Shown here: positions 1-64,000 of the stretch, piece after piece
How positions within the stretch are numbered: position 1 is the stretch's first letter
How the letters are laid out: the number at the start of each line of letters is the position of its first letter
DNA from: Rhizobium sp. 2MFCol3.1
Lineage (GTDB): Bacteria > Pseudomonadota > Alphaproteobacteria > Rhizobiales > Rhizobiaceae
NCBI RefSeq assembly: GCF_000377565.1
Contig: NZ_KB898357.1
Location: 124,001-188,000, forward strand
DNA length: 64,000 nucleotides
Reading direction: 5' to 3'
Notes under the pieces: model-generated
Told to the model about the DNA's origin: nothing
Seen by the model: the letters and a program-made list of their open reading frames with translations, nothing else
Database searches by the model: none
Program-made: the position numbers and the translations under genes

Positions 1-1
1 A

Positions 2-1348
2 CAGGAAGCGGCCGGTATCGTCACTTTCGACGGCAAGCAGTTTCATACCGAAAAGCGCATGGGCCTCGTCGGCGACCACTATACCGATCCGGCAACGCTG
101 GCAAAGCTGCCGGGCTTCATCTCGATCGGCCACACGCGCTACTCCACGACGGGCGAAGTGGCGCTGCGCAACGTGCAGCCGCTGTTCGCCGAACTCGAGG
201 TCGGCGGCATTGCGGTTGCCCATAACGGCAACTTCACCAACGGCCTGACGATGCGGCGCATGCTGATCGCCGATGGCGCCATCTTCCAGGCGACGTCGGA
301 CACCGAAGTGGTGCTGCACCTGATCGCCCGCTCCAAGCAGACCTCGTCTTCTGACCGCTTCATCGACGCCATTCGCCAGATGGAAGGCGGCTACTCGATG
401 CTGGCGATGACCCGCACAAAGCTTATCGCCGCGCGTGACCCGATCGGTATCCGCCCGCTCGTGATGGGCGAGCTCGACGGCAAGCCGATCTTCTGTTCCG
501 AGACCTGTGCGCTCGACATCATCGGCGCGAAATACATTCGCGACGTCGAGAACGGCGAAGTCATCATCTGCGAAATCCAGCCCGACGGCTCGATCACCAT
601 GGACAGCCGCAAGGCCGATCAGCCGAAGCCGGAACGCCTCTGCCTGTTCGAATATGTCTACTTCGCCCGTCCCGATTCCGTCGTCGGCGGCCGCAGCGTC
701 TACACCGCGCGCAAGAACATGGGCATCAACCTTGCCAAGGAAGCCCCCGTAGAGGCCGACGTCGTCGTGCCGGTGCCCGATGGCGGCACGCCGGCAGCCC
801 TCGGCTTTGCGCAGGCGAGCGGCATTCCGTTCGAATACGGCATCATCCGCAACCATTATGTCGGCCGCACCTTCATCGAGCCGACGCAGCAGATTCGCGC
901 CTTCGGCGTGAAGCTGAAGCATTCGGCCAACCGCGCGATGATCGAAGGCAAGCGCGTCGTCCTGGTCGACGATTCGATCGTTCGCGGCACGACTTCGTTG
1001 AAGATCGTGCAGATGATCCGCGATGCCGGCGCCAAGGAAGTGCATATCCGCGTCGCCAGCCCGATGATCTACTTCCCCGATTTCTACGGCATCGATACGC
1101 CCGATGCCGACAAGCTGCTCGCCAACCAGTACTCGAGCCTGCAGGCGATGTGCGACTATATCGGCGCCGACTCGCTCGAGTTCCTGTCGATCGACGGCCT
1201 CTACCGCGCCGTCGGTGGCGAGAGCCGCGATGCGAGCAATCCGCAGTTCACCGATCACTACTTCACCGGTGATTACCCGACGCGCCTGCTCGACAACGAC
1301 AGCACCAGCAATGTCCGCAAGCTCGCCGTCATGGCCAGCAACGGCTGA
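2..1348 (+). CDS. purF: Amidophosphoribosyltransferase, 5'-truncated by window edge
   Basis: This is the glutamine PRPP amidotransferase of the first committed step of de novo purine synthesis, making 5-phosphoribosylamine from PRPP and glutamine in the cytoplasm. The frame is open from base 2, so the N-terminal nucleophile cysteine lies outside the window; 448 codons are visible. The Ntn-hydrolase glutaminase part shows GHTRYSTTG near base 130, and the PRTase part shows the PRPP loop VVLVDDSIVRGTT near base 958. The visible length fits a family protein of roughly 490-500 residues missing its first 40-50. The first internal ATG (base 59) is not the start, because conserved PurF sequence (QEAAGIVTFDG) reads in frame upstream of it. 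The gene is followed after 70 bases by an SDR gene on the same strand. Confidence 0.97.
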   Translation, partial: QEAAGIVTFDGKQFHTEKRMGLVGDHYTDPATLAKLPGFISIGHTRYSTTGEVALRNVQPLFAELEVGGIAVAHNGNFTNGLTMRRMLIADGAIFQATSDTEVVLHLIARSKQTSSSDRFIDAIRQMEGGYSMLAMTRTKLIAARDPIGIRPLVMGELDGKPIFCSETCALDIIGAKYIRDVENGEVIICEIQPDGSITMDSRKADQPKPERLCLFEYVYFARPDSVVGGRSVYTARKNMGINLAKEAPVEADVVVPVPDGGTPAALGFAQASGIPFEYGIIRNHYVGRTFIEPTQQIRAFGVKLKHSANRAMIEGKRVVLVDDSIVRGTTSLKIVQMIRDAGAKEVHIRVASPMIYFPDFYGIDTPDADKLLANQYSSLQAMCDYIGADSLEFLSIDGLYRAVGGESRDASNPQFTDHYFTGDYPTRLLDNDSTSNVRKLAVMASNG

Positions 1349-1418
1349 TCTCGACTGACCTTTCGACCGAGGGGCCGATCGCGCCCCTCGCCTCCCCGCG
1401 CATACGGATAAGGCTACA

Positions 1419-2159
1419 ATGAGCGTCAATCTCACCGGCAAGGTCGCACTCGTCACCGGCGCATCGCGCGGGATCGGCTATTTCACCGCACTCGAATTGG
1501 CCAAGGCCGGTGCGCATGTCGTCGCCTGCGCCCGCACGGTCGGCGGCCTCGAGGATCTCGATGATGCGATCAAGGCCGTCGGTGGCTCGGCGACGCTCGT
1601 GCCCTTCGACCTCTCGGACATGAACGCCATCGACGCGCTCGGCGCTTCGATCTTCGAACGCTGGGGCAAGCTCGACATTCTCGTCGCCAATGCCGGCGTG
1701 CTTGGCGTGATCTCGCCGATCGGCCATATCGAGGCGAAGGTGTTCGAGAAGGTGATGACCATCAACGTCACGGCGACGTGGCGGCTGATCCGCTCGGTCG
1801 ATCCGCTGCTGACACGTTCGGAAGCCGGACGCGCCGTTATCCTCTCCTCCGCTGCCGCCCATCGCTGCCGCCCGTTCTGGGGCGCCTATTCGGCGTCGAA
1901 GGCTGCGGTCGAGGCTTTGGCGCGCACCTGGGCCGGCGAAACGCAGAGCACGGCGCTTCGCGTCACCAGCGTCGATCCGGGCGCCACGCGCACCGCGATG
2001 CGCGCACAGGCGGTACCGGGCGAAGATCCCGAAACGCTGCCGCATCCTTCCGAGGTTGCAAAGGCGATGATGCCGCTTCTGACCCCCGACTACACCGAGA
2101 CTGGCAAGCTGTTCATCGTGCGCGAGAACAAGCTCGTCGGCTACCAGATGCCCGGCTAA
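1419..2159 (+). CDS. SDR family NAD(P)-dependent oxidoreductase
   Basis: A classical short-chain dehydrogenase/reductase of 246 residues, the usual length. The Rossmann nucleotide-binding motif VTGASRGIG is at residues 12-20, the NAG motif at 91-93, the catalytic serine at 143-144, and the YxxxK pair at Y157 and K161. These show an NAD(P)H-dependent oxidoreductase; the substrate cannot be read from the sequence. It follows purF on the same strand with a 70-base gap and may be co-transcribed. It converges on the minus-strand GH25 gene, whose stop is 10 bases beyond this one. Confidence 0.9.
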   Translation: MSVNLTGKVALVTGASRGIGYFTALELAKAGAHVVACARTVGGLEDLDDAIKAVGGSATLVPFDLSDMNAIDALGASIFERWGKLDILVANAGVLGVISPIGHIEAKVFEKVMTINVTATWRLIRSVDPLLTRSEAGRAVILSSAAAHRCRPFWGAYSASKAAVEALARTWAGETQSTALRVTSVDPGATRTAMRAQAVPGEDPETLPHPSEVAKAMMPLLTPDYTETGKLFIVRENKLVGYQMPG

Positions 2160-2169
2160 GCCGGTTCGG

Positions 2170-2922
2170 CTACCGCGACACTTGCGCTGCTGCCCGGAAG
2201 AGGCTCGATAGGTCGGGCTCGGTTGGGCAGAGCGCGTTGAGATCGACAGGGCCCTGGATGCCGGCAATGCTGCCGGTATCGGCGAACTGCCAGATCGACC
2301 ATCTCCCACAATCGCCCACCGACGGCTCCTCAGCGATGCTTCGCAGCCAGAGATGGTGCGCGGGAAACATCTCCTCGTGCCCTTTCAGATATTGATCGAA
2401 AAAGGGCTGATCGACGTAGAAGATCGGTTTGCCGGGATAGGCGCCGTTCAGCTCATCGAAGAAAGCCTGGAGCTCGGCGCTCAGTTCCTCGCGGGTCGGC
2501 ACCTGGCCGCAATTGCCGGTGAATTCGAGATCGATGGCAAGCGGCAACGTTCCCTGTTCGGAAGGCACCGTCGCCAGCACGTTCCGCGCCTGATCGCGCC
2601 CAGGACGGCAGAAGGTGAAGAAGTGATAGGCGCCCCTGACGATGCCTGCATTCTTTGCCGCCTGCCAGTTCTCCGCAAAGCGGGTGTCGCGGTGATCCCC
2701 TCCTTCGGTCGCCTTCATGATGGCAAAGCGGACATTCGGCTGCGCCGCCACCGCGCTCCAATCGATAGCGCCCTGATGGTGGCTGATGTCGATGCCCTGG
2801 ATCGGATAATCGGTGAGCGAGGGAGGTGAGAAAGGGGCCATGGCGCGATCGTATGCCAGATAGGCGGCTGAAGCGACAGCCAGAAGGATGGCGACAAGCA
2901 ATGCCTGATGTATTCGCTTCAA
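2170..2922 (-). CDS. GH25 family lysozyme-like muramidase, membrane-anchored
   Basis: A glycoside hydrolase family 25 (Chalaropsis-type lysozyme) protein expected to cleave peptidoglycan glycan strands in the periplasm. A hydrophobic segment at residues 7-24 looks like a signal anchor. The GH25 core follows: GIDISHHQG with D45 near residues 43-51, and the DLEF motif with D131 and E133, matching family acidic catalytic positions. I chose the TTG at 2922, preceded by GGAG with a six-base gap, giving 250 residues. The frame stays open upstream to 3036, but that would add 38 unrelated residues before the anchor. Nearest plus-strand neighbour upstream is cysS, divergently transcribed. Confidence 0.82.
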   Translation of the reverse strand: MKRIHQALLVAILLAVASAAYLAYDRAMAPFSPPSLTDYPIQGIDISHHQGAIDWSAVAAQPNVRFAIMKATEGGDHRDTRFAENWQAAKNAGIVRGAYHFFTFCRPGRDQARNVLATVPSEQGTLPLAIDLEFTGNCGQVPTREELSAELQAFFDELNGAYPGKPIFYVDQPFFDQYLKGHEEMFPAHHLWLRSIAEEPSVGDCGRWSIWQFADTGSIAGIQGPVDLNALCPTEPDLSSLFRAAAQVSR

Positions 2923-3273
2923 TGTTAGCTCCGCTTTGCCCTTCGTCGTTGCCGAATATAGGGTGGGCTTGAGCGATGTCGTGACCGTCCGGCCCTTCGC
3001 TTGCGTTCCGGGCGTTCGACGCTGCAATCGATTCACTGGATCGATTGCTCGCGCTCAGCCCGACCGCGTCTCACCCCCCTTGACCAACGCCCGAAGCCGG
3101 GCCATAAAACCCGCCATGAAGACGGTTACCTGCATCATCTGCCGGAAGATTATTCGCTAGCGCGCTCGCTGGCCTGGCCGTTTTCGTCTCCCAATACGCC
3201 AAGATGACAAACGCCCCGGCCCGCCGGTGGCGACACGTTGTTTTTCGGATTATGGCATTTTGGGAGAATAGAC

Positions 3274-4680
3274 ATGGACGGCCAGTCGGGATCGAAGACG
3301 CCGGAACTCAAGCTGTACAACACGCTGACGCGCGAACGGACGGTCTTCGCACCGATCGACACCGACAACGTGCGCATGTATGTCTGCGGCCCCACCGTCT
3401 ATGACTTCGCCCATATCGGCAACGCCCGCCCCGTCATCGTCTTCGACGTTCTGTTTCGGCTGCTGAAGCACGTCTATGGCGACGACCACGTCACCTATGC
3501 GCGCAACATCACCGACGTTGACGACAAGATCAACGCGCGGGCGCTGCGCGATCATCCGAGCCTTTCGCTCAACGACGCGATCCATGCGGTGACCGAAAAG
3601 ACGGCGCGGCAGTTTCACGAGGATGTGGCGGCACTCGGCTGCCTGGAGCCATCGGTGGAGCCGCGCGCGACCGACAATATCGCGCAGATGATCGAGATCA
3701 TCGGGCGGCTGATTGTGCGTGGGCACGCCTATGAGGCCGAGGGCGAGGTGTTGTTCGACACCAAGTCGATGGCCGGCTACGGGCAGCTTTCCAAGCGCCC
3801 GCTCGACGAGCAGCAGGCGGGCGCCCGCATCGCGGTCGACGCGCACAAGAAGAACCCCGGCGACTTCGTTCTCTGGAAGGCTTCCAGCGACAGCGAACCC
3901 GGCTGGGAAAGCCCATGGGGACGCGGCCGTCCGGGCTGGCATATCGAGTGCTCGGCGATGAGCCAGCGCTATCTCGGCGACGTCTTCGATATCCATGGCG
4001 GCGGGCTCGACCTGATCTTCCCGCACCATGAAAACGAGATCGCTCAGTCGCGCTGTGCTCATGGTACCGAGGTGATGGCGAATGTGTGGATGCACAACGG
4101 CTTCGTGCAGGTCGAAGGCCGCAAGATGTCGAAGTCGGAAGGCAACTTCATCACCATCAATGAATTGCTGGCAACTGAGAAATTCGGCGGTCGCAAATGG
4201 CCGGGCGCCGTGCTGCGTCTCGCGATGCTGATGACGCATTACCGCGAGCCGATCGATTTCTCCGTCAAGCGTCTGGAAGAGGCCGAACGCCTGCTGGCAA
4301 AGTGGCCGGCGGCGGGCGCCGGCGACGCCGCACCGTCTGAGGCGGTCCTCGGCGCGCTCCGCGACGATCTCAACACGGTGGCTGCCGTGCAGGCGCTGCA
4401 TGCGCTGGCCCAGGAAGCCAACGCCGACAAATCGCTGCTGCCGACCTACGCCGCCAGTGCCGCCCTGCTCGGTCTTCTGCCAGAGATGGCGGAGATCGAC
4501 GAGGCGGTGGCGATCGAGATCGACCGGCGCGTGAAGGCGCGACTGGAACTGCTGAAGGCCAAGAACTTCGCCGAGGCCGACAAGATCCGCGACACGCTGC
4601 TGGCCGAGGGCGTGCAGCTGAAGGACGGCAAGGATGCGGCGACCGGCGAGCGGGTTACGACGTGGGAGGTTAAGCGGTGA
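3274..4680 (+). CDS. cysS: Cysteinyl-tRNA synthetase
   Basis: A class I aminoacyl-tRNA synthetase charging tRNA-Cys with cysteine, using a catalytic zinc. The 468-residue length is typical. The zinc ligand C38 lies in [10 protein letters not shown], the HIGH-like motif HIGN is at 47-50, and KMSKS is near 283-287. The DALR-type anticodon-binding region and a C-terminal tail follow. The start at 3274 is preceded by GGGAGA with a six-base gap; the frame extends to an upstream ATG at 3238 that lacks such a site. The gene is followed by a GC-rich inverted repeat before the GFA genes. Confidence 0.97.
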
Positions 4681-4716
4681 CAGCGGAGGTCTCGGCGTCG
4701 GAGGTTGTGGCGAATG

Positions 4717-4859
4717 CCCCTCCCCAACCCCTCCCCACAAGGGGGCGGGGCTACAGCGCCGCGACCGCCCGCCTCAACCTAATCACCGTGCATGCGATCT
4801 CTCGGAGCGAGGCCTCGCCCCGGGTTAGCCCTCCCCCTTGTGGGGAGGGTCGGGAGGGG
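4717..4859. repeat. Long GC-rich inverted repeat, RIME-like
   Basis: Two arms of about 30 bases pair with each other: a C-rich arm at 4717-4747 and its near-complement at 4829-4859, separated by about 80 bases. The general form (C-tract, CTTGTGGGG core, G-tract) matches other palindromic elements in this window. I call it RIME-like from general knowledge of rhizobial intergenic mosaic elements, without alignment to a reference. It sits between cysS and the first GFA gene. Confidence 0.6.
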
Positions 4860-4891
4860 TCTTTGCACCCCACGCAAAGGAGGATTTGCGA

Positions 4892-5364
4892 ATGACGACC
4901 TACACCGGCGGCTGCCAGTGCGGCGCGATCCGCTTCCGGGTCCGGGGGACGCTCAAGGACTCCTCGATCTGTCATTGCCGCATGTGCCAGAAGGCGTTCG
5001 GCGCCTATTATGCACCGCTGGTATCAGTGCGTGGCGCCGAGCTTGAATGGACGCGAGGTGAGCGGAAGCGGTTTCAGTCGTCGAACCTCGTCGAGCGCGG
5101 CTTTTGTGCTGATTGCGGCACGCCGCTGACCTATGAGGCGCCGGATGGGATCGCGATTGCAGCGGGTGCCTTCGACGATCCCTCGGCGCTGCCGCCGGTG
5201 ATCCAGTTCGGCACCGAGCGCAAGATCGATTTTGTCGACCACCTGCACGAACTGCCGTCCCGCGTAACCGAAGACGATGCCGAGGCGGCACCCTTCGTGC
5301 TCGATCTCGTTTCCTACCAGCACCCCGACCACGACACCGCAACCTGGCCCGAGGGAACGCGCTC

Positions 5365-5368
<4 letters not shown>
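4892..5368 (+). CDS. GFA/CENP-V family zinc protein, copy 1 of 3
   Basis: A 158-residue member of the glutathione-dependent formaldehyde-activating enzyme (GFA) family, a small zinc-binding beta fold. Likely zinc ligands are C8 and C10 (GGCQCGA), C27, C29 and C32 (CHCRMCQ), and C72 and C75 (FCADCGTPL). The family is named after a Paracoccus enzyme adding glutathione to formaldehyde, but most members have no proven substrate. The start at 4892 has a strong AAAGGAGG site. It ends with [13 protein letters not shown], a tail shared with the next two genes. Its stop overlaps the GTG start of copy 2 (GTGA), implying coupled translation. Confidence 0.88.
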
Positions 5369-7279
<1,911 letters not shown>

Positions 7280-7317
7280 GGTAATTCGGAGCGAGTGAGC
7301 TGGCGCTGGTGGGTGGA

Positions 7318-7443
7318 CGCCCCCCTCTGCCCTGCCGGGCATCTCCCCCACAGGTGGGGAGATTGGCTGGGCGCACCCGCTCGCCACAAATCGATCTCTC
7401 CCCTTGTGGGGGAGATGTCCGGCAGGACAGAGGGGGGTGGCCC
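7318..7443. repeat. RIME-like double-palindrome intergenic element
   Basis: About 126 bases of two nested palindromes. The outer arms are at 7320-7345 and 7417-7443; the inner stems are CATCTCCCCCACAGGTGGGG on the left and the CTCTCCCCTTGTGGGGGAG core on the right. It fills the gap between pip and cimA. The right arm creates an open frame upstream of cimA that could be mistaken for a longer N-terminus. Confidence 0.65.
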
Positions 7444-7478
7444 CACATGAAAGCATTCGAGGCCTGGGAGGCTTGGCA

Positions 7479-9092
7479 ATGAAAGACCGTATCTATCTCT
7501 TCGACACTACGCTGCGCGACGGACAGCAGACGCCGGGCATCGATTTTTCCGTCGAGGACAAGATCGCCATCGCCACCATGCTGGACGATTTCGGGCTGGA
7601 TTACATCGAGGGCGGCTATCCGGGTGCGAACCCGACGGATACGGCTTTCTTCAACGAGAAGCGCACCCGCAACGCTTCCTTCGTCGCCTTCGGGATGACC
7701 AAGCGCGCCGGTGTTTCGGCCTCCAACGATCCGGGGCTCACCAGCCTGCTGCAGGCAAAGAGCGACGCGGTCTGTCTCGTCGCCAAGAGCTGGGACTATC
7801 ACGTCAAGGTCGCGCTCGGCTGTTCCAACGAGGAGAACCTCGAGAGCATCTCGGAGAGCGTCAAGGCCGTGGTCGCGGCGGGCAAGGAGGCGATGGTCGA
7901 TTGCGAGCACTTCTTCGACGGCTACAAGGCCAATCCTGAGTATGCGCTGGCCTGCGCCAGGGCTGCCCATGATGGCGGGGCGCGGTGGGTCGTGCTTTGC
8001 GACACCAATGGCGGCACGCAGCCGCCCGAGATCCGTGAGATCGTCGAGGCGGTGATCGCGTCGGGCGTTCCCGGGCACTGTCTTGGCATCCATGCGCACA
8101 ACGACACCGGCCAGGCGGTCGCCAATTCGCTTGCCGCCGTCGAGGCCGGCGTGCGGCAGATCCAAGGCACGCTCAACGGTATCGGCGAGCGTTGCGGCAA
8201 CGCCAATCTGGTGACGCTGATCCCGACGCTGGCGCTGAAGGAGACTTATTCCTCGCGCTTCACGACCGCCATCGACCCCGAGCGTCTCCTCAATCTGACG
8301 CGGCTCTCGCACGCCTTCGACGAGCTGTTGAACCGCTCGCCGGATCACCAGATGCCCTATGTCGGCGCATCCGCCTTCGCGACCAAGGCCGGCATCCATG
8401 CCTCGGCGCTCCTGAAGGACCCGCGTACCTACGAGCATGTCACGCCCGAGAGCGTCGGCAACTTCCGCAAGGTCATGGTGTCGGATCAGGGCGGCAAGGC
8501 GAACTTCATCAACGCGCTGAAGCGCCGCGGTATCGAGGTTGGGAAGGATGATCCAAAGCTCGATCGGCTGATCTCGCTGGTCAAGGAGCGCGAGGCCTCC
8601 GGCTATGCCTATGAGGGTGCGGATGCCAGCTTCGAGCTGTTGGCGCGGCGCACGCTTGGCACGATCCCCGAATTCTTCTCGGTCGAAGGCTTCCGGGTGA
8701 TGGTCGAGCGCCGCTTCGATTCGCACGGCAAGGTGAAGATCGTTTCCGAGGCAGTGGTGAAGCTTAGCGTCGATGGCCAAACCATCATGTCGGTGGCGGA
8801 AGGCGATGGTCCGGTCAACGCACTCGACCTCGCGCTGCGCAAGGATTTCGGCAAGTACCAGCACGAGATCGACGACCTGGTTCTGGCCGACTTCAAAGTA
8901 CGTATCCTCAACGGCGGCACGGAAGCGATCACCCGCGTCCTGATCGAATCCACCGATAGCGACGGCGTGCGCTGGTGGACGGTCGGCGTGTCGGAGAACA
9001 TCATCGACGCCTCGTTCCAGGCGCTGATGGATTCCGTCATCTACAAGCTGATGAAAAACCGGCAGCTGGCGGGAAAGATCGCGGCCGAATAG
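7479..9092 (+). CDS. cimA: (R)-citramalate synthase
   Basis: A member of the DRE-TIM/isopropylmalate synthase family condensing pyruvate with acetyl-CoA to (R)-citramalate, a threonine-independent route to 2-oxobutyrate and isoleucine. The 537-residue protein opens with LFDTTLRDGQQTPG (residues 7-20), the DxTLRDG metal and catalytic motif, has HAHNDTGQAVANS, the second family signature, near residue 207, and ends with a LeuA-type regulatory domain (about 400-530). The start at 7479 follows GGGAGG. The family also includes 2-isopropylmalate and homocitrate synthases; overall length and the LeuA-like C-terminus favour CimA. Confidence 0.9.
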   Translation: MKDRIYLFDTTLRDGQQTPGIDFSVEDKIAIATMLDDFGLDYIEGGYPGANPTDTAFFNEKRTRNASFVAFGMTKRAGVSASNDPGLTSLLQAKSDAVCLVAKSWDYHVKVALGCSNEENLESISESVKAVVAAGKEAMVDCEHFFDGYKANPEYALACARAAHDGGARWVVLCDTNGGTQPPEIREIVEAVIASGVPGHCLGIHAHNDTGQAVANSLAAVEAGVRQIQGTLNGIGERCGNANLVTLIPTLALKETYSSRFTTAIDPERLLNLTRLSHAFDELLNRSPDHQMPYVGASAFATKAGIHASALLKDPRTYEHVTPESVGNFRKVMVSDQGGKANFINALKRRGIEVGKDDPKLDRLISLVKEREASGYAYEGADASFELLARRTLGTIPEFFSVEGFRVMVERRFDSHGKVKIVSEAVVKLSVDGQTIMSVAEGDGPVNALDLALRKDFGKYQHEIDDLVLADFKVRILNGGTEAITRVLIESTDSDGVRWWTVGVSENIIDASFQALMDSVIYKLMKNRQLAGKIAAE

Positions 9093-9098
9093 CAAGGC

Positions 9099-9974
9099 TC
9101 AATGGAGCGCGGCCGTGACGAGGCCCCAGCGCTCCTGCGAGTACCACTCCTGCTCCGTCTTGACCGCATTCCAGCGCAGCGCGTGAATGCGGTTGAGTCC
9201 TCCTGCGTGGAAGGCGCGATCAAGCGCGGCGTAGGTGGAGAGGTCGCCCGAGATCCCCTCGCCCCAGACGAAATTGACCGGCTGCAGGAAGCGCGCGCTT
9301 AACTCATCCCCCTCCCGACCGATGAGGAAGAAGGCGGCCTGCGAGGTCACCCCAAGCAGCCGTCCGTCGGCGCCCATGGCGGGCGTGCCCAGCGGAAACA
9401 GCAGGCGCCCGCCGGTCGCGAGGCTGTCGATCCAGGGTTCGGCCGGGTGATGGAGAGCGAAGTTCACGTAGATGGCATCCTCCGGCTCGCGGGGCCATTC
9501 GAGACCGTCCCCGTGGACGACTTCGACATTTGCGTAGCGCTCGAGATTGCGCCTGGCCTGTCGCGCCAGTTCCGCATCGAACTCGACAGCCACAACATGG
9601 CCAGTCTCGCCGACGATTTCGGCGATGATGGCGGTATAATAGCCGCTGCCGGCGCCGATGTGGCAGACCCTCTCGCCCTTGCGCAGCTGCAACCGGTGCA
9701 AGGCGCCCGCATGCAGGCTCGGGCTGCCATTGTTGACCTGGCGATCGGCCTGCAGCGCGAAGAGCAGATCCTGGTAGAGAACGACGGGATCGCTTGAGGG
9801 CACCTCGACGTAACGCTTCCAGTCCCGCATCTTCCAAGGCGGCGGCCCCAGAAAGTCCTCGCGAGGCACGGTGGAGAACGCGTTCAGCAATTCATCATCC
9901 CGATCGACGCCTGCCTTGGCCAGCATTTGCACGGCGTATGCACGGCGGCAGATTTTCAGCTCGGCTTCATCCAC
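9099..9974 (-). CDS. Protein-L-isoaspartate methyltransferase-like protein
   Basis: A SAM-dependent methyltransferase of the PCMT type. It carries the SAM-binding motif HIGAGSGYYTAIIAE followed by VVAVEFDAELA and GDGLEW, and a PREDFLGP segment typical of the N-terminal region of this family. Unlike standard Pcm (about 210 residues) it is near 290-300, with an added C-terminal part, so repair of isoaspartyl residues is an inference. The start is uncertain: GTG 9974 has AGGA eight bases upstream and gives 291 residues, while a TTG at 10016 gives 305 without a clear ribosome site. It converges on cimA with six bases between stops. Confidence 0.8.
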   Translation of the reverse strand: MDEAELKICRRAYAVQMLAKAGVDRDDELLNAFSTVPREDFLGPPPWKMRDWKRYVEVPSSDPVVLYQDLLFALQADRQVNNGSPSLHAGALHRLQLRKGERVCHIGAGSGYYTAIIAEIVGETGHVVAVEFDAELARQARRNLERYANVEVVHGDGLEWPREPEDAIYVNFALHHPAEPWIDSLATGGRLLFPLGTPAMGADGRLLGVTSQAAFFLIGREGDELSARFLQPVNFVWGEGISGDLSTYAALDRAFHAGGLNRIHALRWNAVKTEQEWYSQERWGLVTAALH

Positions 9975-10088
9975 GGTCTGATCCTGATAATTCAGCAATA
10001 GCGAATATCGCTTCAATGAAATGAATTGGCCTATTCACGGCCTTTGCGCTAATCGGGTGCCAATCATAAGAACCAATGGAAACACCCA

Positions 10089-11003
10089 ATGTCCGCCGAT
10101 GCAAGCATTCCCCTCGTGAAAAACGAGGACAGTCCGCGTGGCTTCGCCTTCGCGCTTACGGCCTATCTGCTCTGGGGCTTCCTGCCGATCTACATGAAGG
10201 CGGTCGCGCATATTTCGCCGGCCGAGGTGATCGCGCATCGCATCCTGTGGTCGCTGCCGCTTGCCGGTATCGTGCTCATCGTGCTCGGCCGCACGCAGGA
10301 TATCCGCATCGCGTTGCGCTCGCCGCGCATGCTGGCGATGGCGGCGCTCACCGCATCGCTGATCACGGTCAACTGGGGGACTTATGTCTGGGCGATCGGT
10401 GCTGGGCATTCGCTGGACGCAGCACTCGGCTATTTCATCAATCCGCTCTTCAGCATCTTCCTCGGCGCCGTGGTGCTGAAGGAGAAGCTGCGTCCGGCGC
10501 AGATCGGCGCGATTGTGCTCGCGGGCCTCGCCGTCGTCGTGCTCGCGGTCGATAGCGGTGGCATTCCATGGGTTTCGCTGACGCTGACGATCTCCTGGGG
10601 CCTCTACGCGCTGTTTCGCAAGACCTTGCCGCTCGGGCCGAACCAGGGGTTCTTCCTCGAGGTGCTGATCCTCAGCGTCCCGGCCCTCTTCTACGTCCTC
10701 TACCTGGAATTCGGCAGCGGAGCCGGCCATTTCTACCGCACGGGCTGGGCCGATACCGCCTTGCTGCTCGGCTGCGGTTTGATCACTGCTGTCCCGCTGA
10801 TGATCTATGCCAACGGCGCCAAGCTCCTGAAGCTGTCGACGATAGGCATCATGCAGTATATCGCGCCGACGATGATCTTTCTCATCGCCGTCTTCATCTT
10901 CAAGGAGCCGCTCGGCACCGCGCGCATGATTGCCTTCCCGCTGATCTGGGCGGGGCTTTTCCTCTACACATGGTCGATGCTGAGAGGCAGTCGGGGGCGA
11001 TAA
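10089..11003 (+). CDS. rarD: EamA family transporter RarD
   Basis: A 304-residue inner-membrane protein of the drug/metabolite transporter superfamily, RarD subgroup, with about ten membrane segments in two EamA repeats. Recognisable features are the early AYLLWGFLPIYMKAV segment, the AHRILWSLPLAG loop and NWGTYVWAIG. The Escherichia coli name comes from chloramphenicol sensitivity; the substrate is not known. The start ATG 10089 has a weak GGAA upstream. The stop codon lies in the loop of a terminator hairpin. Confidence 0.92.
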   Translation: MSADASIPLVKNEDSPRGFAFALTAYLLWGFLPIYMKAVAHISPAEVIAHRILWSLPLAGIVLIVLGRTQDIRIALRSPRMLAMAALTASLITVNWGTYVWAIGAGHSLDAALGYFINPLFSIFLGAVVLKEKLRPAQIGAIVLAGLAVVVLAVDSGGIPWVSLTLTISWGLYALFRKTLPLGPNQGFFLEVLILSVPALFYVLYLEFGSGAGHFYRTGWADTALLLGCGLITAVPLMIYANGAKLLKLSTIGIMQYIAPTMIFLIAVFIFKEPLGTARMIAFPLIWAGLFLYTWSMLRGSRGR

Positions 11004-11010
11004 GCCCCCG
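10992..11010 (+). terminator. rarD terminator with stop codon in loop
   Basis: A perfect seven-pair stem, CGGGGGC (10992-10998) and GCCCCCG (11004-11010), encloses GATAA, which contains the rarD stop codon. TTTATT follows, giving a Rho-independent form. It separates rarD from the convergent LOG gene. Confidence 0.75.
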
Positions 11011-11014
11011 TTTA

Positions 11015-11650
11015 TTACAATTTCGAGATAACGGCTTCCTCGCCGTCGCGGTCGCTTGCGACTTCGGCGGCCTGTGCCATGATCGCCGGGATGATCTCTT
11101 CGATAGAGTCGATGACCAGCGGCTGCACCCGGTGGGCGGTGTGGATGAAGCCCTCGTCCGTCATGTGGCGTAGGAGCTCCATCATCGGATCCCAGAAGCC
11201 GTTGATGTTGGCGAAGATCATCGGCTTTTCGTGACGACCGAGCTGCGCCCAGGTCATGATCTCGATGATTTCCTCCAGCGTGCCGATGCCGCCGGGGAGT
11301 GCGACGAAGGCATCCGAGCGCTCGAACATCGTGTGTTTGCGCGCATGCATGTCAGGCGTTACAATCAACTCGTTGAGCTGGCCGAGGGAGTGGCGGGTCG
11401 CCTCCATGTCGATCAGGAATTCGGGAATGATGCCGGTCACCTGACCGCCGTTCGAGAGCGTACCGCTCGCAACCGCCCCCATGATCCCCTTGGTGCCGCC
11501 GCCATAGATCAGGCGCAGGCCGTAATCGGCGATTTCCTTGCCCAGCGCACGGCCGGCGGCCATGTGGCTCGGGTCGCTGCCGGGGCGCGAACCGCAATAG
11601 ACACAGATGGAGCGAATGGAATGAGATTGATCTGTCATGGGAGCAAACAA
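11015..11650 (-). CDS. LOG family protein (TIGR00730, lysine-decarboxylase-like fold)
   Basis: A Rossmann-like protein of the LOG family, whose studied members are cytokinin riboside 5'-monophosphate phosphoribohydrolases. The key motif PGGIGTLEEI is present in LPGGIGTLEEIIEIMTW, along with the early CVYCGSRPG and YGGGTKGIMG. It may hydrolyse a nucleoside monophosphate; the physiological substrate is not visible. Start choice: TTG 11650 lies five bases after AGAGAGA, giving 211 residues; ATG 11638 gives 207 but has no ribosome site. Confidence 0.88.
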   Translation of the reverse strand: MFAPMTDQSHSIRSICVYCGSRPGSDPSHMAAGRALGKEIADYGLRLIYGGGTKGIMGAVASGTLSNGGQVTGIIPEFLIDMEATRHSLGQLNELIVTPDMHARKHTMFERSDAFVALPGGIGTLEEIIEIMTWAQLGRHEKPMIFANINGFWDPMMELLRHMTDEGFIHTAHRVQPLVIDSIEEIIPAIMAQAAEVASDRDGEEAVISKL

Positions 11651-11793
11651 CTATTCTCTCTGGGTCCAGTCAAGAAAAATGACGGAAAACATACATCTTA
11701 CATTTGCCCGGCTACTTTGACTGCTTGTGCAAAGCAACGGGAATCGCTAGCAATTTCAGGAAGTCTGGCAAGATTGCCGCTTGGGGAGACCTG

Positions 11794-13776
11794 ATGATGA
11801 AAAACCGTGCCGGCTTGCTGGCCCTTGCAGTGCTTGTAATCGCAATTCTGTTGATGGTCTTTGTCGTCATGCCCCGTATCGGTGGCGATGCCGGCAAGGT
11901 TGGTGACGCAATCAATCAGGCAAGCTCCGAGGTCAAGAAAACCGTAACCGAATCCGCCAAGACCTCGCGTCCGTCGGCGCCCGACGATGCCGCGACCGCG
12001 CAGAAGCTCGGCGGCCTGACGACGGCAGCCGGACAGGCACTTGGCGAACTTAAGGCGCTGTTTGCCGACGGCAAGGGCCCGACCGACGATGTTTTCGCAT
12101 CCGCCAAGACGAAGGCGATCGGCGCGCTTCAGGCACTCGCCGATTTCGTGACGCCCGAGGGCACCAACCCGATCACCACGGCCGCGATCGACAAGGCCAA
12201 GGCCGGTGCCACCAAGGCGCTCTCAATTATCCAGGCGCTGCCCGAAAACATCGCCGACGCAGCCGCCGCGATTGCACGTGCCGAAGCGGCCCTTACGGGC
12301 GCGCCGGAGCCCGCAGCACCGCAGACGCAAGACAACGCCGCACCTGTTGCCGAAGGCCCGAAGCTGCCGACATTCGACGTCCTGCGTGTCGAGCCAGACG
12401 GCTCCACCGTCATCGCCGGTTCCGCCGAGCCGAACAGCAAGCTTGAAATCCTCGACGGCGACAAGGTGCTGATGGGTACCGACGTCGGCGACAATGGCGA
12501 TTTCGTCGCGGTTCTCGACAATCCGCTTGCCGCCGGCGACCACCAGCTGCAGCTGCGCGCGACCGCCAAGGACGGCAAGGTCACGACCTCGGAAGAGATC
12601 GCCACGATCTCGATCCCCAAGGACGGCAATGCATCGCAGCTGCTCGCCATGGTCTCCAAGCCGGGCGCCGCCAGCCGCATCATAACCGCTCCCGGTGTAA
12701 CGCCACCGGCAGCAGCCAACAACGCCACCCCGACCGACCAGGCCTCGGCAGCGCCACAGGCACAGGCTCCCGCGACATCGGAGACGGCGACCGCGCCGGC
12801 TATGGCAGCCGCACCTGCTGACGTCCGGGTCAATGCCGTCGAAATCGAAGGCGACAAGATTTTCGTCGCCGGCACCGCGAAGCCTCAGGCCAACGTGTTC
12901 GGCTATGCCGACGACAAGCTGATCGGCAAGGCCAAGGCCGGCGCGGATGGCCACTTCGTCATCGACGGCGTGATGCCGCTCGCCGTCGGCGACCACAAGA
13001 TCCGCGTCGATGTCGTCGATGCGGCCGGCAAGGTTCTGGTTCGCGCTTCGGTCAACTTCAACCGCCCCGAGGGCAACCAGGTCACGGTAGCAGCGCAGTC
13101 CGGCACGCCCACGGGCAACGCGGCGACGCCGATGATCTCGCTCGACGAGGGCGCGCTCGGCAAGCTTAAGAACGATGCGGCCAAGGCATTCGCGCTTCTG
13201 AGCGGCCTGTTCAGCGACGGCAAGGTGCCCGGCAGCGAGCAGCTCGCGGCCGCCCGCTCGGCCAACGAGTTCGCGCTGAAGTCGATCGTCGATTTCCGGG
13301 CCGCCGCCGATGCGACGGCCGACTTCAAGGAGCGTGTCACCACGGCTTCGATGAAGGCCAGCGATGCGCTGAAGCTGCTGCAATCGCTGCCGCGCGACGC
13401 CAGCTCGGTCGGCGCCGCACTCGCCAAGCTCGGCCAGATGGTGGCCGATCTGACGGCGCCTCCGGCTGCACCCGCGGCACCGGCTGCCCCCGCAAACGAG
13501 GTTGCGAGCGGCGACGCTGGCCCCGCGACCATCGAGCAGGCGCCGCTGCAGGAAAGCAAGGAAACCGTGATCATCCGCCGTGGCGATACGCTGTGGCAGA
13601 TCTCGCGCCGCATCTATGGTGCGGGCGTTCGCTACACAACGATCTACGTCGCCAACGAGGACAAGATCGTCAATCCCGACCGCATTCTGCCGGGTCAGGT
13701 CTTCGGCCTTCCGAAGGACGCTTTGCCCAACGCGGAAGAGATGCACCGCAAGCGCATGTCAGGCGAGCATCTCTAG
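11794..13776 (+). CDS. Membrane-anchored LysM protein with duplicated domains
   Basis: A 660-residue protein with one N-terminal membrane segment (residues about 6-26), a long alanine-rich extracytoplasmic part and a C-terminal LysM domain (about 590-640, TVIIRRGDTLWQISRRIYG), which binds peptidoglycan or related glycans. Between them I see a mirrored repeat structure: a helical block (about 85-140), two Ig-like blocks (VIAGSAEPNSKLEILDGDKV and IFVAGTAKPQANVFGYADDK), then a second helical block resembling the first. The start at 11794 (or the adjacent ATG 11797) follows GGGGAG. Function is not established; a cell-envelope structural role is likely. Confidence 0.85.
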   Translation: MMKNRAGLLALAVLVIAILLMVFVVMPRIGGDAGKVGDAINQASSEVKKTVTESAKTSRPSAPDDAATAQKLGGLTTAAGQALGELKALFADGKGPTDDVFASAKTKAIGALQALADFVTPEGTNPITTAAIDKAKAGATKALSIIQALPENIADAAAAIARAEAALTGAPEPAAPQTQDNAAPVAEGPKLPTFDVLRVEPDGSTVIAGSAEPNSKLEILDGDKVLMGTDVGDNGDFVAVLDNPLAAGDHQLQLRATAKDGKVTTSEEIATISIPKDGNASQLLAMVSKPGAASRIITAPGVTPPAAANNATPTDQASAAPQAQAPATSETATAPAMAAAPADVRVNAVEIEGDKIFVAGTAKPQANVFGYADDKLIGKAKAGADGHFVIDGVMPLAVGDHKIRVDVVDAAGKVLVRASVNFNRPEGNQVTVAAQSGTPTGNAATPMISLDEGALGKLKNDAAKAFALLSGLFSDGKVPGSEQLAAARSANEFALKSIVDFRAAADATADFKERVTTASMKASDALKLLQSLPRDASSVGAALAKLGQMVADLTAPPAAPAAPAAPANEVASGDAGPATIEQAPLQESKETVIIRRGDTLWQISRRIYGAGVRYTTIYVANEDKIVNPDRILPGQVFGLPKDALPNAEEMHRKRMSGEHL

Positions 13777-13795
13777 GACAGACAATAATACCCGG

Positions 13796-13830
13796 GGCCG
13801 GCGTCGATATGATTGCCGGCCTCTCTTTTC
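13796..13830 (+). terminator. Terminator after LysM gene
   Basis: Inverted repeat GGCCGGC (13796-13802) and GCCGGCC (13815-13821) with a 12-base loop, followed by TCTCTTTTCC. This is a plausible Rho-independent terminator 20 bases past the LysM stop. Confidence 0.55.
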
Positions 13831-13977
13831 CTTTGATCTTCTTATGTTGTATTGCTCCGCCCGCAACCCTATTTGGCGTTGACGGCGATCATGTCAGGCG
13901 GCGGCCTCTACGCTCGCCCTTCCCCTCTTTGCCGACAACACGACACTTCCAGGGCCTGACGCGGGCCGGAGACATAC

Positions 13978-15855
13978 ATGGCAAACGGCAAGACAGTTTC
14001 AGACTCCAATCTGTTGCGGACCCTCTTCAACCTCTGGCCCTACATGTGGCCGACGGGGCGCGGCGATCTGAAGATGCGGGTCGTGTGGGCATCGGTCTAT
14101 CTGCTCATATCGAAGTTCGTGCTGCTGCTCGTGCCCTATTTCTTCAAGTGGTCGACGGATGCGCTGAACGGCAAGTCTGACCTTGCGGGCAAGGTGCCGG
14201 ATCTCCTCGTTGGCGCCATCGCGCTTGTTATCGCCTACAACTTGACGCGGCTGATCCAGCTCGGCCTGAACCAGCTGCGCGACGCGCTGTTTGCCAGCGT
14301 CGGCCAGTATGCGGTGCGCCAGCTTGCCTACAAGACCTTCGTACACATGCACGAGTTGTCGCTGCGCTTTCATCTGGAGCGCAAGACGGGCGGCCTGTCG
14401 CGGATCATCGAGCGCGGGACGAAGGGCATCGAGACGATCGTGCGCTTCACGATCCTGAACTCCGTGCCGACGCTGATCGAGTTCTTGCTGACCGCAATCA
14501 TCTTCTGGTGGGGCTACGGCTTCTCCTACCTCGCGGTCACGGCCTTCACCGTATGGGCCTATATCTGGTTCACCATCCGGGCCAGCGACTGGCGCATCTC
14601 CATCCGCAAGACCATGAACGACAGCGATACGGACGCCAACACCAAGGCGATCGATTCGCTTCTGAACTTCGAGACGGTCAAATATTTCGGCAACGAGGAT
14701 ATGGAAGCCAAGCGCTTCGATACCTCGATGGAGCGTTACGAGAAGGCTGCGACCAGCGTCTGGACGTCGCTCGGATGGCTGAACTTCGGCCAGGGCGTGA
14801 TCTTCGGCCTCGGCACGACCGTGATGCTCATTCTCTCGGCGCTGGCCGTGCAGCGCGGCGAGCAGACCGTAGGCGACTTCGTCTTCGTCAACGCGATGTT
14901 GCTGCAGCTTTCGGTGCCGCTCAACTTCATCGGCTTCGTCTACCGCGAAATCCGCCAGGGCCTGACCGATATCGAACAGATGTTCGACCTGCTCGAAGTA
15001 CAGGCCGAAGTGAAGGATGCACCCGATGCCAAGCCGCTGAACATCGAGCAGGGCGCCATCTCGTTCAAGGACGTGCACTTCGCCTACGACCCGGCCCGCC
15101 CGATCCTGAAGGGCATCTCCTTCGACGTGCCGGCCGGCAAGACGGTGGCGATTGTCGGGCCGTCAGGGGCCGGCAAGTCGACCATGTCGCGACTGCTCTA
15201 TCGCTTCTACGACATCCAGAGCGGCTCGATCACCGTCGATGGCCAGGATGTGCGTGGGGTCACGCAGAAGAGCCTGCGCACCGCGATCGGCATGGTGCCG
15301 CAGGATACCGTGCTCTTCAACGACACGGTTGCCTACAACATCCGCTACGGCCGGCCATCGGCCACCGAAGCCGAGGTCAAGACCGCAGCTGAGATCGCGC
15401 AGATCGCCCACTTCATCGACCTTCTGCCGGAAGGGTTCAACACGATGGTCGGCGAGCGTGGGTTGAAGCTTTCGGGTGGTGAGAAGCAGCGCGTGGCGAT
15501 TGCGCGCACCATCCTGAAGGCCCCGCCGATCCTCATCCTCGACGAGGCGACGTCGGCGCTCGACACGACCACGGAACGCGAAATCCAGACCGCGCTCGAC
15601 GTCGTCTCAAAGAACCGCACGACGCTGGTCATCGCGCACCGTCTTTCGACCGTGATCGGCGCCGACGAGATCATCGTCTTGAAGGCCGGCGAGATCGCCG
15701 AGCGCGGCACGCATGCGGAACTGTTGTTGAAGAACGGCCTCTACGCCTCGATGTGGAGCCGCCAGCGCGAGGCCACACAGGCCGAGGAACATCTGAAGCA
15801 GGTGCGCGAGAACGACGATCTCGGCGTGGTCAACCGGCTGGCGCCTGCCACCTGA
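13978..15855 (+). CDS. Atm1-type ABC exporter (fused permease and ATPase)
   Basis: A 625-residue half-transporter with an N-terminal six-helix exporter domain (about 30-330) and a C-terminal ATPase. The ATPase shows Walker A GPSGAGKST near 394-402, signature LSGGEKQR near 497, Walker B ILILDEATSALD near 520, and a conserved AHRLST. Similarity is to the Atm1/HMT1/ABCB7 group, exporters of glutathione-linked compounds that support iron-sulfur or heavy-metal homeostasis. It should form an inner-membrane homodimer. The start at 13978 is preceded by GGAG. Confidence 0.92.
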   Translation: MANGKTVSDSNLLRTLFNLWPYMWPTGRGDLKMRVVWASVYLLISKFVLLLVPYFFKWSTDALNGKSDLAGKVPDLLVGAIALVIAYNLTRLIQLGLNQLRDALFASVGQYAVRQLAYKTFVHMHELSLRFHLERKTGGLSRIIERGTKGIETIVRFTILNSVPTLIEFLLTAIIFWWGYGFSYLAVTAFTVWAYIWFTIRASDWRISIRKTMNDSDTDANTKAIDSLLNFETVKYFGNEDMEAKRFDTSMERYEKAATSVWTSLGWLNFGQGVIFGLGTTVMLILSALAVQRGEQTVGDFVFVNAMLLQLSVPLNFIGFVYREIRQGLTDIEQMFDLLEVQAEVKDAPDAKPLNIEQGAISFKDVHFAYDPARPILKGISFDVPAGKTVAIVGPSGAGKSTMSRLLYRFYDIQSGSITVDGQDVRGVTQKSLRTAIGMVPQDTVLFNDTVAYNIRYGRPSATEAEVKTAAEIAQIAHFIDLLPEGFNTMVGERGLKLSGGEKQRVAIARTILKAPPILILDEATSALDTTTEREIQTALDVVSKNRTTLVIAHRLSTVIGADEIIVLKAGEIAERGTHAELLLKNGLYASMWSRQREATQAEEHLKQVRENDDLGVVNRLAPAT

Positions 15856-15983
15856 CACGTGCGGCTACCCGCCGTTTCCTAGGCCGGAACCCCGCATAGA
15901 TGTGCATGAGAGGGCATCGGCATTGCCCCCAGGAGTGTTTCCCTGTAACCAGCGGAGACGAAAACGCTAGGAGAGCGGCATAC

Positions 15984-16682
15984 ATGAGCTTGTTCAATAC
16001 GGTACGCAACACGATCGTTCCGGTGCACAAGGAAGGTTATCCCTTCATCGCGGCCTTCTTCGTGGCCTCCCTCATTCTCGGCTGGATCTTCAAGCCGCTG
16101 TTCTGGATCGGCCTGATCCTGACGCTGTGGTGCGCCTATTTCTTCCGTGATCCGGAGCGTATGACGCCGCAGGACGACGATCTGGTGATCTCGCCCGCCG
16201 ACGGCAAGGTATCGTCCGTTCAGTTGGTCGTGCCGCCGGCGGAGTTGAACCTCGGCTCGGCACCGATGCTGCGCATCTCCGTCTTCATGAACGTCTTCAA
16301 CTGCCATGTGAACCGCGCCCCGATGCGCGGCCGCATCGTCAGCGTCAATTACCGCTCGGGAAGCTTCGTCAACGCCGAGCTCGACAAGGCCAGCGAAGAC
16401 AATGAGCGCAACGGCCTCGTCATCGAGACCGCCCATGGCCAGATCGGCGTCGTGCAGATCGCCGGCCTCGTGGCGCGCCGTATTCTCTGCTGGGCCAATG
16501 CCAACGAGCCGCTGGATGCCGGCGAGCGCTTCGGCCTGATCCGCTTCGGCTCGCGCCTTGACGTCTTCCTTCCCGAGGGCGCGCAGCCGCGCGTCACGCT
16601 CGGCCAGACGGCGATCGCAGGCGAAACGGTGCTGGCCGAATTCGGCTCCGCCAAGGGCCCTGTCGTCAGCCGCCGCGCCTGA
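15984..16682 (+). CDS. psd: Phosphatidylserine decarboxylase proenzyme
   Basis: Converts phosphatidylserine to phosphatidylethanolamine at the inner membrane. This is the short Psd form (232 residues). Two hydrophobic stretches lie at about 21-55, then [14 protein letters not shown] near 103-116, and the self-cleavage site in RFGSRLD, where G189-S190 would be cut to give the pyruvoyl group on the alpha chain. The start at 15984 follows AGGAGA; the frame is open to 15900 but the family N-terminus begins here. It is followed after 20 bases by pssA, the preceding enzyme of the pathway. Confidence 0.95.
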
Positions 16683-16702
16683 GAACCATTAGGAGCGCGA
16701 TC

Positions 16703-17551
16703 ATGGAAACGCCCTTCCCGCCTTTCGAACCCAATGGCCCACCCGATGATTCGGGTCGCGGTCCACGGCTTCGCGAGATTCCGTTGCGGCTGGTCGTTCC
16801 CAACCTGATCACTATCCTCGCGATCTGCGCCGGCCTGACCGGCATTCGGCTTGCCTTCGAGAACCGCTACGAGCTTGCCGTCGGCATGGTTCTGGTCGCC
16901 GCCTTCCTCGATGGCATCGACGGTCGCGTCGCGCGGCTGATGAAAGCGACGTCGAAGTTCGGCGCGCAGATGGATTCGCTGGCCGACATCGTCAATTTCG
17001 GTGTGGCGCCGGCGCTTGTCGTCTATGTCTTCGCGCTGGATCAGGCGCGTTCGCTCGGCTGGATCGCGGCGTTGATCTATGCGATCGCTGCCGGCCTGCG
17101 ACTGGCGCGCTTCAATGTGATGTCGGAGCGCGAGAACAAGGCGAGCTGGCAGTCGGAATATTTCGTCGGCGTGCCCGCGCCTGCCGGCGCCATGCTGGTG
17201 CTTCTGCCCGTCTATCTCGGCTTCCTCGGGATGACCACGGACAAGACCTTCGGCTATCTCTCGGCCGCCTACACGGTACTCATCGCCTTTCTTCTGATCA
17301 GCCGCCTGCCGGTCTGGTCGGGCAAGTCCGAGGGCACCAAGCTTCGGCGCGATCTGGTGCTGCCTATGATGCTAGGCGTGGTGCTTTATGTCGCCATGCT
17401 GTCTAGCTTCACCTGGGAAGTCATGTCGCTCACCGCCGTGGTCTACCTCTGCACGCTGCCGTTCGGCGCCCGCAAATGGAAGCGCAAGTACGGGACGCTG
17501 ACGATCGAAGAGCCGGGTGTCGGCGAAGACGATATCGGCCGTCACATCTGA
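16703..17551 (+). CDS. pssA: CDP-diacylglycerol-serine O-phosphatidyltransferase
   Basis: A type II (integral membrane) phosphatidylserine synthase of 282 residues in the CDP-alcohol phosphotransferase family. The family motif DGx2ARx8Gx3Dx3D appears as DGIDGRVARLMKATSKFG followed by AQMDSLAD. About eight hydrophobic segments follow. It makes phosphatidylserine from CDP-diacylglycerol and serine, the substrate for Psd encoded just upstream, so the pair forms a pathway operon. Confidence 0.95.
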   Translation: METPFPPFEPNGPPDDSGRGPRLREIPLRLVVPNLITILAICAGLTGIRLAFENRYELAVGMVLVAAFLDGIDGRVARLMKATSKFGAQMDSLADIVNFGVAPALVVYVFALDQARSLGWIAALIYAIAAGLRLARFNVMSERENKASWQSEYFVGVPAPAGAMLVLLPVYLGFLGMTTDKTFGYLSAAYTVLIAFLLISRLPVWSGKSEGTKLRRDLVLPMMLGVVLYVAMLSSFTWEVMSLTAVVYLCTLPFGARKWKRKYGTLTIEEPGVGEDDIGRHI

Positions 17552-17611
17552 GTTTTCCAGACAATCCTAATCTATCCTGCCCCTCTCAAGCCTCGCGAAT
17601 TATGGTTTGGC

Positions 17612-17631
17612 GACACAAATCATGATGTGTC
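17612..17631. promoter_or_regulatory. Dyad upstream of small protein gene
   Basis: Perfect arms GACACA (17612-17617) and TGTGTC (17626-17631) separated by eight bases, with AATCATGA in the centre. It lies about 80 bases before the 45-residue gene and 60 bases after pssA. This could be an operator for an unknown regulator; no transcription evidence is available. Confidence 0.3.
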
Positions 17632-17709
17632 TTGCCTCCATTTTGTCGCTATTTCGGGCAAAAGAGCAATAAATATAAGAGTCTAGGGACAGAAGTTAAG
17701 GAGAGTAAC

Positions 17710-17847
17710 GTGACCCCGAAGAAGACGAATGTGGAACAGCCTGCAAAGACCGATCTCAGCGCGCACTACCGCCCGCTCGGCCTGAAGGCCGTTCTGGCTG
17801 CAGCGCTGATGCTGAAGAAGCCAGCACTCGCCAAGAAGATCGCCTGA
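17710..17847 (+). CDS. Small hypothetical protein, 45 residues
   Basis: A short basic protein starting at GTG 17710, six bases after a strong AAGGAG. It begins MTPKKTNVEQPAKTDL and ends in a hydrophobic then lysine-rich tail (LKAVLAAALMLKKPALAKK). I do not recognise a family. The amphipathic C-terminal half suggests membrane association, but this is inference. The stop abuts the stop of the convergent argO gene with no bases between. An in-frame extension to 17632 lacks support. Confidence 0.6.
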   Translation: MTPKKTNVEQPAKTDLSAHYRPLGLKAVLAAALMLKKPALAKKIA

Positions 17848-18468
17848 TCAGGACGTCAGGACACGGGCGCCGAGGCTGATGGCCAGAAGCGCCATGACGA
17901 TGCCGATGAGCACGTCGAGAACCCGCCATGCGGCGGGTTTGGCAAAGACCGGTTGCAGCAGACGCGCACCGTAGCCCAGACCGAAAAACCAGATGAATGA
18001 CGCAGCCGCGGCCCCGAGGCCGTAAGCCAGGCGATCCGCGCCGTGATAGGCGGCCGACAGGCTGCCGAGCAGCACGACCGTGTCGAGATAGACGTGCGGG
18101 TTGAGGAAAGTGAAGGCCAGGCACGTGGCCACCGCTGCCTTCAGCCCCAACGGCTCCGGCGTTCCCGCCTCGATCGCGCCGGGATGAAGCGCGCGCCGGA
18201 ATGCCATGAACGAGTAAGTGCCGAGAAACAGCATGCCGCCGAGGCTGACGGCGGTGATCAGTGTCGGCGATTGCGAGACGAGCGTGCCGAGACCGGCGAC
18301 GCCTGCGGCAATCAGCAGCGCATCCGACAGGGCGCAGATAAGGCACAGGACAAAAACATGCGAGCGCAGCAGCCCCTGCCGCAGAATGAAGGCGTTCTGG
18401 GCGCCGATGGCGATGATGAGGGAAGCGCCGAGGAAGAGGCCGGAGAGCGCGGCCGAAATGGAGAACAT
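17848..18468 (-). CDS. argO: LysE/ArgO family amino acid exporter
   Basis: A 206-residue inner-membrane protein of the LysE superfamily with about six membrane segments. It begins MFSISAALSGLFLGASLI and has the AIGAQNAFILRQGL motif, the family signature near residue 22, and a central LGTYSFMAFRRAL and FLNPHVYLDTVVLLGS. The closest characterised relatives export arginine or lysine. I placed the start at 18468; a longer reading to 18531 would overlap the upstream SRAP gene. Confidence 0.88.
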   Translation of the reverse strand: MFSISAALSGLFLGASLIIAIGAQNAFILRQGLLRSHVFVLCLICALSDALLIAAGVAGLGTLVSQSPTLITAVSLGGMLFLGTYSFMAFRRALHPGAIEAGTPEPLGLKAAVATCLAFTFLNPHVYLDTVVLLGSLSAAYHGADRLAYGLGAAAASFIWFFGLGYGARLLQPVFAKPAAWRVLDVLIGIVMALLAISLGARVLTS

Positions 18469-18505
18469 GTGATTTTCCGGATGTGACTGCGGTGGGATTA
18501 CAGAA

Positions 18506-19270
18506 TCAGAAGAAGCTGAGCTGGCCGTCATCCGGCTTTTTCTTGTCAGCGGGCGGCAGCGGCTTTTCCAGCGGCACCGGGGTCTGCAGGTCCTCGCCCA
18601 TATTGGCCACCTTGTTCACCTTGTCGGAGACCGGTATTGCCTCGAAGAAATCCTCCTCGACCGGCCGCATGAGATCGGCCACCTCGCGCGGCTCCTGCGT
18701 TTTGCAATCCAGCCAGCGGGCGAAGTCCTCGGGCTTGATCACCACGGGCATGCGGTCGTGGATCGGGGAGATCGCGGCGTTGGCTGATGTCGTGAGGATC
18801 GCGCCGGTATCCACTTCCGAGCCATCGGCCGAGGACCATGTTTCCATCAACCCGGCAAAGGCGACCACGCCGCCGTGACGCGGCTTGATCCAATAGGCCT
18901 GCGATTTCTCGCCGCTCTGCTTCGTAGGGCGATGCCATTCGTAGAAGCCGGAGGCGGGAATGAGCACGCGGCGATGGCGCATGGCGGCGCGGAACGATGC
19001 CTTGCCGATCGCCGTTTCCGAGCGGGCGTTGATGAGAAGCGGAAACGCCTTGGGGTCTTTCACCCAGCCCGGCGTGAAGCCCCAGCGCACGAGGAGCGCG
19101 CGTCGGTCCGGCAGGTTGCTTCCCCTTTCCTGTCCATCACCCGAGACGACCACCAGAATCGGCTGCGTCGGCGCGATGTTGAAGCGCGCGGGGAAATCCT
19201 CGAGGTCGAGGATACCCAGAACTTCCTTCAGCTCCTCGGGGGATATGGTCAGGGCATAGCGTCCACACAT
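18506..19270 (-). CDS. SRAP domain protein (SOS response-associated, YedK/HMCES-like)
   Basis: A 254-residue SRAP protein. This family forms a covalent DNA-protein crosslink at abasic sites in single-stranded DNA through the N-terminal cysteine. C2 is present after the initiator (MCGRYALT). Other family elements seen are NIAPTQ, RWGFTPGWVKD, NARSETA, ASGFYEW (active-site glutamate) and IHDRMPVV (active-site histidine). The stop is 37 bases before the argO start on the same strand, though the functions appear unrelated. Confidence 0.95.
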   Translation of the reverse strand: MCGRYALTISPEELKEVLGILDLEDFPARFNIAPTQPILVVVSGDGQERGSNLPDRRALLVRWGFTPGWVKDPKAFPLLINARSETAIGKASFRAAMRHRRVLIPASGFYEWHRPTKQSGEKSQAYWIKPRHGGVVAFAGLMETWSSADGSEVDTGAILTTSANAAISPIHDRMPVVIKPEDFARWLDCKTQEPREVADLMRPVEEDFFEAIPVSDKVNKVANMGEDLQTPVPLEKPLPPADKKKPDDGQLSFF

Positions 19271-19334
19271 GCCAATCTATTTGCACCCTGCCCTTTCAGG
19301 GTCAAGGGATCGGCCAAGCATGGCGACCGTCGGA

Positions 19335-19655
19335 TCAGCCTCTCGGCGCGAAGAGGATGATCGCAGTGCCGGCGAGGCAGACAATAGCGCCGCTGATGTC
19401 CCATCTGTCAGGCACGCGGTGTTCGACAAGCCAGAGCCAGATCAGCGAGGCAACGATGTAGATGCCGCCATAGGCCGCGAAGGTGCGGCCCGCCGCTTCG
19501 CTCGGCACCAGCGTCAAAAGCCAGGCGAACAGCGCCAGCGACACCATGCCGGGCGCCAGCCACCAGATCGGCTTTGCCATGCGCAGCCACGCCCAGAAAG
19601 CGAAGCAACCGGCAATCTCGAAGAGGGCCGCGGCGGCGTAGATGATATAAGTCAC
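19335..19655 (-). CDS. YnfA family (UPF0060) small membrane protein
   Basis: A 106-residue, four-helix membrane protein of the YnfA/UPF0060 family, related to small multidrug resistance transporters. Family features are [18 protein letters not shown] at the start, [16 protein letters not shown] in the third helix, and [18 protein letters not shown] at the end. I chose GTG 19655, which gives the normal length; an open frame back to 19826 adds non-family residues. Confidence 0.88.
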
Positions 19656-19749
19656 GGCACGTGCCTTCGAATCGCTTGGATCAGATTGTTTTCCTGAGTG
19701 AGATAGGCACGCGACGGCGATCACCGGCAAGCAACAAACGGCATTTCTG

Positions 19750-20169
19750 ATGACTTCCAATCCGACAGCTGCATCTTCCGCGATTCTCGAGCGCGACGGA
19801 CGGTTTCTGCTGGTGCTCCGGCGCAACCCGCCATCGGCGGATATGTACGCCTTTCCCGGCGGCAGGGCGGAGCTTGGGGAAACGCCGGATCAGACCGCGC
19901 TGCGCGAGTTCGAGGAGGAGACGGGTATCCGTGCCCGCAACCCTGAGATCTTCGCCACCTATGATCTGAAACAGCATGGCGCCGACGGACGGCTGACCAG
20001 CCACTTCTTTCTCTCGGTTTTCCGCGTCGAGGCCGATGGCGATTCGGTTGCCGCGGCGGCCGACGATGCGGCAGCAGTCGGCTGGTTCACGGTCAACGAG
20101 ATTCGCCGGCTGCCGACGCCGCAAAGTGTGCTTGAGTGCGCCGAACGGCTGGCAGCAGCCCGCACATGA
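19750..20169 (+). CDS. Nudix hydrolase
   Basis: A 139-residue Nudix protein. The Nudix box at residues 38-60 is complete: G38, E44, then REFEEETGI with R52, E53, E56, E57 and G59. It should hydrolyse a nucleoside diphosphate linked to another moiety with Mg2+. The specific substrate, for example ADP-ribose or an oxidised nucleotide, cannot be read. Divergent from ynfA with about 95 bases between starts. Confidence 0.92.
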
Positions 20170-20242
20170 GGAAGGGGAATAAGCAAGGGGAAAGGTAACC
20201 CCGCACCTTGTCCCCGTCACCTTCAGGGTGTCCAATACGCAC

Positions 20243-20674
20243 ATGATTCCCCTTCGCTGCGTTTTGTTGTGTGTTGTTCTTGGCGTCTCCACGGCGATAC
20301 CGACATTTGTCTCGGCGCAGGGGCCGACAGCGGTTGCGCCGGATGAACCGGTCGCGCCGAAGGATGTTACCGTTCCCTATGACGACAAGCTTGGCCGGTT
20401 GGCCGAGGTGCTCGGGTCGGTGCATTATCTGAGAACGCTCTGCAAGGCTCAGAACGGCGAGGAATGGCGGGCGCGAATGCAGCAACTCCTTGATTCTGAA
20501 GCGAAAGATGAGCCCTCAAGGAAAGAGAAACTGACGGCGGCGTTCAATCGCGGATACCGCGCCTTTGCCTCCGTTTATACTGATTGCACACCGGCGGCGA
20601 TCATGGCAGAAGAACGCTACCGTAACGAAGGCGCAACACTCGCCACGGAAATTACGTCGCGCTTTGGAAATTAA
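20243..20674 (+). CDS. TIGR02301 family exported protein
   Basis: A small secreted protein with an N-terminal signal sequence (PLRCVLLCVVLGVSTAI and cleavage near VSAQG). The mature part has LGRLAEVLGSVHYLRTLC, EEWRARMQQLLD, and AAFNRGYRAFASVYTDC, matching what I recall of the alphaproteobacterial TIGR02301 family of unknown function. Two cysteines in the mature part could form a disulfide. ATG 20243 gives 143 residues; ATG 20228 adds five. The stop codon lies within a CtrA-type box. Confidence 0.75.
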   Translation: MIPLRCVLLCVVLGVSTAIPTFVSAQGPTAVAPDEPVAPKDVTVPYDDKLGRLAEVLGSVHYLRTLCKAQNGEEWRARMQQLLDSEAKDEPSRKEKLTAAFNRGYRAFASVYTDCTPAAIMAEERYRNEGATLATEITSRFGN

Positions 20675-20686
20675 CGATAAATTAAC
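20671..20686. promoter_or_regulatory. CtrA-type box TTAA-N7-TTAAC
   Basis: TTAA (20671-20674), seven bases, then TTAAC (20682-20686). This is an exact match to the consensus for CtrA, the alphaproteobacterial cell-cycle regulator. It lies about 90 bases before the start of the 85-residue hypothetical gene, a natural distance for promoter control. It overlaps the stop codon of the preceding gene. Confidence 0.55.
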
Positions 20687-20774
20687 CTCTTTTTACAGGG
20701 GGACGTGTCGTTTTGGGAAAAGGCTGATAGTGTTGTTAACCAGACAGTAAGGCATGCAGTTCGAGGAAAAGCTA

Positions 20775-21032
20775 ATGGAACCGAGCCTCAACGACATCGA
20801 CGACATGATCGTCCACGAAAAGATGCAGGCGGCGCTGGAGTACCATAACGAAGCCTGGGCCGACGGCATGGCCGACGGTATCGAACCCGAGATCATCGCC
20901 GACACGGCGATCATTCACGCGCTTCGCGAAACCATTCGCCTGCACGGCGAAAAGAACGCGGAAGCCTTGCTGGAATCGTTGCGAGAACGCATGCTGGCCG
21001 GTGAGTTTTCTCCGACCCGCACCCTGCAATAA
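20775..21032 (+). CDS. Hypothetical protein, 85 residues
   Basis: An acidic, probably soluble helical protein, starting at ATG 20775 after GAGGAAAA; an ATG at 20754 would add seven residues. It contains NDIDDMIVHEKMQAALEYHN and ends in LLESLRERMLAGEFSP. I recognise no domain. It is followed after 13 bases by an exported protein gene and may share the CtrA-type promoter region upstream. Confidence 0.72.
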   Translation: MEPSLNDIDDMIVHEKMQAALEYHNEAWADGMADGIEPEIIADTAIIHALRETIRLHGEKNAEALLESLRERMLAGEFSPTRTLQ

Positions 21033-21045
21033 CACAGAGAGTTCC

Positions 21046-21783
21046 ATGCGCACCGATATGAACAATGCTTCGCGGCCCGCGATCGCGCCGCTTTTGCTTG
21101 CAATCAGCCTCGGTGCCAGCAGCCTGATGAGCGCCCCATCGGCGTTTGCGCTGTCAGAGCTGCAAAAGACCCCCACCGCTTCCGACGGCACATCAACCGA
21201 CAAGCCACCGAGCGCGCCCGACGCATCGTCAGGCGTGCCCGCGCCGGGCCCCGTCATCAGCAAGCCGGCTGGCCAGAGCCCGGATACGACGCCTGGCGCG
21301 CAGGATAGCTCGAAGCCGGTCGAGGTTCTCTACGACATCAGCAAGGTGCCGGAACCGGTTCGCCACATGCGCGAGCAGATCGTCGAAGCCGCCGCCTCCG
21401 GCGATCTGGAGCGGCTGCGGCCGCTGTTCGGCACTGGCGCGACACAGACGCAGGTGAGCGTCGGCGAGGCAACCGACGATCCGATCGGCGCGCTCAAGGA
21501 TCTCTCCGGCGACCCCGATGGCGACGAAATCCTGGCGATCATTCTCGACATCATCTCGACGGGCTTCGTCCATGTCGGACAAGGCACCCCAGATGAGATG
21601 TATGTCTGGCCGTATTTCGCCGAGAAAGACCTGAAGAAGCTGACGCCGCCAGAGCGCGTCGAGCTCTTGCGCATCGTCACCGCCGGCGATCTCGCCGACA
21701 TGCAGGAATTCGGCGGCTACAATTTCTATCGCCTCGGCATCACCGCCGACGGCAAATGGAAGTTCTTCACCGCCGGCGACTGA
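21046..21783 (+). CDS. Exported hypothetical protein, 245 residues
   Basis: Starts at ATG 21046 after GAGAG. A signal peptide is likely (IAPLLLAISLGASSLMSAPS, cleavage near AFALS). A proline- and serine-rich linker (about 40-100) leads to a globular C-terminal part containing VRHMREQIVEAAASGDLERL, YVWPYFAEKDLKKL and a GITADGKWKFFTAGD ending. The last part resembles small SH3-like or NTF2-like exported domains, but I do not recognise a named family. Function unknown; periplasmic location inferred. Confidence 0.75.
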   Translation: MRTDMNNASRPAIAPLLLAISLGASSLMSAPSAFALSELQKTPTASDGTSTDKPPSAPDASSGVPAPGPVISKPAGQSPDTTPGAQDSSKPVEVLYDISKVPEPVRHMREQIVEAAASGDLERLRPLFGTGATQTQVSVGEATDDPIGALKDLSGDPDGDEILAIILDIISTGFVHVGQGTPDEMYVWPYFAEKDLKKLTPPERVELLRIVTAGDLADMQEFGGYNFYRLGITADGKWKFFTAGD

Positions 21784-21843
21784 TGCTTGCGATCCCCGCT
21801 CCGACGACATACTTCTGAGCGATAACAACGCGACAGGTGCGCC

Positions 21844-22680
21844 ATGCCAGCCGTATTTCTGAAAGACCGCGCGCTCATCCGGGTGAGCGGCGCCGAGGCT
21901 CAATCCTTTCTGCAGAACCTGATCACCACCGATATCGTGTCGCTGGATGCAGCCGAGGCACGCCCCGGCGCATTGCTGACGCCACAGGGCAAGATCCTGT
22001 TCGATTTCATGATCTGGCGTGATGGCGACGACTTCATCATCGAGACCGACGAGAGCCAGCGCGAGGCACTGACGAAGCGGCTGACGATGTACAAGCTGCG
22101 CGCGGCCGTTGCGCTTGCAGCCGAGGGCAATGGCGTGACCGTCTCCTGGGATGACGCTTCGAGTGAGGGCTTCAGGGACAGCCGATTCGCCAAGGCGGGC
22201 ATCGACGTTTTCCGCCGCCCGGGCGAGCACGGCAGCGACGATGTCGCGCTTTACGACGCGCTGCGCGTAACCCACGGTGTTGCCGTTTCCGGATCAGACT
22301 ACGCGCTTCAGGATGCTTTTCCGCATGACGTGCTGATGGACCTGAACGGCGGGCTCTCGTTCAAGAAGGGATGCTATGTCGGCCAGGAGGTGGTTTCGCG
22401 CATGCAGCACCGGGGAACGGCGCGTCGTCGCGTCGTAACCGTCAGCAGCACGGAGCCGCTCCCCGCCTCCGGCACGGACATCACCGCCAACGGCAAGCCT
22501 GTTGGTACGCTCGGCTCGGTCACAGGACATAGCGGACTGGCTATCGTCCGAATCGATCGCGCCGGTGAGGCAATGTCTTGTGGCACGCCGCTGCTTGCCG
22601 GCGACGTCACCGTGACGGTTGCGCTGCCCGCATGGTCCGCCCTCGTCTTTCCGGCCGCGTCCGATGAGGCCAGCGCTTGA
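21844..22680 (+). CDS. ygfZ: YgfZ/GcvT-family folate-binding protein
   Basis: A 278-residue relative of the glycine-cleavage T protein that acts in repair or maturation of iron-sulfur clusters through tetrahydrofolate. The family signature K-G-C-Y-x-G-Q-E is present as FKKGCYVGQEVVSRMQHRG. The N-terminus begins MPAVFLKDRALIRVSG followed by SFLQNLITTDI, also family-typical. The final TGA overlaps the TTG start of the HD-domain gene, indicating a translationally coupled operon. Confidence 0.93.
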   Translation: MPAVFLKDRALIRVSGAEAQSFLQNLITTDIVSLDAAEARPGALLTPQGKILFDFMIWRDGDDFIIETDESQREALTKRLTMYKLRAAVALAAEGNGVTVSWDDASSEGFRDSRFAKAGIDVFRRPGEHGSDDVALYDALRVTHGVAVSGSDYALQDAFPHDVLMDLNGGLSFKKGCYVGQEVVSRMQHRGTARRRVVTVSSTEPLPASGTDITANGKPVGTLGSVTGHSGLAIVRIDRAGEAMSCGTPLLAGDVTVTVALPAWSALVFPAASDEASA

Positions 22681-23279
22681 CGACGAAGGCTCCCCGCGCC
22701 TGGCAGCGCATGCTTTCCGGGCGCAGGCTCGATCTGCTCGACCCCTCGCCGCTCGATGTCGAGGTGAGCGATATCGCCCACGGCCTGGCGCGCGTTGCCC
22801 GCTGGAACGGGCAGACATCGGGCGATCACGCCTTTTCGGTCGCACAGCACAGTCTCGTTGTCGAGGACATCTTTCGGCGGCTGAACGAGGCGACGCCGGA
22901 CCAGTGCCTGATGGCGCTGCTTCATGATGCGCCCGAATACGTCATCGGCGACATGATCTCGCCTTTCAAATCCGTGGTCGGCGGCGGCTACAAGACCGTC
23001 GAGAAGCGGCTCGAAGCGGCGATCCACCTGCGGTTCGGCCTGCCGCCGCATGCGTCCCGCGATCTCAAGGACAACATCAAGAAGGCCGATACGATCGCGG
23101 CCTATTTCGAGGCTTCGCAGCTTGCCGGCTTCAGCACCAGCGAGGCGCAAAAACTTTTCGGCCAGCCGCGCGGAATCACCAAGGATATGCTCTTGCTGAC
23201 ACCGCTGCCGGCGATCGAGGCGCAGCGGCTGTTTTGCGAGCGCTTCGCCGTGATCGACGGCCTGCGGGGCAAGCCATGA
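22677..23279 (+). CDS. HD-domain hydrolase, YfbR-like
   Basis: A 200-residue HD-superfamily phosphohydrolase. Metal ligands expected for the HD fold appear as H in SVAQHSLVVEDI, HD in ALLHDAPEYVIGDM, and a late D in KKADTIAAYFEA. The closest characterised group is YfbR-type 5'-deoxynucleotidases, so nucleotide monophosphate hydrolysis is a reasonable guess. The start is TTG 22677 overlapping the ygfZ stop by four bases; the stop overlaps the next ATG by four bases. Confidence 0.85.
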   Translation: MTTKAPRAWQRMLSGRRLDLLDPSPLDVEVSDIAHGLARVARWNGQTSGDHAFSVAQHSLVVEDIFRRLNEATPDQCLMALLHDAPEYVIGDMISPFKSVVGGGYKTVEKRLEAAIHLRFGLPPHASRDLKDNIKKADTIAAYFEASQLAGFSTSEAQKLFGQPRGITKDMLLLTPLPAIEAQRLFCERFAVIDGLRGKP

Positions 23280-23797
23280 CATCGATTGTCGTGACCCCGC
23301 TTGCGCGCATCGCCGAAATGGCCGTGCGGCACCGCGCCCGCGAGATGATCAGCCTGATGGCGAAGGAGCAGAGCTTCCATCGCCCGGCGGTCATCCAGGC
23401 GCACCGGCATCTGCTGCTCTACATGAACGACATCGCCTTCAAGGGCACGGGCAATCTCGTGGCGCCCGATGACACGCATGTCCGGGAGATTATCGACTTC
23501 GCCGCTGAGTGGGATCAGACGGCGCCGCTCATCGTTCACTGCTGGATGGGCGTCTCGCGCTCGCCGGCTGCGGCGGTGATCGCGGCCCTGTCGCTGAGGC
23601 CGGACCAGAGCGAAGAGGTATTGGCGCAACGGCTGCGTACGGCATCCCCCTATGCCACGCCGAACATGCGGATCATCGAGATCGGTGACCAACTGCTTGG
23701 CCGTGATGGACGGCTGGTCAAGGCGATCAAAGCGATCGGCCGTGGCGCCGATGCCGATGGAAACGCGCCGTTCGTGCTTGCGCTTGACGAAGCGTGA
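23276..23797 (+). CDS. Tyrosine/dual-specificity phosphatase-like protein
   Basis: A 173-residue protein with the cysteine phosphatase signature CX5R in IVHCWMGVSRSPAAA (C-W-M-G-V-S-R). A general acid candidate is in the region before it. It begins at ATG 23276, overlapping the HD gene by four bases (ATGA), so ygfZ, HD and this gene form one coupled unit. The substrate could be a phosphoprotein, nucleotide or inositol phosphate; the sequence does not decide. Confidence 0.85.
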   Translation: MTSIVVTPLARIAEMAVRHRAREMISLMAKEQSFHRPAVIQAHRHLLLYMNDIAFKGTGNLVAPDDTHVREIIDFAAEWDQTAPLIVHCWMGVSRSPAAAVIAALSLRPDQSEEVLAQRLRTASPYATPNMRIIEIGDQLLGRDGRLVKAIKAIGRGADADGNAPFVLALDEA

Positions 23798-23879
23798 CTG
23801 ACTTAAACGGTTGACGCGCCTGCCTTCTGTCCCATCTACGCAGGTCAACCGATAATCATTTCAGATATTTGGCGAGATC

Positions 23880-24689
23880 ATGGAACAACAGGCAACCGAC
23901 GTAATCGTGGCAACCCGAACGGCTCTGAGCCAGGCGAGCGCGCTTGCGGTCCAATATTCTTTCTCCATCCTCGGCGCGCTGATCCTGCTGGTCTTGGGCT
24001 GGTTGATGGCGAGCTTCGTCAGCCGCTGGGCGTTCGAGGGGATTTCGCGAGTGCGTGGGATCGACGAGACGCTGGCGCGCTTCTTCACCAATGTCCTGCA
24101 CTACGCGCTGCTGATTCTTGTCTTCATCACCGTGCTCGGGCAGTTCGGCGTGCAGACGGCCTCGATCATCGCGGCTCTTGGTGCTGCAGGCTTGGCTATT
24201 GGTTTGGCATTGCAGGGTACGCTGCAGAATATCGCAGCCGGCATCATGCTTTTGATCCTTCGGCCTTTCCGGGTGGGCGAATATATCGCGACCGGCAGCG
24301 TCGCCGGTACGGTGCGTGAGATCGGGCTGTTCGCGACCGAGTTCCGCACCGCCGACGGGCTTTATCTGCTGGCGCCGAATTCGACGCTCTGGAATACGCC
24401 GATCACCAATTACAGCCGCGAGAAGACGCGCAAGAACGACCTTACCATCAATGTGCGGGCCGGCGACGATGTCGATCTGGCGATGAAGGTGCTGACGGAT
24501 ATCGCCAAGGCCGATTCGCGGGTGGAGACGTCACCGCAGCCGAAGACCTATATCGACGCGGTGACGTCGGACAAGATCACGCTGACGCTGCGCTACTGGG
24601 CGAAGACCGGCGAATGGGACGATGCGCGCCGCGAGATTCTCGGCCGGGTGAAGGCGAGCTTCGACGAGAAGGGCCTGCCGATTCTTTAA
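23880..24689 (+). CDS. mscS: Small-conductance mechanosensitive channel
   Basis: A 269-residue MscS-family inner-membrane channel that opens under hypo-osmotic stress. Three membrane segments are seen: about 23-45, 60-80 and the pore helix with AALGAAGLAIGLALQGTLQN near 96-116. The beta domain follows with PFRVGEYIATG, then the cytosolic vestibule with LAPNSTLWNTPITNYS. It has the small core size of E. coli MscS (286). The start at 23880 follows GGCGAGATC. Confidence 0.93.
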   Translation: MEQQATDVIVATRTALSQASALAVQYSFSILGALILLVLGWLMASFVSRWAFEGISRVRGIDETLARFFTNVLHYALLILVFITVLGQFGVQTASIIAALGAAGLAIGLALQGTLQNIAAGIMLLILRPFRVGEYIATGSVAGTVREIGLFATEFRTADGLYLLAPNSTLWNTPITNYSREKTRKNDLTINVRAGDDVDLAMKVLTDIAKADSRVETSPQPKTYIDAVTSDKITLTLRYWAKTGEWDDARREILGRVKASFDEKGLPIL

Positions 24690-24742
24690 GAGGCGCCGCC
24701 AGGTTGGCGACCACCTCTAACTCTGCCATCGCAGGGTGAGTG

Positions 24743-25258
24743 CTACTTGATGACGGCGCAGGCAAGCCTAGCGCCGGCATCGCCGGCGGGCTGGCTGCGG
24801 TAGTCATCGGAATTTTCGTGGATCATCAGGGCGCGGCCGCGTATGCCGTTCTCCTTGCCATCCAGCGTCACCATCCCATCGAAGACCTGCGCTCTCAGCA
24901 CACCGTCCTGCCCGACATACTGGTTCGGCATATCGCCGGCATGCGGACCCTTGGCGGCGAGCAGACCGTGCTCGGCCTTGGTTGGGTTGAAGTGTTTCCC
25001 GGCCGATTCGTGATGGCTGGCGGCGTCGCATTTGCCGGTTTCGTGGACGTGGAATGCGACCCACTTGTTGGCCGGCAGGCCGGACACTTCAAGCTCGATC
25101 AAGACGCCACCGGCAGCCGCGGCCGTCAATGTGGCGCGGCCATCGTCCTTGCCATCGGCGCCGACGAAATTCGCCTGCGCGGTCTGTTTGTCCTGCGCGA
25201 CGGCAACGGTCGCCAAGGCCGCGACGGTCGCGAATGCTAGAGATAAAAGCCGTTTCAT
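24743..25258 (-). CDS. sodC: Cu/Zn superoxide dismutase, periplasmic
   Basis: Converts superoxide to hydrogen peroxide and oxygen in the periplasm. The 171-residue precursor has a signal peptide (KRLLSLAFATVAALATVAVA). Metal-binding motifs are visible: FHVHETGKC (copper ligands and first disulfide cysteine), HHESAGKHFNP (bridging and zinc ligands), HAGDMPN, and ALMIHENSDDY (last copper ligand); the second cysteine is in ARLACAVIK. The start at 25258 follows GAGGAGGG. Confidence 0.95.
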   Translation of the reverse strand: MKRLLSLAFATVAALATVAVAQDKQTAQANFVGADGKDDGRATLTAAAAGGVLIELEVSGLPANKWVAFHVHETGKCDAASHHESAGKHFNPTKAEHGLLAAKGPHAGDMPNQYVGQDGVLRAQVFDGMVTLDGKENGIRGRALMIHENSDDYRSQPAGDAGARLACAVIK

Positions 25259-25327
25259 GCTGTTTCCCTCCTCTGAGCCCTCTTTCAGAAACGCGTGCGG
25301 CGTGCCGGTGTTCCCAGCATAGAGCGC

Positions 25328-25356
25328 AAAGAAAAAGCCGACCAACCGGCCGGCTT
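25328..25356 (-). terminator. Terminator of EF-hand gene
   Basis: On the minus strand a stem AAGCCG-GCC/GG-CGGCTT (one mismatch, 25335-25356) is followed by TTTTTCTTT. It lies between the EF-hand stop and the sodC start and should end EF-hand transcription. Confidence 0.65.
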
Positions 25357-25384
25357 CTTCTTTGATCAATTCATGAGCGAGCGA

Positions 25385-25696
25385 TCAGGACGCGATGTCG
25401 AGATCGTACTGGCCATAGGTGTTCTTGTAGAGAACGTTGGCCGAATTTGCCTGACCGTCGAGACCGGAGCTCAAAGCGCCGGTCTGACGTGCGCTCATCA
25501 TGAATGCAAGCACGCCATTCGACAGCTTGGGGGCTTCCTGGGCGCCATGAGACTGGCTTGCAACGGACAAAATCCCCGGCTTTTCATCAGCCGCACGCTC
25601 GCTACGGCTCAACACGCCGTCACCATTGGAATCTAATCTCGAAAGAGTACCGAGATACGCATAGGACGTATCAACTGCAGACGAAATACGGTTCAT
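25385..25696 (-). CDS. Small EF-hand-like protein
   Basis: A 103-residue protein starting at ATG 25696 with an excellent GGAGG five bases upstream. It has one canonical EF-hand loop, LDSNGDGVLSRSE (D-x-N-x-D-G-x-L-x-x-x-E), near residues 21-33. No signal peptide is obvious. It may bind calcium. It ends VLYKNTYGQYDLDIAS. The rest matches no family I know. A CtrA-type box lies about 110 bases upstream. Confidence 0.75.
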   Translation of the reverse strand: MNRISSAVDTSYAYLGTLSRLDSNGDGVLSRSERAADEKPGILSVASQSHGAQEAPKLSNGVLAFMMSARQTGALSSGLDGQANSANVLYKNTYGQYDLDIAS

Positions 25697-26152
25697 ACAA
25701 ACCTCCGTTCACCGCATTACCGATGATTGTTTGTACGCAATACGAATAGGGAAAAATCAGAACTAAGCCGGTGGATAAACTGATTTGCCAGGCCGGTCAA
25801 TAACTTGTTAATGCCGCATTAACCATCATTGACAAAATGTGACCTTTTTGGCTGCTCGCGATTTTGGCGTGGCCAAAACACCCGCGCCGTGTCGTTTACA
25901 GGACAGAAAGCGCCGATAAATATAGCGCGATCCATATATCTTTTTTCGAGACAACCAAATATTAATGCGACCAAAGGATTATGTTGGTTAGATATATCAC
26001 GCAAAATCAATCTTTGATTGCATTTTTCATTTTGCTTTAAACAGCTCAGGAATGTCTTCGCATGTCGCGTGTGCTGCACGGGATCTCAACATCCAGACAC
26101 TCGGTTCGCTTCAGCCTGTTCCCGCGTTCTTGCGTGACGGAGAACAGCGGCC
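25697..26152. other. AT-rich 456-base intergenic region
   Basis: Divergent promoter region between the EF-hand gene (minus) and the GGDEF-EAL gene (plus). It is clearly richer in A and T than its surroundings. It contains the perfect CtrA-type box at 25808-25823 and a short hairpin, TTTTGGC and GCCAAAA around GTG, at 25862-25878. I see no convincing gene in it. Confidence 0.6.
25807..25823. promoter_or_regulatory. CtrA-type box within a perfect palindrome
   Basis: GTTAATGC, a central C, then GCATTAAC form a perfect 17-base palindrome, containing TTAA-N7-TTAAC at 25808-25823. This is an exact consensus CtrA site readable on both strands. It lies 112 bases before the EF-hand gene start and 330 bases before the GGDEF-EAL gene. 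Confidence 0.6.
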
Positions 26153-28027
26153 ATGGAAGCTGAAGCGCTCTTCAGGCGCCAGTGCGCGGCATCCCTGAAT
26201 GAGGACGGCTCGGCCGACGGGCAGCGCCTGATCAAGCTCGTTCTGGATACCTACCGCGAGCAGGCCGGCAGTATCAGCAGCCTGGAGCGCCACGCCAATC
26301 TGGCGATTGAGGAAAACGAGGCGCTTCAGGTCGTCCTCAACCAGGCGCACCGAGGCCTTGCCGAACAGAGCCGCCTTCTTGAAATCGTCCTCAATCACCT
26401 GCCGCTCGGCCTTTGCGTTTTCGATACCGACCAGAGGCTCATCGTCTCAAATATCCGCTTTCAGGAATTGTTCGGGCTGGATGCGGACGACACGCGTGCG
26501 GGGACATCGATCGGCTCACTGATCGCGAAGATCGACGGGATGGAGAAGCCAGACGTCAAAGCCGCCACCCGCGAGACGCGATCGGATGGCGGGCGTATAA
26601 GGCGCCGCGAGTGGGTGATGAACGACGGGCGCATCATTCAAAGCGTCGTTACCGTTCTTCCCGACGGCAGCAATATCTCCATTCACGCCGACATCACCGA
26701 TGACCGGAAAGCAGCCGAGCGCATCGCCTTCCTGGCCCATCACGATCCCCTCACCGGCCTGCCCAACCGCATCCGCTTCCGGGACCAGCTGGACACCGCG
26801 CTTGCCGCGCGCAAGGCCGACGACCAGATCGCGCTCATCCACCTCAATCTCGATCGCTTCAAGTCGGTCAACAACACGCTCGGTGTTTCGGCCGGAGACA
26901 AGATCCTGCGGCAGGTGGCGGATCGCTTGCGCGCCCTGGCAGGCAGCAGCAATATTTTGGCGCGCCTGGGATCGGACGAGTTCGCCATTCTGCAATGCGG
27001 GCGAGAGCAGCCGTGGAATGTCATGGCGCTTGCCGACCAGATCAGACGCGAACTCTCGGAACCCTTCTTCCGCGGCGACAAGGCGGTCGAGCTCAGCGTC
27101 TCCATGGGCATCGCCATCTGCCCCAAGGATGGCACCGAGACGGAACTGCTTCTCAAACATGCCGGCGTGGCGCTGTCGCATGCCAAGAGCGGCGGGCGGC
27201 GCGGCGAGCGCTTCTTCACCTCGGAGATGGAAGCGCAGCTCGAAGCGCGCCACGCCCTCGAGGCAGATCTGCGCAGGGCCGTCCACAACGAGGAGTTCGA
27301 GGTCCACTACCAGCCGCTCTACGACATGACCGAACAGCGCATCTGCGGCTTCGAGGCCCTGCTTCGCTGGAACCATCCGACGCGCGGCCGCATCGCGCCA
27401 CTTGAGTTCATTCCGCTGGCCGAGGAAGTCGGGCTTATCGTCGATATCGGCCGATGGGTGCTGAAACGCGCCTGCATGGACGCCGCGACATGGCCCACCG
27501 ATATCAAGGTCGCGGTCAACGTCTCGGCCATCCAGTTCATCTCGGGCGATCTCGAAGACGACGTGTCCGCGGCGCTTGAGTTCTCGCAGCTCGCTCCTGG
27601 ACGATTGGAGATCGAGATCACCGAGAGCGTTCTGATGGAAAACCGCGACGCCGCACTTCCGATCCTGCATGCTTTGAGGCAGCGCGGCATCCGCATCTCC
27701 ATGGATGACTTCGGGACCGGCTATTCGTCGCTCAGCTATCTGAGCAGCTTTCCGTTCGACAAGATCAAGATCGACAAGTCTTTCGTCAACGACATCGTGG
27801 ACAACAAGGAAGCCTTCGCGATCATGCGTGCGATCATTCTGCTTGGTGACGCGCTGGGCATGCGCGTCACCGTGGAAGGCGTGGAGTCGGAAGAGCAGCA
27901 CGATCTGCTGGCGCAAGAGGCCTGCGACGAAATCCAGGGCTATCACATCAGTGCGCCCCGCCCTGCCTTCGATGTGCCGGCGCTGCTTGCACGGGTGCAG
28001 CGTGACGGCAAAGCCCAGGCGGTGTGA
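26153..28027 (+). CDS. PAS-GGDEF-EAL protein, probable c-di-GMP phosphodiesterase
   Basis: A 624-residue cytoplasmic signalling protein. A helical N-terminus and a PAS domain (about 72-185, LEIVLNHLPLGLCVFDTDQR) precede GGDEF (about 190-355) and EAL (about 370-615). The GGDEF half is degenerate: the motif is GSDEF at 273-277 and the first metal aspartate is N232 in HLNLDRFKS, so cyclase activity is doubtful. The EAL half keeps E401 in FEALLRW, NVSAIQF, EITES, MDDFGTGYSSL, KIKIDKSF, EGVES and QGYHIS, so it should hydrolyse c-di-GMP. ATG 26153 follows GGAGAA. Confidence 0.93.
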   Translation: MEAEALFRRQCAASLNEDGSADGQRLIKLVLDTYREQAGSISSLERHANLAIEENEALQVVLNQAHRGLAEQSRLLEIVLNHLPLGLCVFDTDQRLIVSNIRFQELFGLDADDTRAGTSIGSLIAKIDGMEKPDVKAATRETRSDGGRIRRREWVMNDGRIIQSVVTVLPDGSNISIHADITDDRKAAERIAFLAHHDPLTGLPNRIRFRDQLDTALAARKADDQIALIHLNLDRFKSVNNTLGVSAGDKILRQVADRLRALAGSSNILARLGSDEFAILQCGREQPWNVMALADQIRRELSEPFFRGDKAVELSVSMGIAICPKDGTETELLLKHAGVALSHAKSGGRRGERFFTSEMEAQLEARHALEADLRRAVHNEEFEVHYQPLYDMTEQRICGFEALLRWNHPTRGRIAPLEFIPLAEEVGLIVDIGRWVLKRACMDAATWPTDIKVAVNVSAIQFISGDLEDDVSAALEFSQLAPGRLEIEITESVLMENRDAALPILHALRQRGIRISMDDFGTGYSSLSYLSSFPFDKIKIDKSFVNDIVDNKEAFAIMRAIILLGDALGMRVTVEGVESEEQHDLLAQEACDEIQGYHISAPRPAFDVPALLARVQRDGKAQAV

Positions 28028-28093
28028 CGGCGCATTGCGACTCATCACCGCCCGCTCTAAGAGAGGCGGTCTTCGTCTACTGCTGGTGCGCAC

Positions 28094-28738
28094 ATGAGAG
28101 AGGCTCAGGCCTTCCGTCCATACGAAACGCTTGCTGAAGCGCTTATTCCGCATTCGCACGAGGGCGACGATGGTTCGCATGATCTCGCGCATATCCTGCG
28201 CGTGTTCAAGAACGCCATGCGCATCCAGGCGAGCGAAGGCGGAGATGGCCGTATTCTTGCCGCCGCGGTCTTGCTGCATGATTGCGTGGCCGTGGAGAAG
28301 AGCTCGCCGCTCAGAGCCCAAGCATCCGCGCTTGCGGCGGACAAAGCCTCTGGGGTGCTGGCAGACCTTGGATGGTTGAAGGACGATATCGCCGCCGTCG
28401 CCCATGCGATCCTGACGCACAGCTTCTCGGCCAACATCGAGCCCGAGACACTGGAAGCGAAGATCCTGCAGGATGCAGACCGGCTGGATGCGATCGGCAT
28501 GGTCGGCGCGGGCCGCTGCTTTTACATCGGCGGGCGCATGGCGTCATCGCTCTACGACCCGCTCGACCCGGCTGGAAACGATCGACCGCTTGACGACCGG
28601 CGTTATGTCATCGACCATTTCCAGACGAAACTGTTCAAGCTGGCCGATGGGTTCAAGACGGCCGCTGGCAGGGCGCTCGCGGCGGAGCGCGACAAGAGGC
28701 TGCGGGATTTTCTCAACGCCTTCATGGACGAAATCTAG
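28094..28738 (+). CDS. HD-domain phosphohydrolase
   Basis: A 214-residue HD-superfamily protein. The metal motif is H in GSHDLAHILRVFKNA, HD in AAAVLLHDCVAVE, and a late D in ILQDADRLDAIG. The overall shape resembles stand-alone HD proteins of the YedJ type. The physiological substrate is unknown. The MOSC gene follows after ten bases with its own strong ribosome site, so co-transcription is likely. Confidence 0.85.
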   Translation: MREAQAFRPYETLAEALIPHSHEGDDGSHDLAHILRVFKNAMRIQASEGGDGRILAAAVLLHDCVAVEKSSPLRAQASALAADKASGVLADLGWLKDDIAAVAHAILTHSFSANIEPETLEAKILQDADRLDAIGMVGAGRCFYIGGRMASSLYDPLDPAGNDRPLDDRRYVIDHFQTKLFKLADGFKTAAGRALAAERDKRLRDFLNAFMDEI

Positions 28739-28748
28739 GAGGACTTAC

Positions 28749-29603
28749 ATGCGCGTCAGCGATCTCTTCATCTATCCGCTCAAGAGCGCCCGTGGCATCG
28801 CGCTTCAAAGCACCGAGATCAACGCCTTCGGCCTGCCTGGCGACCGGCGCGCGATGCTTATCAATCCGGATGGGAGCTTCATCACCCAGCGCGAAATGAC
28901 GGATCTGGCGCGGCTCGACGTCCGACAGGAAGCCACGGGCTTTCATCTCGGCATGAACGGGGAGACCCTGTTCGTCCCCCTGCCCGATGGTAACAAGCGC
29001 ATCGATGTCTCGATCTGGAAGTCTATCGTCAACGCCGCGATCGCCGACGACCATTCCAATCAGGTGCTCTCGCGCTGGTTCGGCCGGGACCTGAAATTCG
29101 TGTTCTTCGACGGGGACGCCAATCGCATCGCGAGTCCGGAATGGGCGGGCGACGCTACGCCAGTGACATTTGCCGACGGATACCAGATCCTGGTGACCAC
29201 GACGGGATCGCTGAAGGCGCTCAACGCCGATATCGAGGCGCATGGCGAAGGCAGCGTCGGGATGGAGCGGTTCCGGCCGAACATCGTCATCGACACGGAC
29301 GAAGCCTGGCCGGAAGATCGCTGGGCGGCCATCGAGATCGGCGGCATCCGCTTCGATCTGGTGAAGCCGTGCGCGCGTTGCATCATGACCACGCAGGACC
29401 AGCAGACGGGATCGCGCGAGGTCGCGAACCCGATGCCGGCGATGGGCCGCATCCGCATGTCGGCAGACCGGCGTGTCCCCGGCCCGCTGTTCGGCTGGAA
29501 CGTCACGCCACGCGCGGCTGGCGCTATCGCGATCGGCGATACGGTGAAGGTGCTCGACGAACGGCCTGATGGATGGGCATTCAAGCTGCGCAAGCGCGCC
29601 TGA
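28749..29603 (+). CDS. MOSC domain protein with N-terminal beta-barrel domain
   Basis: A 284-residue protein with the MOSC N-terminal beta-barrel (MRVSDLFIYPLKSARGI, GLPGDRRAMLI) and a C-terminal MOSC domain carrying the conserved cysteine in VKPCARCIMTTQD. The family includes molybdenum cofactor sulfurase C-termini, mARC and YcbX reductases; the length fits YcbX-like N-hydroxylated-compound reductases without the ferredoxin domain. The start at 28749 follows AGGAGGA. Confidence 0.9.
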   Translation: MRVSDLFIYPLKSARGIALQSTEINAFGLPGDRRAMLINPDGSFITQREMTDLARLDVRQEATGFHLGMNGETLFVPLPDGNKRIDVSIWKSIVNAAIADDHSNQVLSRWFGRDLKFVFFDGDANRIASPEWAGDATPVTFADGYQILVTTTGSLKALNADIEAHGEGSVGMERFRPNIVIDTDEAWPEDRWAAIEIGGIRFDLVKPCARCIMTTQDQQTGSREVANPMPAMGRIRMSADRRVPGPLFGWNVTPRAAGAIAIGDTVKVLDERPDGWAFKLRKRA

Positions 29604-29611
29604 ACGGTGAG

Positions 29612-30352
29612 CTAAGCAGCGGCGGGCTTCAGCGCCTTTAGCGCGGCCTGCACGAAGCCCTCGCGGGCCGTAGACGGTTCCAGGCCACGCGGCTCGTAGA
29701 CGTGGCGATGCAGGAAGAAGGCCGTCAGGCGAAATGCCTCGGACAGGCTGTCGAAATCGGCGGCCTGTCGCTTTTCCACGGATAGAAATGACGGCAAGGC
29801 GAACATTCTGTCCGCCCAAGGCGCACCGGCGTCGCGACTGACCGCGCGACCTGATTTCGGCGAGACATAGGCAAGATCGGCGCGGGTGCCGGTTGCTGCG
29901 CATTCGTTGAGGTCGAGACCGAAGCCGAGATCGTTGAGCACGGCGAGTTCGAAGCGAACGAACAATTCGCCCGCATCGGCCGGGTTATCGAGATTGTCGA
30001 GAATAACTTCCAGGGCTTCGAAGAGATGCGGATGCGGATCGCGCTCCGGCAGAAGCCTGAGCAAGGCGCCCATGGCCTGCACGCCATAAACCGCGGTCGC
30101 CGTTTCCATCAGCCGGGCGGCGCGCAGCGTGAGGGGCTCGATCTTGAACTCACCCATATGCTCATCAAGACGCGCACGCCAGGTGACCTCGACCTCATTG
30201 CCGGGCTGCAGCACCGGCTGCATGGCGCGCGAACGCCCAGATCGCACCATGCCCAGGTGACGGCCGCGATCCGGCGTCATCACCTCGGTGATCACGCTTG
30301 TCTCGCCATGGCGCCGAACGCCTAGAATGATTGCACGACCTTGCCACTGCAT
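29612..30352 (-). CDS. recO: DNA repair protein RecO
   Basis: A recombination mediator that helps load RecA onto SSB-coated DNA with RecR. The 246-residue protein has the N-terminal OB-fold ([17 protein letters not shown], a typical RecO opening), then a helical domain with [19 protein letters not shown]. It converges on the MOSC gene with eight bases between stops. Confidence 0.95.
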
Positions 30353-30417
30353 TACAAATCGACCTTCCGACCACGCGTTATCCTAGCGCATGGCGCAAGC
30401 CCTGTCATGAAAGCCGA

Positions 30418-30780
30418 TCAAGCCTCGGAGGGGAAAAGTCGGCGCAGGAAGTCCCGCATCGCGTCTTCGTCGAACGGCTTGACGAGGAGCGGCCTGTTTT
30501 GCAGGTCTTCGGGGAAATCCAGCGTGTCGGAGTAGCCGCTGACGAAGCCGAAGGGGATTTCGGCGGCGACCAGCCGGCGGGCGAAATCGAAGCTCATGAC
30601 CTCGCCGAGATTGACGTCAAGCAGGGCGAAATCATAGCTATCGGCCTGGATCGCCTCATTGGCCTGCTCGACGCTGTTGCAAATATCGATGGTCTCGACG
30701 CCGACGGCACGCAGAATGTCTTCCGCCTCCATCGCGATGATCAAGCTATCCTCGAGAACCAGAACACGTCTTGCGACCAT
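30418..30780 (-). CDS. Single-domain response regulator
   Basis: A 120-residue receiver domain with no output domain, as in CheY-type or phosphorelay intermediates. Conserved positions are the early acidic pair in VLVLEDSLIIAMEAED, the phospho-acceptor D in FALLDVNLGE (near residue 55), S in GFVSGYSD, and K in LLVKPFDED. No histidine kinase is encoded nearby, so its partner is unknown. It lies 65 bases upstream of recO on the same strand. Confidence 0.92.
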   Translation of the reverse strand: MVARRVLVLEDSLIIAMEAEDILRAVGVETIDICNSVEQANEAIQADSYDFALLDVNLGEVMSFDFARRLVAAEIPFGFVSGYSDTLDFPEDLQNRPLLVKPFDEDAMRDFLRRLFPSEA

Positions 30781-31012
30781 GATCAGAAAGCCCTCTTCCG
30801 GGCGCCGCTATCGACGCACCATGTATCCCAAAATCGCATTTCTACCCCTGACAACCTACGGCCTCAGCCGAGAATTTCACGCCGCCTATGCTTGCATAGC
30901 CGCTTTTTCAGTCCCGGTCGATATTAGCGAATCTCGACACAAGAATGGCTCGTGCTGGACATTAGGGTCCGGCCCTGGAATTTGCATTTAAAAAAGACAT
31001 AGATAGAACGCC

Positions 31013-31765
31013 TTAGAGGAAGGGGCGCACCCTTTCGTCGAGCCCATCCCACGCAGCAATTTTGGCGAGCGTTTCGCCATCCAGCACCTCGCAGGCGCGT
31101 TCCTGCCAGCGGATGAGATTGCGCGAAGCGAGCTTTTTCAAGGTCTTGTTGGTGTGCACGATCGAAAGGCCGAGCGTGTCGGCGATGTGCTGCTGGGTGA
31201 TTGGGATGGCGCTGTGACCGTTGAAGAGATTGAGCTGCTTGCCGCGCTGATAGAGGAAGGCGATCAGGTAGGCGGCGCGCTCCAGCGCCGTTCGGCGGCC
31301 GATGCTCAAGAGGTGTTCGTCGAGGATCCGCTCTTCCTGCGCCGCCATCCAGGTGATGTCGAAGGCCAACGATGGATGCTTGTTGTAGAGCGTCATCAGC
31401 TTGTCGCGCTCGAAGACGCAGAGCGAAACCGGCGACAGCGCCTCGATCGAATGCTGCATCTCGCCCATGATGGTGCCCTGAAGGCCGATCAGATCGCCGG
31501 GCATGATGTAGTTCAGGATCTGGCGCCGGCCGTCTTCCAGCGTCTTGTAGCGAAAGCCCCAGCCGGACAGCACCGTGAATAGGTGGGCGCTGTGGGCGCC
31601 TTCGACCAGGATCGTGGCGCCTGCATCGGCCGCCAACTCGCCCTTCTTGAACTTGGAAATGAAGCCCAGCTCGTCGCCGGTGAATTCGCGGAAATGCGGC
31701 AGCGGCCGCAAGGGACACTGTTCGCAGGGTGTCTTGAACGAATGCGTCGGCCGTGATGTCGCCAT
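31013..31765 (-). CDS. Crp/Fnr family transcriptional regulator
   Basis: A 250-residue regulator with a cyclic-nucleotide-like sensor domain (about 40-150, FTVLSGWGFRYKTLEDGRRQ) and a C-terminal winged helix (about 170-245) with recognition region ITQQHIADTLGLSIVHTNKT. Two N-terminal cysteines (CEQCPLRP) recall Fnr/FixK proteins, but a third one as in E. coli Fnr is missing from that region, so a full 4Fe-4S sensor is not supported. The target genes are unknown. The start at 31765 follows GGGA, and the era terminator hairpin sits just upstream. Confidence 0.9.
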   Translation of the reverse strand: MATSRPTHSFKTPCEQCPLRPLPHFREFTGDELGFISKFKKGELAADAGATILVEGAHSAHLFTVLSGWGFRYKTLEDGRRQILNYIMPGDLIGLQGTIMGEMQHSIEALSPVSLCVFERDKLMTLYNKHPSLAFDITWMAAQEERILDEHLLSIGRRTALERAAYLIAFLYQRGKQLNLFNGHSAIPITQQHIADTLGLSIVHTNKTLKKLASRNLIRWQERACEVLDGETLAKIAAWDGLDERVRPFL

Positions 31766-31785
31766 GCGGATCCCATAATCCAGAA

Positions 31786-31820
31786 AAAGCGGCGCCCCGA
31801 AATCGAGACGCCGCTTTCTA
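31786..31820 (-). terminator. Terminator at end of the era transcription unit
   Basis: On the minus strand AAAGCGGCG (31809-31817 complement) pairs with CGCCGCTTT (31786-31794 complement) followed by TTC. The hairpin is symmetric and lies 85 bases past the era stop and 20 bases before the Crp/Fnr start. Confidence 0.6.
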
Positions 31821-31903
31821 AGAACTCATCACTTGCAACTTTGTTCCGTCGACCCTTGAATTTTTCCAAGGAAACGAAGGACTTGCGCCATAATTGGGGC
31901 CGC

Positions 31904-32845
31904 TTACTGGCGCGGGAATTCCAAGCCCATTTCGCGGAAGCGCTCGGGATCGTCGCCCCAGTTCTCGCGCACCTTCACAAAGAGGAAGAGGTGCACGGTC
32001 TGCTCGAGGATTTCCGACAGTTCCTTGCGCGATGCGGTGGAGATCGCCTTGATCGCTTCGCCATTCTTGCCGAGAGCGATCTTCTTCTGGCTATCGCGCT
32101 CGACGTAGATCACCTGTTCGATGCGAACGGAGCCATCCTTGCGCTCTTCCCACTTCTCCGTCTCGACGTGCGAGGCGTAGGGAAGCTCCTGATGCAGGCG
32201 CAGGAAAAGCTTCTCGCGGGTGATTTCGGCCGCCAGCTGACGCATGGGCAGATCGGAAATCTGGTCTTCCGGATAATACCAGGGGCCCTCGGGCAGCGTC
32301 TTGGCGAGATAATCCATGACGTCGTCACAGCCCGAACCGTTTTCAGCCGAGATCATGAAGGTCTGGTCGAAAGCGACGTATTCGTTGGCTGCAGAGGCCA
32401 GCGCCAGCAGATCCTCGCGCTTGACGCGGTCGATCTTGTTGAGAGCGAGGATCTTGCGCTGCGGCACATCCTTCAGGCTCTCGAGGATCTTCTCGGCATC
32501 GCCGCGCAGGCCACGCTCGCTGTCGATCAGGAGCATGATGATGTCGGCATCCTTGGCGCCGCCCCAGGCGGAGGTCACCATGGCGCGATCGAGCCGGCGG
32601 CGCGGCTTGAAGATGCCAGGCGTGTCCATGAAGACGATCTGCGCGTTGTCGTGGGTGGCGATGCCACGAATGACCGCGCGCGTCGTCTGCACCTTGTGGC
32701 TGACGATCGAGACCTTGGCGCCAACCAGGCGGTTCAGCAAGGTCGACTTGCCGGCATTGGTCGGCCCGATCAGGGCGACGAAGCCGGAATGCGTCGGGCC
32801 AGCGGGTTCAGCGGCGCTATCCGCGATGTCGTGTTCTTCGGTCAT
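31904..32845 (-). CDS. era: GTPase Era
   Basis: Essential GTPase that binds 16S rRNA and helps assemble the 30S subunit. The 313-residue protein has G1 GPTNAGKST, G3 DTPGIF, G4 NKID and a C-terminal KH domain around EILEQTVHLFLFVKVRENWG. ATG 32845 has GGGA upstream and lies eight bases after the rnc stop; an in-frame extension to 32881 would overlap rnc. This is the last gene of the lepB-rnc-era unit. Confidence 0.97.
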   Translation of the reverse strand: MTEEHDIADSAAEPAGPTHSGFVALIGPTNAGKSTLLNRLVGAKVSIVSHKVQTTRAVIRGIATHDNAQIVFMDTPGIFKPRRRLDRAMVTSAWGGAKDADIIMLLIDSERGLRGDAEKILESLKDVPQRKILALNKIDRVKREDLLALASAANEYVAFDQTFMISAENGSGCDDVMDYLAKTLPEGPWYYPEDQISDLPMRQLAAEITREKLFLRLHQELPYASHVETEKWEERKDGSVRIEQVIYVERDSQKKIALGKNGEAIKAISTASRKELSEILEQTVHLFLFVKVRENWGDDPERFREMGLEFPRQ

Positions 32846-32853
32846 TGTTCCCG

Positions 32854-33573
32854 TCAATTTCCGGCAGACGATTTCTGCCAAATGCCTTCGCGTTCGAGCA
32901 TTTTCGTTGCAGCCACCTGCTCGGCGGCTCGCTTGGAGCGCTCGACGCCCGTTTCCGGCTTCACGCCGGCGACTTCGACCGTCACCGTGAAGCGCGGATC
33001 ATGATCCGGTCCGGTGCGTTCTTCAACCCGGTAGTTTGGCGTCACGCCGAATTTGGCATGCGACCATTCCTGCAGTTCGGTCTTGGCGTCGCGCCTCGCG
33101 CCATCGGCGCGCACCGCCCGCTTCTCCCAATACTTCACGATGAAGTGGCGCGCGACCTCAAGGCCGGCGTCGAGATAGATTGCGGCGATCAGGCTTTCGA
33201 CGACGTCGGCGCGAACATTCATCATGCGCTTGCCGGTAAGCTTCTTAACGTCGGCACCGGTGCGAATGTAGAGATGCAGGCCAAGCTCGTCGGCGACTTC
33301 GGCGCAGGTATCGGCGCTGACCAGCTGGTTCAGGCGGACAGAGAGTTCGCCTTCCGTGGCAGTGCCGAAGGTCCTGAAAAGCATCTCGGCGACACACAGG
33401 CCAAGCACCCGGTCGCCAAGAAACTCAAGCCGTTCATAATTCGCACCCTTCTGAGTGCGGGCGCTTGCATGCGTCAGTGCACGGTCGAGGCGCTCCTTCT
33501 CGGCAAAGACATGGCCGATCAGCGCCTCGAGCTTTGTTCGGTCAGCCGCCGAAAGCGTCGGCGACTTGGTCAT
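32854..33573 (-). CDS. rnc: Ribonuclease III
   Basis: Double-strand-specific endoribonuclease for rRNA and mRNA processing. The 239-residue protein shows the signature ERLEFLGDRVLGL, a second metal glutamate region in DVVESLIAAIYLDAG, and a C-terminal dsRNA-binding domain (KTELQEWSHAKFGVTPNY and later RAAEQVAATKMLEREG). The start overlaps the stop of lepB by four bases. Confidence 0.97.
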   Translation of the reverse strand: MTKSPTLSAADRTKLEALIGHVFAEKERLDRALTHASARTQKGANYERLEFLGDRVLGLCVAEMLFRTFGTATEGELSVRLNQLVSADTCAEVADELGLHLYIRTGADVKKLTGKRMMNVRADVVESLIAAIYLDAGLEVARHFIVKYWEKRAVRADGARRDAKTELQEWSHAKFGVTPNYRVEERTGPDHDPRFTVTVEVAGVKPETGVERSKRAAEQVAATKMLEREGIWQKSSAGN

Positions 33574-34313
33574 TCAACGCCCTTGAACAGTCGATCCCAA
33601 CGCATGTTGGAAGGCCACTTCCAGATTTCGCGGAAGGAGGTGTCGTTGCCGAGCGAGAAGAAGATGACGCTGGCGCGGCCAACCAGATTTTCGGCCGGCA
33701 CGAAACCGACGTCGAAGCGGCTGTCGAGCGAGTTGTCGCGATTGTCGCCCATCATGAAGTAATGACCTTCCGGAACGATGAACTCGCGGGTGTTGTCGCC
33801 GCGCGATACCGGAGACTGGTCTAGCGTGTCGTAGGTCACGCCGTTGTCGAGGGTTTCGCGGAACACCGGAACGTCCTGGCCCGGATCCTGCGCGTAATCG
33901 GAGTTGAACGTACCATCCGGCACCTTCGGAACAGCCTTGCCGTTCACGTAGAGCACGCCGTCCGTCACCTGGATGTGGTCGCCCGGGAGACCGACGAGGC
34001 GCTTGATGTAATCGACCTCAGGATTCGGCGGGAAGCGGAAGACGACGACGTCGCCGCGCTTCGGCTCGCTGGCGAAGATGCGGCCGCTGAACAGGTTCGG
34101 CGAGAACGGCAGCGAGTATTTCGAATAGCCGTAAGCGAACTTGTTGACGAAGATATAGTCGCCGACGAGCAGCGTCGGCATCATCGAGCCCGAGGGAATG
34201 GTGAATGGCTGGAACAGGATCGTGCGGATGACCATCGCCAAGACGAGTGCCTGGACGATGACCTTGATGTTCTCCCAGAGGGCGTTCGGCTTGGCTTGAA
34301 CTTTTTCGGACAC
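33570..34313 (-). CDS. lepB: Signal peptidase I
   Basis: Inner-membrane serine protease that removes signal peptides from exported proteins. The 247-residue protein has one N-terminal membrane segment (about 18-35), the nucleophile S43 in IPSGSMMPTLL, the catalytic lysine K104 in DYIKRLVGLPGD, and the late GDNRDNSLDSR box. It overlaps rnc by four bases, a common alphaproteobacterial arrangement. Confidence 0.97.
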   Translation of the reverse strand: MSEKVQAKPNALWENIKVIVQALVLAMVIRTILFQPFTIPSGSMMPTLLVGDYIFVNKFAYGYSKYSLPFSPNLFSGRIFASEPKRGDVVVFRFPPNPEVDYIKRLVGLPGDHIQVTDGVLYVNGKAVPKVPDGTFNSDYAQDPGQDVPVFRETLDNGVTYDTLDQSPVSRGDNTREFIVPEGHYFMMGDNRDNSLDSRFDVGFVPAENLVGRASVIFFSLGNDTSFREIWKWPSNMRWDRLFKGVE

Positions 34314-34441
34314 GCAGTTCTATTCCTTCAGAGCGCCAAAAGGGCGCAAGTCTTTAATCGGTTCTGTGTAGCGGCTTCGGCTGATTGCGGCAATGCCACC
34401 AACATTAAAAGCGGGACATGTAACAGTCTGTTGCTCAGCGG

Positions 34442-34846
34442 TCAGTCGCTCAGCGGCAGGGCCTCGATGATGACGAAGGCCTGAGCCAAGGGATAATCAT
34501 CTGTAATTGTCAAATGGATGGCGGCGCGGTGCCCTGAGGGCAACATCTTCTGCAAAATCTCATCGGCGCCGCCGGTCAGTTTCATCGTCGGCTTGCCGCT
34601 CGGGAGATTGACGACGCCCATGTCCCTCCAGAAGACACCCTGGGCGATACCCGTTCCCAAAGCCTTGGAGCAGGCCTCCTTGGCAGCGAAGCGCTTGGCG
34701 TAGGAGGCAGCGCGGTTGGCGCGGCGGTCGGATTTCTGCTGTTCGATCTCGGTGAAGCAGCGATTGGTGAAGCGCTCGCCAAATCGCTCCAGCGACTTCT
34801 CCACGCGCCTGATATCGATGAGATCGCTGCCGATACCGATGATCAT
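34442..34846 (-). CDS. acpS: Holo-[acyl-carrier-protein] synthase
   Basis: Transfers 4'-phosphopantetheine from CoA to apo-ACP for fatty acid synthesis. The 134-residue protein has the two family motifs: [19 protein letters not shown] with D8, and [13 protein letters not shown] with the catalytic glutamate near residue 57. The start overlaps the stop of the DUF2062 gene by four bases. lepB begins 128 bases further on. Confidence 0.96.
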
Positions 34847-35469
34847 ACTGTTTCCTCAAGCGAAACGGGCTCAGCGACACGCAGACGGGCACGCTCCAGC
34901 AGACGGGCACGGCGGCGCCCCTGGAAGCCCCTCACCGTGTAGAATGTCGCGAAATAGATGGCCACGGCGGTGACGGCTGCCGGCGGCAGTGAACCGATCA
35001 GCATCGGCTCCAACACCGGGCGCCAAAGCTCGCTGAAGTGCAGTTCGTGGAAAAGTGCGGGAAGATCGACCGCATTGCCCTGCATCGTGTCCTTGCGGCT
35101 AAGGAGCAGGTGCCCGATTTCCCAGGTCGTTCCCCAGATGAAAGGATAGGTCAGCGGATTGCCGAAGGCCGCGCAGCCAAGAGCGGCGGCGACCATATTG
35201 CCTGACAACAGATAGGTGATGACGAAGGCCATGATGAAATGGACGCCGATGAACGGGGTCCAGGACACGAAAATCCCGGCCGCGACGCCAACAGCCACCG
35301 CATGTGGCGATGCCCTAAGGCGAAGCACGCGCATCACGAGATAGCGCGGCGGCCTCAAGAATCCCTTTCGCGGCCAAAGCAGCTCACGCAGCTTTTCACG
35401 AAATCCAGCGGGTTTCCGACGACGAAATAACATGGCGCGTATGTAGTGCATGCCGCACAGGCCTGACAA
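34843..35469 (-). CDS. DUF2062 domain membrane protein
   Basis: A 208-residue membrane protein with the DUF2062 pattern: [57 protein letters not shown]. Function unknown in the family. I chose TTG 35469, which is ten bases after a perfect AGGAGG; ATG codons at 35451 and 35433 have no such site, though 35433 (MLFRRRKP) would suit the family. The stop overlaps acpS by four bases. Confidence 0.85.
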
Positions 35470-35569
35470 GAGCGCCAGACCTCCTCAGTCGCTATTTGAT
35501 GTGCGCCGACTGAGTATCTACCGGGGCGTAACTCAAACGCCCCTTCCCACTTGCAAATCCAGTAACCGA

Positions 35570-35719
35570 TTAACGGCTACGGAAGAGACCACGGTCAACC
35601 TGACGCTGGCGGTATTCGAGATCGATACGGTCGAACGAGCCGTTCAGGTATGCGGTTTCGCGTTCTTCAGCGCTCGGAGCGCGCAGGGCACGAGCGAACT
35701 TCTTGATCGGTGTAAACAT
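35570..35719 (-). CDS. DUF3563-like small protein, 49 residues
   Basis: A short gene easy to miss by length filters. It reads MFTPIKKFARALRAPSAEER and ends RQRQVDRGLFRSR, with an ETAYLNGSFDRIDLEY centre. This fits the DUF3563 family of small, highly basic and acidic mixed proteins in proteobacteria, from memory. AGAAAGAGG lies seven bases before the ATG. Codon third positions are G/C-rich as in neighbours. It lies between relA and DUF2062 on the same strand. Function unknown. Confidence 0.72.
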   Translation of the reverse strand: MFTPIKKFARALRAPSAEERETAYLNGSFDRIDLEYRQRQVDRGLFRSR

Positions 35720-35900
35720 TTGGATGCCTCTTTCTTTCGGTCACTTGTTGATGACCAGAAGATAGGCGGTGCTGCGCGTTTTTACCAACGCTCTAACTCT
35801 CAGTCAGCCATGCGCCGAACGCATATCTAGCCCCTCATCTGCGACAATTTGACCATAAAACGATCACATATTGTGCAAACCAGGTGCAGATGCGCCCGCT

Positions 35901-38147
35901 TTACTCGTAAAGCCGACGCACGGTCGCAACGCAATCCAGCTCATTCAGCTGCGCAAGCAATTGATTCAACTGGCGAAGATCCCAAACCTCGACATCAAGC
36001 GCCATCTCCGTGAAGTCGGTCGCGACGCGAACCGTGTTGAAGACGCGGATGTTGACGTCGACATCGGCCACGGTGCGGGCGAGCTTTGCGAGCGTGCCGG
36101 GTTCGTTCAGCGCATTCACCAGTATGCGGGCCATGAAGCGCGACTTGTTGGCCTCATCGAGATCCCAACGCACGTCGATCCAGCGATCGGGCTGCTCGTC
36201 GAACCGCTGCAGCACGGGCGACTGGATCGGATAGATCGTGATGCCCTTGGCGTTCTCCGTCGTGTTGGTGATACCGACGATGCGGTCGCCGGGCACAGCG
36301 CCTGTCGGCGCGAACTGCACGTCGATATTGCTCGAGATACCACGGATCGGCACGGCCTCGGCATCGCCGAGCGCCTCAAGTCCATTTGGCGCATGCTCGG
36401 TTGCCTTGCCCTTATCCGGAATCTTGAAGATCATGCCGGTGGCGCTGCGAACATTGAACCAACCATCATCGCCCGAGGGCTTAGAGGTGATGCGCTCTTC
36501 CTGGTGATCGGGATAGACGGCGCGCAGTACGTCGAGCGACGACATTTCGCCGCGGCCGACCGAGGCAATCGCGTCCTCGACATCCTTCTGGCCGAGGCGG
36601 TGCAGCGCCGGCTTCATCGCCTCGCGGGAGAAAACCTTGCCGGCGCGATCGAAGGTGCGCTCGAGAATGCGGTGGCCGAGGCCGGCATATTGCTTGCGGA
36701 TGGCCATGCGGGTGGCGCGGCGGATGGCGGCGCGCGCCTTGCCGGTCACAACGATCTCTTCCCAGGCCGCCGGCGGCACCTGCACGCCGGAGCGGATGAT
36801 CTCGACCTCGTCGCCATTCGCAAGGCGGGTGACGAGCGGCATGATGCGGCCGTTGATCTTGGCGCCAACCGTGGTGTCGCCGATGTTTGTGTGCACCGCA
36901 TAGGCGAAGTCGATCGGGGTCGCGCCGCGCGGAAGCGCAATCAGCTTTCCTTTCGGCGTGAAGCAGAAGACCTGGTCTTGGAACAGCTCGAGCTTGGTGT
37001 GCTCCAGAAACTCTTCCGGGCTATCACCTTCGGCCAGCGCCTCGATCGTGTGGCGGAGCCAGGAATAGGCGTTGGATTCGCGCGAGAGAATGTCGCCATC
37101 GGCATTGGTGGCGCCGTCCTTGTAAAGCGTGTGGGCGGCGATACCGAACTCGGCGATCTCGTGCATGCGCTTGGTGCGGATCTGCAGCTCGATGCGCTGG
37201 CTCGACGGGCCGACGATGGTGGTATGAAGCGAACGATAATCGTTCTGCTTTGGCGTCGAGATATAATCCTTGAAGCGGCCGGGGACGACGCGCCAGCGGG
37301 TATGGACGATGCCGAGACCACGGTAGCAGGACGGAATATCGTCGACGATGATGCGGAAGCCATAGACATCCGACAGCTGCTCGAAGGAGAGCGACTTCGA
37401 CTGCATCTTGCGAAAGACGGAATAAGGCTTCTTCTGGCGCCCCTTGACGTAGGCGTTGGTCAGGCCGTTGGCGACAAGCAGGTCGCGCAGCTCGGTCTCG
37501 ATCTTCTTGACCAGGCCCTCATTGCGCCGAGACAGCTCCTCGAGCCGCTTGGTGACCGTGTCGTAGGCCTCGGGGTTGATGTGGCGGAAGGACAGGTCCT
37601 CCAGCTCCTCGCGCATATCCTGCATACCCATGCGGCCGGCGAGCGGCGCGTAGATATCCATCGTCTCTTCGGAAATGCGGGCGCGCTTTTCCGGCGACAT
37701 GTGGTCGAGGGTGCGCATGTTGTGCAGGCGGTCGGCCAGCTTGACCAAGAGGACGCGCACATCGTCGGAGATGGCAAGCAGCAGCTTGCGCAGGTTTTCG
37801 GCCTGCTTGGCCTTCTTGGTGACGAGATCGAGCTTCTTGATCTTCGTGAGACCCTCGACCAGGCGGCCGATGTCTTCGCCGAAGAGTTCATCGATCTCGG
37901 CGCGGGTCGCGGTCGTGTCTTCTATGGTGTCATGCAACAGAGCGACGGCGATCGTCGACTCGTCGAGATGCATGTCCGTGAGGATGGCGGCGACTTCGAG
38001 CGGGTGGGAGATATAGGGATCGCCGCTTGCCCGCTTCTGCTGCCCATGCTTCTGCATGGCATAGACATAGGCTTTGTTGAGCAGGGCTTCGTTGGCGTCG
38101 GGCTTGTATTTCTGAACCCGCTCCACGAGCTCGTACTGCCGCATCAT
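35901..38147 (-). CDS. relA: Bifunctional (p)ppGpp synthetase/hydrolase
   Basis: A 748-residue Rel/SpoT enzyme (747 if the second ATG is used) that makes and degrades the alarmone (p)ppGpp. The hydrolase motif HDTIED is at residues 72-77, so the hydrolase is intact. The synthetase domain follows (about 235-370, with YGFRIIVDD and DYISTPKQNDYRSLHT), then TGS (about 390-450, FTPKGKLIALPRGATPIDFA) and a C-terminal ACT domain (about 665-745). It lies downstream of rpoZ, which encodes an RNA polymerase subunit contacted by ppGpp. Confidence 0.97.
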   Translation of the reverse strand: MMRQYELVERVQKYKPDANEALLNKAYVYAMQKHGQQKRASGDPYISHPLEVAAILTDMHLDESTIAVALLHDTIEDTTATRAEIDELFGEDIGRLVEGLTKIKKLDLVTKKAKQAENLRKLLLAISDDVRVLLVKLADRLHNMRTLDHMSPEKRARISEETMDIYAPLAGRMGMQDMREELEDLSFRHINPEAYDTVTKRLEELSRRNEGLVKKIETELRDLLVANGLTNAYVKGRQKKPYSVFRKMQSKSLSFEQLSDVYGFRIIVDDIPSCYRGLGIVHTRWRVVPGRFKDYISTPKQNDYRSLHTTIVGPSSQRIELQIRTKRMHEIAEFGIAAHTLYKDGATNADGDILSRESNAYSWLRHTIEALAEGDSPEEFLEHTKLELFQDQVFCFTPKGKLIALPRGATPIDFAYAVHTNIGDTTVGAKINGRIMPLVTRLANGDEVEIIRSGVQVPPAAWEEIVVTGKARAAIRRATRMAIRKQYAGLGHRILERTFDRAGKVFSREAMKPALHRLGQKDVEDAIASVGRGEMSSLDVLRAVYPDHQEERITSKPSGDDGWFNVRSATGMIFKIPDKGKATEHAPNGLEALGDAEAVPIRGISSNIDVQFAPTGAVPGDRIVGITNTTENAKGITIYPIQSPVLQRFDEQPDRWIDVRWDLDEANKSRFMARILVNALNEPGTLAKLARTVADVDVNIRVFNTVRVATDFTEMALDVEVWDLRQLNQLLAQLNELDCVATVRRLYE

Positions 38148-38247
38148 GCCGAAACCACTCCATCACAAAAGAAAAGCGCGCCAATCACAGATTGGCGCAC
38201 GTGATACTCAATCATATGCCGAAGCAATAATGGCGCAAGATTGACGA

Positions 38248-38646
38248 TTAGTAATCGTCGCTCTTTTCCGGCGGCACGAGGCCCTCGATACCGGCCAGAA
38301 GCTCTTCTTCCGACATCTGGTCGAAGGTGATCGTCTCTGGAGCGTCTTCCTGCTCTTCGCCATCGGCAGCAGCCGCGGTGGTGATGAGGCTTGCCGGATC
38401 GGGCTCGGGCTCGTCGACTTCGACGTGCTTCTGCAGCGAATGGATCAGGTCTTCCTTCAGGTCGTCGGGAGACAGCATCTCGTCGGCGATCTCGCGAAGG
38501 GCGACGACCGGGTTCTTGTCGTTGTCGCGATCGATGGTGATCGAGGCGCCCTGGGAAATCAGCCGGGCACGGTGGCTGGCAAGCAGAACCAGCTCGAAGC
38601 GGTTCTCAACTTTGTCAATGCAATCTTCTACTGTGACACGGGCCAT
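38248..38646 (-). CDS. rpoZ: RNA polymerase omega subunit
   Basis: A 132-residue omega subunit, which aids assembly of the RNA polymerase and forms part of a ppGpp site. The N-terminus [20 protein letters not shown] and the following [11 protein letters not shown] are family signatures. An acidic C-terminal extension is typical of alphaproteobacteria. It is 100 bases upstream of relA on the same strand. Confidence 0.96.
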
Positions 38647-38927
38647 TGCCTGTCCTTTACGGTCGGGATCTCGGGATTAGCACGGCGATACAATTAAAAG
38701 CAGGCGAATTCAAGTTTTTAGTGAAGGAGCCGTTCGAGCCTGTGGGAACTTTCTAATTTTAGAGGTTTCCACTAAAAGTTGCTTGGAATATGCCGAATCC
38801 TGCCCTAAATCTGACTTATATGAATAGTTCATAAAGTAAGAATTGTTCTGAATTTTTCAGATAACCCATTGTTTTCATGGGCTATCTGCAGCCGCATATT
38901 AGATTACTCAAAGTGGATTGGTACGCG

Positions 38928-39509
38928 ATGTTCGACCCGCGAGAAAAAATTGCACTTTTCATTGATGGCGCCAATCTCTACGCGGCGTCCAAGAGTCTCG
39001 GCTTTGATATCGACTACAGAAAACTTCTGAAAGCCTTCCAGAAGCGCGGATATCTGCTGCGCGCCTATTATTACACGGCCCTGATCGAGGACCAGGAATA
39101 TTCCTCGATCCGCCCGCTGATCGACTGGCTGGATTACAACGGCTACAAGGTCGTGACCAAGCCGGCCAAGGAATTCACCGACTCCATGGGCCGCCGCAAG
39201 ATCAAGGGCAACATGGATATCGAGCTCGCGATCGATGCCATGGAGCAATCGGAAACCGTCGATCACCTGGTGATCTTCTCCGGCGACGGCGATTTCACGA
39301 CGCTGGTCGAGGCACTGCAGCGCAAGGGCCGGAAGGTCTCGATCATCTCGACGATGGCGACACAGCCGCCAATGATCGCCGACGATCTGCGCCGCCAGGC
39401 GGATCACTTCATCGACCTCTTGTCCCTGAAGAGCGAAATCGGCCGCGACCCATCCGAGCGCCCTGCCCGTCCGGTCGAGCCTGCGGCATCCAGCGACTTC
39501 GAAAGCTGA
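38928..39509 (+). CDS. NYN domain protein (LabA/DUF88 family)
   Basis: A 193-residue NYN-domain protein with a PIN-like nuclease fold. Acidic residues expected at the active site are seen in IALFIDGANLYAASKS, KGNMDIELAIDAM and VIFSGDGDFTTLV. Such proteins are probably metal-dependent RNases. I placed the start at ATG 38928 (MFDPREKIALF); an in-frame ATG at 38877 adds 17 non-family residues. A strong hairpin follows the gene. Confidence 0.9.
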   Translation: MFDPREKIALFIDGANLYAASKSLGFDIDYRKLLKAFQKRGYLLRAYYYTALIEDQEYSSIRPLIDWLDYNGYKVVTKPAKEFTDSMGRRKIKGNMDIELAIDAMEQSETVDHLVIFSGDGDFTTLVEALQRKGRKVSIISTMATQPPMIADDLRRQADHFIDLLSLKSEIGRDPSERPARPVEPAASSDFES

Positions 39510-39533
39510 CGCGAGCAACCAAAGCTCCAAAAG

Positions 39534-39560
39534 AAAACCGCGGCATTTGCCGCGGTTTTG
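39534..39560. terminator. Bidirectional terminator
   Basis: A perfect 11-pair stem, AAAACCGCGGC and GCCGCGGTTTT, with an ATTT loop. It lies between the NYN and smpB stops, and has A-run and T-run arms, so it can terminate both converging genes. Confidence 0.85.
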
Positions 39561-39578
39561 ATTCAGGCCGCTATTTGA

Positions 39579-40058
39579 TCAGCCATTATCCTTGAGAAGC
39601 CGGCTCTTCTGCCGATTCCAATCGCGCTCTTTTTCAGACTCGCGCTTGTCGTGAAGCTTCTTGCCCTTGGCGAGCGCCAGTTCCATCTTCGCGCGGCCGC
39701 GATCGTTGAAATAGATCTTCAACGGGATGAGCGTCATGCCTTCGCGATTGATGCCTGCGCGCAGGCGGTTGATCTCGCGGCCCGAAAGCAAGAGCTTGCG
39801 GCGGCGGCGCGGCTCGTGGTTGAAGCGGTTGGCCTGCAGATATTCCGGAAGATAGGAATTGATCAGCCAGATCTCGCCGCCCTCGTCCGATGCGTAGGAT
39901 TCGGCGATATTGGCCTTGCCCTCGCGCAGCGACTTGACCTCGGTGCCCATCAGCACCAAGCCAGCCTCGTAGGTATCGACGATCTCGTAGTTGTAGCGCG
40001 CCTTGCGGTTTTCGGCGACGATCTTCTTGACGACGCGCTGGCTGCCTTTGGGGGCCAT
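39579..40058 (-). CDS. smpB: SsrA-binding protein SmpB
   Basis: Binds tmRNA and delivers it to stalled ribosomes for trans-translation. The 159-residue protein has [19 protein letters not shown], the [14 protein letters not shown] signature, and a basic C-terminal tail ([20 protein letters not shown]). ATG 40058 ([11 protein letters not shown]) is favoured over one at 40070. It lies 112 bases downstream of dapA on the same strand. Confidence 0.97.
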
Positions 40059-40170
40059 GACAAATTCCAATTGCTCGGGGGCGCGATATCCGCGCCCGCA
40101 CTTCTCGGCTCTATGTAGAGGCGCGGCCCATCTTTGTGAAGGCCGCGCGTTTTATCGGTTCAGCAGGCGA

Positions 40171-41055
40171 TCAGTTCAGAAGGCCGGCGTGGCGCAGCGC
40201 CGCGTCGAGTGCCGCTTCCGTGCTTGCCTCCAGCGAGGAGACCAACGGCGAGCGGACCGCGCGGTTCATGCCGCGGATCTTCGAGAGGCCGTACTTGGCG
40301 CCACAGAGGCCCGGCTCCAGGAAGATCGCCTTGTGCAGCGGCATCAGGCGGTCCTGACATTCGAGCGCTTTCGCGAAATCGCCAGCCAGCGTCGCGGCCT
40401 GGAACTCGGCACAGAGGCGCGGGGCGACATTGGCGGTCACCGAAATGCAGCCGACGCCGCCATGGGCATTGAAGCCGAGCGCCGTTGCGTCTTCGCCGGA
40501 GAGCTGGCGGAAATCCTTGCCGCAGGTGATGCGCTGCTCGGATACGCGCTCGATTTTGCCGGTGGCATCCTTGACGCCGACGATGTTGCCGTATGTCTTC
40601 GCAAGGGCGCCCATGGTTTCCGGCGACATGTCGATGACCGAACGGCCCGGGATATTGTAGATGTAGATCGGCAGCTTGATGGCTTCCGCGACCGCTGCAA
40701 AATGGGCGTAGAGGCCCTTCTGCGTCGGCTTGTTGTAATAGGGCGTGACGACGAGAACCGCGTCGGCACCGGCCTTTTCGGCGTGCTGAGCGAGTTCGAC
40801 GGCTTCGCGGGTGTTGTTGGAGCCGGCACCTGCCATGACGGGAACGCGCTTGGCGGCCGCCTCGATACAGAGTTCGACCACGCGTTTGTGTTCGGCATGC
40901 GACAGGGTCGGGGATTCGCCGGTCGTTCCGACTGGAACGAGACCGCTGCTGCCTTCCTTGATCTGCCAGTCGACATGGGCGGCGAAGGCCGCTTCATCCA
41001 CAAGGCCAGCATCGGTGAAAGGCGTGACGAGTGCGGGAATGGATCCCTGGAACAT
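40171..41055 (-). CDS. dapA: 4-hydroxy-tetrahydrodipicolinate synthase
   Basis: Condenses pyruvate and aspartate semialdehyde in lysine and diaminopimelate synthesis. The 294-residue TIM barrel starts [13 protein letters not shown], has [17 protein letters not shown], the tyrosine in [13 protein letters not shown], and the Schiff-base lysine in IVGVKDATG. The start at 41055 follows AAGGAG. An open frame reaching 41598 runs into the divergent lytic transglycosylase gene and is not real. Its last steps feed peptidoglycan, fitting the neighbouring lytic transglycosylase. Confidence 0.97.
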
Positions 41056-41271
41056 GCAGAACTCCTTACGACCGCAATCCATGCTTCGGCCGCATTCCTT
41101 GAATACGAAGGAGCGCACCATAGTGCGGCAAAAAGGGTCCGACAAGCGTACAGAGCTTCGTTGCAACAAATTCCGATCGCAAATGTGAATGAAATTGAAG
41201 GGCTTCGGTAAGGTTTCGTTAATATGCGTCCCAGCAAATGTAGGGACGCGTTTCCATTGCGAGTATCCCTG

Positions 41272-43347
41272 ATGAAGAGAGCTGTTCTGATCCTGTCCGC
41301 GCTCGGCCTGACGGCCGCCGCATGGGGCACATTTGCCGCGCAGCTCCCAGGCGAAGACGCGCCCGTTCCCGACGTCCGGCCGATCGGCTACATGCCGCAA
41401 ACCTCGCTGCCGGAATCGATGACGACAGGCGCGATACCGCGAAGCCAGGCAATCGCCCCCGTCAACAGCGACCTGAAGAGCGGCCTCGATGCGCTTTCCG
41501 CCAAGGACCCGATGCAGGCGATTTCGATCCGCGACGGCATGGCGCAGGGCACGCTCGACCGGCACATTCTGACCTGGGCGATCGCCGTCTCCGGACAAAA
41601 GGGCGTACCCTCGGTCGAGATCGCTACCGCTGCCCAGGAATTGAAGGGCTGGCCCGGGCTCGCAAAGCTCAGGATATACTCCGAACGTGCGCTCTATGAC
41701 GAAAACCCCTCGCCCTCGGCCGTTCTCGCGGCCTTCGGCGAAACCGCGCCGGAAACGACGTCAGGCGCGATGATCCTGTCGCGCGCGCTTGTCGCCACCG
41801 GCAAGCAGCAGCAGGCGGCGAAATATATGCGCAAGGTCTGGCGCGGCGAGACGCTGGACAAGGCGACGGAAGACAAGATCCTTGCCGAGTTCGCAGGCTT
41901 GCTCACCGTTGCCGACCACAAGGCGCGCATGGAATACCTGATGTATCGCAACCGCACGGCGCAGGCCAAGCGCTTCGGCGATCTCGGGCAGGCGCAATCG
42001 CTCTACAAGGCGTGGGAAGCCGTCGCCAACAAGGCGGCGAACGCGGGCGCGCTTCTTGCCGGTGTCGATGGCAAGTGGAACGGCGATCCCGGCTATCTCT
42101 TCGCGCGCATCGAATATCTGCGCAAGCAGGAGAAGTATCCGGAGGCCGCCAAGCTTCTGCAGCAGATGCCGCGCGACCGAGAGGAACTCGTCAACGCCGG
42201 CGAATGGTGGAATGAGCAGCGGATCGTCAGCCGTGGGCTGGTCGATCAGGGACAGTTCAAGATTGCATATGGCATCGTCTCGAAATACGCCGCGACGACG
42301 CCGACCGACATCGTCGAGGCAGAATTCCATGCCGGCTGGTACGCGCTGCGCGGGCTGCAGGACCCGACAACGGCCCAGACGCATTTCCGCAAGATCCTCG
42401 ACTTCTCCAACGGCCCGATTTCCGTATCGCGCGCCTACTACTGGATGGGACGCTCGGCCGAGGCTGGCGGCGCCGGCAAGGCCGCCGAGTTCTACGCCAA
42501 GGCCGCGGGCTATCCGACCACCTTCTACGGCCAGCTTGCCGGCGAGAAGCTCGGCCGCAAGACGATCAATGTCAGCTACCCCTCGCCAAGCCCGGCAGAT
42601 CGTCAGCGCTATCAGGCGCGCGAGGCCGTGCAGGCGATCGCCCGGCTCGACGCCGCCGGCCATGGCTGGCGGGCCAACGCGCTCTATCTGGCTCTCGGCG
42701 AACAGATGCAGAGCCCGGGCGAACTCGCCATCCTCTCCGCGCAGGCCGAGCGCTCCGGCGATCACCATCTGTCGCTGCAGATCGGCAAGAGCGCATATGC
42801 GCGCGGCGTCGATGTCGCGGCGCTGGCCTTCCCGATCGGCGTCATTCCCGGCACCGCCAACATCTCGGGCTCCGGCAAGGCGCTCGCTTATGCGATCGCC
42901 CGGCAGGAAAGCGCCTTCAATCCGACGGCGGTCTCCGTCGCCGACGCGCGCGGCCTGCTGCAGATCCTGCCCGGAACGGCGATGGCCGTCGCCAAGCGCC
43001 ACAACATCGCCTATTCCAAGGACAAGCTGACCGCAGACGCCGGCTATAACGCGACGCTCGGCGCGCATTATCTCGGCGAACAGATCGACGCGTTCGGCGG
43101 CTCCTACATCATGACATTCATCGCCTACAATGCCGGACCTAAGCGTGTTCCGGAATGGATCGGCCGCTATGGCGATCCGCGCGGCAAATCGATCGACGCC
43201 GTCGTCGACTGGATCGAGCGCATCCCCTTCCCCGAGACACGCAACTATGTGCAGCGGGTGATGGAGAATTACGAGGTCTACAAGGCCCGCCTCGGCCAGC
43301 CCGCCAGCATTCAGCAGGACCTGATCGGTGGACGTAACGGGTCCTAA
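41272..43347 (+). CDS. Soluble lytic murein transglycosylase (family 1)
   Basis: A 691-residue periplasmic enzyme cleaving peptidoglycan with 1,6-anhydromuramyl product formation. A signal peptide ([18 protein letters not shown]) is followed by a long alpha-superhelical part, and a C-terminal SLT domain from about residue 540. The catalytic glutamate is in [14 protein letters not shown], followed by [10 protein letters not shown] and [14 protein letters not shown]. The architecture matches E. coli Slt70. ATG 41272 gives the signal peptide directly. Confidence 0.94.
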
Positions 43348-43410
43348 AAGCGGAGTTTGCCGGGCGGGACATCGGAGGTTAATCTCTTCTCGCCAAGGCG
43401 GGGAGAGACG

Positions 43411-44304
43411 ATGGACGATACGAACAGCCAAGCCTTTCAGGATCGAACTTATGTTTCCAGTGATGGCCTGACGCTGCATCTGCGGGACTATGATCTGGGC
43501 CCTGAGGCAGCCGAAGACAGGCTGCCGGTGATCTGTCTCCCTGGGCTGACGCGAAATTCCCGCGACTTTCATCAGCTGGCTCTGATCCTTTCGCGGGATT
43601 CGGTTGCTTCAAGCCGCGTCATCGCGCTTGATTACCGAGGGCGCGGCCTCTCCGAGTGGGATGAGAACAAGGCCAACTACAATCTTGCCGTTGAAGCTCG
43701 TGACGTCATCGAAGCCTGCACATATCTCGACATCGACCGCGCCGCCTTCATCGGCACCTCGCGTGGCGGGCTGATCCTGCACCTGCTTGCCGGGATGAAG
43801 TCTGAGCTGATTGCGGCGGCCGTTCTCAACGATATCGGCCCGGTCATCGAGGCCGAGGGCTTGATGAAGATTCGCGATGACCTCAACGGCGCGCGGCTGC
43901 CACGCGATATGGAAGAAGCAGCGGCGTTGCTGAAGCAGCGGCAGGGCGCTGACTTCCCTACTCTTTCGGATGACGACTGGGCGGAGATGGCGACAGCGAT
44001 CTATCGCGACATCGACGGTAAGCTGGTGCCTGATGTCGATCCAGCGATTGCCCAGCAGCTGTTGTCAGTCGACTTCACCAAACCGCTGAAAGATCTGTGG
44101 GAGCAATATGAGAGTTTCACGCCGATACCTTTGATGGTTGTTCGCGGGGAGAATTCGGCGTTGCTCACAGAGAACACGCTAACTGCGATGGCCGATAGAC
44201 ACTCCGGTCTCAAGATCGTGCGAGTTCCCCACCAAGGCCACCCGCCGCTGCTGCATCTGCAGCCTTCGCTCCGGAATATCCGGGCTTTTCTCACGGTAGC
44301 TTAG
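43411..44304 (+). CDS. Alpha/beta hydrolase
   Basis: A 297-residue alpha/beta-fold hydrolase. The oxyanion region PVICLPGLTRNSRDF, the strand-loop RVIALDYRGRGLSEWD, the nucleophile in FIGTSRGGLI (G-T-S-R-G-G) and the final histidine in RVPHQGHPPLL are present. The substrate is unknown. The start at 43411 follows GGGAGAG. It lies 63 bases after the transglycosylase stop. Confidence 0.88.
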   Translation: MDDTNSQAFQDRTYVSSDGLTLHLRDYDLGPEAAEDRLPVICLPGLTRNSRDFHQLALILSRDSVASSRVIALDYRGRGLSEWDENKANYNLAVEARDVIEACTYLDIDRAAFIGTSRGGLILHLLAGMKSELIAAAVLNDIGPVIEAEGLMKIRDDLNGARLPRDMEEAAALLKQRQGADFPTLSDDDWAEMATAIYRDIDGKLVPDVDPAIAQQLLSVDFTKPLKDLWEQYESFTPIPLMVVRGENSALLTENTLTAMADRHSGLKIVRVPHQGHPPLLHLQPSLRNIRAFLTVA

Positions 44305-44353
44305 CGTGCTCAGATCACGAGCTTTCCAGTACAATTTTCACTCCTCTAGAATG

Positions 44354-44384
44354 AAAAAAGCCCGGTTCTTTCGAACCGGGCTTG
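44354..44384 (-). terminator. Strong terminator of porin gene
   Basis: An 11-pair stem AAGCCCGGTTC and GAACCGGGCTT (44358-44383) with a short loop, followed on the minus strand by a run of T. It stands 28 bases past the porin stop. Confidence 0.85.
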
Positions 44385-44410
44385 CCTGATTAGACCGAAG
44401 TCAGATCAGA

Positions 44411-45451
44411 TTAGAATGCACGCTGCAGGCGGAAGTAGCCAGACCAGGTGTTGTCGTCAACAGCAACCGTACGGTCCTGCCACTGTACCGAAGCCTTGGC
44501 GTAGAAGTTTTCTACGATCTGGTAGTCAAGCGTTACGCCAGCCTTCCAGATGTCAACGTCGGTGAAGTCGGTAACCGTGGAGATCGTGCCAACCTGGCCG
44601 CCGTTCTTCGCGTTAGCGAAGTACTGAACAGCAGGGGTGATCTTGAACTTGTCGGTTGCCTGAATTGCGTATTCAGCAGCAACAGTCCATTCAGACTCTT
44701 CGAAGTAGGCGTTCGGGCCAGAAGCCCAAGCAGCTGCGAGGCCGAGGGTACCCGGACCGATTGCAACGGTGCCCATACCGCGGATCGCGCCTTCAGACGT
44801 GTCCGTGTCGTAGCCGCCGATCAGCTGGTAGCTGAATGCGCCAGCCTTGCCACCGATGCCAGCAGCGATACCGACGTTGTTAGCCGATTCGCCGAGACCC
44901 GTGTGGATCGAGTCTTCCAGTTCGTCAACCGAGATACCAGCGTAGAAGTCGCCGGACTCGTACTGATAACGGATCGAGTTATGCAGCGTGGAGTTCGAAG
45001 CGAGCGAGTCGGTTTCGCCAGAGAGGCCGTCGTCCCACCAGCTGTAGAACAGACCAGCGCGGAAGCCGGCGATGTCGATGTAAGCCGAGTCGAGGTACGA
45101 AGACTGGCTCGAAGCGTTGTCAGCGTCCGTCTGGAGAACGATTACGCCGGTGAGCGGGCCGTATTCGGTGTCGCTCTTAGCCGTGAACTGAACGTTACCA
45201 CGAGTGAACGAGTCCCAGTCAGACGTGCCCGACGCATCGCGGCCAGCGTTAACCTGGAAACGGATGTAACCTTCGATCTTCAGGCAGGTTTCCGTGCCCG
45301 GGATGTAGAAGTAGCCGGTGCCGTATGCGTCGCAAACGCGAACGTATTCTACTGCTTCCGGTTCAGCTGCAACAATCGCGTCAGCAGCCTGAGCGCCGGA
45401 TACAACTGCCAGGGCAGCTGCGGAGCCGAGAAGTAGGCTCTTGATGTTCAT
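44411..45451 (-). CDS. Outer membrane porin, RopA/Omp2b type
   Basis: A 346-residue outer-membrane beta-barrel porin of the alphaproteobacterial porin family (porin_2). A 22-residue signal peptide ends in SGAQA, then the mature N-terminus ADAIVAAEPEAVEYVRVCDA and CLKIEGYIRFQV. Two cysteines near residues 42 and 57 (VCDAYGTGYF and TETCLK) are typical. The C-terminal residue is phenylalanine (YFRLQRAF), as needed for barrel assembly. ATG 45451 follows GGAGG. Codon use is unusually uniform, as in highly expressed genes. Confidence 0.95.
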   Translation of the reverse strand: MNIKSLLLGSAAALAVVSGAQAADAIVAAEPEAVEYVRVCDAYGTGYFYIPGTETCLKIEGYIRFQVNAGRDASGTSDWDSFTRGNVQFTAKSDTEYGPLTGVIVLQTDADNASSQSSYLDSAYIDIAGFRAGLFYSWWDDGLSGETDSLASNSTLHNSIRYQYESGDFYAGISVDELEDSIHTGLGESANNVGIAAGIGGKAGAFSYQLIGGYDTDTSEGAIRGMGTVAIGPGTLGLAAAWASGPNAYFEESEWTVAAEYAIQATDKFKITPAVQYFANAKNGGQVGTISTVTDFTDVDIWKAGVTLDYQIVENFYAKASVQWQDRTVAVDDNTWSGYFRLQRAF

Positions 45452-46079
45452 ATTGACCTCCAATTCAAAGTTTCAATCGGATCCGGGTTTTCGCCGTTTT
45501 GGCAGCGTTCCCTGCCCCGTCACCGTGTTTCAAGAAGTCGGACGATCAACCGCCCTCGCTTCCGAAGTTGAAAATACAAGACCCGGCCTGTCGCGCAATC
45601 ACCAACTTGTGCGATTGGGGGATTTGCGACAGCCTTCCGTATGCGCTGTTGCTGAAAGGTCACAAATACGACATGCGGCCATTCCGTTTCTTTATACTTC
45701 GTTAAGAAAGCCCTGGTTTTGCGGGGGGTTAGTGCCAAGCGACAGCACGGCGGAACCCGGCGATGTGCCACATTGGTACCGTTTTCCGGCCAGATTCGGC
45801 GGGATAGCCAGGGATTTTAGCAGGCGAACAAATAAGCCGCGTGACAGATCGACGAATACGGCTGGTGGAATCGCTTGTGAAGCATCGGATGATTCTCAAA
45901 GCGATTCTACGCGGCGCTGTCATCGTCGTGTCATGTCGATGATGACAAGGTCCGCCGCGCGCAAAGACACGCTCGCATGAACACATATGTTCGATGCAAA
46001 ATTCACTGAAATGTCTGTTAGGAAAATCCGCTGATCTAGGGAGCGGCAACCGGGTGTCCGGGTCGGACAACTGGGATGA
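45452..46079. other. 628-base gap between porin and tRNA
   Basis: Holds the upstream region of the porin gene and the sequence downstream of tRNA-Ser. Several open frames here are short and lack ribosome sites or family features. I see no convincing gene. A long leader for the porin mRNA or a small RNA could be present. Confidence 0.5.
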
Positions 46080-46169
46080 TGGCGGAGAAGATGGGATTCG
46101 AACCCACGATACCCTTCCGGGTATACTCCCTTAGCAGGGGAGCGCCTTCGACCACTCGGCCACCTCTCC
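46080..46169 (-). tRNA. tRNA-Ser (anticodon GCT)
   Basis: A 90-base class II tRNA including an encoded CCA end (46080-46082). The acceptor stem pairs GGAGAGG with CTTCTCC. The anticodon stem is CTCCC and GGGAG enclosing CTGCTAA, giving anticodon GCT for AGC/AGU serine codons. The long variable arm (UAUACCCGGAAGGGUAUC) and the T-loop GTTCGAAT confirm a serine tRNA. Confidence 0.97.
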
Positions 46170-46231
46170 GGTCGAGAGCCTGATAGAGTCATTCGCTGGG
46201 GGACGCAAGCGCTTTTCGGCTTTGTCCCTGA

Positions 46232-46260
46232 AGAAAAAGCCGGCTTATTTCTAAGCCAGC
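46232..46260 (-). terminator. Terminator overlapping flavoprotein stop
   Basis: On the minus strand GCTGGCTTA, loop GAAA, TAAGCCGGC and TTTTT. The TAG stop of the flavoprotein gene (46251-46253) is inside the stem-loop. Confidence 0.7.
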
Positions 46261-47468
46261 AATTGCTTCAGATCGGAAGACCCATCGGCGAGGATGGACT
46301 TGTCGGGGTTTATGCCGAGTTCCAGCATCTTCTTGCCGCTGACATAGGCCTTGGCATCGTTGATCGCATCGACGGCGATGAACTTGCCTGATTTGAAGTA
46401 CCAGATCGAATGCGCGCCTTCGCGGGCGCCGGGGCGCAGGAGCGTCTCGTCGTAGCCGAGATTGAAGCCGGCGATCTGCAGCTTCACGTCATATTGATCA
46501 GACCAGAACCAGGGCTTCGGCTCGTAAGGCGCGTTGCCGCCTGCGATGATGGCGGCGGCCGCGTCGGCCTGATCGACGGCGTTCTGCACCGATTCGAGAC
46601 GGATGCGCCCGCCCTGCCAGGGCAGTGCCGCGCAATCGCCGGCCGCGAAGATCGACGGATCGGAGGTGCGCGCGAATTCATCGACGACGATGCCGTTCGC
46701 GACTTCGAGGCCCGATTCCTTGGCGAGCTGGTCGTTCGGCGTCACGCCGATGCCGACGATGGCGAAATCGATATCGATGATCGAGCCATCAGAGAGTTCG
46801 GCGCCGACGAGCTTGCCGTCGCGGCCGATCAGATGCTTCAGGCCGGTCTTTTCGCGAATCTGCACGTCGTGCTCTTCATGGATGACGCGCATGATATCCG
46901 CGGTCTCCTTGGCAGCGACGCGCTGGAGAATGCGGTCGGCCATTTCGATGACGGTGACTTCAAGGCCCAGATGGCGCGCGACGGCAGCCGCCTCGAGGCC
47001 GATATAACCGCCGCCTATAATAAGGACGCGGCGGCCGGGGCGCATTTCGGCGGCCAGAAGATCGGCATCGCGCTTGTCGCGGGCGACATAGACGCCTTTG
47101 AGATCGCCACCGATCGCGGCCGGCAGACCACGCGGGGTGGAGCCCGTCGTCAGCGCCAGCGTGCCGTAGTCGATGGTAGAGCCATCCTGGAGGACGACCT
47201 GCTTCTTGTCGCGCTTGATCTGCTCGACCCATGTGGAGAGGCGAATCTCGACTTCGTTGTCGGTGAACCATTGCTCGGGGCGAAACAGCAGGCGGTCGAA
47301 GCTCATTTCGCCGAGCAGATACTTCTTGGTAAGCGGCGGGCGCTGGTAGGGCAGCACGTCCTCGGCGCCAAGAATGGTGATGGGCCTGATATCCTTGAGC
47401 GCGCGCAGCTTGGCCGCCATTGCAAAGCCTGCCTGACCTGCGCCGATAATCACCAATCTGTCCGTCAC
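46251..47468 (-). CDS. FAD-dependent ferredoxin reductase-like oxidoreductase
   Basis: A 405-residue pyridine nucleotide-disulfide-type oxidoreductase. It has FAD-binding GAGQAGFAMAAKLR at the N-terminus, NAD-binding IIGGGYIGLEAAAVARHLGL near 150, the IFAAGDCA FAD motif near 270, and a C-terminal reductase domain (WFWSDQYDVKLQIAGF). This architecture matches rhodocoxin, putidaredoxin and related ferredoxin reductases, which move electrons from NADH to a [2Fe-2S] ferredoxin. No ferredoxin or oxygenase gene is next to it. Confidence 0.93.
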   Translation of the reverse strand: MTDRLVIIGAGQAGFAMAAKLRALKDIRPITILGAEDVLPYQRPPLTKKYLLGEMSFDRLLFRPEQWFTDNEVEIRLSTWVEQIKRDKKQVVLQDGSTIDYGTLALTTGSTPRGLPAAIGGDLKGVYVARDKRDADLLAAEMRPGRRVLIIGGGYIGLEAAAVARHLGLEVTVIEMADRILQRVAAKETADIMRVIHEEHDVQIREKTGLKHLIGRDGKLVGAELSDGSIIDIDFAIVGIGVTPNDQLAKESGLEVANGIVVDEFARTSDPSIFAAGDCAALPWQGGRIRLESVQNAVDQADAAAAIIAGGNAPYEPKPWFWSDQYDVKLQIAGFNLGYDETLLRPGAREGAHSIWYFKSGKFIAVDAINDAKAYVSGKKMLELGINPDKSILADGSSDLKQLLA

Positions 47469-47546
47469 GATATCACTCCCGCATTCACTGTATTGAGCAA
47501 AGGCCTATCCCCTGCCCCTTGCGTCGTCAACCGGAGCGGAGCGCCG

Positions 47547-47774
47547 TCAGGCGATCTCGATCCAGCGGCGCTGGTGATAGGACTCTGCCATGGCGTGAAC
47601 AGACTTTTCTATCCTAAGACCGTCTTCGAATGTGACCATCACCGACGGCTCACCGGAAATCGCACGTATGAGCTCGCGGCATTCGATGATCTTCAGATCG
47701 TTGAAGCCGAGGCCGTGACCCGGCGCGGGAATGAAGCGGCCGATGCCCAATGACTTCATGATATCCTCCCACTC
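47547..47774 (-). pseudogene. C-terminal remnant of a Gfo/Idh/MocA dehydrogenase
   Basis: Seventy codons from ATG 47759 encode what looks like the last fifth of a Gfo/Idh/MocA oxidoreductase: GRFIPAPGHGLGFNDLKIIE, then CRELIRAI, MVTFEDGLRIEKSVHAM and AESYHQRRWIEIA. Family resemblance continues upstream of the ATG through EWEDI until an in-frame TAG at 47775-47777. No N-terminal NAD-binding domain precedes it. The GGGAGG before the ATG is therefore more likely coding remnant than a true ribosome site. Being beside iolR suggests it was an inositol-related dehydrogenase. Confidence 0.7.
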
Positions 47775-47868
47775 CTATCATGATTTTGGAATGCTTGGAC
47801 CATTTTGACAAAAATGGCGCGCAGCCCAGAAACAGATGAAAGCCATCAAACACCGGAAATGGCTCGAT

Positions 47869-47945
47869 ATTCCCCGCATAAAAAACAAATATGCCGGGGA
47901 ATGGAAATCATCTATGGTCGGGAAACTGGAATATACGTTTCATTT
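47869..47945. promoter_or_regulatory. iolR upstream regulatory region
   Basis: Contains an inverted repeat, ATTCCCCGCAT and ATGCCGGGGAAT, in 47874-47902, then GGAA-TATACG-TTTCATT at 47928-47944. The second motif recurs before iolC (48857-48873) with only the spacer changed. It lies 14 bases before the iolR ATG. An autoregulatory operator is inferred. Confidence 0.45.
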
Positions 47946-47957
47946 TCGGATCAGCAC

Positions 47958-48833
47958 ATGGACAACGACCCCAAGGCCCCCTCTCGCGTTCCCAGGGATT
48001 TCGAGAGCCTGCGCAGCACGATCATCGAGCGCAAGGCGACCATGCCGAAGCGGCTGGCGCAGGTGGCGGCCTTCGCGCTTGCCAATCCCGACGAGATCGC
48101 ATTCGGCACGACGGCAAGCATCGCGTCCGCTTCCGAGGTTCAGCCCTCGACGCTGGTGCGGCTTGCGCATCACCTGGGATATGAGGGCTTTTCCGACCTG
48201 CAAAGCATTTTTCGCGAGCGCCTGCGCGACCGGACGCTGACCTATGAAGAGCGGTTGGTGACGCTGGAGCAATCGGGCGGCGAGGACGAGGACGCCAATC
48301 TGCTTTCCGGCTTCATTTCGGCCGCCGGCCAATCGATCAACCGGCTGGCGGCGACCGTTCAGTCGGACACGTTCAGCAAGGCGGTCGATATTCTGGCGGC
48401 GGCCGACACCATCTATCTGATCGCCAAGCGCCGCTCCTATCCGCTGACGGCGCATATGAGTTACGCCTTCTCCAAGCTCAATATCCGCCACCAGATTGTC
48501 GCTTCTCCGAACGGAGTCGATGCCGAGACCGTCCAGTTCGCCACGCCGAAGGACGCGGCGATCGCGGCGAGTTTTTCGCCCTATGCCGCAGAGAGCCTCG
48601 GCCAGGCGGAGATGCTGAAGGAGCGCGGCGTGCCTGTTGTCGTCATCACCGATTCGGCCTTTTCGCCACTCGCCACCAGCGCTGCCTGCTGGTTCGAAGT
48701 GGCGGAGGCGGACTTTGCCGGCTTCCGTTCGCTTTCGGCCTCGATGGCGCTGACCATGGCGCTGCCGGTGGCGATCGCCGAGCGGCGGCGAAAGCTGGGG
48801 CAGCCAAAATCCAAAAAAGCAAAAATGGAATAA
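47958..48833 (+). CDS. iolR: MurR/RpiR family regulator, probable IolR
   Basis: A 291-residue regulator with an RpiR-type helix-turn-helix (about 1-85, AFGTTASIASASEVQPSTLV) and a SIS sugar-phosphate-binding domain (about 125-265, AADTIYLIAKRRSYPLTAHM). In rhizobia this type represses the inositol genes beside it. ATG 47958 starts MDNDPKAPSRVP; upstream in-frame ATG codons to 47805 are not supported because they lie in the operator region. It precedes the iol genes on the same strand. Confidence 0.88.
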   Translation: MDNDPKAPSRVPRDFESLRSTIIERKATMPKRLAQVAAFALANPDEIAFGTTASIASASEVQPSTLVRLAHHLGYEGFSDLQSIFRERLRDRTLTYEERLVTLEQSGGEDEDANLLSGFISAAGQSINRLAATVQSDTFSKAVDILAAADTIYLIAKRRSYPLTAHMSYAFSKLNIRHQIVASPNGVDAETVQFATPKDAAIAASFSPYAAESLGQAEMLKERGVPVVVITDSAFSPLATSAACWFEVAEADFAGFRSLSASMALTMALPVAIAERRRKLGQPKSKKAKME

Positions 48834-48843
48834 ACATTCTGAA

Positions 48844-48873
48844 TTGACATTCAAACGGAACCGATGTTTCATT
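48844..48873 (+). promoter_or_regulatory. Putative iolC promoter and IolR operator
   Basis: TTGACA at 48844-48849, then after 17 bases a weak -10 (TTTCAT) overlapping the motif GGAA-CCGATG-TTTCATT (48857-48873). The motif matches GGAA-N6-TTTCATT before iolR. A further GGAA-N6-TTCT lies at 48827-48840. A repressor bound here would cover the promoter. Confidence 0.5.
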
Positions 48874-48928
48874 GATCAATATCACCGACGGACATCCACG
48901 CCGGACTGAAAATGATCGGGAGGACATG

Positions 48929-50866
48929 ATGGCACTAACTCAACCGGGCGCGAATCCGGGGCTGCCGCTTGATGTGATCACCATCGGCCGCTCTTCGGTC
49001 GATCTCTATGGCCAGCAGATCGGTTCCAAACTCGAAAACATCGCGTCCTTCGCCAAGTCTGTCGGCGGCTGCCCGGCGAACATCGCGATCGGCACGGCGC
49101 GCCTCGGCCTGAAGTCGGGCCTGATAACCCGCGTCGGCGATGAGCAGATGGGCCGCTTCATTCGCGAGCAATCGGCACGCGAGGGGGTCGCAACCGACGG
49201 CATCGTGACCGACAAGGAGCGGCTGACTGCGCTGGTGCTTCTGGCGGTCGAGGCCGAAGGCGTCTCGCCGATGATCTTCTATCGTTCCGATTGCGCCGAC
49301 ATGGCGCTCGAAGAAGGCGATATCGACGAAGCCTATATAAAGTCGTCACGCGCGGTGCTGGTGTCGGGAACGCATTTCTCGCGGCCGAACACGGAAGCGG
49401 CGCAGCGGAAGGCGATCCGTATCGCCAAGGCCAACGGCCGCAAGGTGATCTTCGACATCGATTATCGTCCGAACCTCTGGGGTCTTGCCGGCCACGCGGA
49501 AGGCTTCGAGCGCTATGTGAAGTCGGACCGCGTGTCTTCGAAGATGAAGGAGACCCTGCCGGATTGCGACCTGATCGTCGGTACGGAAGAGGAAATCCTG
49601 ATCGCGTCCGGCGCCGACGACGTGCTCGGCGCGCTGAAGGAGATCCGCCGCCTGTCGCCCGCGACAATCGTCTTGAAGCGCGGCGCCATGGGCTGCATCG
49701 TCTATGACGGGCCGATCTCGGACGATCTCGAAGCCGGCATTGTCGGCGAAGGTTTTCCGATCGAGGTGTTCAACGTGCTGGGCGCCGGCGATGCCTTCAT
49801 GTCCGGCTTCCTACGGGGATGGCTGAAGGACGAGCCGCTGAAGACCTGCGCCACCTGGGCGAATGCCTGCGGCGCCTTCGCGGTCTCCCGCCTGCTCTGC
49901 TCTCCTGAATATCCGACCTGGGCGGAACTCGATTTCTTCCTGAAGAACGGCAGCAAGCATCGGGCGCTGCGCAAGGACGAGGCGATCAACCACATTCACT
50001 GGGCCTCGAACCGCAAGGGCGACATCCCGCTCCTCATGGCGCTCGCCATCGATCATCGTTCGCAGCTGACAAGCGTCTGCGACGAACTCGGCGTCGACTA
50101 CAAGCAGATCGTCGCCTTCAAGCGGCTGGCGGTGGAAGCTGCCGCCCGCGTCGCCGATGGCCGCAGCGGCTATGGGATGCTGATCGACGAGCGCTTCGGG
50201 CGCGACGCCTTTTTCGACGCGGCGACCAAGAATTTCGCCTGGATCGGGCGGCCCGTCGAACTGCCCGGCTCGAAGCCGCTGCGTTTCGAGTTCAGCCAGG
50301 ATATCGGCTCGCAGCTGGTCGAATGGCCGCTCGATCATTGCATCAAGTGCCTGTGCTTCTATCATCCCGACGATCCCGCAGAGCTGAAGAGCGAGCAGCA
50401 GGAGAAGCTGCGGACGCTGTTCGAGGCAGCGCGCAAGGTTGGCCGCGAGCTTTTGGTCGAGATCATCGCCAGCAAGAACGGGCCGCTCACCGACGACACC
50501 ATCTCGACGGCGATGGAAGAGCTCTATGCGCTCGGTATCAAGCCGGACTGGTGGAAGCTGGAACCGCAGGCATCGAGCGCGGCGTGGAAGAAAATCGACG
50601 CCGTCATCGCAAAGAACGACCCCTGGTGCCGCGGCATCGTGCTGCTCGGGCTGGAGGCGCCGGCGGATGAGCTGGTGAAGGGCTTCGAGGCGACGTTGGC
50701 AGCACCTTCGGTCAAGGGCTTTGCCGTGGGACGGACGATCTTTTCGGATGCGGCGCGGGCCTGGCTGTCGGGCAAGATCGATGACGAGCAGGCGGTGGCC
50801 GACATGGCCGGACGCTTCCGTGAACTGACCGAGGCGTGGTTGAAAACACGCGGGCTAGCTTCTTAA
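48929..50866 (+). CDS. iolC: Bifunctional 5-dehydro-2-deoxygluconokinase/aldolase (IolC-DUF2090)
   Basis: A 645-residue fusion in myo-inositol breakdown. The first half (about 1-335) is a PfkB-type kinase that phosphorylates 5-dehydro-2-deoxygluconate, with SVGGCPANIAIGTARLGLKS and the catalytic FNVLGAGDAFMSGFLRG. The second half (about 345-640) is DUF2090, with LLMALAIDHRSQLTSVC, an aldolase-like domain replacing a separate IolJ that yields dihydroxyacetone phosphate and malonate semialdehyde. ATG 48929 lies five bases after GGAGG; ATG 48926 is possible. It is followed by iolD after a GC-rich hairpin. Confidence 0.93.
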   Translation: MALTQPGANPGLPLDVITIGRSSVDLYGQQIGSKLENIASFAKSVGGCPANIAIGTARLGLKSGLITRVGDEQMGRFIREQSAREGVATDGIVTDKERLTALVLLAVEAEGVSPMIFYRSDCADMALEEGDIDEAYIKSSRAVLVSGTHFSRPNTEAAQRKAIRIAKANGRKVIFDIDYRPNLWGLAGHAEGFERYVKSDRVSSKMKETLPDCDLIVGTEEEILIASGADDVLGALKEIRRLSPATIVLKRGAMGCIVYDGPISDDLEAGIVGEGFPIEVFNVLGAGDAFMSGFLRGWLKDEPLKTCATWANACGAFAVSRLLCSPEYPTWAELDFFLKNGSKHRALRKDEAINHIHWASNRKGDIPLLMALAIDHRSQLTSVCDELGVDYKQIVAFKRLAVEAAARVADGRSGYGMLIDERFGRDAFFDAATKNFAWIGRPVELPGSKPLRFEFSQDIGSQLVEWPLDHCIKCLCFYHPDDPAELKSEQQEKLRTLFEAARKVGRELLVEIIASKNGPLTDDTISTAMEELYALGIKPDWWKLEPQASSAAWKKIDAVIAKNDPWCRGIVLLGLEAPADELVKGFEATLAAPSVKGFAVGRTIFSDAARAWLSGKIDDEQAVADMAGRFRELTEAWLKTRGLAS

Positions 50867-50875
50867 TTGCGAATA

Positions 50876-50920
50876 GCCCCCTCCCCAGCCCGGTGCATTA
50901 GGCGAGGCGTTGGGGAGGGG
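50876..50920. repeat. Short GC-rich palindrome between iolC and iolD
   Basis: CCCCTCCCCA at 50877-50887 pairs with TGGGGAGGGG at 50911-50920, forming a stable hairpin in the iolC-iolD gap. It has no T-run. It resembles the core of the other palindromic elements here and may shape mRNA stability or reduce read-through. Confidence 0.5.
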
Positions 50921-50952
50921 AAAACGGATACGAGAATTGCGGGAGGAGCCTT

Positions 50953-52803
<1,851 letters not shown>

Positions 52804-52823
52804 GTTGAAGCGTTAGAGCAAGT

Positions 52824-52947
52824 GGCCCCCTCATCCGCCCTTCGGGCACCTTCTCCCCGCTGGGGAGAAGAGACCCGTGGTGAGGCGCTCGCTCCGATCT
52901 CCCCTTCTCCCCTCGGGGAGAAGGTGGCGGCAGCCGGATGAGGGGGC
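52824..52947. repeat. RIME-like double palindrome upstream of iolE
   Basis: Outer arms GCCCCCTCATCCG at 52825-52837 and CGGATGAGGGGGC at 52935-52947 enclose two inner hairpins, CTTCTCCCCGCTGGGGAGAAG and a CTTCTCCCCTCGGGGAGAAG-type stem. A very similar element follows iolE, including the flanking GAGCAAGTGG. It may act as an mRNA-stabilising or recombination element. Confidence 0.7.
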
Positions 52948-52978
52948 TCCGGGCACAAACATTTGAGGAGAAACAACA

Positions 52979-53899
52979 ATGAAAGCCAAACTTGGCATGT
53001 CGCCCATCGCGTGGTGGAACGACGATCTTCCGGAGCTCAGCGACGACGTATCGCTCGAGGAATGCCTGCGCCAATCGCGCGGCGCCGGCTTTACCGGCAT
53101 GGAACAGGGGCGCCGGTTCCCCAATAATCCTCGCGAGATGCTGCCAATCCTGAAGGCCGCCGACGTGACGCTGTGCGGGGGCTGGTTTTCTGGCACGCTC
53201 GTCGATGAGGAGCTTTCGGCCAACAAGGATCGCATCCAGCCGATGATCGAGCTGTTCAAGGCCGTCGATGCGCCCTGCATCGTCTATGGCGAGGTCGGCC
53301 GCTCGATCCAGGGCGATCGTTCCAAACCGCTTGCCACCAAGCCGAAGCTCGCGGACGACGAGATGAAGGCATATGCGCGCAAGGTCACGCAATTCGGCGA
53401 ATGGTGCGCGGAACAGGGCATGCCGCTTTCCTACCACCATCACATGGCGGCCGTGGTCGAGACAGAGCCGGAACTCGACGCCTTCATGCGCAATTCTGGC
53501 GCCGGCATTCCGCTGCTGCTCGACGCCGGCCACCTCGCCTTTGCCGGCGGCGACGTGCTGCGCGCCATCGACAATCACCACGCCCGCATCAACCACGTCC
53601 ACGTCAAGGACATCCGCAAGTCGGTGGTCGACGGTCTCGATCGCAGCCGGCAGTCCTTCCTCGACGCCGTGGCGCTCGGCGCCTTCACGGTGCCGGGTGA
53701 CGGGTCGCTCGATTTCGGGGCGATTGTGAAGCGTTTTGCCGATTACGGCTACGAGGGCTGGTTCGTCGTCGAGGCCGAGCAGGACCCACGCAAGGCGCCG
53801 CCGCAGAAGATGGCGGAGATCGGTCACGCCGAACTGATGCGGGTGATGACGGCTGCCGGATATACGGTGGAGACGGAAGGGTTTCCGAAGGGGGCTTGA
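52979..53899 (+). CDS. iolE: myo-Inosose-2 dehydratase
   Basis: Dehydrates scyllo-inosose to the diketone used by IolD. The 306-residue TIM barrel of the xylose-isomerase-like superfamily starts MKAKLGMSPIAWWNDDLPEL. It has SRGAGFTGMEQGRRFPN near residue 35, YHHHMAAVVETEPELDAFM, LLLDAGHLAFAGGD and NHVHVKDIR, carrying metal ligands. GAGGAG lies eight bases before the ATG. Palindromic repeats flank it on both sides. Confidence 0.96.
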   Translation: MKAKLGMSPIAWWNDDLPELSDDVSLEECLRQSRGAGFTGMEQGRRFPNNPREMLPILKAADVTLCGGWFSGTLVDEELSANKDRIQPMIELFKAVDAPCIVYGEVGRSIQGDRSKPLATKPKLADDEMKAYARKVTQFGEWCAEQGMPLSYHHHMAAVVETEPELDAFMRNSGAGIPLLLDAGHLAFAGGDVLRAIDNHHARINHVHVKDIRKSVVDGLDRSRQSFLDAVALGAFTVPGDGSLDFGAIVKRFADYGYEGWFVVEAEQDPRKAPPQKMAEIGHAELMRVMTAAGYTVETEGFPKGA

Positions 53900-53938
53900 A
53901 GGCCTCAGGGCGAAACGCTTGAGAACGCTGGAGCAAGT

Positions 53939-54062
53939 GGCCCCTCATCCGGCTGCCGCCACCTTCTCCCCGCTGGGGAGAAGAGACTCGGAGCAGGCCG
54001 CTCGCGCCAACCTCCCCTTCTCCCCCACGGGGAGAAGGTGCCGGCAGGCGGATGAGGGGGCC
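53939..54062. repeat. RIME-like double palindrome upstream of iolB
   Basis: Same architecture and orientation as the element at 52824-52947: outer arms CCCCTCATCCG at 53941-53951 and CGGATGAGGGG, two inner CTTCTCCCC hairpins, and the upstream flank GAGCAAGTGG. The centre differs between copies. Confidence 0.7.
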
Positions 54063-54091
54063 GCACCCACAACGATATCGAGGAGAAACAA

Positions 54092-54889
54092 ATGCCAAAC
54101 CTCAAAGTCAAACCAACAGGCACACACGGCCGCGTCACCCATGTCACGCCCGAGAGCGCCGGCTGGACCTATGTCGGCTTCGACATGCACCGGCTGAAAC
54201 CAGGCGAGACCGTGTCCGGCGAAACCGGCGAGCGCGAGGTGTGCTTGGTCTGGGTGAGCGGCAAGGGCAAGGCCAGCGCCGGCACGCGTGACTTCGGCAC
54301 GCTCGGCGAGCGGATGAGCCCGTTCGATGGGGCGCCGCATGCGCTTTACATCCCAATGGAATCGGCATGGTCGGTGACGGCCGAGACCGATCTGGAGCTG
54401 GCGGTCTGCTCGGCGCCGGGCGGTGGCGCCTACGAGGCGAAGGCGATCCCGCCGGGCACGCATCCGGCGCTGACGCGCGGCAAGGGCACCAATGTGCGCT
54501 ACGTCAACAACATCATGCCCGAGGATGACGCATCGGCCTATTCGCTGCTCGTCGTCGAGGTGATCACGCCGGGCGGGCATACCTCTTCCTACCCGCCGCA
54601 CAAGCACGACCAGGACAATCTGCCGAACGAGAGCTTCCTTGAGGAGACCTATTATCACCGCCTGAACCCACCACAGGGTTTCGGCTTCCAGCGCGTCTAT
54701 ACCGACGACCGGTCGCTCGACGAGGCGATGGTGCTCGAAGATGGCGACGTGACGCTGGTGCCGAAGGGGTATCACCCCTGCGCTGCCACCCACGGCTACG
54801 ATCTCTACTATCTCAACGTGATGGCTGGCCCGAAGCGCGTCTGGAAGTTCTACAACGCGCCGGAGCATGAATGGCTGCTCAAGGCCTGA
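54092..54889 (+). CDS. iolB: 5-Deoxy-glucuronate isomerase
   Basis: Converts 5-deoxy-glucuronate to 5-dehydro-2-deoxygluconate, the substrate of IolC. The 265-residue bicupin has the metal site in TSSYPPHKHDQDN, EETYYHRLNPPQGFGFQRVY and GYHPCAATHGYDLYYLNVM. It is the last gene of the iol unit; a strong terminator follows by 19 bases. GAGGAG precedes the ATG. Confidence 0.96.
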   Translation: MPNLKVKPTGTHGRVTHVTPESAGWTYVGFDMHRLKPGETVSGETGEREVCLVWVSGKGKASAGTRDFGTLGERMSPFDGAPHALYIPMESAWSVTAETDLELAVCSAPGGGAYEAKAIPPGTHPALTRGKGTNVRYVNNIMPEDDASAYSLLVVEVITPGGHTSSYPPHKHDQDNLPNESFLEETYYHRLNPPQGFGFQRVYTDDRSLDEAMVLEDGDVTLVPKGYHPCAATHGYDLYYLNVMAGPKRVWKFYNAPEHEWLLKA

Positions 54890-54907
54890 GACCGGAAGCA
54901 TGACGAC

Positions 54908-54937
54908 AAAAGCCGCGCCTCGGCAGCGCGGCTTTTT
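54908..54937 (+). terminator. Terminator of the iol operon
   Basis: Stem AAAAGCCGCGC and GCGCGGCTTTT (54908-54936) with a seven-base loop, ending in TTTTT. A complete Rho-independent terminator. Confidence 0.88.
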
Positions 54938-54955
54938 CGTTTCAGGTGCCCGGCA

Positions 54956-55387
54956 TCAGATATCGAGCACCAGCTGCGGCAGGCCGTTCGAGGTTTTGCG
55001 CGGGGATACGCCGTTTTCGTCGACCTGCGCGTTGACCCTCTGGCGAAAGGCCGAGAAGCTCTCGAAGGTGACGACATCGACGGGTTCGTCGAAATGAAGC
55101 GTCAGCTTGTGCAGGCCGCCGGATTGTTCGCCAAGTGCCAGGATCTTGCCGGTGAACGGCTGGTTGAGGTATCGACCGCTCACCCGCGCGCCGACTGTGA
55201 GTGCGGCAAGCGGCGTCGTATTGGGCCTGCTTGCCAGCGCCGAGAGCGTGTTCCAGTCGCGGACACCGTGTTGGCTGGCGATAAGCTCCAGAGCTGCGCT
55301 ATGCGAGATCGGTGTGCCACTGGATTCCATGGCGCCACGTAATCGCTTTGCCTGGGCCTTCAGATCGTCGATCGAAGGATAGTTCAT
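54956..55387 (-). CDS. Glyoxalase superfamily protein (Glyoxalase_8-like)
   Basis: A 143-residue protein beginning MNYPSIDDLKAQAKRLRGAM, with HSAALELIASQHGVRDWNTL, a pattern I associate with the Glyoxalase_8/DUF family in rhizobia. The C-terminal half (VGARVSGRYLNQPFTGKILA and HFDEPVDVVTFESF) is beta-rich. No catalytic function is known. It converges with the iol operon. Confidence 0.72.
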   Translation of the reverse strand: MNYPSIDDLKAQAKRLRGAMESSGTPISHSAALELIASQHGVRDWNTLSALASRPNTTPLAALTVGARVSGRYLNQPFTGKILALGEQSGGLHKLTLHFDEPVDVVTFESFSAFRQRVNAQVDENGVSPRKTSNGLPQLVLDI

Positions 55388-55722
55388 GGTTCAGCCTTTC
55401 AAAAAGGCATGCTGTTCGAAGCAGTTGGGAGCTCGCATTGCCACCAGTCAGCATGCACAAAGGGCTGTGACCGTTCATTACAGGAGATCTTCACCATGGA
55501 TTTTCATCCGCGAGCGGCAGGCATCTCGAACCGGTTTTCGGTATGAGGCAGGGACGCACATCTGTCAACCTGCGCAAATTTCCGGCAAAACTGACGAATA
55601 CTGCCTAAAAATGGGACTTTTGAGCGCCGCAATCTACATAAGCATCTAGTTTTAAAGATCTTTTTCAGAACTATTCAGCACACTTGCCCTAGATTGAAAC
55701 CAGACAACCAGCGGAGGCGACC
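55388..55722. other. 335-base gap without clear gene
   Basis: Divergent region between the glyoxalase-superfamily gene and the first PilZ-like gene. Its 3' part is AT-rich and likely holds the promoter of the PilZ-like gene; I could not define boxes. An open frame at 55386-55649 has neither a ribosome site nor recognisable features. Confidence 0.4.
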
Positions 55723-56067
55723 ATGGCCTTTCAGATGCACCTCGATACTGCACATCCCGAACCGGAGCAGGCTTACCGGGAATTCGCGCTTGATCGCCCC
55801 GGCAAGATCATTTTCGTCGGCCATCACCTCAGCACCGCTACCCAACTCCGCTGCCTGATCCGCAGCATCACGCTCGCCGGCGCGACGCTCGAAGTGAACG
55901 CGTCGATCGAAATGCCGAACCACTTCTTCCTGGAAATCCTCGGCATTCAGGATGAAATCGGTGCGACGCTGGTGAAACGGGAGGGCGACCTCGCGACAAT
56001 CAGCTTCAACATGCTGATCAATCCGGAGTTCCTGCACCACGTGCTGCGCCTGAGCTTCGAAAACTAG
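55723..56067 (+). CDS. PilZ-like protein, diverged, 114 residues
   Basis: A small protein starting at ATG 55723 after GGAGG. The region RSITLAGATLEVNASIEMPN and HFFLEILGIQDEIG aligns well with a PilZ protein encoded 1.2 kb downstream, but the RxxxR and DxSxxG c-di-GMP ligands are lost here. It is probably a PilZ-fold paralog without nucleotide binding. A paralog of unknown role; no signal peptide. Confidence 0.68.
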   Translation: MAFQMHLDTAHPEPEQAYREFALDRPGKIIFVGHHLSTATQLRCLIRSITLAGATLEVNASIEMPNHFFLEILGIQDEIGATLVKREGDLATISFNMLINPEFLHHVLRLSFEN

Positions 56068-56083
56068 GACCAGTCACCCCTAG

Positions 56084-56108
56084 AAAAAGAGCGGGCTTGC
56101 GCCCGCTC
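56084..56108 (-). terminator. Terminator of host-attachment gene
   Basis: On the minus strand GAGCGGGC, loop GCAA, GCCCGCTC and TTTTT. It follows the host-attachment stop by 19 bases and lies just past the PilZ-like stop on the other strand. Confidence 0.75.
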
Positions 56109-56126
56109 CGGCGTCGCCTGCTGTCC

Positions 56127-56570
56127 TCAGGCCGCCAAACGCCGTTCGATCTGATCGATCGGCAGGTTCGTATAATCCTTGGGAATTTCGGCCGAGATAA
56201 TGGCCTGCGCCTCGACGCTGAGGTTGGAACGAAGCGTTCCGAGCGCGCGCGGCGGCGCTACCAGCACGATGTTGGTCGCGTCTTTCTCGATGATCAGATC
56301 ATCCAGCTTGAACGCGATCTGCTTCAGGAATTCCGCCTCGGCCTGATCGTGCCAATCGAGTTCCTCGACCGCGCTGCCCCGACCATCCGCGCTATGGGCC
56401 CGGCCGGGCTTGTCGGTGCCGATTTCGCGATCGGGCTCGTTTGGTTGCGCCAGGGTTTCCCTGACCTTGAGATCGACGCCGCTAACGTCGCCGTCATTCT
56501 GCATAATCAGAGCCTTGCCTCCGTCGCATACCACAACCCAGGAATTTCGCGGCACTCTGATGTCAGCCAT
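56127..56570 (-). CDS. Host attachment family protein
   Basis: A 147-residue protein of the family annotated as required for attachment to host cells, named after Agrobacterium work. It begins MADIRVPRNSWVVVCDGGKA and has PGRAHSADGRGSAVEELDWH, and a C-terminal VLVAPPRALGTLRSNL, a fold related to release factor eRF1 domains. ATG 56570 follows GGAGA. Actual adhesion function is not shown by sequence. Confidence 0.82.
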   Translation of the reverse strand: MADIRVPRNSWVVVCDGGKALIMQNDGDVSGVDLKVRETLAQPNEPDREIGTDKPGRAHSADGRGSAVEELDWHDQAEAEFLKQIAFKLDDLIIEKDATNIVLVAPPRALGTLRSNLSVEAQAIISAEIPKDYTNLPIDQIERRLAA

Positions 56571-56751
56571 ATCAGTCTCCTTGATCTTCTTTCTTGAGCG
56601 CGAAATTCGCACTCGTGAGCACAGACTTGTGCTCGTGAACAAGAAGCAAACGCCCGGGGTCGTAAAGAGTTCAACGATTTGTGGAATTCGCGCGATAGGC
56701 AATCCAATCCGTGTAGAGCACGTACAGAGAGGCAAACGTCAGGACAGGATC

Positions 56752-57153
56752 ATGAAAACAGCTCTCGTCGCCTATGCCGGTTCATTTGGTACCCTGCTCG
56801 TGTTGGATGCCATATGGCTCGGCCTCGTCGCCCGGACATTCTATCGCGATCAACTGGGCGATCTAATGCTGCCGTCGCCGAATTTCGGCATCGCCGCGAT
56901 CTTCTATCTCTTCTTTGCCGTCGCCGTGGTGGTGCTCGCCGTGCTTCCGGCGATCGCGTCTGGGTCCCTATGGACTGCCGTCATTTACGGGCTGATCCTG
57001 GGACTTGCGGCGTACGGGACCTATGACGTGACGAACCTCGCCACGCTGAAGAACTGGCCGCCGCTGATGAGCATTGTCGATCTCGCCTGGGGCGGCTTTA
57101 TCACCGCGATGACGGCCGCCGGCGGATTTTTTGCGGTCCGAGCCTTCAGTTAA
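56752..57153 (+). CDS. DUF2177 family membrane protein
   Basis: A 133-residue inner-membrane protein with four hydrophobic segments. The DUF2177 features are LDAIWLGLVARTFYRDQLGD near residue 18 and YGTYDVTNLATLKNWP. Function unknown. The start at 56752 follows AGGA. It is divergent from the host-attachment gene. Confidence 0.85.
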   Translation: MKTALVAYAGSFGTLLVLDAIWLGLVARTFYRDQLGDLMLPSPNFGIAAIFYLFFAVAVVVLAVLPAIASGSLWTAVIYGLILGLAAYGTYDVTNLATLKNWPPLMSIVDLAWGGFITAMTAAGGFFAVRAFS

Positions 57154-57262
57154 ATTCTCATTCACTAAAATTGTAGTGACTTCGTTGATGATTGCGCAAA
57201 GCATTCATGTGACGCTCCATTGGAAAGACTAGGATTTTTCTGATTTTAGGAGTGTGCCTGCG

Positions 57263-57658
57263 ATGTCGATGCTCAACAACACGCACCTCACGACGGTGAA
57301 ATCGGAGATTTACGAGACCCGGTGGGAGCAGTTCAACGTACGGCGTCCGGCCCGCATCGTTGCCGTGCGGCCCTGCCTGACAGGTGTCTCGATGCGTAGC
57401 GCCGAGATCATCGACATCTCCCGCGGCGGCGCCACGCTTCTCGTCGCTTCGGCGACCGGTCTTCCCAAGCACTACTATCTCAACATCCTCGGGCTTGCCT
57501 ATCGCATCGGCTGCGCCGAGGTTTCGCGGCGTAATGAGCGCCTGCATGTGCGCTTCATCAACACGATCGAGCCCGAGGTATTGCGCCGCGTCGTGCGTGC
57601 CGACTTCATGATCGGCAATATGGAAGCGATCAGCGCGAGCCGCACGATCAGCATGTAA
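57263..57658 (+). CDS. PilZ domain protein, 131 residues
   Basis: A single-domain PilZ protein, expected to bind c-di-GMP. The motif is seen as RRPARIVAVR (RxxxR-like) and IIDISRGGATLL (DxSxxG). It then has LPKHYYLNILGLAYRIGCAE, matching the diverged paralog at 55723. I chose ATG 57263, ten bases after AGGAG; a GTG at 57254 is too near the site. Output and partner unknown. Confidence 0.8.
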   Translation: MSMLNNTHLTTVKSEIYETRWEQFNVRRPARIVAVRPCLTGVSMRSAEIIDISRGGATLLVASATGLPKHYYLNILGLAYRIGCAEVSRRNERLHVRFINTIEPEVLRRVVRADFMIGNMEAISASRTISM

Positions 57659-57748
57659 TAGGCTTACCCGGGGAATAATCGTCCTTGCCATGGCACCATC
57701 AGCGCCTATTGTTGGCGCGATTTTCATAGCCTTGGGAAATGCCCTTCA

Positions 57749-58861
57749 ATGTCTGCCTTCTCGCGCTTCACACCGCTTGTCAGTGCCCTGCCCTCCACCG
57801 TTCCCTTTGTCGGCCCAGAAGCCATCGAGCGCCAGCGCGGTCTGATCGTCAAAGCGCGCATCGGCGCCAACGAAAACGGCTTCGGCCCCGCCCCATCGGT
57901 GCTGACGGCGATGCGCAACGCGGGCGCTGATATCTGGAAATACAGCGATCCCGAGAACTACGATCTGAAGGAAGCACTTGCCGCCCATCTCGGCACGAGC
58001 GCTGCCAATATCGCCATCGGCGGCGGTATCGATGAGCTGCTCGGGCAGATCGTGCGCATGGTGATCGAACCCGGCGCACCCGTCGTCACGTCGCTCGGCG
58101 GCTATCCGACCTTCAATTTCCATGTGGCAGGATTCGGCGGCCGGCTGGTCACTGTTCCCTATGTCAACGATCGCGAAGATCTCGACGGATTGCTGGATGC
58201 GGTGAAGCGCGAAAATCCGCCGCTCATCTACTTCGCCAACCCTGATAATCCAATGGGCAGCTGGTGGGATGCCGACCGCGTGGTGGCTTTCGCCCGCGCC
58301 ATCCCTGAGACAACGCTGCTGATCCTCGACGAGGCCTATAGCGAAACGGGTCCGGCCAGCGGGCTGCCGTCGATCGCATCGCTGATCGACCTGCCCAACG
58401 TGATCAGGACGCGCACCTTCTCGAAGGCATACGGCCTTGCCGGCGCGCGCGTGGGCTATGCGATCTCGACGCCGGGTACCGCACTCGCCTTCGACAAAAT
58501 CCGCAACCATTTCGGCATGAACCGGATGGCTGTCGCCGGCGCAATCGCCGCGCTGAAGGATCAGGCTTATCTCTCGGACGTGATTGCCAAGATCCACGCC
58601 GCGCGCGAGCGGATTGCCGGTATCGCCGATGCCAACGGCCTGCAGGCGCTGCCTTCGGCCACCAACTTCGTCGCAGTCGACGCAGGCCGCGACGGCACCT
58701 ATGCGCGGGCGATCGTCGACGGTCTGATGCAGCATGGCGTGTTCATCCGCATGCCTGGTGTGGCGCCGCTCAACCGCTGCATTCGCGTCAGCGTCGGCCC
58801 TGTCGCCGATATGGACCTGTTCGAGGCGGCATTGCCTCAGGTTCTGAAGTCGATCGGCTGA
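57749..58861 (+). CDS. HisC-like pyridoxal-phosphate aminotransferase
   Basis: A 370-residue class I/II aminotransferase close to histidinol-phosphate aminotransferase. It shows IGANENGFGP, YFANPDNPMG, the LILDEAYSE strand, and the PLP lysine in RTFSKAYGLAGARVGYA. Family members in rhizobia beside the main hisC act on histidinol phosphate or aromatic amino acids; which applies here is unknown. No his gene is nearby. It begins at ATG 57749. Confidence 0.9.
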   Translation: MSAFSRFTPLVSALPSTVPFVGPEAIERQRGLIVKARIGANENGFGPAPSVLTAMRNAGADIWKYSDPENYDLKEALAAHLGTSAANIAIGGGIDELLGQIVRMVIEPGAPVVTSLGGYPTFNFHVAGFGGRLVTVPYVNDREDLDGLLDAVKRENPPLIYFANPDNPMGSWWDADRVVAFARAIPETTLLILDEAYSETGPASGLPSIASLIDLPNVIRTRTFSKAYGLAGARVGYAISTPGTALAFDKIRNHFGMNRMAVAGAIAALKDQAYLSDVIAKIHAARERIAGIADANGLQALPSATNFVAVDAGRDGTYARAIVDGLMQHGVFIRMPGVAPLNRCIRVSVGPVADMDLFEAALPQVLKSIG

Positions 58862-58872
58862 ACAAACGACAA

Positions 58873-58908
58873 GAACCGCGCCGGCCTTGTTCCTGCCGGT
58901 CGCGGTTC
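58873..58908 (+). terminator. Hairpin after aminotransferase gene
   Basis: GAACCGCG-CCGGC (58873-58885) pairs with GCCGG-T-CGCGGTTC (58895-58908 with one bulge). No T-run follows, so termination would be weak or Rho-assisted. Confidence 0.4.
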
Positions 58909-58992
58909 GATATGTCGGCGCAGGCGCAAGGCGCCTCGCCATCCCCTCTTCGAGGTTATTGTTTTTATTGAATTGTTTTCGGTGCCGGTATC

Positions 58993-59259
58993 TTAGTGCA
59001 CCGTCATCCATTCGCGAGCCGCGCGCAGCGCCTCGACAAGCTGCATCTTGTCCATCGTGGCCGCGAGATCGGCGCGCAGTTCGGCGGCGCGATCGTGGCC
59101 CTTGATGGCCGCGATGTTCAGCCATTTGTGGGCCGCAACGAGGTCAACGGAGCATCCGCGACCTGTCGCGTACATCAGACCCATTTCGCAGAAGACATCG
59201 GCGTTGTTTTCGCCACCCATGGTGGCCGTTTCAGCATTGTGCATTTCAAAGCGTGCCAT
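58993..59259 (-). CDS. Small Sel1-repeat-like protein
   Basis: An 88-residue protein with one Sel1/TPR-like repeat: MGLMYATGRGCSVDLVAAHK and WLNIAAIKGHDRAAELR, the pattern A-x-x-x-G-x-x-Y, G-x-G, A-x-x-W. A second helical segment follows. Such repeats mediate protein contacts. No signal peptide is present. Function unknown. Confidence 0.8.
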   Translation of the reverse strand: MARFEMHNAETATMGGENNADVFCEMGLMYATGRGCSVDLVAAHKWLNIAAIKGHDRAAELRADLAATMDKMQLVEALRAAREWMTVH

Positions 59260-59695
59260 CGGTTTTATCCCTGTTTAGCCTGTTATCGACTTACCCTGTT
59301 TTACCTCGGAGCCTTGCCGTCTAACGCAGCGTTTGGTCTCTTCGGTTCGGCGGGTTTGCCCCGCTCGTTTGATGGGTTCAATATGCAGCAAGCCCTTCAA
59401 AAAACGCCTAAAATGCATGATTAATTTGAGACAAACAAAGTGCAAACGCTTGGTAAAATTGGGTTTTTGTTAAACATCGGATCGCCTGCTCATTAAGGAT
59501 TCCGGCATTTGTTTAAGGAAAAATTCAGATTTGAAAATCAACCCTTCGTTCACCACGAAATCAGCGTCCAAATGAAAACACACGGAAATTCGTCTTCGCG
59601 AACGGGCACTTTCAGGCATGCCGGAACCACGAATATTTACCTTTACGTTCGCGTAAGCTATCGTCCGCAACCTCAGGACATCAGGGAGGAATAAG
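59260..59695. other. 436-base AT-rich gap
   Basis: Divergent region between the Sel1-like gene and the DUF2147 gene. It is AT-rich, contains several TTAA and T-runs, but no exact CtrA box. Short open frames on both strands (59470-59775 minus, 59509-59694 plus) have no family features. I see no gene. Confidence 0.5.
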
Positions 59696-60034
59696 ATGAT
59701 CCGCAGCCTCATTCTGGCGAGCGCACTGGCGCTTTCCGCGACGCTTGCACATGCCGACGAGCCGATCGCAGGCAATTGGAAGACGGTGGCCGGCGATACC
59801 GCCGTGATCGCATCCTGCGGCGGCAGCTACTGCATCACGCTGAAGACCGGCAAATATGCCGGGCGCAAGATCGGCACGCTGACTGGCAAGGACGGCACCT
59901 ATGATGGCGAGATCACCGACCCCAGCAACGACAAGACCTATAGCGGCTCGGGCACGGTTTCCGGCAATTCGCTGAAGATGAAGGGCTGCGTGCTGGCCGT
60001 TCTCTGCAAGTCGCAGACCTGGACGCGCCTGTAA
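59696..60034 (+). CDS. DUF2147 family exported protein
   Basis: A 112-residue periplasmic protein with signal peptide (SLILASALALSATLAHA) and a small beta-barrel of the DUF2147 type (GNWKTVAGDTAVIASCGGSY, TLTGKDGTYDGEITDPSNDK, LKMKGCVLAVLCKSQTW). Cysteines could form disulfides. Function unknown. Strong GGGAGGA upstream. Confidence 0.85.
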   Translation: MIRSLILASALALSATLAHADEPIAGNWKTVAGDTAVIASCGGSYCITLKTGKYAGRKIGTLTGKDGTYDGEITDPSNDKTYSGSGTVSGNSLKMKGCVLAVLCKSQTWTRL

Positions 60035-60252
60035 CCGAATATCCGGTGCGCCCGGCCCATCGGGCGCATCGTCTCCGTCCTTCCCGCCCATGCTTGTTTC
60101 ATGAACGGCGGATGAATTCCGATCTCAGCATCGGTTCAGCCTGACCATGGCAAAACGGTGTCATTCTAAAGTGCACTGCGTCGCAAGCAGCACCCGGCGC
60201 ACACATGACATTCGGAACATGGCACATGGGCAAGGATACGGAAGTGCTTATC

Positions 60253-60414
60253 ATGGCAAGACGCTTCACCATCATCACGCTGTTCGCGGCGATCTTCGCC
60301 GTCTCGTTCTCGGCGGCCGTCAACCGCAATGCCGGCGGCGGCGCTCAGTCGCATTTCGGCGCGAACTATACCTGCGTCGACAGAACCAACCCGATCTGCA
60401 ACAGCGTCAACTGA
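60253..60414 (+). CDS. Small exported protein, 53 residues
   Basis: Starts MARRFTIITLFAAIFAVSFS, a signal sequence, followed by a short mature part with two cysteines in NYTCVDRTNPICNSVN. I recognise no family. The ribosome site is weak (GGAAG, 12 bases). A GTG or upstream ATG start would add residues. It could be a small periplasmic or secreted peptide. Confidence 0.5.
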   Translation: MARRFTIITLFAAIFAVSFSAAVNRNAGGGAQSHFGANYTCVDRTNPICNSVN

Positions 60415-60533
60415 CGCCGCCGCGACCGGCAACCGCCGACCCCGGCTGCCGGTCAATCCTAATCAGTCAGGTCTTGTCATGCTGGTCATGCACGCGTCGT
60501 TTGCTTGTTAAGAACGACGTACTATAATGCCTC

Positions 60534-62036
60534 ATGAGCAACCGAATCTCTCCTTCTGCCCCCCTCGACGTCTCGTCTCCGAGCCCCTTCAAGCCGCAAA
60601 GTTTCGACGATCCCATCAAGGCCGTCGAAGCGCTGACAGAGCTTTACGAGCGCAACACGACCTTCCTGATCGAGCACTTCAAGGAACTGGCGCAGGGCGC
60701 GCCGATCACCTCGCGCTACCGGGCGTTTTATCCGCAGGTGAGCATCGAGACGACCAGCTTCGGCCACATCGACACGCGTCTCTCCTATGGCCACGTCACG
60801 GCGCCCGGCATCTACACGACGACGATCACCCGTCCCTCGCTCTTCCGGCACTATCTGAAGGAACAGCTCGGGCACCTGATGCGCAATCATAATGTGCCGG
60901 TCGTCGTGTCCGAATCGACCACGCCGATCCCGCTGCATTTCGCTTTCGGCGAAGGCGCGCATGTAGAAGCATCCGCATCGGCCTTCGTCGACGTGCCGAT
61001 GCGCGATCTGTTCGATACGCCCGACCTCAACACCACCGACGACGAGATCGCCAACGGCGAATATATACCACCGCCGGGCGAGCCCTCGCCGCTTGCGCCT
61101 TTCACGGCGCAGCGCATCGACTATTCGCTGGCCCGCTTGTCGCACTATACGGCCACGGGCGCGCAGCACTTCCAGAACTTCGTGCTGTTCACGAACTACC
61201 AGTTTTATATCGACGAGTTCTGCGCCTGGGCGCGCAAGTTGATGGCTGATGGCGGCGACGGCTATACCTGCTTCGTCGAACCCGGCAACATCGTCACCCA
61301 TGCCGGCTCCAGCACGCCGGAGACGGATGCGACGCTGTCTCGGCTGCCGCAGATGCCGGCCTATCACCTGAAGAAGAAGGGCCATGCCGGGATCACCATG
61401 ATCAATATCGGCGTCGGCCCATCCAACGCCAAGACGATCACCGACCACGTGGCGGTGTTGCGCCCGCATGCCTGGCTGATGCTCGGCCATTGCGCCGGCC
61501 TGCGCAACAGCCAGCGATTGGGCGACTACGTGCTGGCGCATGCCTATATGCGCGAAGACCACGTTCTCGACGACGACCTGCCGGTCTGGGTGCCGATCCC
61601 GGCGCTTGCCGAAGTGCAGGTGGCGCTGGAAGCGGCCGTGGCCGAGATTACCGGCTATGAGGGCTTCGAGCTCAAGCGCATCATGCGCACTGGTACCGTC
61701 GGTACGATCGACAACCGCAACTGGGAACTGCGCGACCAGCGCGGACCGGTGAAGCGGCTGTCTCAAGCCCGCGCCATCGCGCTCGACATGGAATCGGCGA
61801 CCATCGCCGCCAATGGCTTCCGCTTCAGGGTGCCTTACGGAACGCTTCTTTGCGTGTCCGACAAGCCGCTGCATGGCGAACTCAAGCTGCCTGGCATGGC
61901 GACGGCCTTCTATCGCACGCAGGTCAACCAGCATCTGCAGATCGGCATCCGCGCCGTGCAGAAGCTTGCCGCCATGCCGCCCGAGACGCTGCATTCACGC
62001 AAGCTCAGAAGCTTCTTCGAGACGGCCTTCCAATAG
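60534..62036 (+). CDS. amn: AMP nucleosidase
   Basis: Hydrolyses AMP to adenine and ribose 5-phosphate, controlling adenylate levels. The 500-residue protein has the N-terminal AMNp domain (about 20-180, RYRAFYPQVSIETTSFGHID) and a C-terminal nucleoside phosphorylase-like domain with MINIGVGPSNAKTITDHVAV, LGHCAGLRNSQRLGDYVLAH and ALDMESATIAANGFRF. Length matches the family. Confidence 0.96.
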   Translation: MSNRISPSAPLDVSSPSPFKPQSFDDPIKAVEALTELYERNTTFLIEHFKELAQGAPITSRYRAFYPQVSIETTSFGHIDTRLSYGHVTAPGIYTTTITRPSLFRHYLKEQLGHLMRNHNVPVVVSESTTPIPLHFAFGEGAHVEASASAFVDVPMRDLFDTPDLNTTDDEIANGEYIPPPGEPSPLAPFTAQRIDYSLARLSHYTATGAQHFQNFVLFTNYQFYIDEFCAWARKLMADGGDGYTCFVEPGNIVTHAGSSTPETDATLSRLPQMPAYHLKKKGHAGITMINIGVGPSNAKTITDHVAVLRPHAWLMLGHCAGLRNSQRLGDYVLAHAYMREDHVLDDDLPVWVPIPALAEVQVALEAAVAEITGYEGFELKRIMRTGTVGTIDNRNWELRDQRGPVKRLSQARAIALDMESATIAANGFRFRVPYGTLLCVSDKPLHGELKLPGMATAFYRTQVNQHLQIGIRAVQKLAAMPPETLHSRKLRSFFETAFQ

Positions 62037-62051
62037 GCCGCCTCGCTTGCC

Positions 62052-63014
62052 TCACGCGGGGCGACGGCGACCGAACGGCAAGGAGATTGCCGTTCCCGTG
62101 AGCGCGGAAACGATGATCAGCAGATGGGCATTGATGCTTGCACGGGCGAGTGCCGCAATATCGGCGGCATCGCTCGATGCGCCGAAGGCAACGGCGCCAG
62201 CCGTGATGCCCGCCGGATAGGTGCCGACACCGCCAGGGGCATGCATCGGCAGCACCGACGACAGCTCGCCGCCGAGCGCGCCGCCGAAGCTCGCAGCCGC
62301 CGGCACCACGCCCATCAGCCGCAGCGCCCAGGCAAGCACCAGCACCTTCACCAGCCAATTGATGACGGTCATCGCCCAAGCCCGCGCGAAGGCTGAAGCA
62401 TTGGCGGGCAGACCATTTTCGACCTCGGCGACGAAGTGTTGCAGCTTCGCAGGCAGGAGCTTCGCAGCAAGGCGCACCAGCGGTTTGCGCGCCGCGAACG
62501 CTGCGACCGGCAGCAGCAGGAACGCGGTCCAGAGAAGCCATGCCACCAGCCTGTGCGACGACGCGATGGCGAAGCCGATGCCGGCAGCCGCGAACAACGC
62601 ATGAAGATCGAGCAGACGCATGACGAGCAGCGCCGCCGTTCCGCGCGCCAGCGGGATGCCGAACTCGGTGCGCATCAACAATGGAAAGCTGGTTTCGCCG
62701 GTTCGAAACGGCAGCATGATGTTCAAGAGATTATGAACCTGCGTGACACGAAAGAGCGCCGGGAAACGGCCGCTGGTTTCGCGCGGGAAGTAATCGTATA
62801 TGCGCCAGGTGCGCAGAAAATAGGTGCTGGTCAAAAGCGCCAGAGCGGCAACGATCGTCAGCGCGCCGACCTCGGCCCATTGCGTAAGAATGGTCGACCA
62901 GCCCCAGAACCACTCGATAAAGCCGGCATAGGCCGCGATGATGAAAACCGTGAGCAGCAGCATTCGATTGCGTGCGAACCAGGATTGTCGGCTGGCAACC
63001 ACCGGAGACTTCAT
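62052..63014 (-). CDS. Lysylphosphatidylglycerol synthase-like membrane protein (UPF0104)
   Basis: A 320-residue integral membrane protein with about eight segments, of the LPG synthetase transmembrane (flippase-like) family. It has LLNIMLPFRTGETSFPLLMR, GTAALLVMRLLDLHALFAAA and SVLPMHAPGGVGTYPAG. The aminoacyl-transfer domain of full MprF is absent, so a lipid-handling role is inferred. It is divergent from a GT2 glycosyltransferase gene, with 66 bases between the starts. Confidence 0.85.
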   Translation of the reverse strand: MKSPVVASRQSWFARNRMLLLTVFIIAAYAGFIEWFWGWSTILTQWAEVGALTIVAALALLTSTYFLRTWRIYDYFPRETSGRFPALFRVTQVHNLLNIMLPFRTGETSFPLLMRTEFGIPLARGTAALLVMRLLDLHALFAAAGIGFAIASSHRLVAWLLWTAFLLLPVAAFAARKPLVRLAAKLLPAKLQHFVAEVENGLPANASAFARAWAMTVINWLVKVLVLAWALRLMGVVPAAASFGGALGGELSSVLPMHAPGGVGTYPAGITAGAVAFGASSDAADIAALARASINAHLLIIVSALTGTAISLPFGRRRPA

Positions 63015-63080
63015 GTACTAGCTTCCTGCCTTCGGCCGACAGAAGAGCGGCACCACTGGGCGGCGTTTTAGGAGAAATAC

Positions 63081-64000
63081 GTGTTGCAGACAACGGCAGA
63101 AACACTTTCAGGCGCGATCGACGCCGCTGCTCCCGTCGAACTATCGCTGGTCGTCCCCGTCTTCAACGAAGAAGAAAGCGTTGGCCCGCTGGTCGATCGC
63201 ATCTGCTCGGCGATGACGCGTTACCCCGACCGCTGGGAACTCATCCTGGTCGATGATGGCAGCACCGACGCCACGCTCGTGAATGCCCGCAAGCATATCG
63301 GCCGCGACGGCCTTTCGCTTCGCATTGTGGCGCTGCAGCGCAATTTCGGCCAGACCGCCGCCATGCAGGCCGGCATCGACACGGCCACCGGTCGCCTCAT
63401 CGCCACCATGGACGGCGACCTCCAGAACGATCCGAACGACATTCCGCAGATGGTCGCCGAACTCGAGCGGCGCGAACTCGACCTGCTGGTCGGATGGCGC
63501 AAGAACCGCCAGGACGGACTTTTGCTGCGCAAAGTGCCTTCATGGTGCGCGAACTACCTGATCGGCCGCATCACCGGCGTGAAGCTGCACGATTATGGCT
63601 GCAGCCTGAAGATCTACCGCGCCTCTATCATCAAGCAGGTGAAGCTGATGGGTGAGATGCACCGCTTCATTCCAGCCTGGGTCGCGGGCGTCGTTCCGAG
63701 CTCTCGCATCGGCGAGATGGTGGTCACCCACCATGCCCGCGCGCACGGCCAGTCGAAATATGGCATCTCGCGCACGTTCCGCGTGATCCTCGACTTGCTC
63801 TCAGTCATGTTCTTCATGCGCTACAAGGCGCGGCCGGGCCATTTCTTTGGCTCGCTCGGTCTCGGCATCGGCGGCTTGTCGGCGCTGATCCTGATCTATC
63901 TGTTCTTCGACAAGTTCATCATGGGCAATGACATCGGCACCCGACCGATGCTGATGGTCGGCATCGTGCTTCTCTTGTCGTCGGTGCAGCTGATCACCAC
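63081..64000 (+). CDS. GT2 glycosyltransferase, 3'-truncated by window edge
   Basis: An open frame running off the window end, about 306 codons. It starts at GTG 63081 (or TTG 63084), six bases after GGAG. The GT-A features are VVPVFNEEESVGPLVDRI, VDDGSTDAT and MDGDLQNDP; later LHDYGCSLKIYR and HHARAHGQSKYGISRT, as in dolichol-phosphate-mannose synthase and ArnC-type enzymes. Two membrane helices begin near the end. It probably transfers a sugar to a polyprenyl phosphate. Confidence 0.9.
   Translation, partial: MLQTTAETLSGAIDAAAPVELSLVVPVFNEEESVGPLVDRICSAMTRYPDRWELILVDDGSTDATLVNARKHIGRDGLSLRIVALQRNFGQTAAMQAGIDTATGRLIATMDGDLQNDPNDIPQMVAELERRELDLLVGWRKNRQDGLLLRKVPSWCANYLIGRITGVKLHDYGCSLKIYRASIIKQVKLMGEMHRFIPAWVAGVVPSSRIGEMVVTHHARAHGQSKYGISRTFRVILDLLSVMFFMRYKARPGHFFGSLGLGIGGLSALILIYLFFDKFIMGNDIGTRPMLMVGIVLLLSSVQLIT

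Follow-up and report, generated by a model that had tools for sequence, protein, structure and literature searches.

Candidate IolR operators and a predicted two-operator iolC promoter in the inositol locus of Rhizobium sp. 2MFCol3.1

The iolC promoter of Rhizobium sp. 2MFCol3.1, as read from its sequence, is a two-operator cassette in which the downstream operator, S2, contains the predicted -10 element. A motif shared by the promoters of iolR and iolC had been put forward, in a sequence-only reading of the same DNA, as a natural candidate for the IolR operator. That proposal is backed by the position of the motif, its conservation and its presence at other inositol genes, and we consider it very probable that both copies serve as operators for IolR, the RpiR-family repressor encoded next to them. 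Features of the window, meaning the whole stretch of 64,000 nucleotides that was analysed, are collected in the table.

IolR carries HTH_6 and SIS domains, and iolCDEB lie directly downstream of iolR, indicating an IolR of the RpiR type. The IolR proteins of Rhizobium metallidurans and several other isolates are 99-100% identical to that of the window. Within its own genome IolR was the sole match at E<=1e-40 (8 of 18 first-look candidates scored). The Gfo/Idh gene divergent from iolR is internally deleted in Rhizobium sp. 2MFCol3.1: its own start codon and first 7 residues are fused in frame to its last 63 residues, and the remnant matches positions 327-386 of NF052479 with a score under the cut-off. 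The full-length protein has 371 residues, and at least 364 residues were aligned in 78 of 80 relatives; the exceptions are L032, with the same joint as the window, and L038, with a different fragment. An intact copy lies near 11.9-13.0 kb of C3, beside a transporter that bears an IolR-type site.

Table. Genes and predicted regulatory elements of the inositol locus (positions in the window).
Feature	Position	Strand	Description and basis
Gfo/Idh-family gene remnant, divergent from iolR	47547..47759	-	70 codons; translation and profile match
TATGGT, predicted weak -10-like element of iolR	47913..47918	+	no clear -35; inferred
S1, iolR leader	47926..47943	+	18-mer CTGGAATATACGTTTCAT; core 47928-47941
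iolR	47958..48833	+	RpiR-family regulator, 291 aa; HTH_6 (PF01418) and SIS (PF01380), both above cut-off
S3, overlaps iolR stop codon	48825..48842	+	18-mer ATGGAATAAACATTCTGA; core 48827-48840
TTGACA, predicted iolC -35, between S3 and S2	48844..48849	+	invariant (81/81; 30 non-redundant sequences)
S2, over predicted iolC -10	48855..48872	+	18-mer ACGGAACCGATGTTTCAT; core 48857-48870
iolC	48929..50866	+	bifunctional kinase/aldolase; NF047869 above cut-off
iolD	50953..52803	+	TIGR04377 above cut-off
iolE	52979..53899	+	TIGR04379 above cut-off
iolB	54092..54889	+	TIGR04378 above cut-off

The two copies of the motif are exact. One, GGAATATACGTTTCATT at 47928-47944, ends 13 bases before the iolR start codon (47958), and the other, GGAACCGATGTTTCATT at 48857-48873, lies upstream of iolC (48929). 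The second copy was said to overlap the -10 region of a TTGACA-N17 promoter, and indeed 17 bases separate TTGACA (48844-48849) from TTTCAT (48867-48872). Counts of the motif are by themselves weak evidence, as the pattern is not specific. With up to one mismatch the window held 2 matches, both exact, versus 0.73 expected, and 16 of 100 shuffled windows attained 2. The exact pattern occurred 5 times in the 6.55-Mb genome versus about 3 expected by uniform-base arithmetic; the 3 further matches sit in open frames that we read as LysR-like, cytochrome c-like and TadG-like. Allowing up to one mismatch gave 69 genome matches, versus 24 for the reversed pattern. The case thus rests on position and conservation.

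A third site, S3 (GGAATAAACATTCT at 48827-48840), missing from the sequence-only reading, lies just upstream of TTGACA. S1, S2 and S3 were each kept in 81/81 loci, comprising the window and the best 80 of 105 relatives (78 Rhizobium or unassigned Rhizobiales/Rhizobiaceae and 2 Shinella), with GGAA invariant at all three. In the window the 6-base spacing is exact and GGAA perfect at S1-S3, and the right half reads TTTC at S1 and S2 and TTCT at S3. The operator as described earlier needed correction: both sites noted then have TTTC rather than TTCC as right half, and the number of operators at iolC is two instead of one. Across the 81 loci the right half of S3 is TTCC in 70 and that of S1 in 2. 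In 30 non-redundant sequences the half-sites reach 1.9-2.0 bits per base and the -35 box 2.0, against 0.87 for the 7-base spacer after TTGACA and 0.41 for the 25 bases past the cassette. The inner 6 bases of S2 reach 1.54 bits, so conservation extends beyond the half-sites. S3 with its flanks is mostly invariant in the same sequences, partly because the region includes the end of iolR.

An open frame traverses S1 in the window. Among the 81 loci S1 precedes the start of iolR by 16, 17, 18, 24 or 29 to 34 bases, a variation that does not go by threes, indicating that S1 lies in a non-coding leader. The TATGGT element of iolR reads TATGCT or TATCGT in relatives and is absent from the promoter scanner output. 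More distant genera often have TTCC at the iolR-side site, ATGGAACAGGCATTCCAT being one example; among the close relatives the TTTC form at S1 is simply conserved, without the -10 reason seen at iolC. A promoter of the general stress factor RpoE2 has been proposed over the iolR-side site of E. aridi (PMC8877191, as excerpted), and inspection by eye found none over S1.

At iolC, S3 and S2 lie 30 bp apart, centre to centre, with TTGACA between them and the S3 core three bases before it. TTTCAT, the right end of S2, agrees with TATAAT at 4/6 positions, and its doubling as the predicted -10 would explain why S2 reads TTTC rather than TTCC. The promoter scanner accepts only A as the second base of a -10 and so does not list TTGACA/TTTCAT; its one other promoter-like site is at 47811-47783 on the minus strand. 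The cassette pattern with up to two mismatches was present in 146 of the 148 genomes of the genus, matches being counted genome-wide, and its reversed control gave 0 matches in the rows listed. IolR relatives occurred in 86 of the 297 genomes of the order. Of the best 30 loci taken, 26 lie outside the genus, and 14 of these have two sites 29 or 30 bp apart downstream of iolR, 10 have one site and 2 have none (score 11 or more); a simple text pattern left iolC downstream unrecognised in 5 of the 26. Among the abstract openings listed, none mentions a 30-bp double operator.

To score operators elsewhere we used a symmetric matrix trained on S1-S3 of iolR and iolC only, with the N6 ignored. Scores of S1-S3 themselves are circular, these being training sites, and the independent tests are idhA, a transporter and a second cassette on C4 only. 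In the background, 280 kb of the own genome (14 stretches), a single place reached a score of 14. Upstream of idhA (C2:243722-244705; above the TIGR04380 cut-off) the matrix found ATGGAATGAAAATTCCAC, a perfect GGAA-N6-TTCC with a score of 17.1, and the C2 stretch has one more place, L174:11552, scoring 14.07. An ABC binding-protein gene at C3:7685, followed by ATPase and permease genes, has an operator scoring 20.65. Among 30 ABC sugar-binding protein genes scanned (of 49 genome matches), 2 scored 14 or more, C3:7685 and C4:153121. In the window itself, 33607-33624 and 62681-62698, both away from the iol genes, score above 15 and are probably chance matches.

Relatives keep these sites. Sixty genomes of the genus were covered, that of our strain among them, and in their best 30 loci the idhA site occurs in 30/30 (TTCT in L278); 28 score 13 or more, and L288 and L295 fall under only through a flanking base, TGGAATGAAAATTCCA being present. 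The C3 transporter site is present in 29/30 and absent from L317; 28 of 30 had a hit scoring 13 or more, the hit in L302 being another place than the site, and for L298 and L302, at contig ends, the site was confirmed by sequence. TTGACG stands 15 bases before the site in five sequences, four at idhA (L112, L287, L288, L295) and one at the transporter (L316). The motif recurs at other inositol promoters, as the proposal required: it is found at idhA, as ATGGAATGAAAATTCC, and at the ABC sugar-transporter operon, as ATGGAATGAATATTTC. iolA (C4:368781) has no operator in the matrix scan. Likewise, the scan found no operator at C3:21938 or C1:235711, both above the TIGR04380 cut-off. With no site at iolA or at these two idhA-family paralogues, coverage of the inositol genes is incomplete. 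The C3 paralogue (C3:21938-22918) is 99% identical in protein to idhA on C2, and only the C2 copy has the site; control by IolR may thus not extend to the C3 copy. Together, the motif is found in the promoters of iolR, iolC, idhA and an ABC sugar transporter, and it is conserved at the same promoters in relatives.

The general two-site pattern matched the genome exactly at just two places, one at iolC and the other at C4:154308-154351 (minus strand). The two cassettes are identical at 38 of 44 bases, with TTGACATTCA common to both, and the operators before the C4 binding-protein gene (C4:153121) score 18.0 and 15.2. On one side the C4 cassette is flanked by an L-fucose mutarotase-like gene (131 bits, under the 141 cut-off), upstream of which lie an aldo/keto reductase gene and a galactarate/altronate dehydratase-family gene, and on the other side by the ABC transporter operon. 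The best structural matches of the C4 and C3 binding proteins are 4rxt and 4yo7, respectively; the solved structures matched by the C3 protein also include 4irx. We take 4irx and 4yo7 to be myo-inositol complexes. A second cassette match occurs in 13 other genomes of the 148 in the genus. In the 12 of these that were fetched, both neighbours are the same in 12/12 and the binding protein is 91-100% identical. The operators are largely kept in the twelve genomes, and the seven-base spacer drifts. TTGCAT replaces TTTCAT in 3 of the 12 (L260, L262 and L263); L262 lacks GGAA at this site as well, and the upstream site of L259 reads AGAA.

As the sole match of its kind in the genome among the candidates scored, IolR is the natural candidate regulator of the C4 cassette. 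We tentatively propose, at somewhat less than an even chance, that GGAA-N6-TTYY, TTGACA and GGAA-N6-TTTCAT at iolC, with 30 bp between the operator centres, make up a portable two-operator module serving as an IolR two-site switch, of which a near-copy puts the ABC sugar transporter of an L-fucose-like cluster under inositol control. If this is true, the C4 transporter would import inositol or a related compound, or two sugar pathways would be wired together.

The comparisons that follow draw on excerpts of the cited papers. The rhizobial consensus named in the sequence-only reading, GGAA-N6-TTCC, was correct: it is published, with IolR as repressor, for inositol genes of several alpha-proteobacteria, upstream of iolC, idhA and ibpA (Boutte et al. 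2008, PMC2597717), where the motif as written is found together with IolR. S1 differs from the Caulobacter consensus GGAANATNCGTTCCA by one change, and once its right half is given a Y (GGAANATNCGTTYCA) that consensus has a single 0-mismatch match in the genome, S1. Caulobacter crescentus, according to the same excerpts, resembles our strain in having an RpiR-type IolR beside iolC, the palindrome at iolC, idhA and an ABC transporter, and two motifs before iolC. It differs in the spacing of those motifs (~59 bp, at 104-119 and 45-60 upstream of the start, versus 30 here), in a motif before iolA, where the matrix scan found no site here, and in iolR, which has its own site here, unlike in Caulobacter (PMC2597717).

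The IolR sites described for E. aridi belong to idhA, iolY, iolR, iolC and a transporter; in S. meliloti, as here, they lie upstream of iolR and iolC, and there also of iolY, with a late pathway intermediate as inducer (PMC8877191, as excerpted). The neighbour upstream of iolR is iolY in S. meliloti, in contrast to the divergent, broken Gfo/Idh gene here. The S. meliloti IolR study of Kohler et al. 2011 is said to place an IolR site at idhA as well, and reportedly describes iolY, an inositol-dehydrogenase-like gene, as forming one operon with iolR, iolC and the following genes.

From the sequences, their positions, their conservation and their co-occurrence with inositol genes we infer binding, repression, an effector and a tetramer, as follows. 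Each near-palindrome of 18 bp, ATGGAA-N6-TTYCAT, would be occupied by one IolR dimer; RpiR dimers contact near-palindromic sites of this length via the HTH domain, and SIS-domain tetramers can bridge DNA sites (PMC12713135, as excerpted). Lying in the iolR leader, S1 would let IolR limit its own synthesis by autorepression. S3 and S2, about three helical turns apart around the iolC -35, would act as a cooperative pair, perhaps held by one IolR tetramer, and since S2 includes the -10, a dimer bound there would block RNA polymerase. The operators of idhA and the C3 transporter too may overlap the -10 region. A late pathway intermediate, 2-keto-5-deoxygluconate 6-phosphate, would release IolR; S. 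meliloti work cited in PMC8877191, as excerpted, names it as effector.

We examined whether the sites could be explained otherwise. TTTCAT might be a mere -10 promoter element, with the GGAA part shared by chance, and at iolC its place 17 bases past TTGACA fits this. At iolR, however, the TTTCAT end is conserved with no -35 visible at the right distance and downstream of another -10-like element. Moreover, GGAA is invariant at all three sites in 81/81 loci and the palindrome is present at idhA and the transporter too, making this explanation highly improbable. We give just as little credence to binding by another regulator, e.g. a further protein of the RpiR family or one of LacI type such as the inositol regulator predicted in R. 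etli. The excerpts of PMC8877191 do mention an inositol regulator of LacI type for both R. etli and E. aridi, but IolR stands alone in its genome at E<=1e-40 among the candidates scored (8/18), and Caulobacter genetics, as excerpted, tie GGAA-N6-TTCC to the RpiR-type IolR (PMC2597717).

Some weight, on the side of the unlikely, goes to a two-site switch in which IolR activates iolC from S3, directly upstream of the -35, and represses it from S2. S3 adjoins the -35, a place from which an activator can contact the polymerase; in E. aridi, iolC is not transcribed properly unless IolR is present (PMC8877191); and activation from a second site beside the promoter has been proposed for the RpiR protein SpNanR (PMC12713135), all as excerpted. 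SpNanR activates its operon, and its binding sites differ in sequence from those here (PMC12713135). Against activation, the excerpts of PMC2597717 report that Caulobacter iolC is derepressed by iolR deletion and by mutation of the upstream motif, motif 1, a loose comparison given the spacing of ~59 bp there. Repression by IolR is the reading we prefer. It is uncertain that each site acts by simple repression, given that the E. aridi iolR mutant showed raised transcription of iolR and not of iolC (PMC8877191) and that in complex medium a mutated Caulobacter motif 2 made no difference (PMC2597717), again as excerpted.

The switch described here is of a known kind and largely ordinary; the additions are the overlooked third site and the near-copy of the double-site promoter. 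Inositol use has been linked to rhizobial competition for root nodules, to judge by the title of Kohler et al. 2010, cited in PMC8877191. The outcome is a precise map of predicted operators for a genus-wide promoter, in which the TTTCAT right half at iolC would be accounted for by its double role as predicted -10. Furthermore, one more transporter promoter, probably controlled by IolR, is now named and directly testable.
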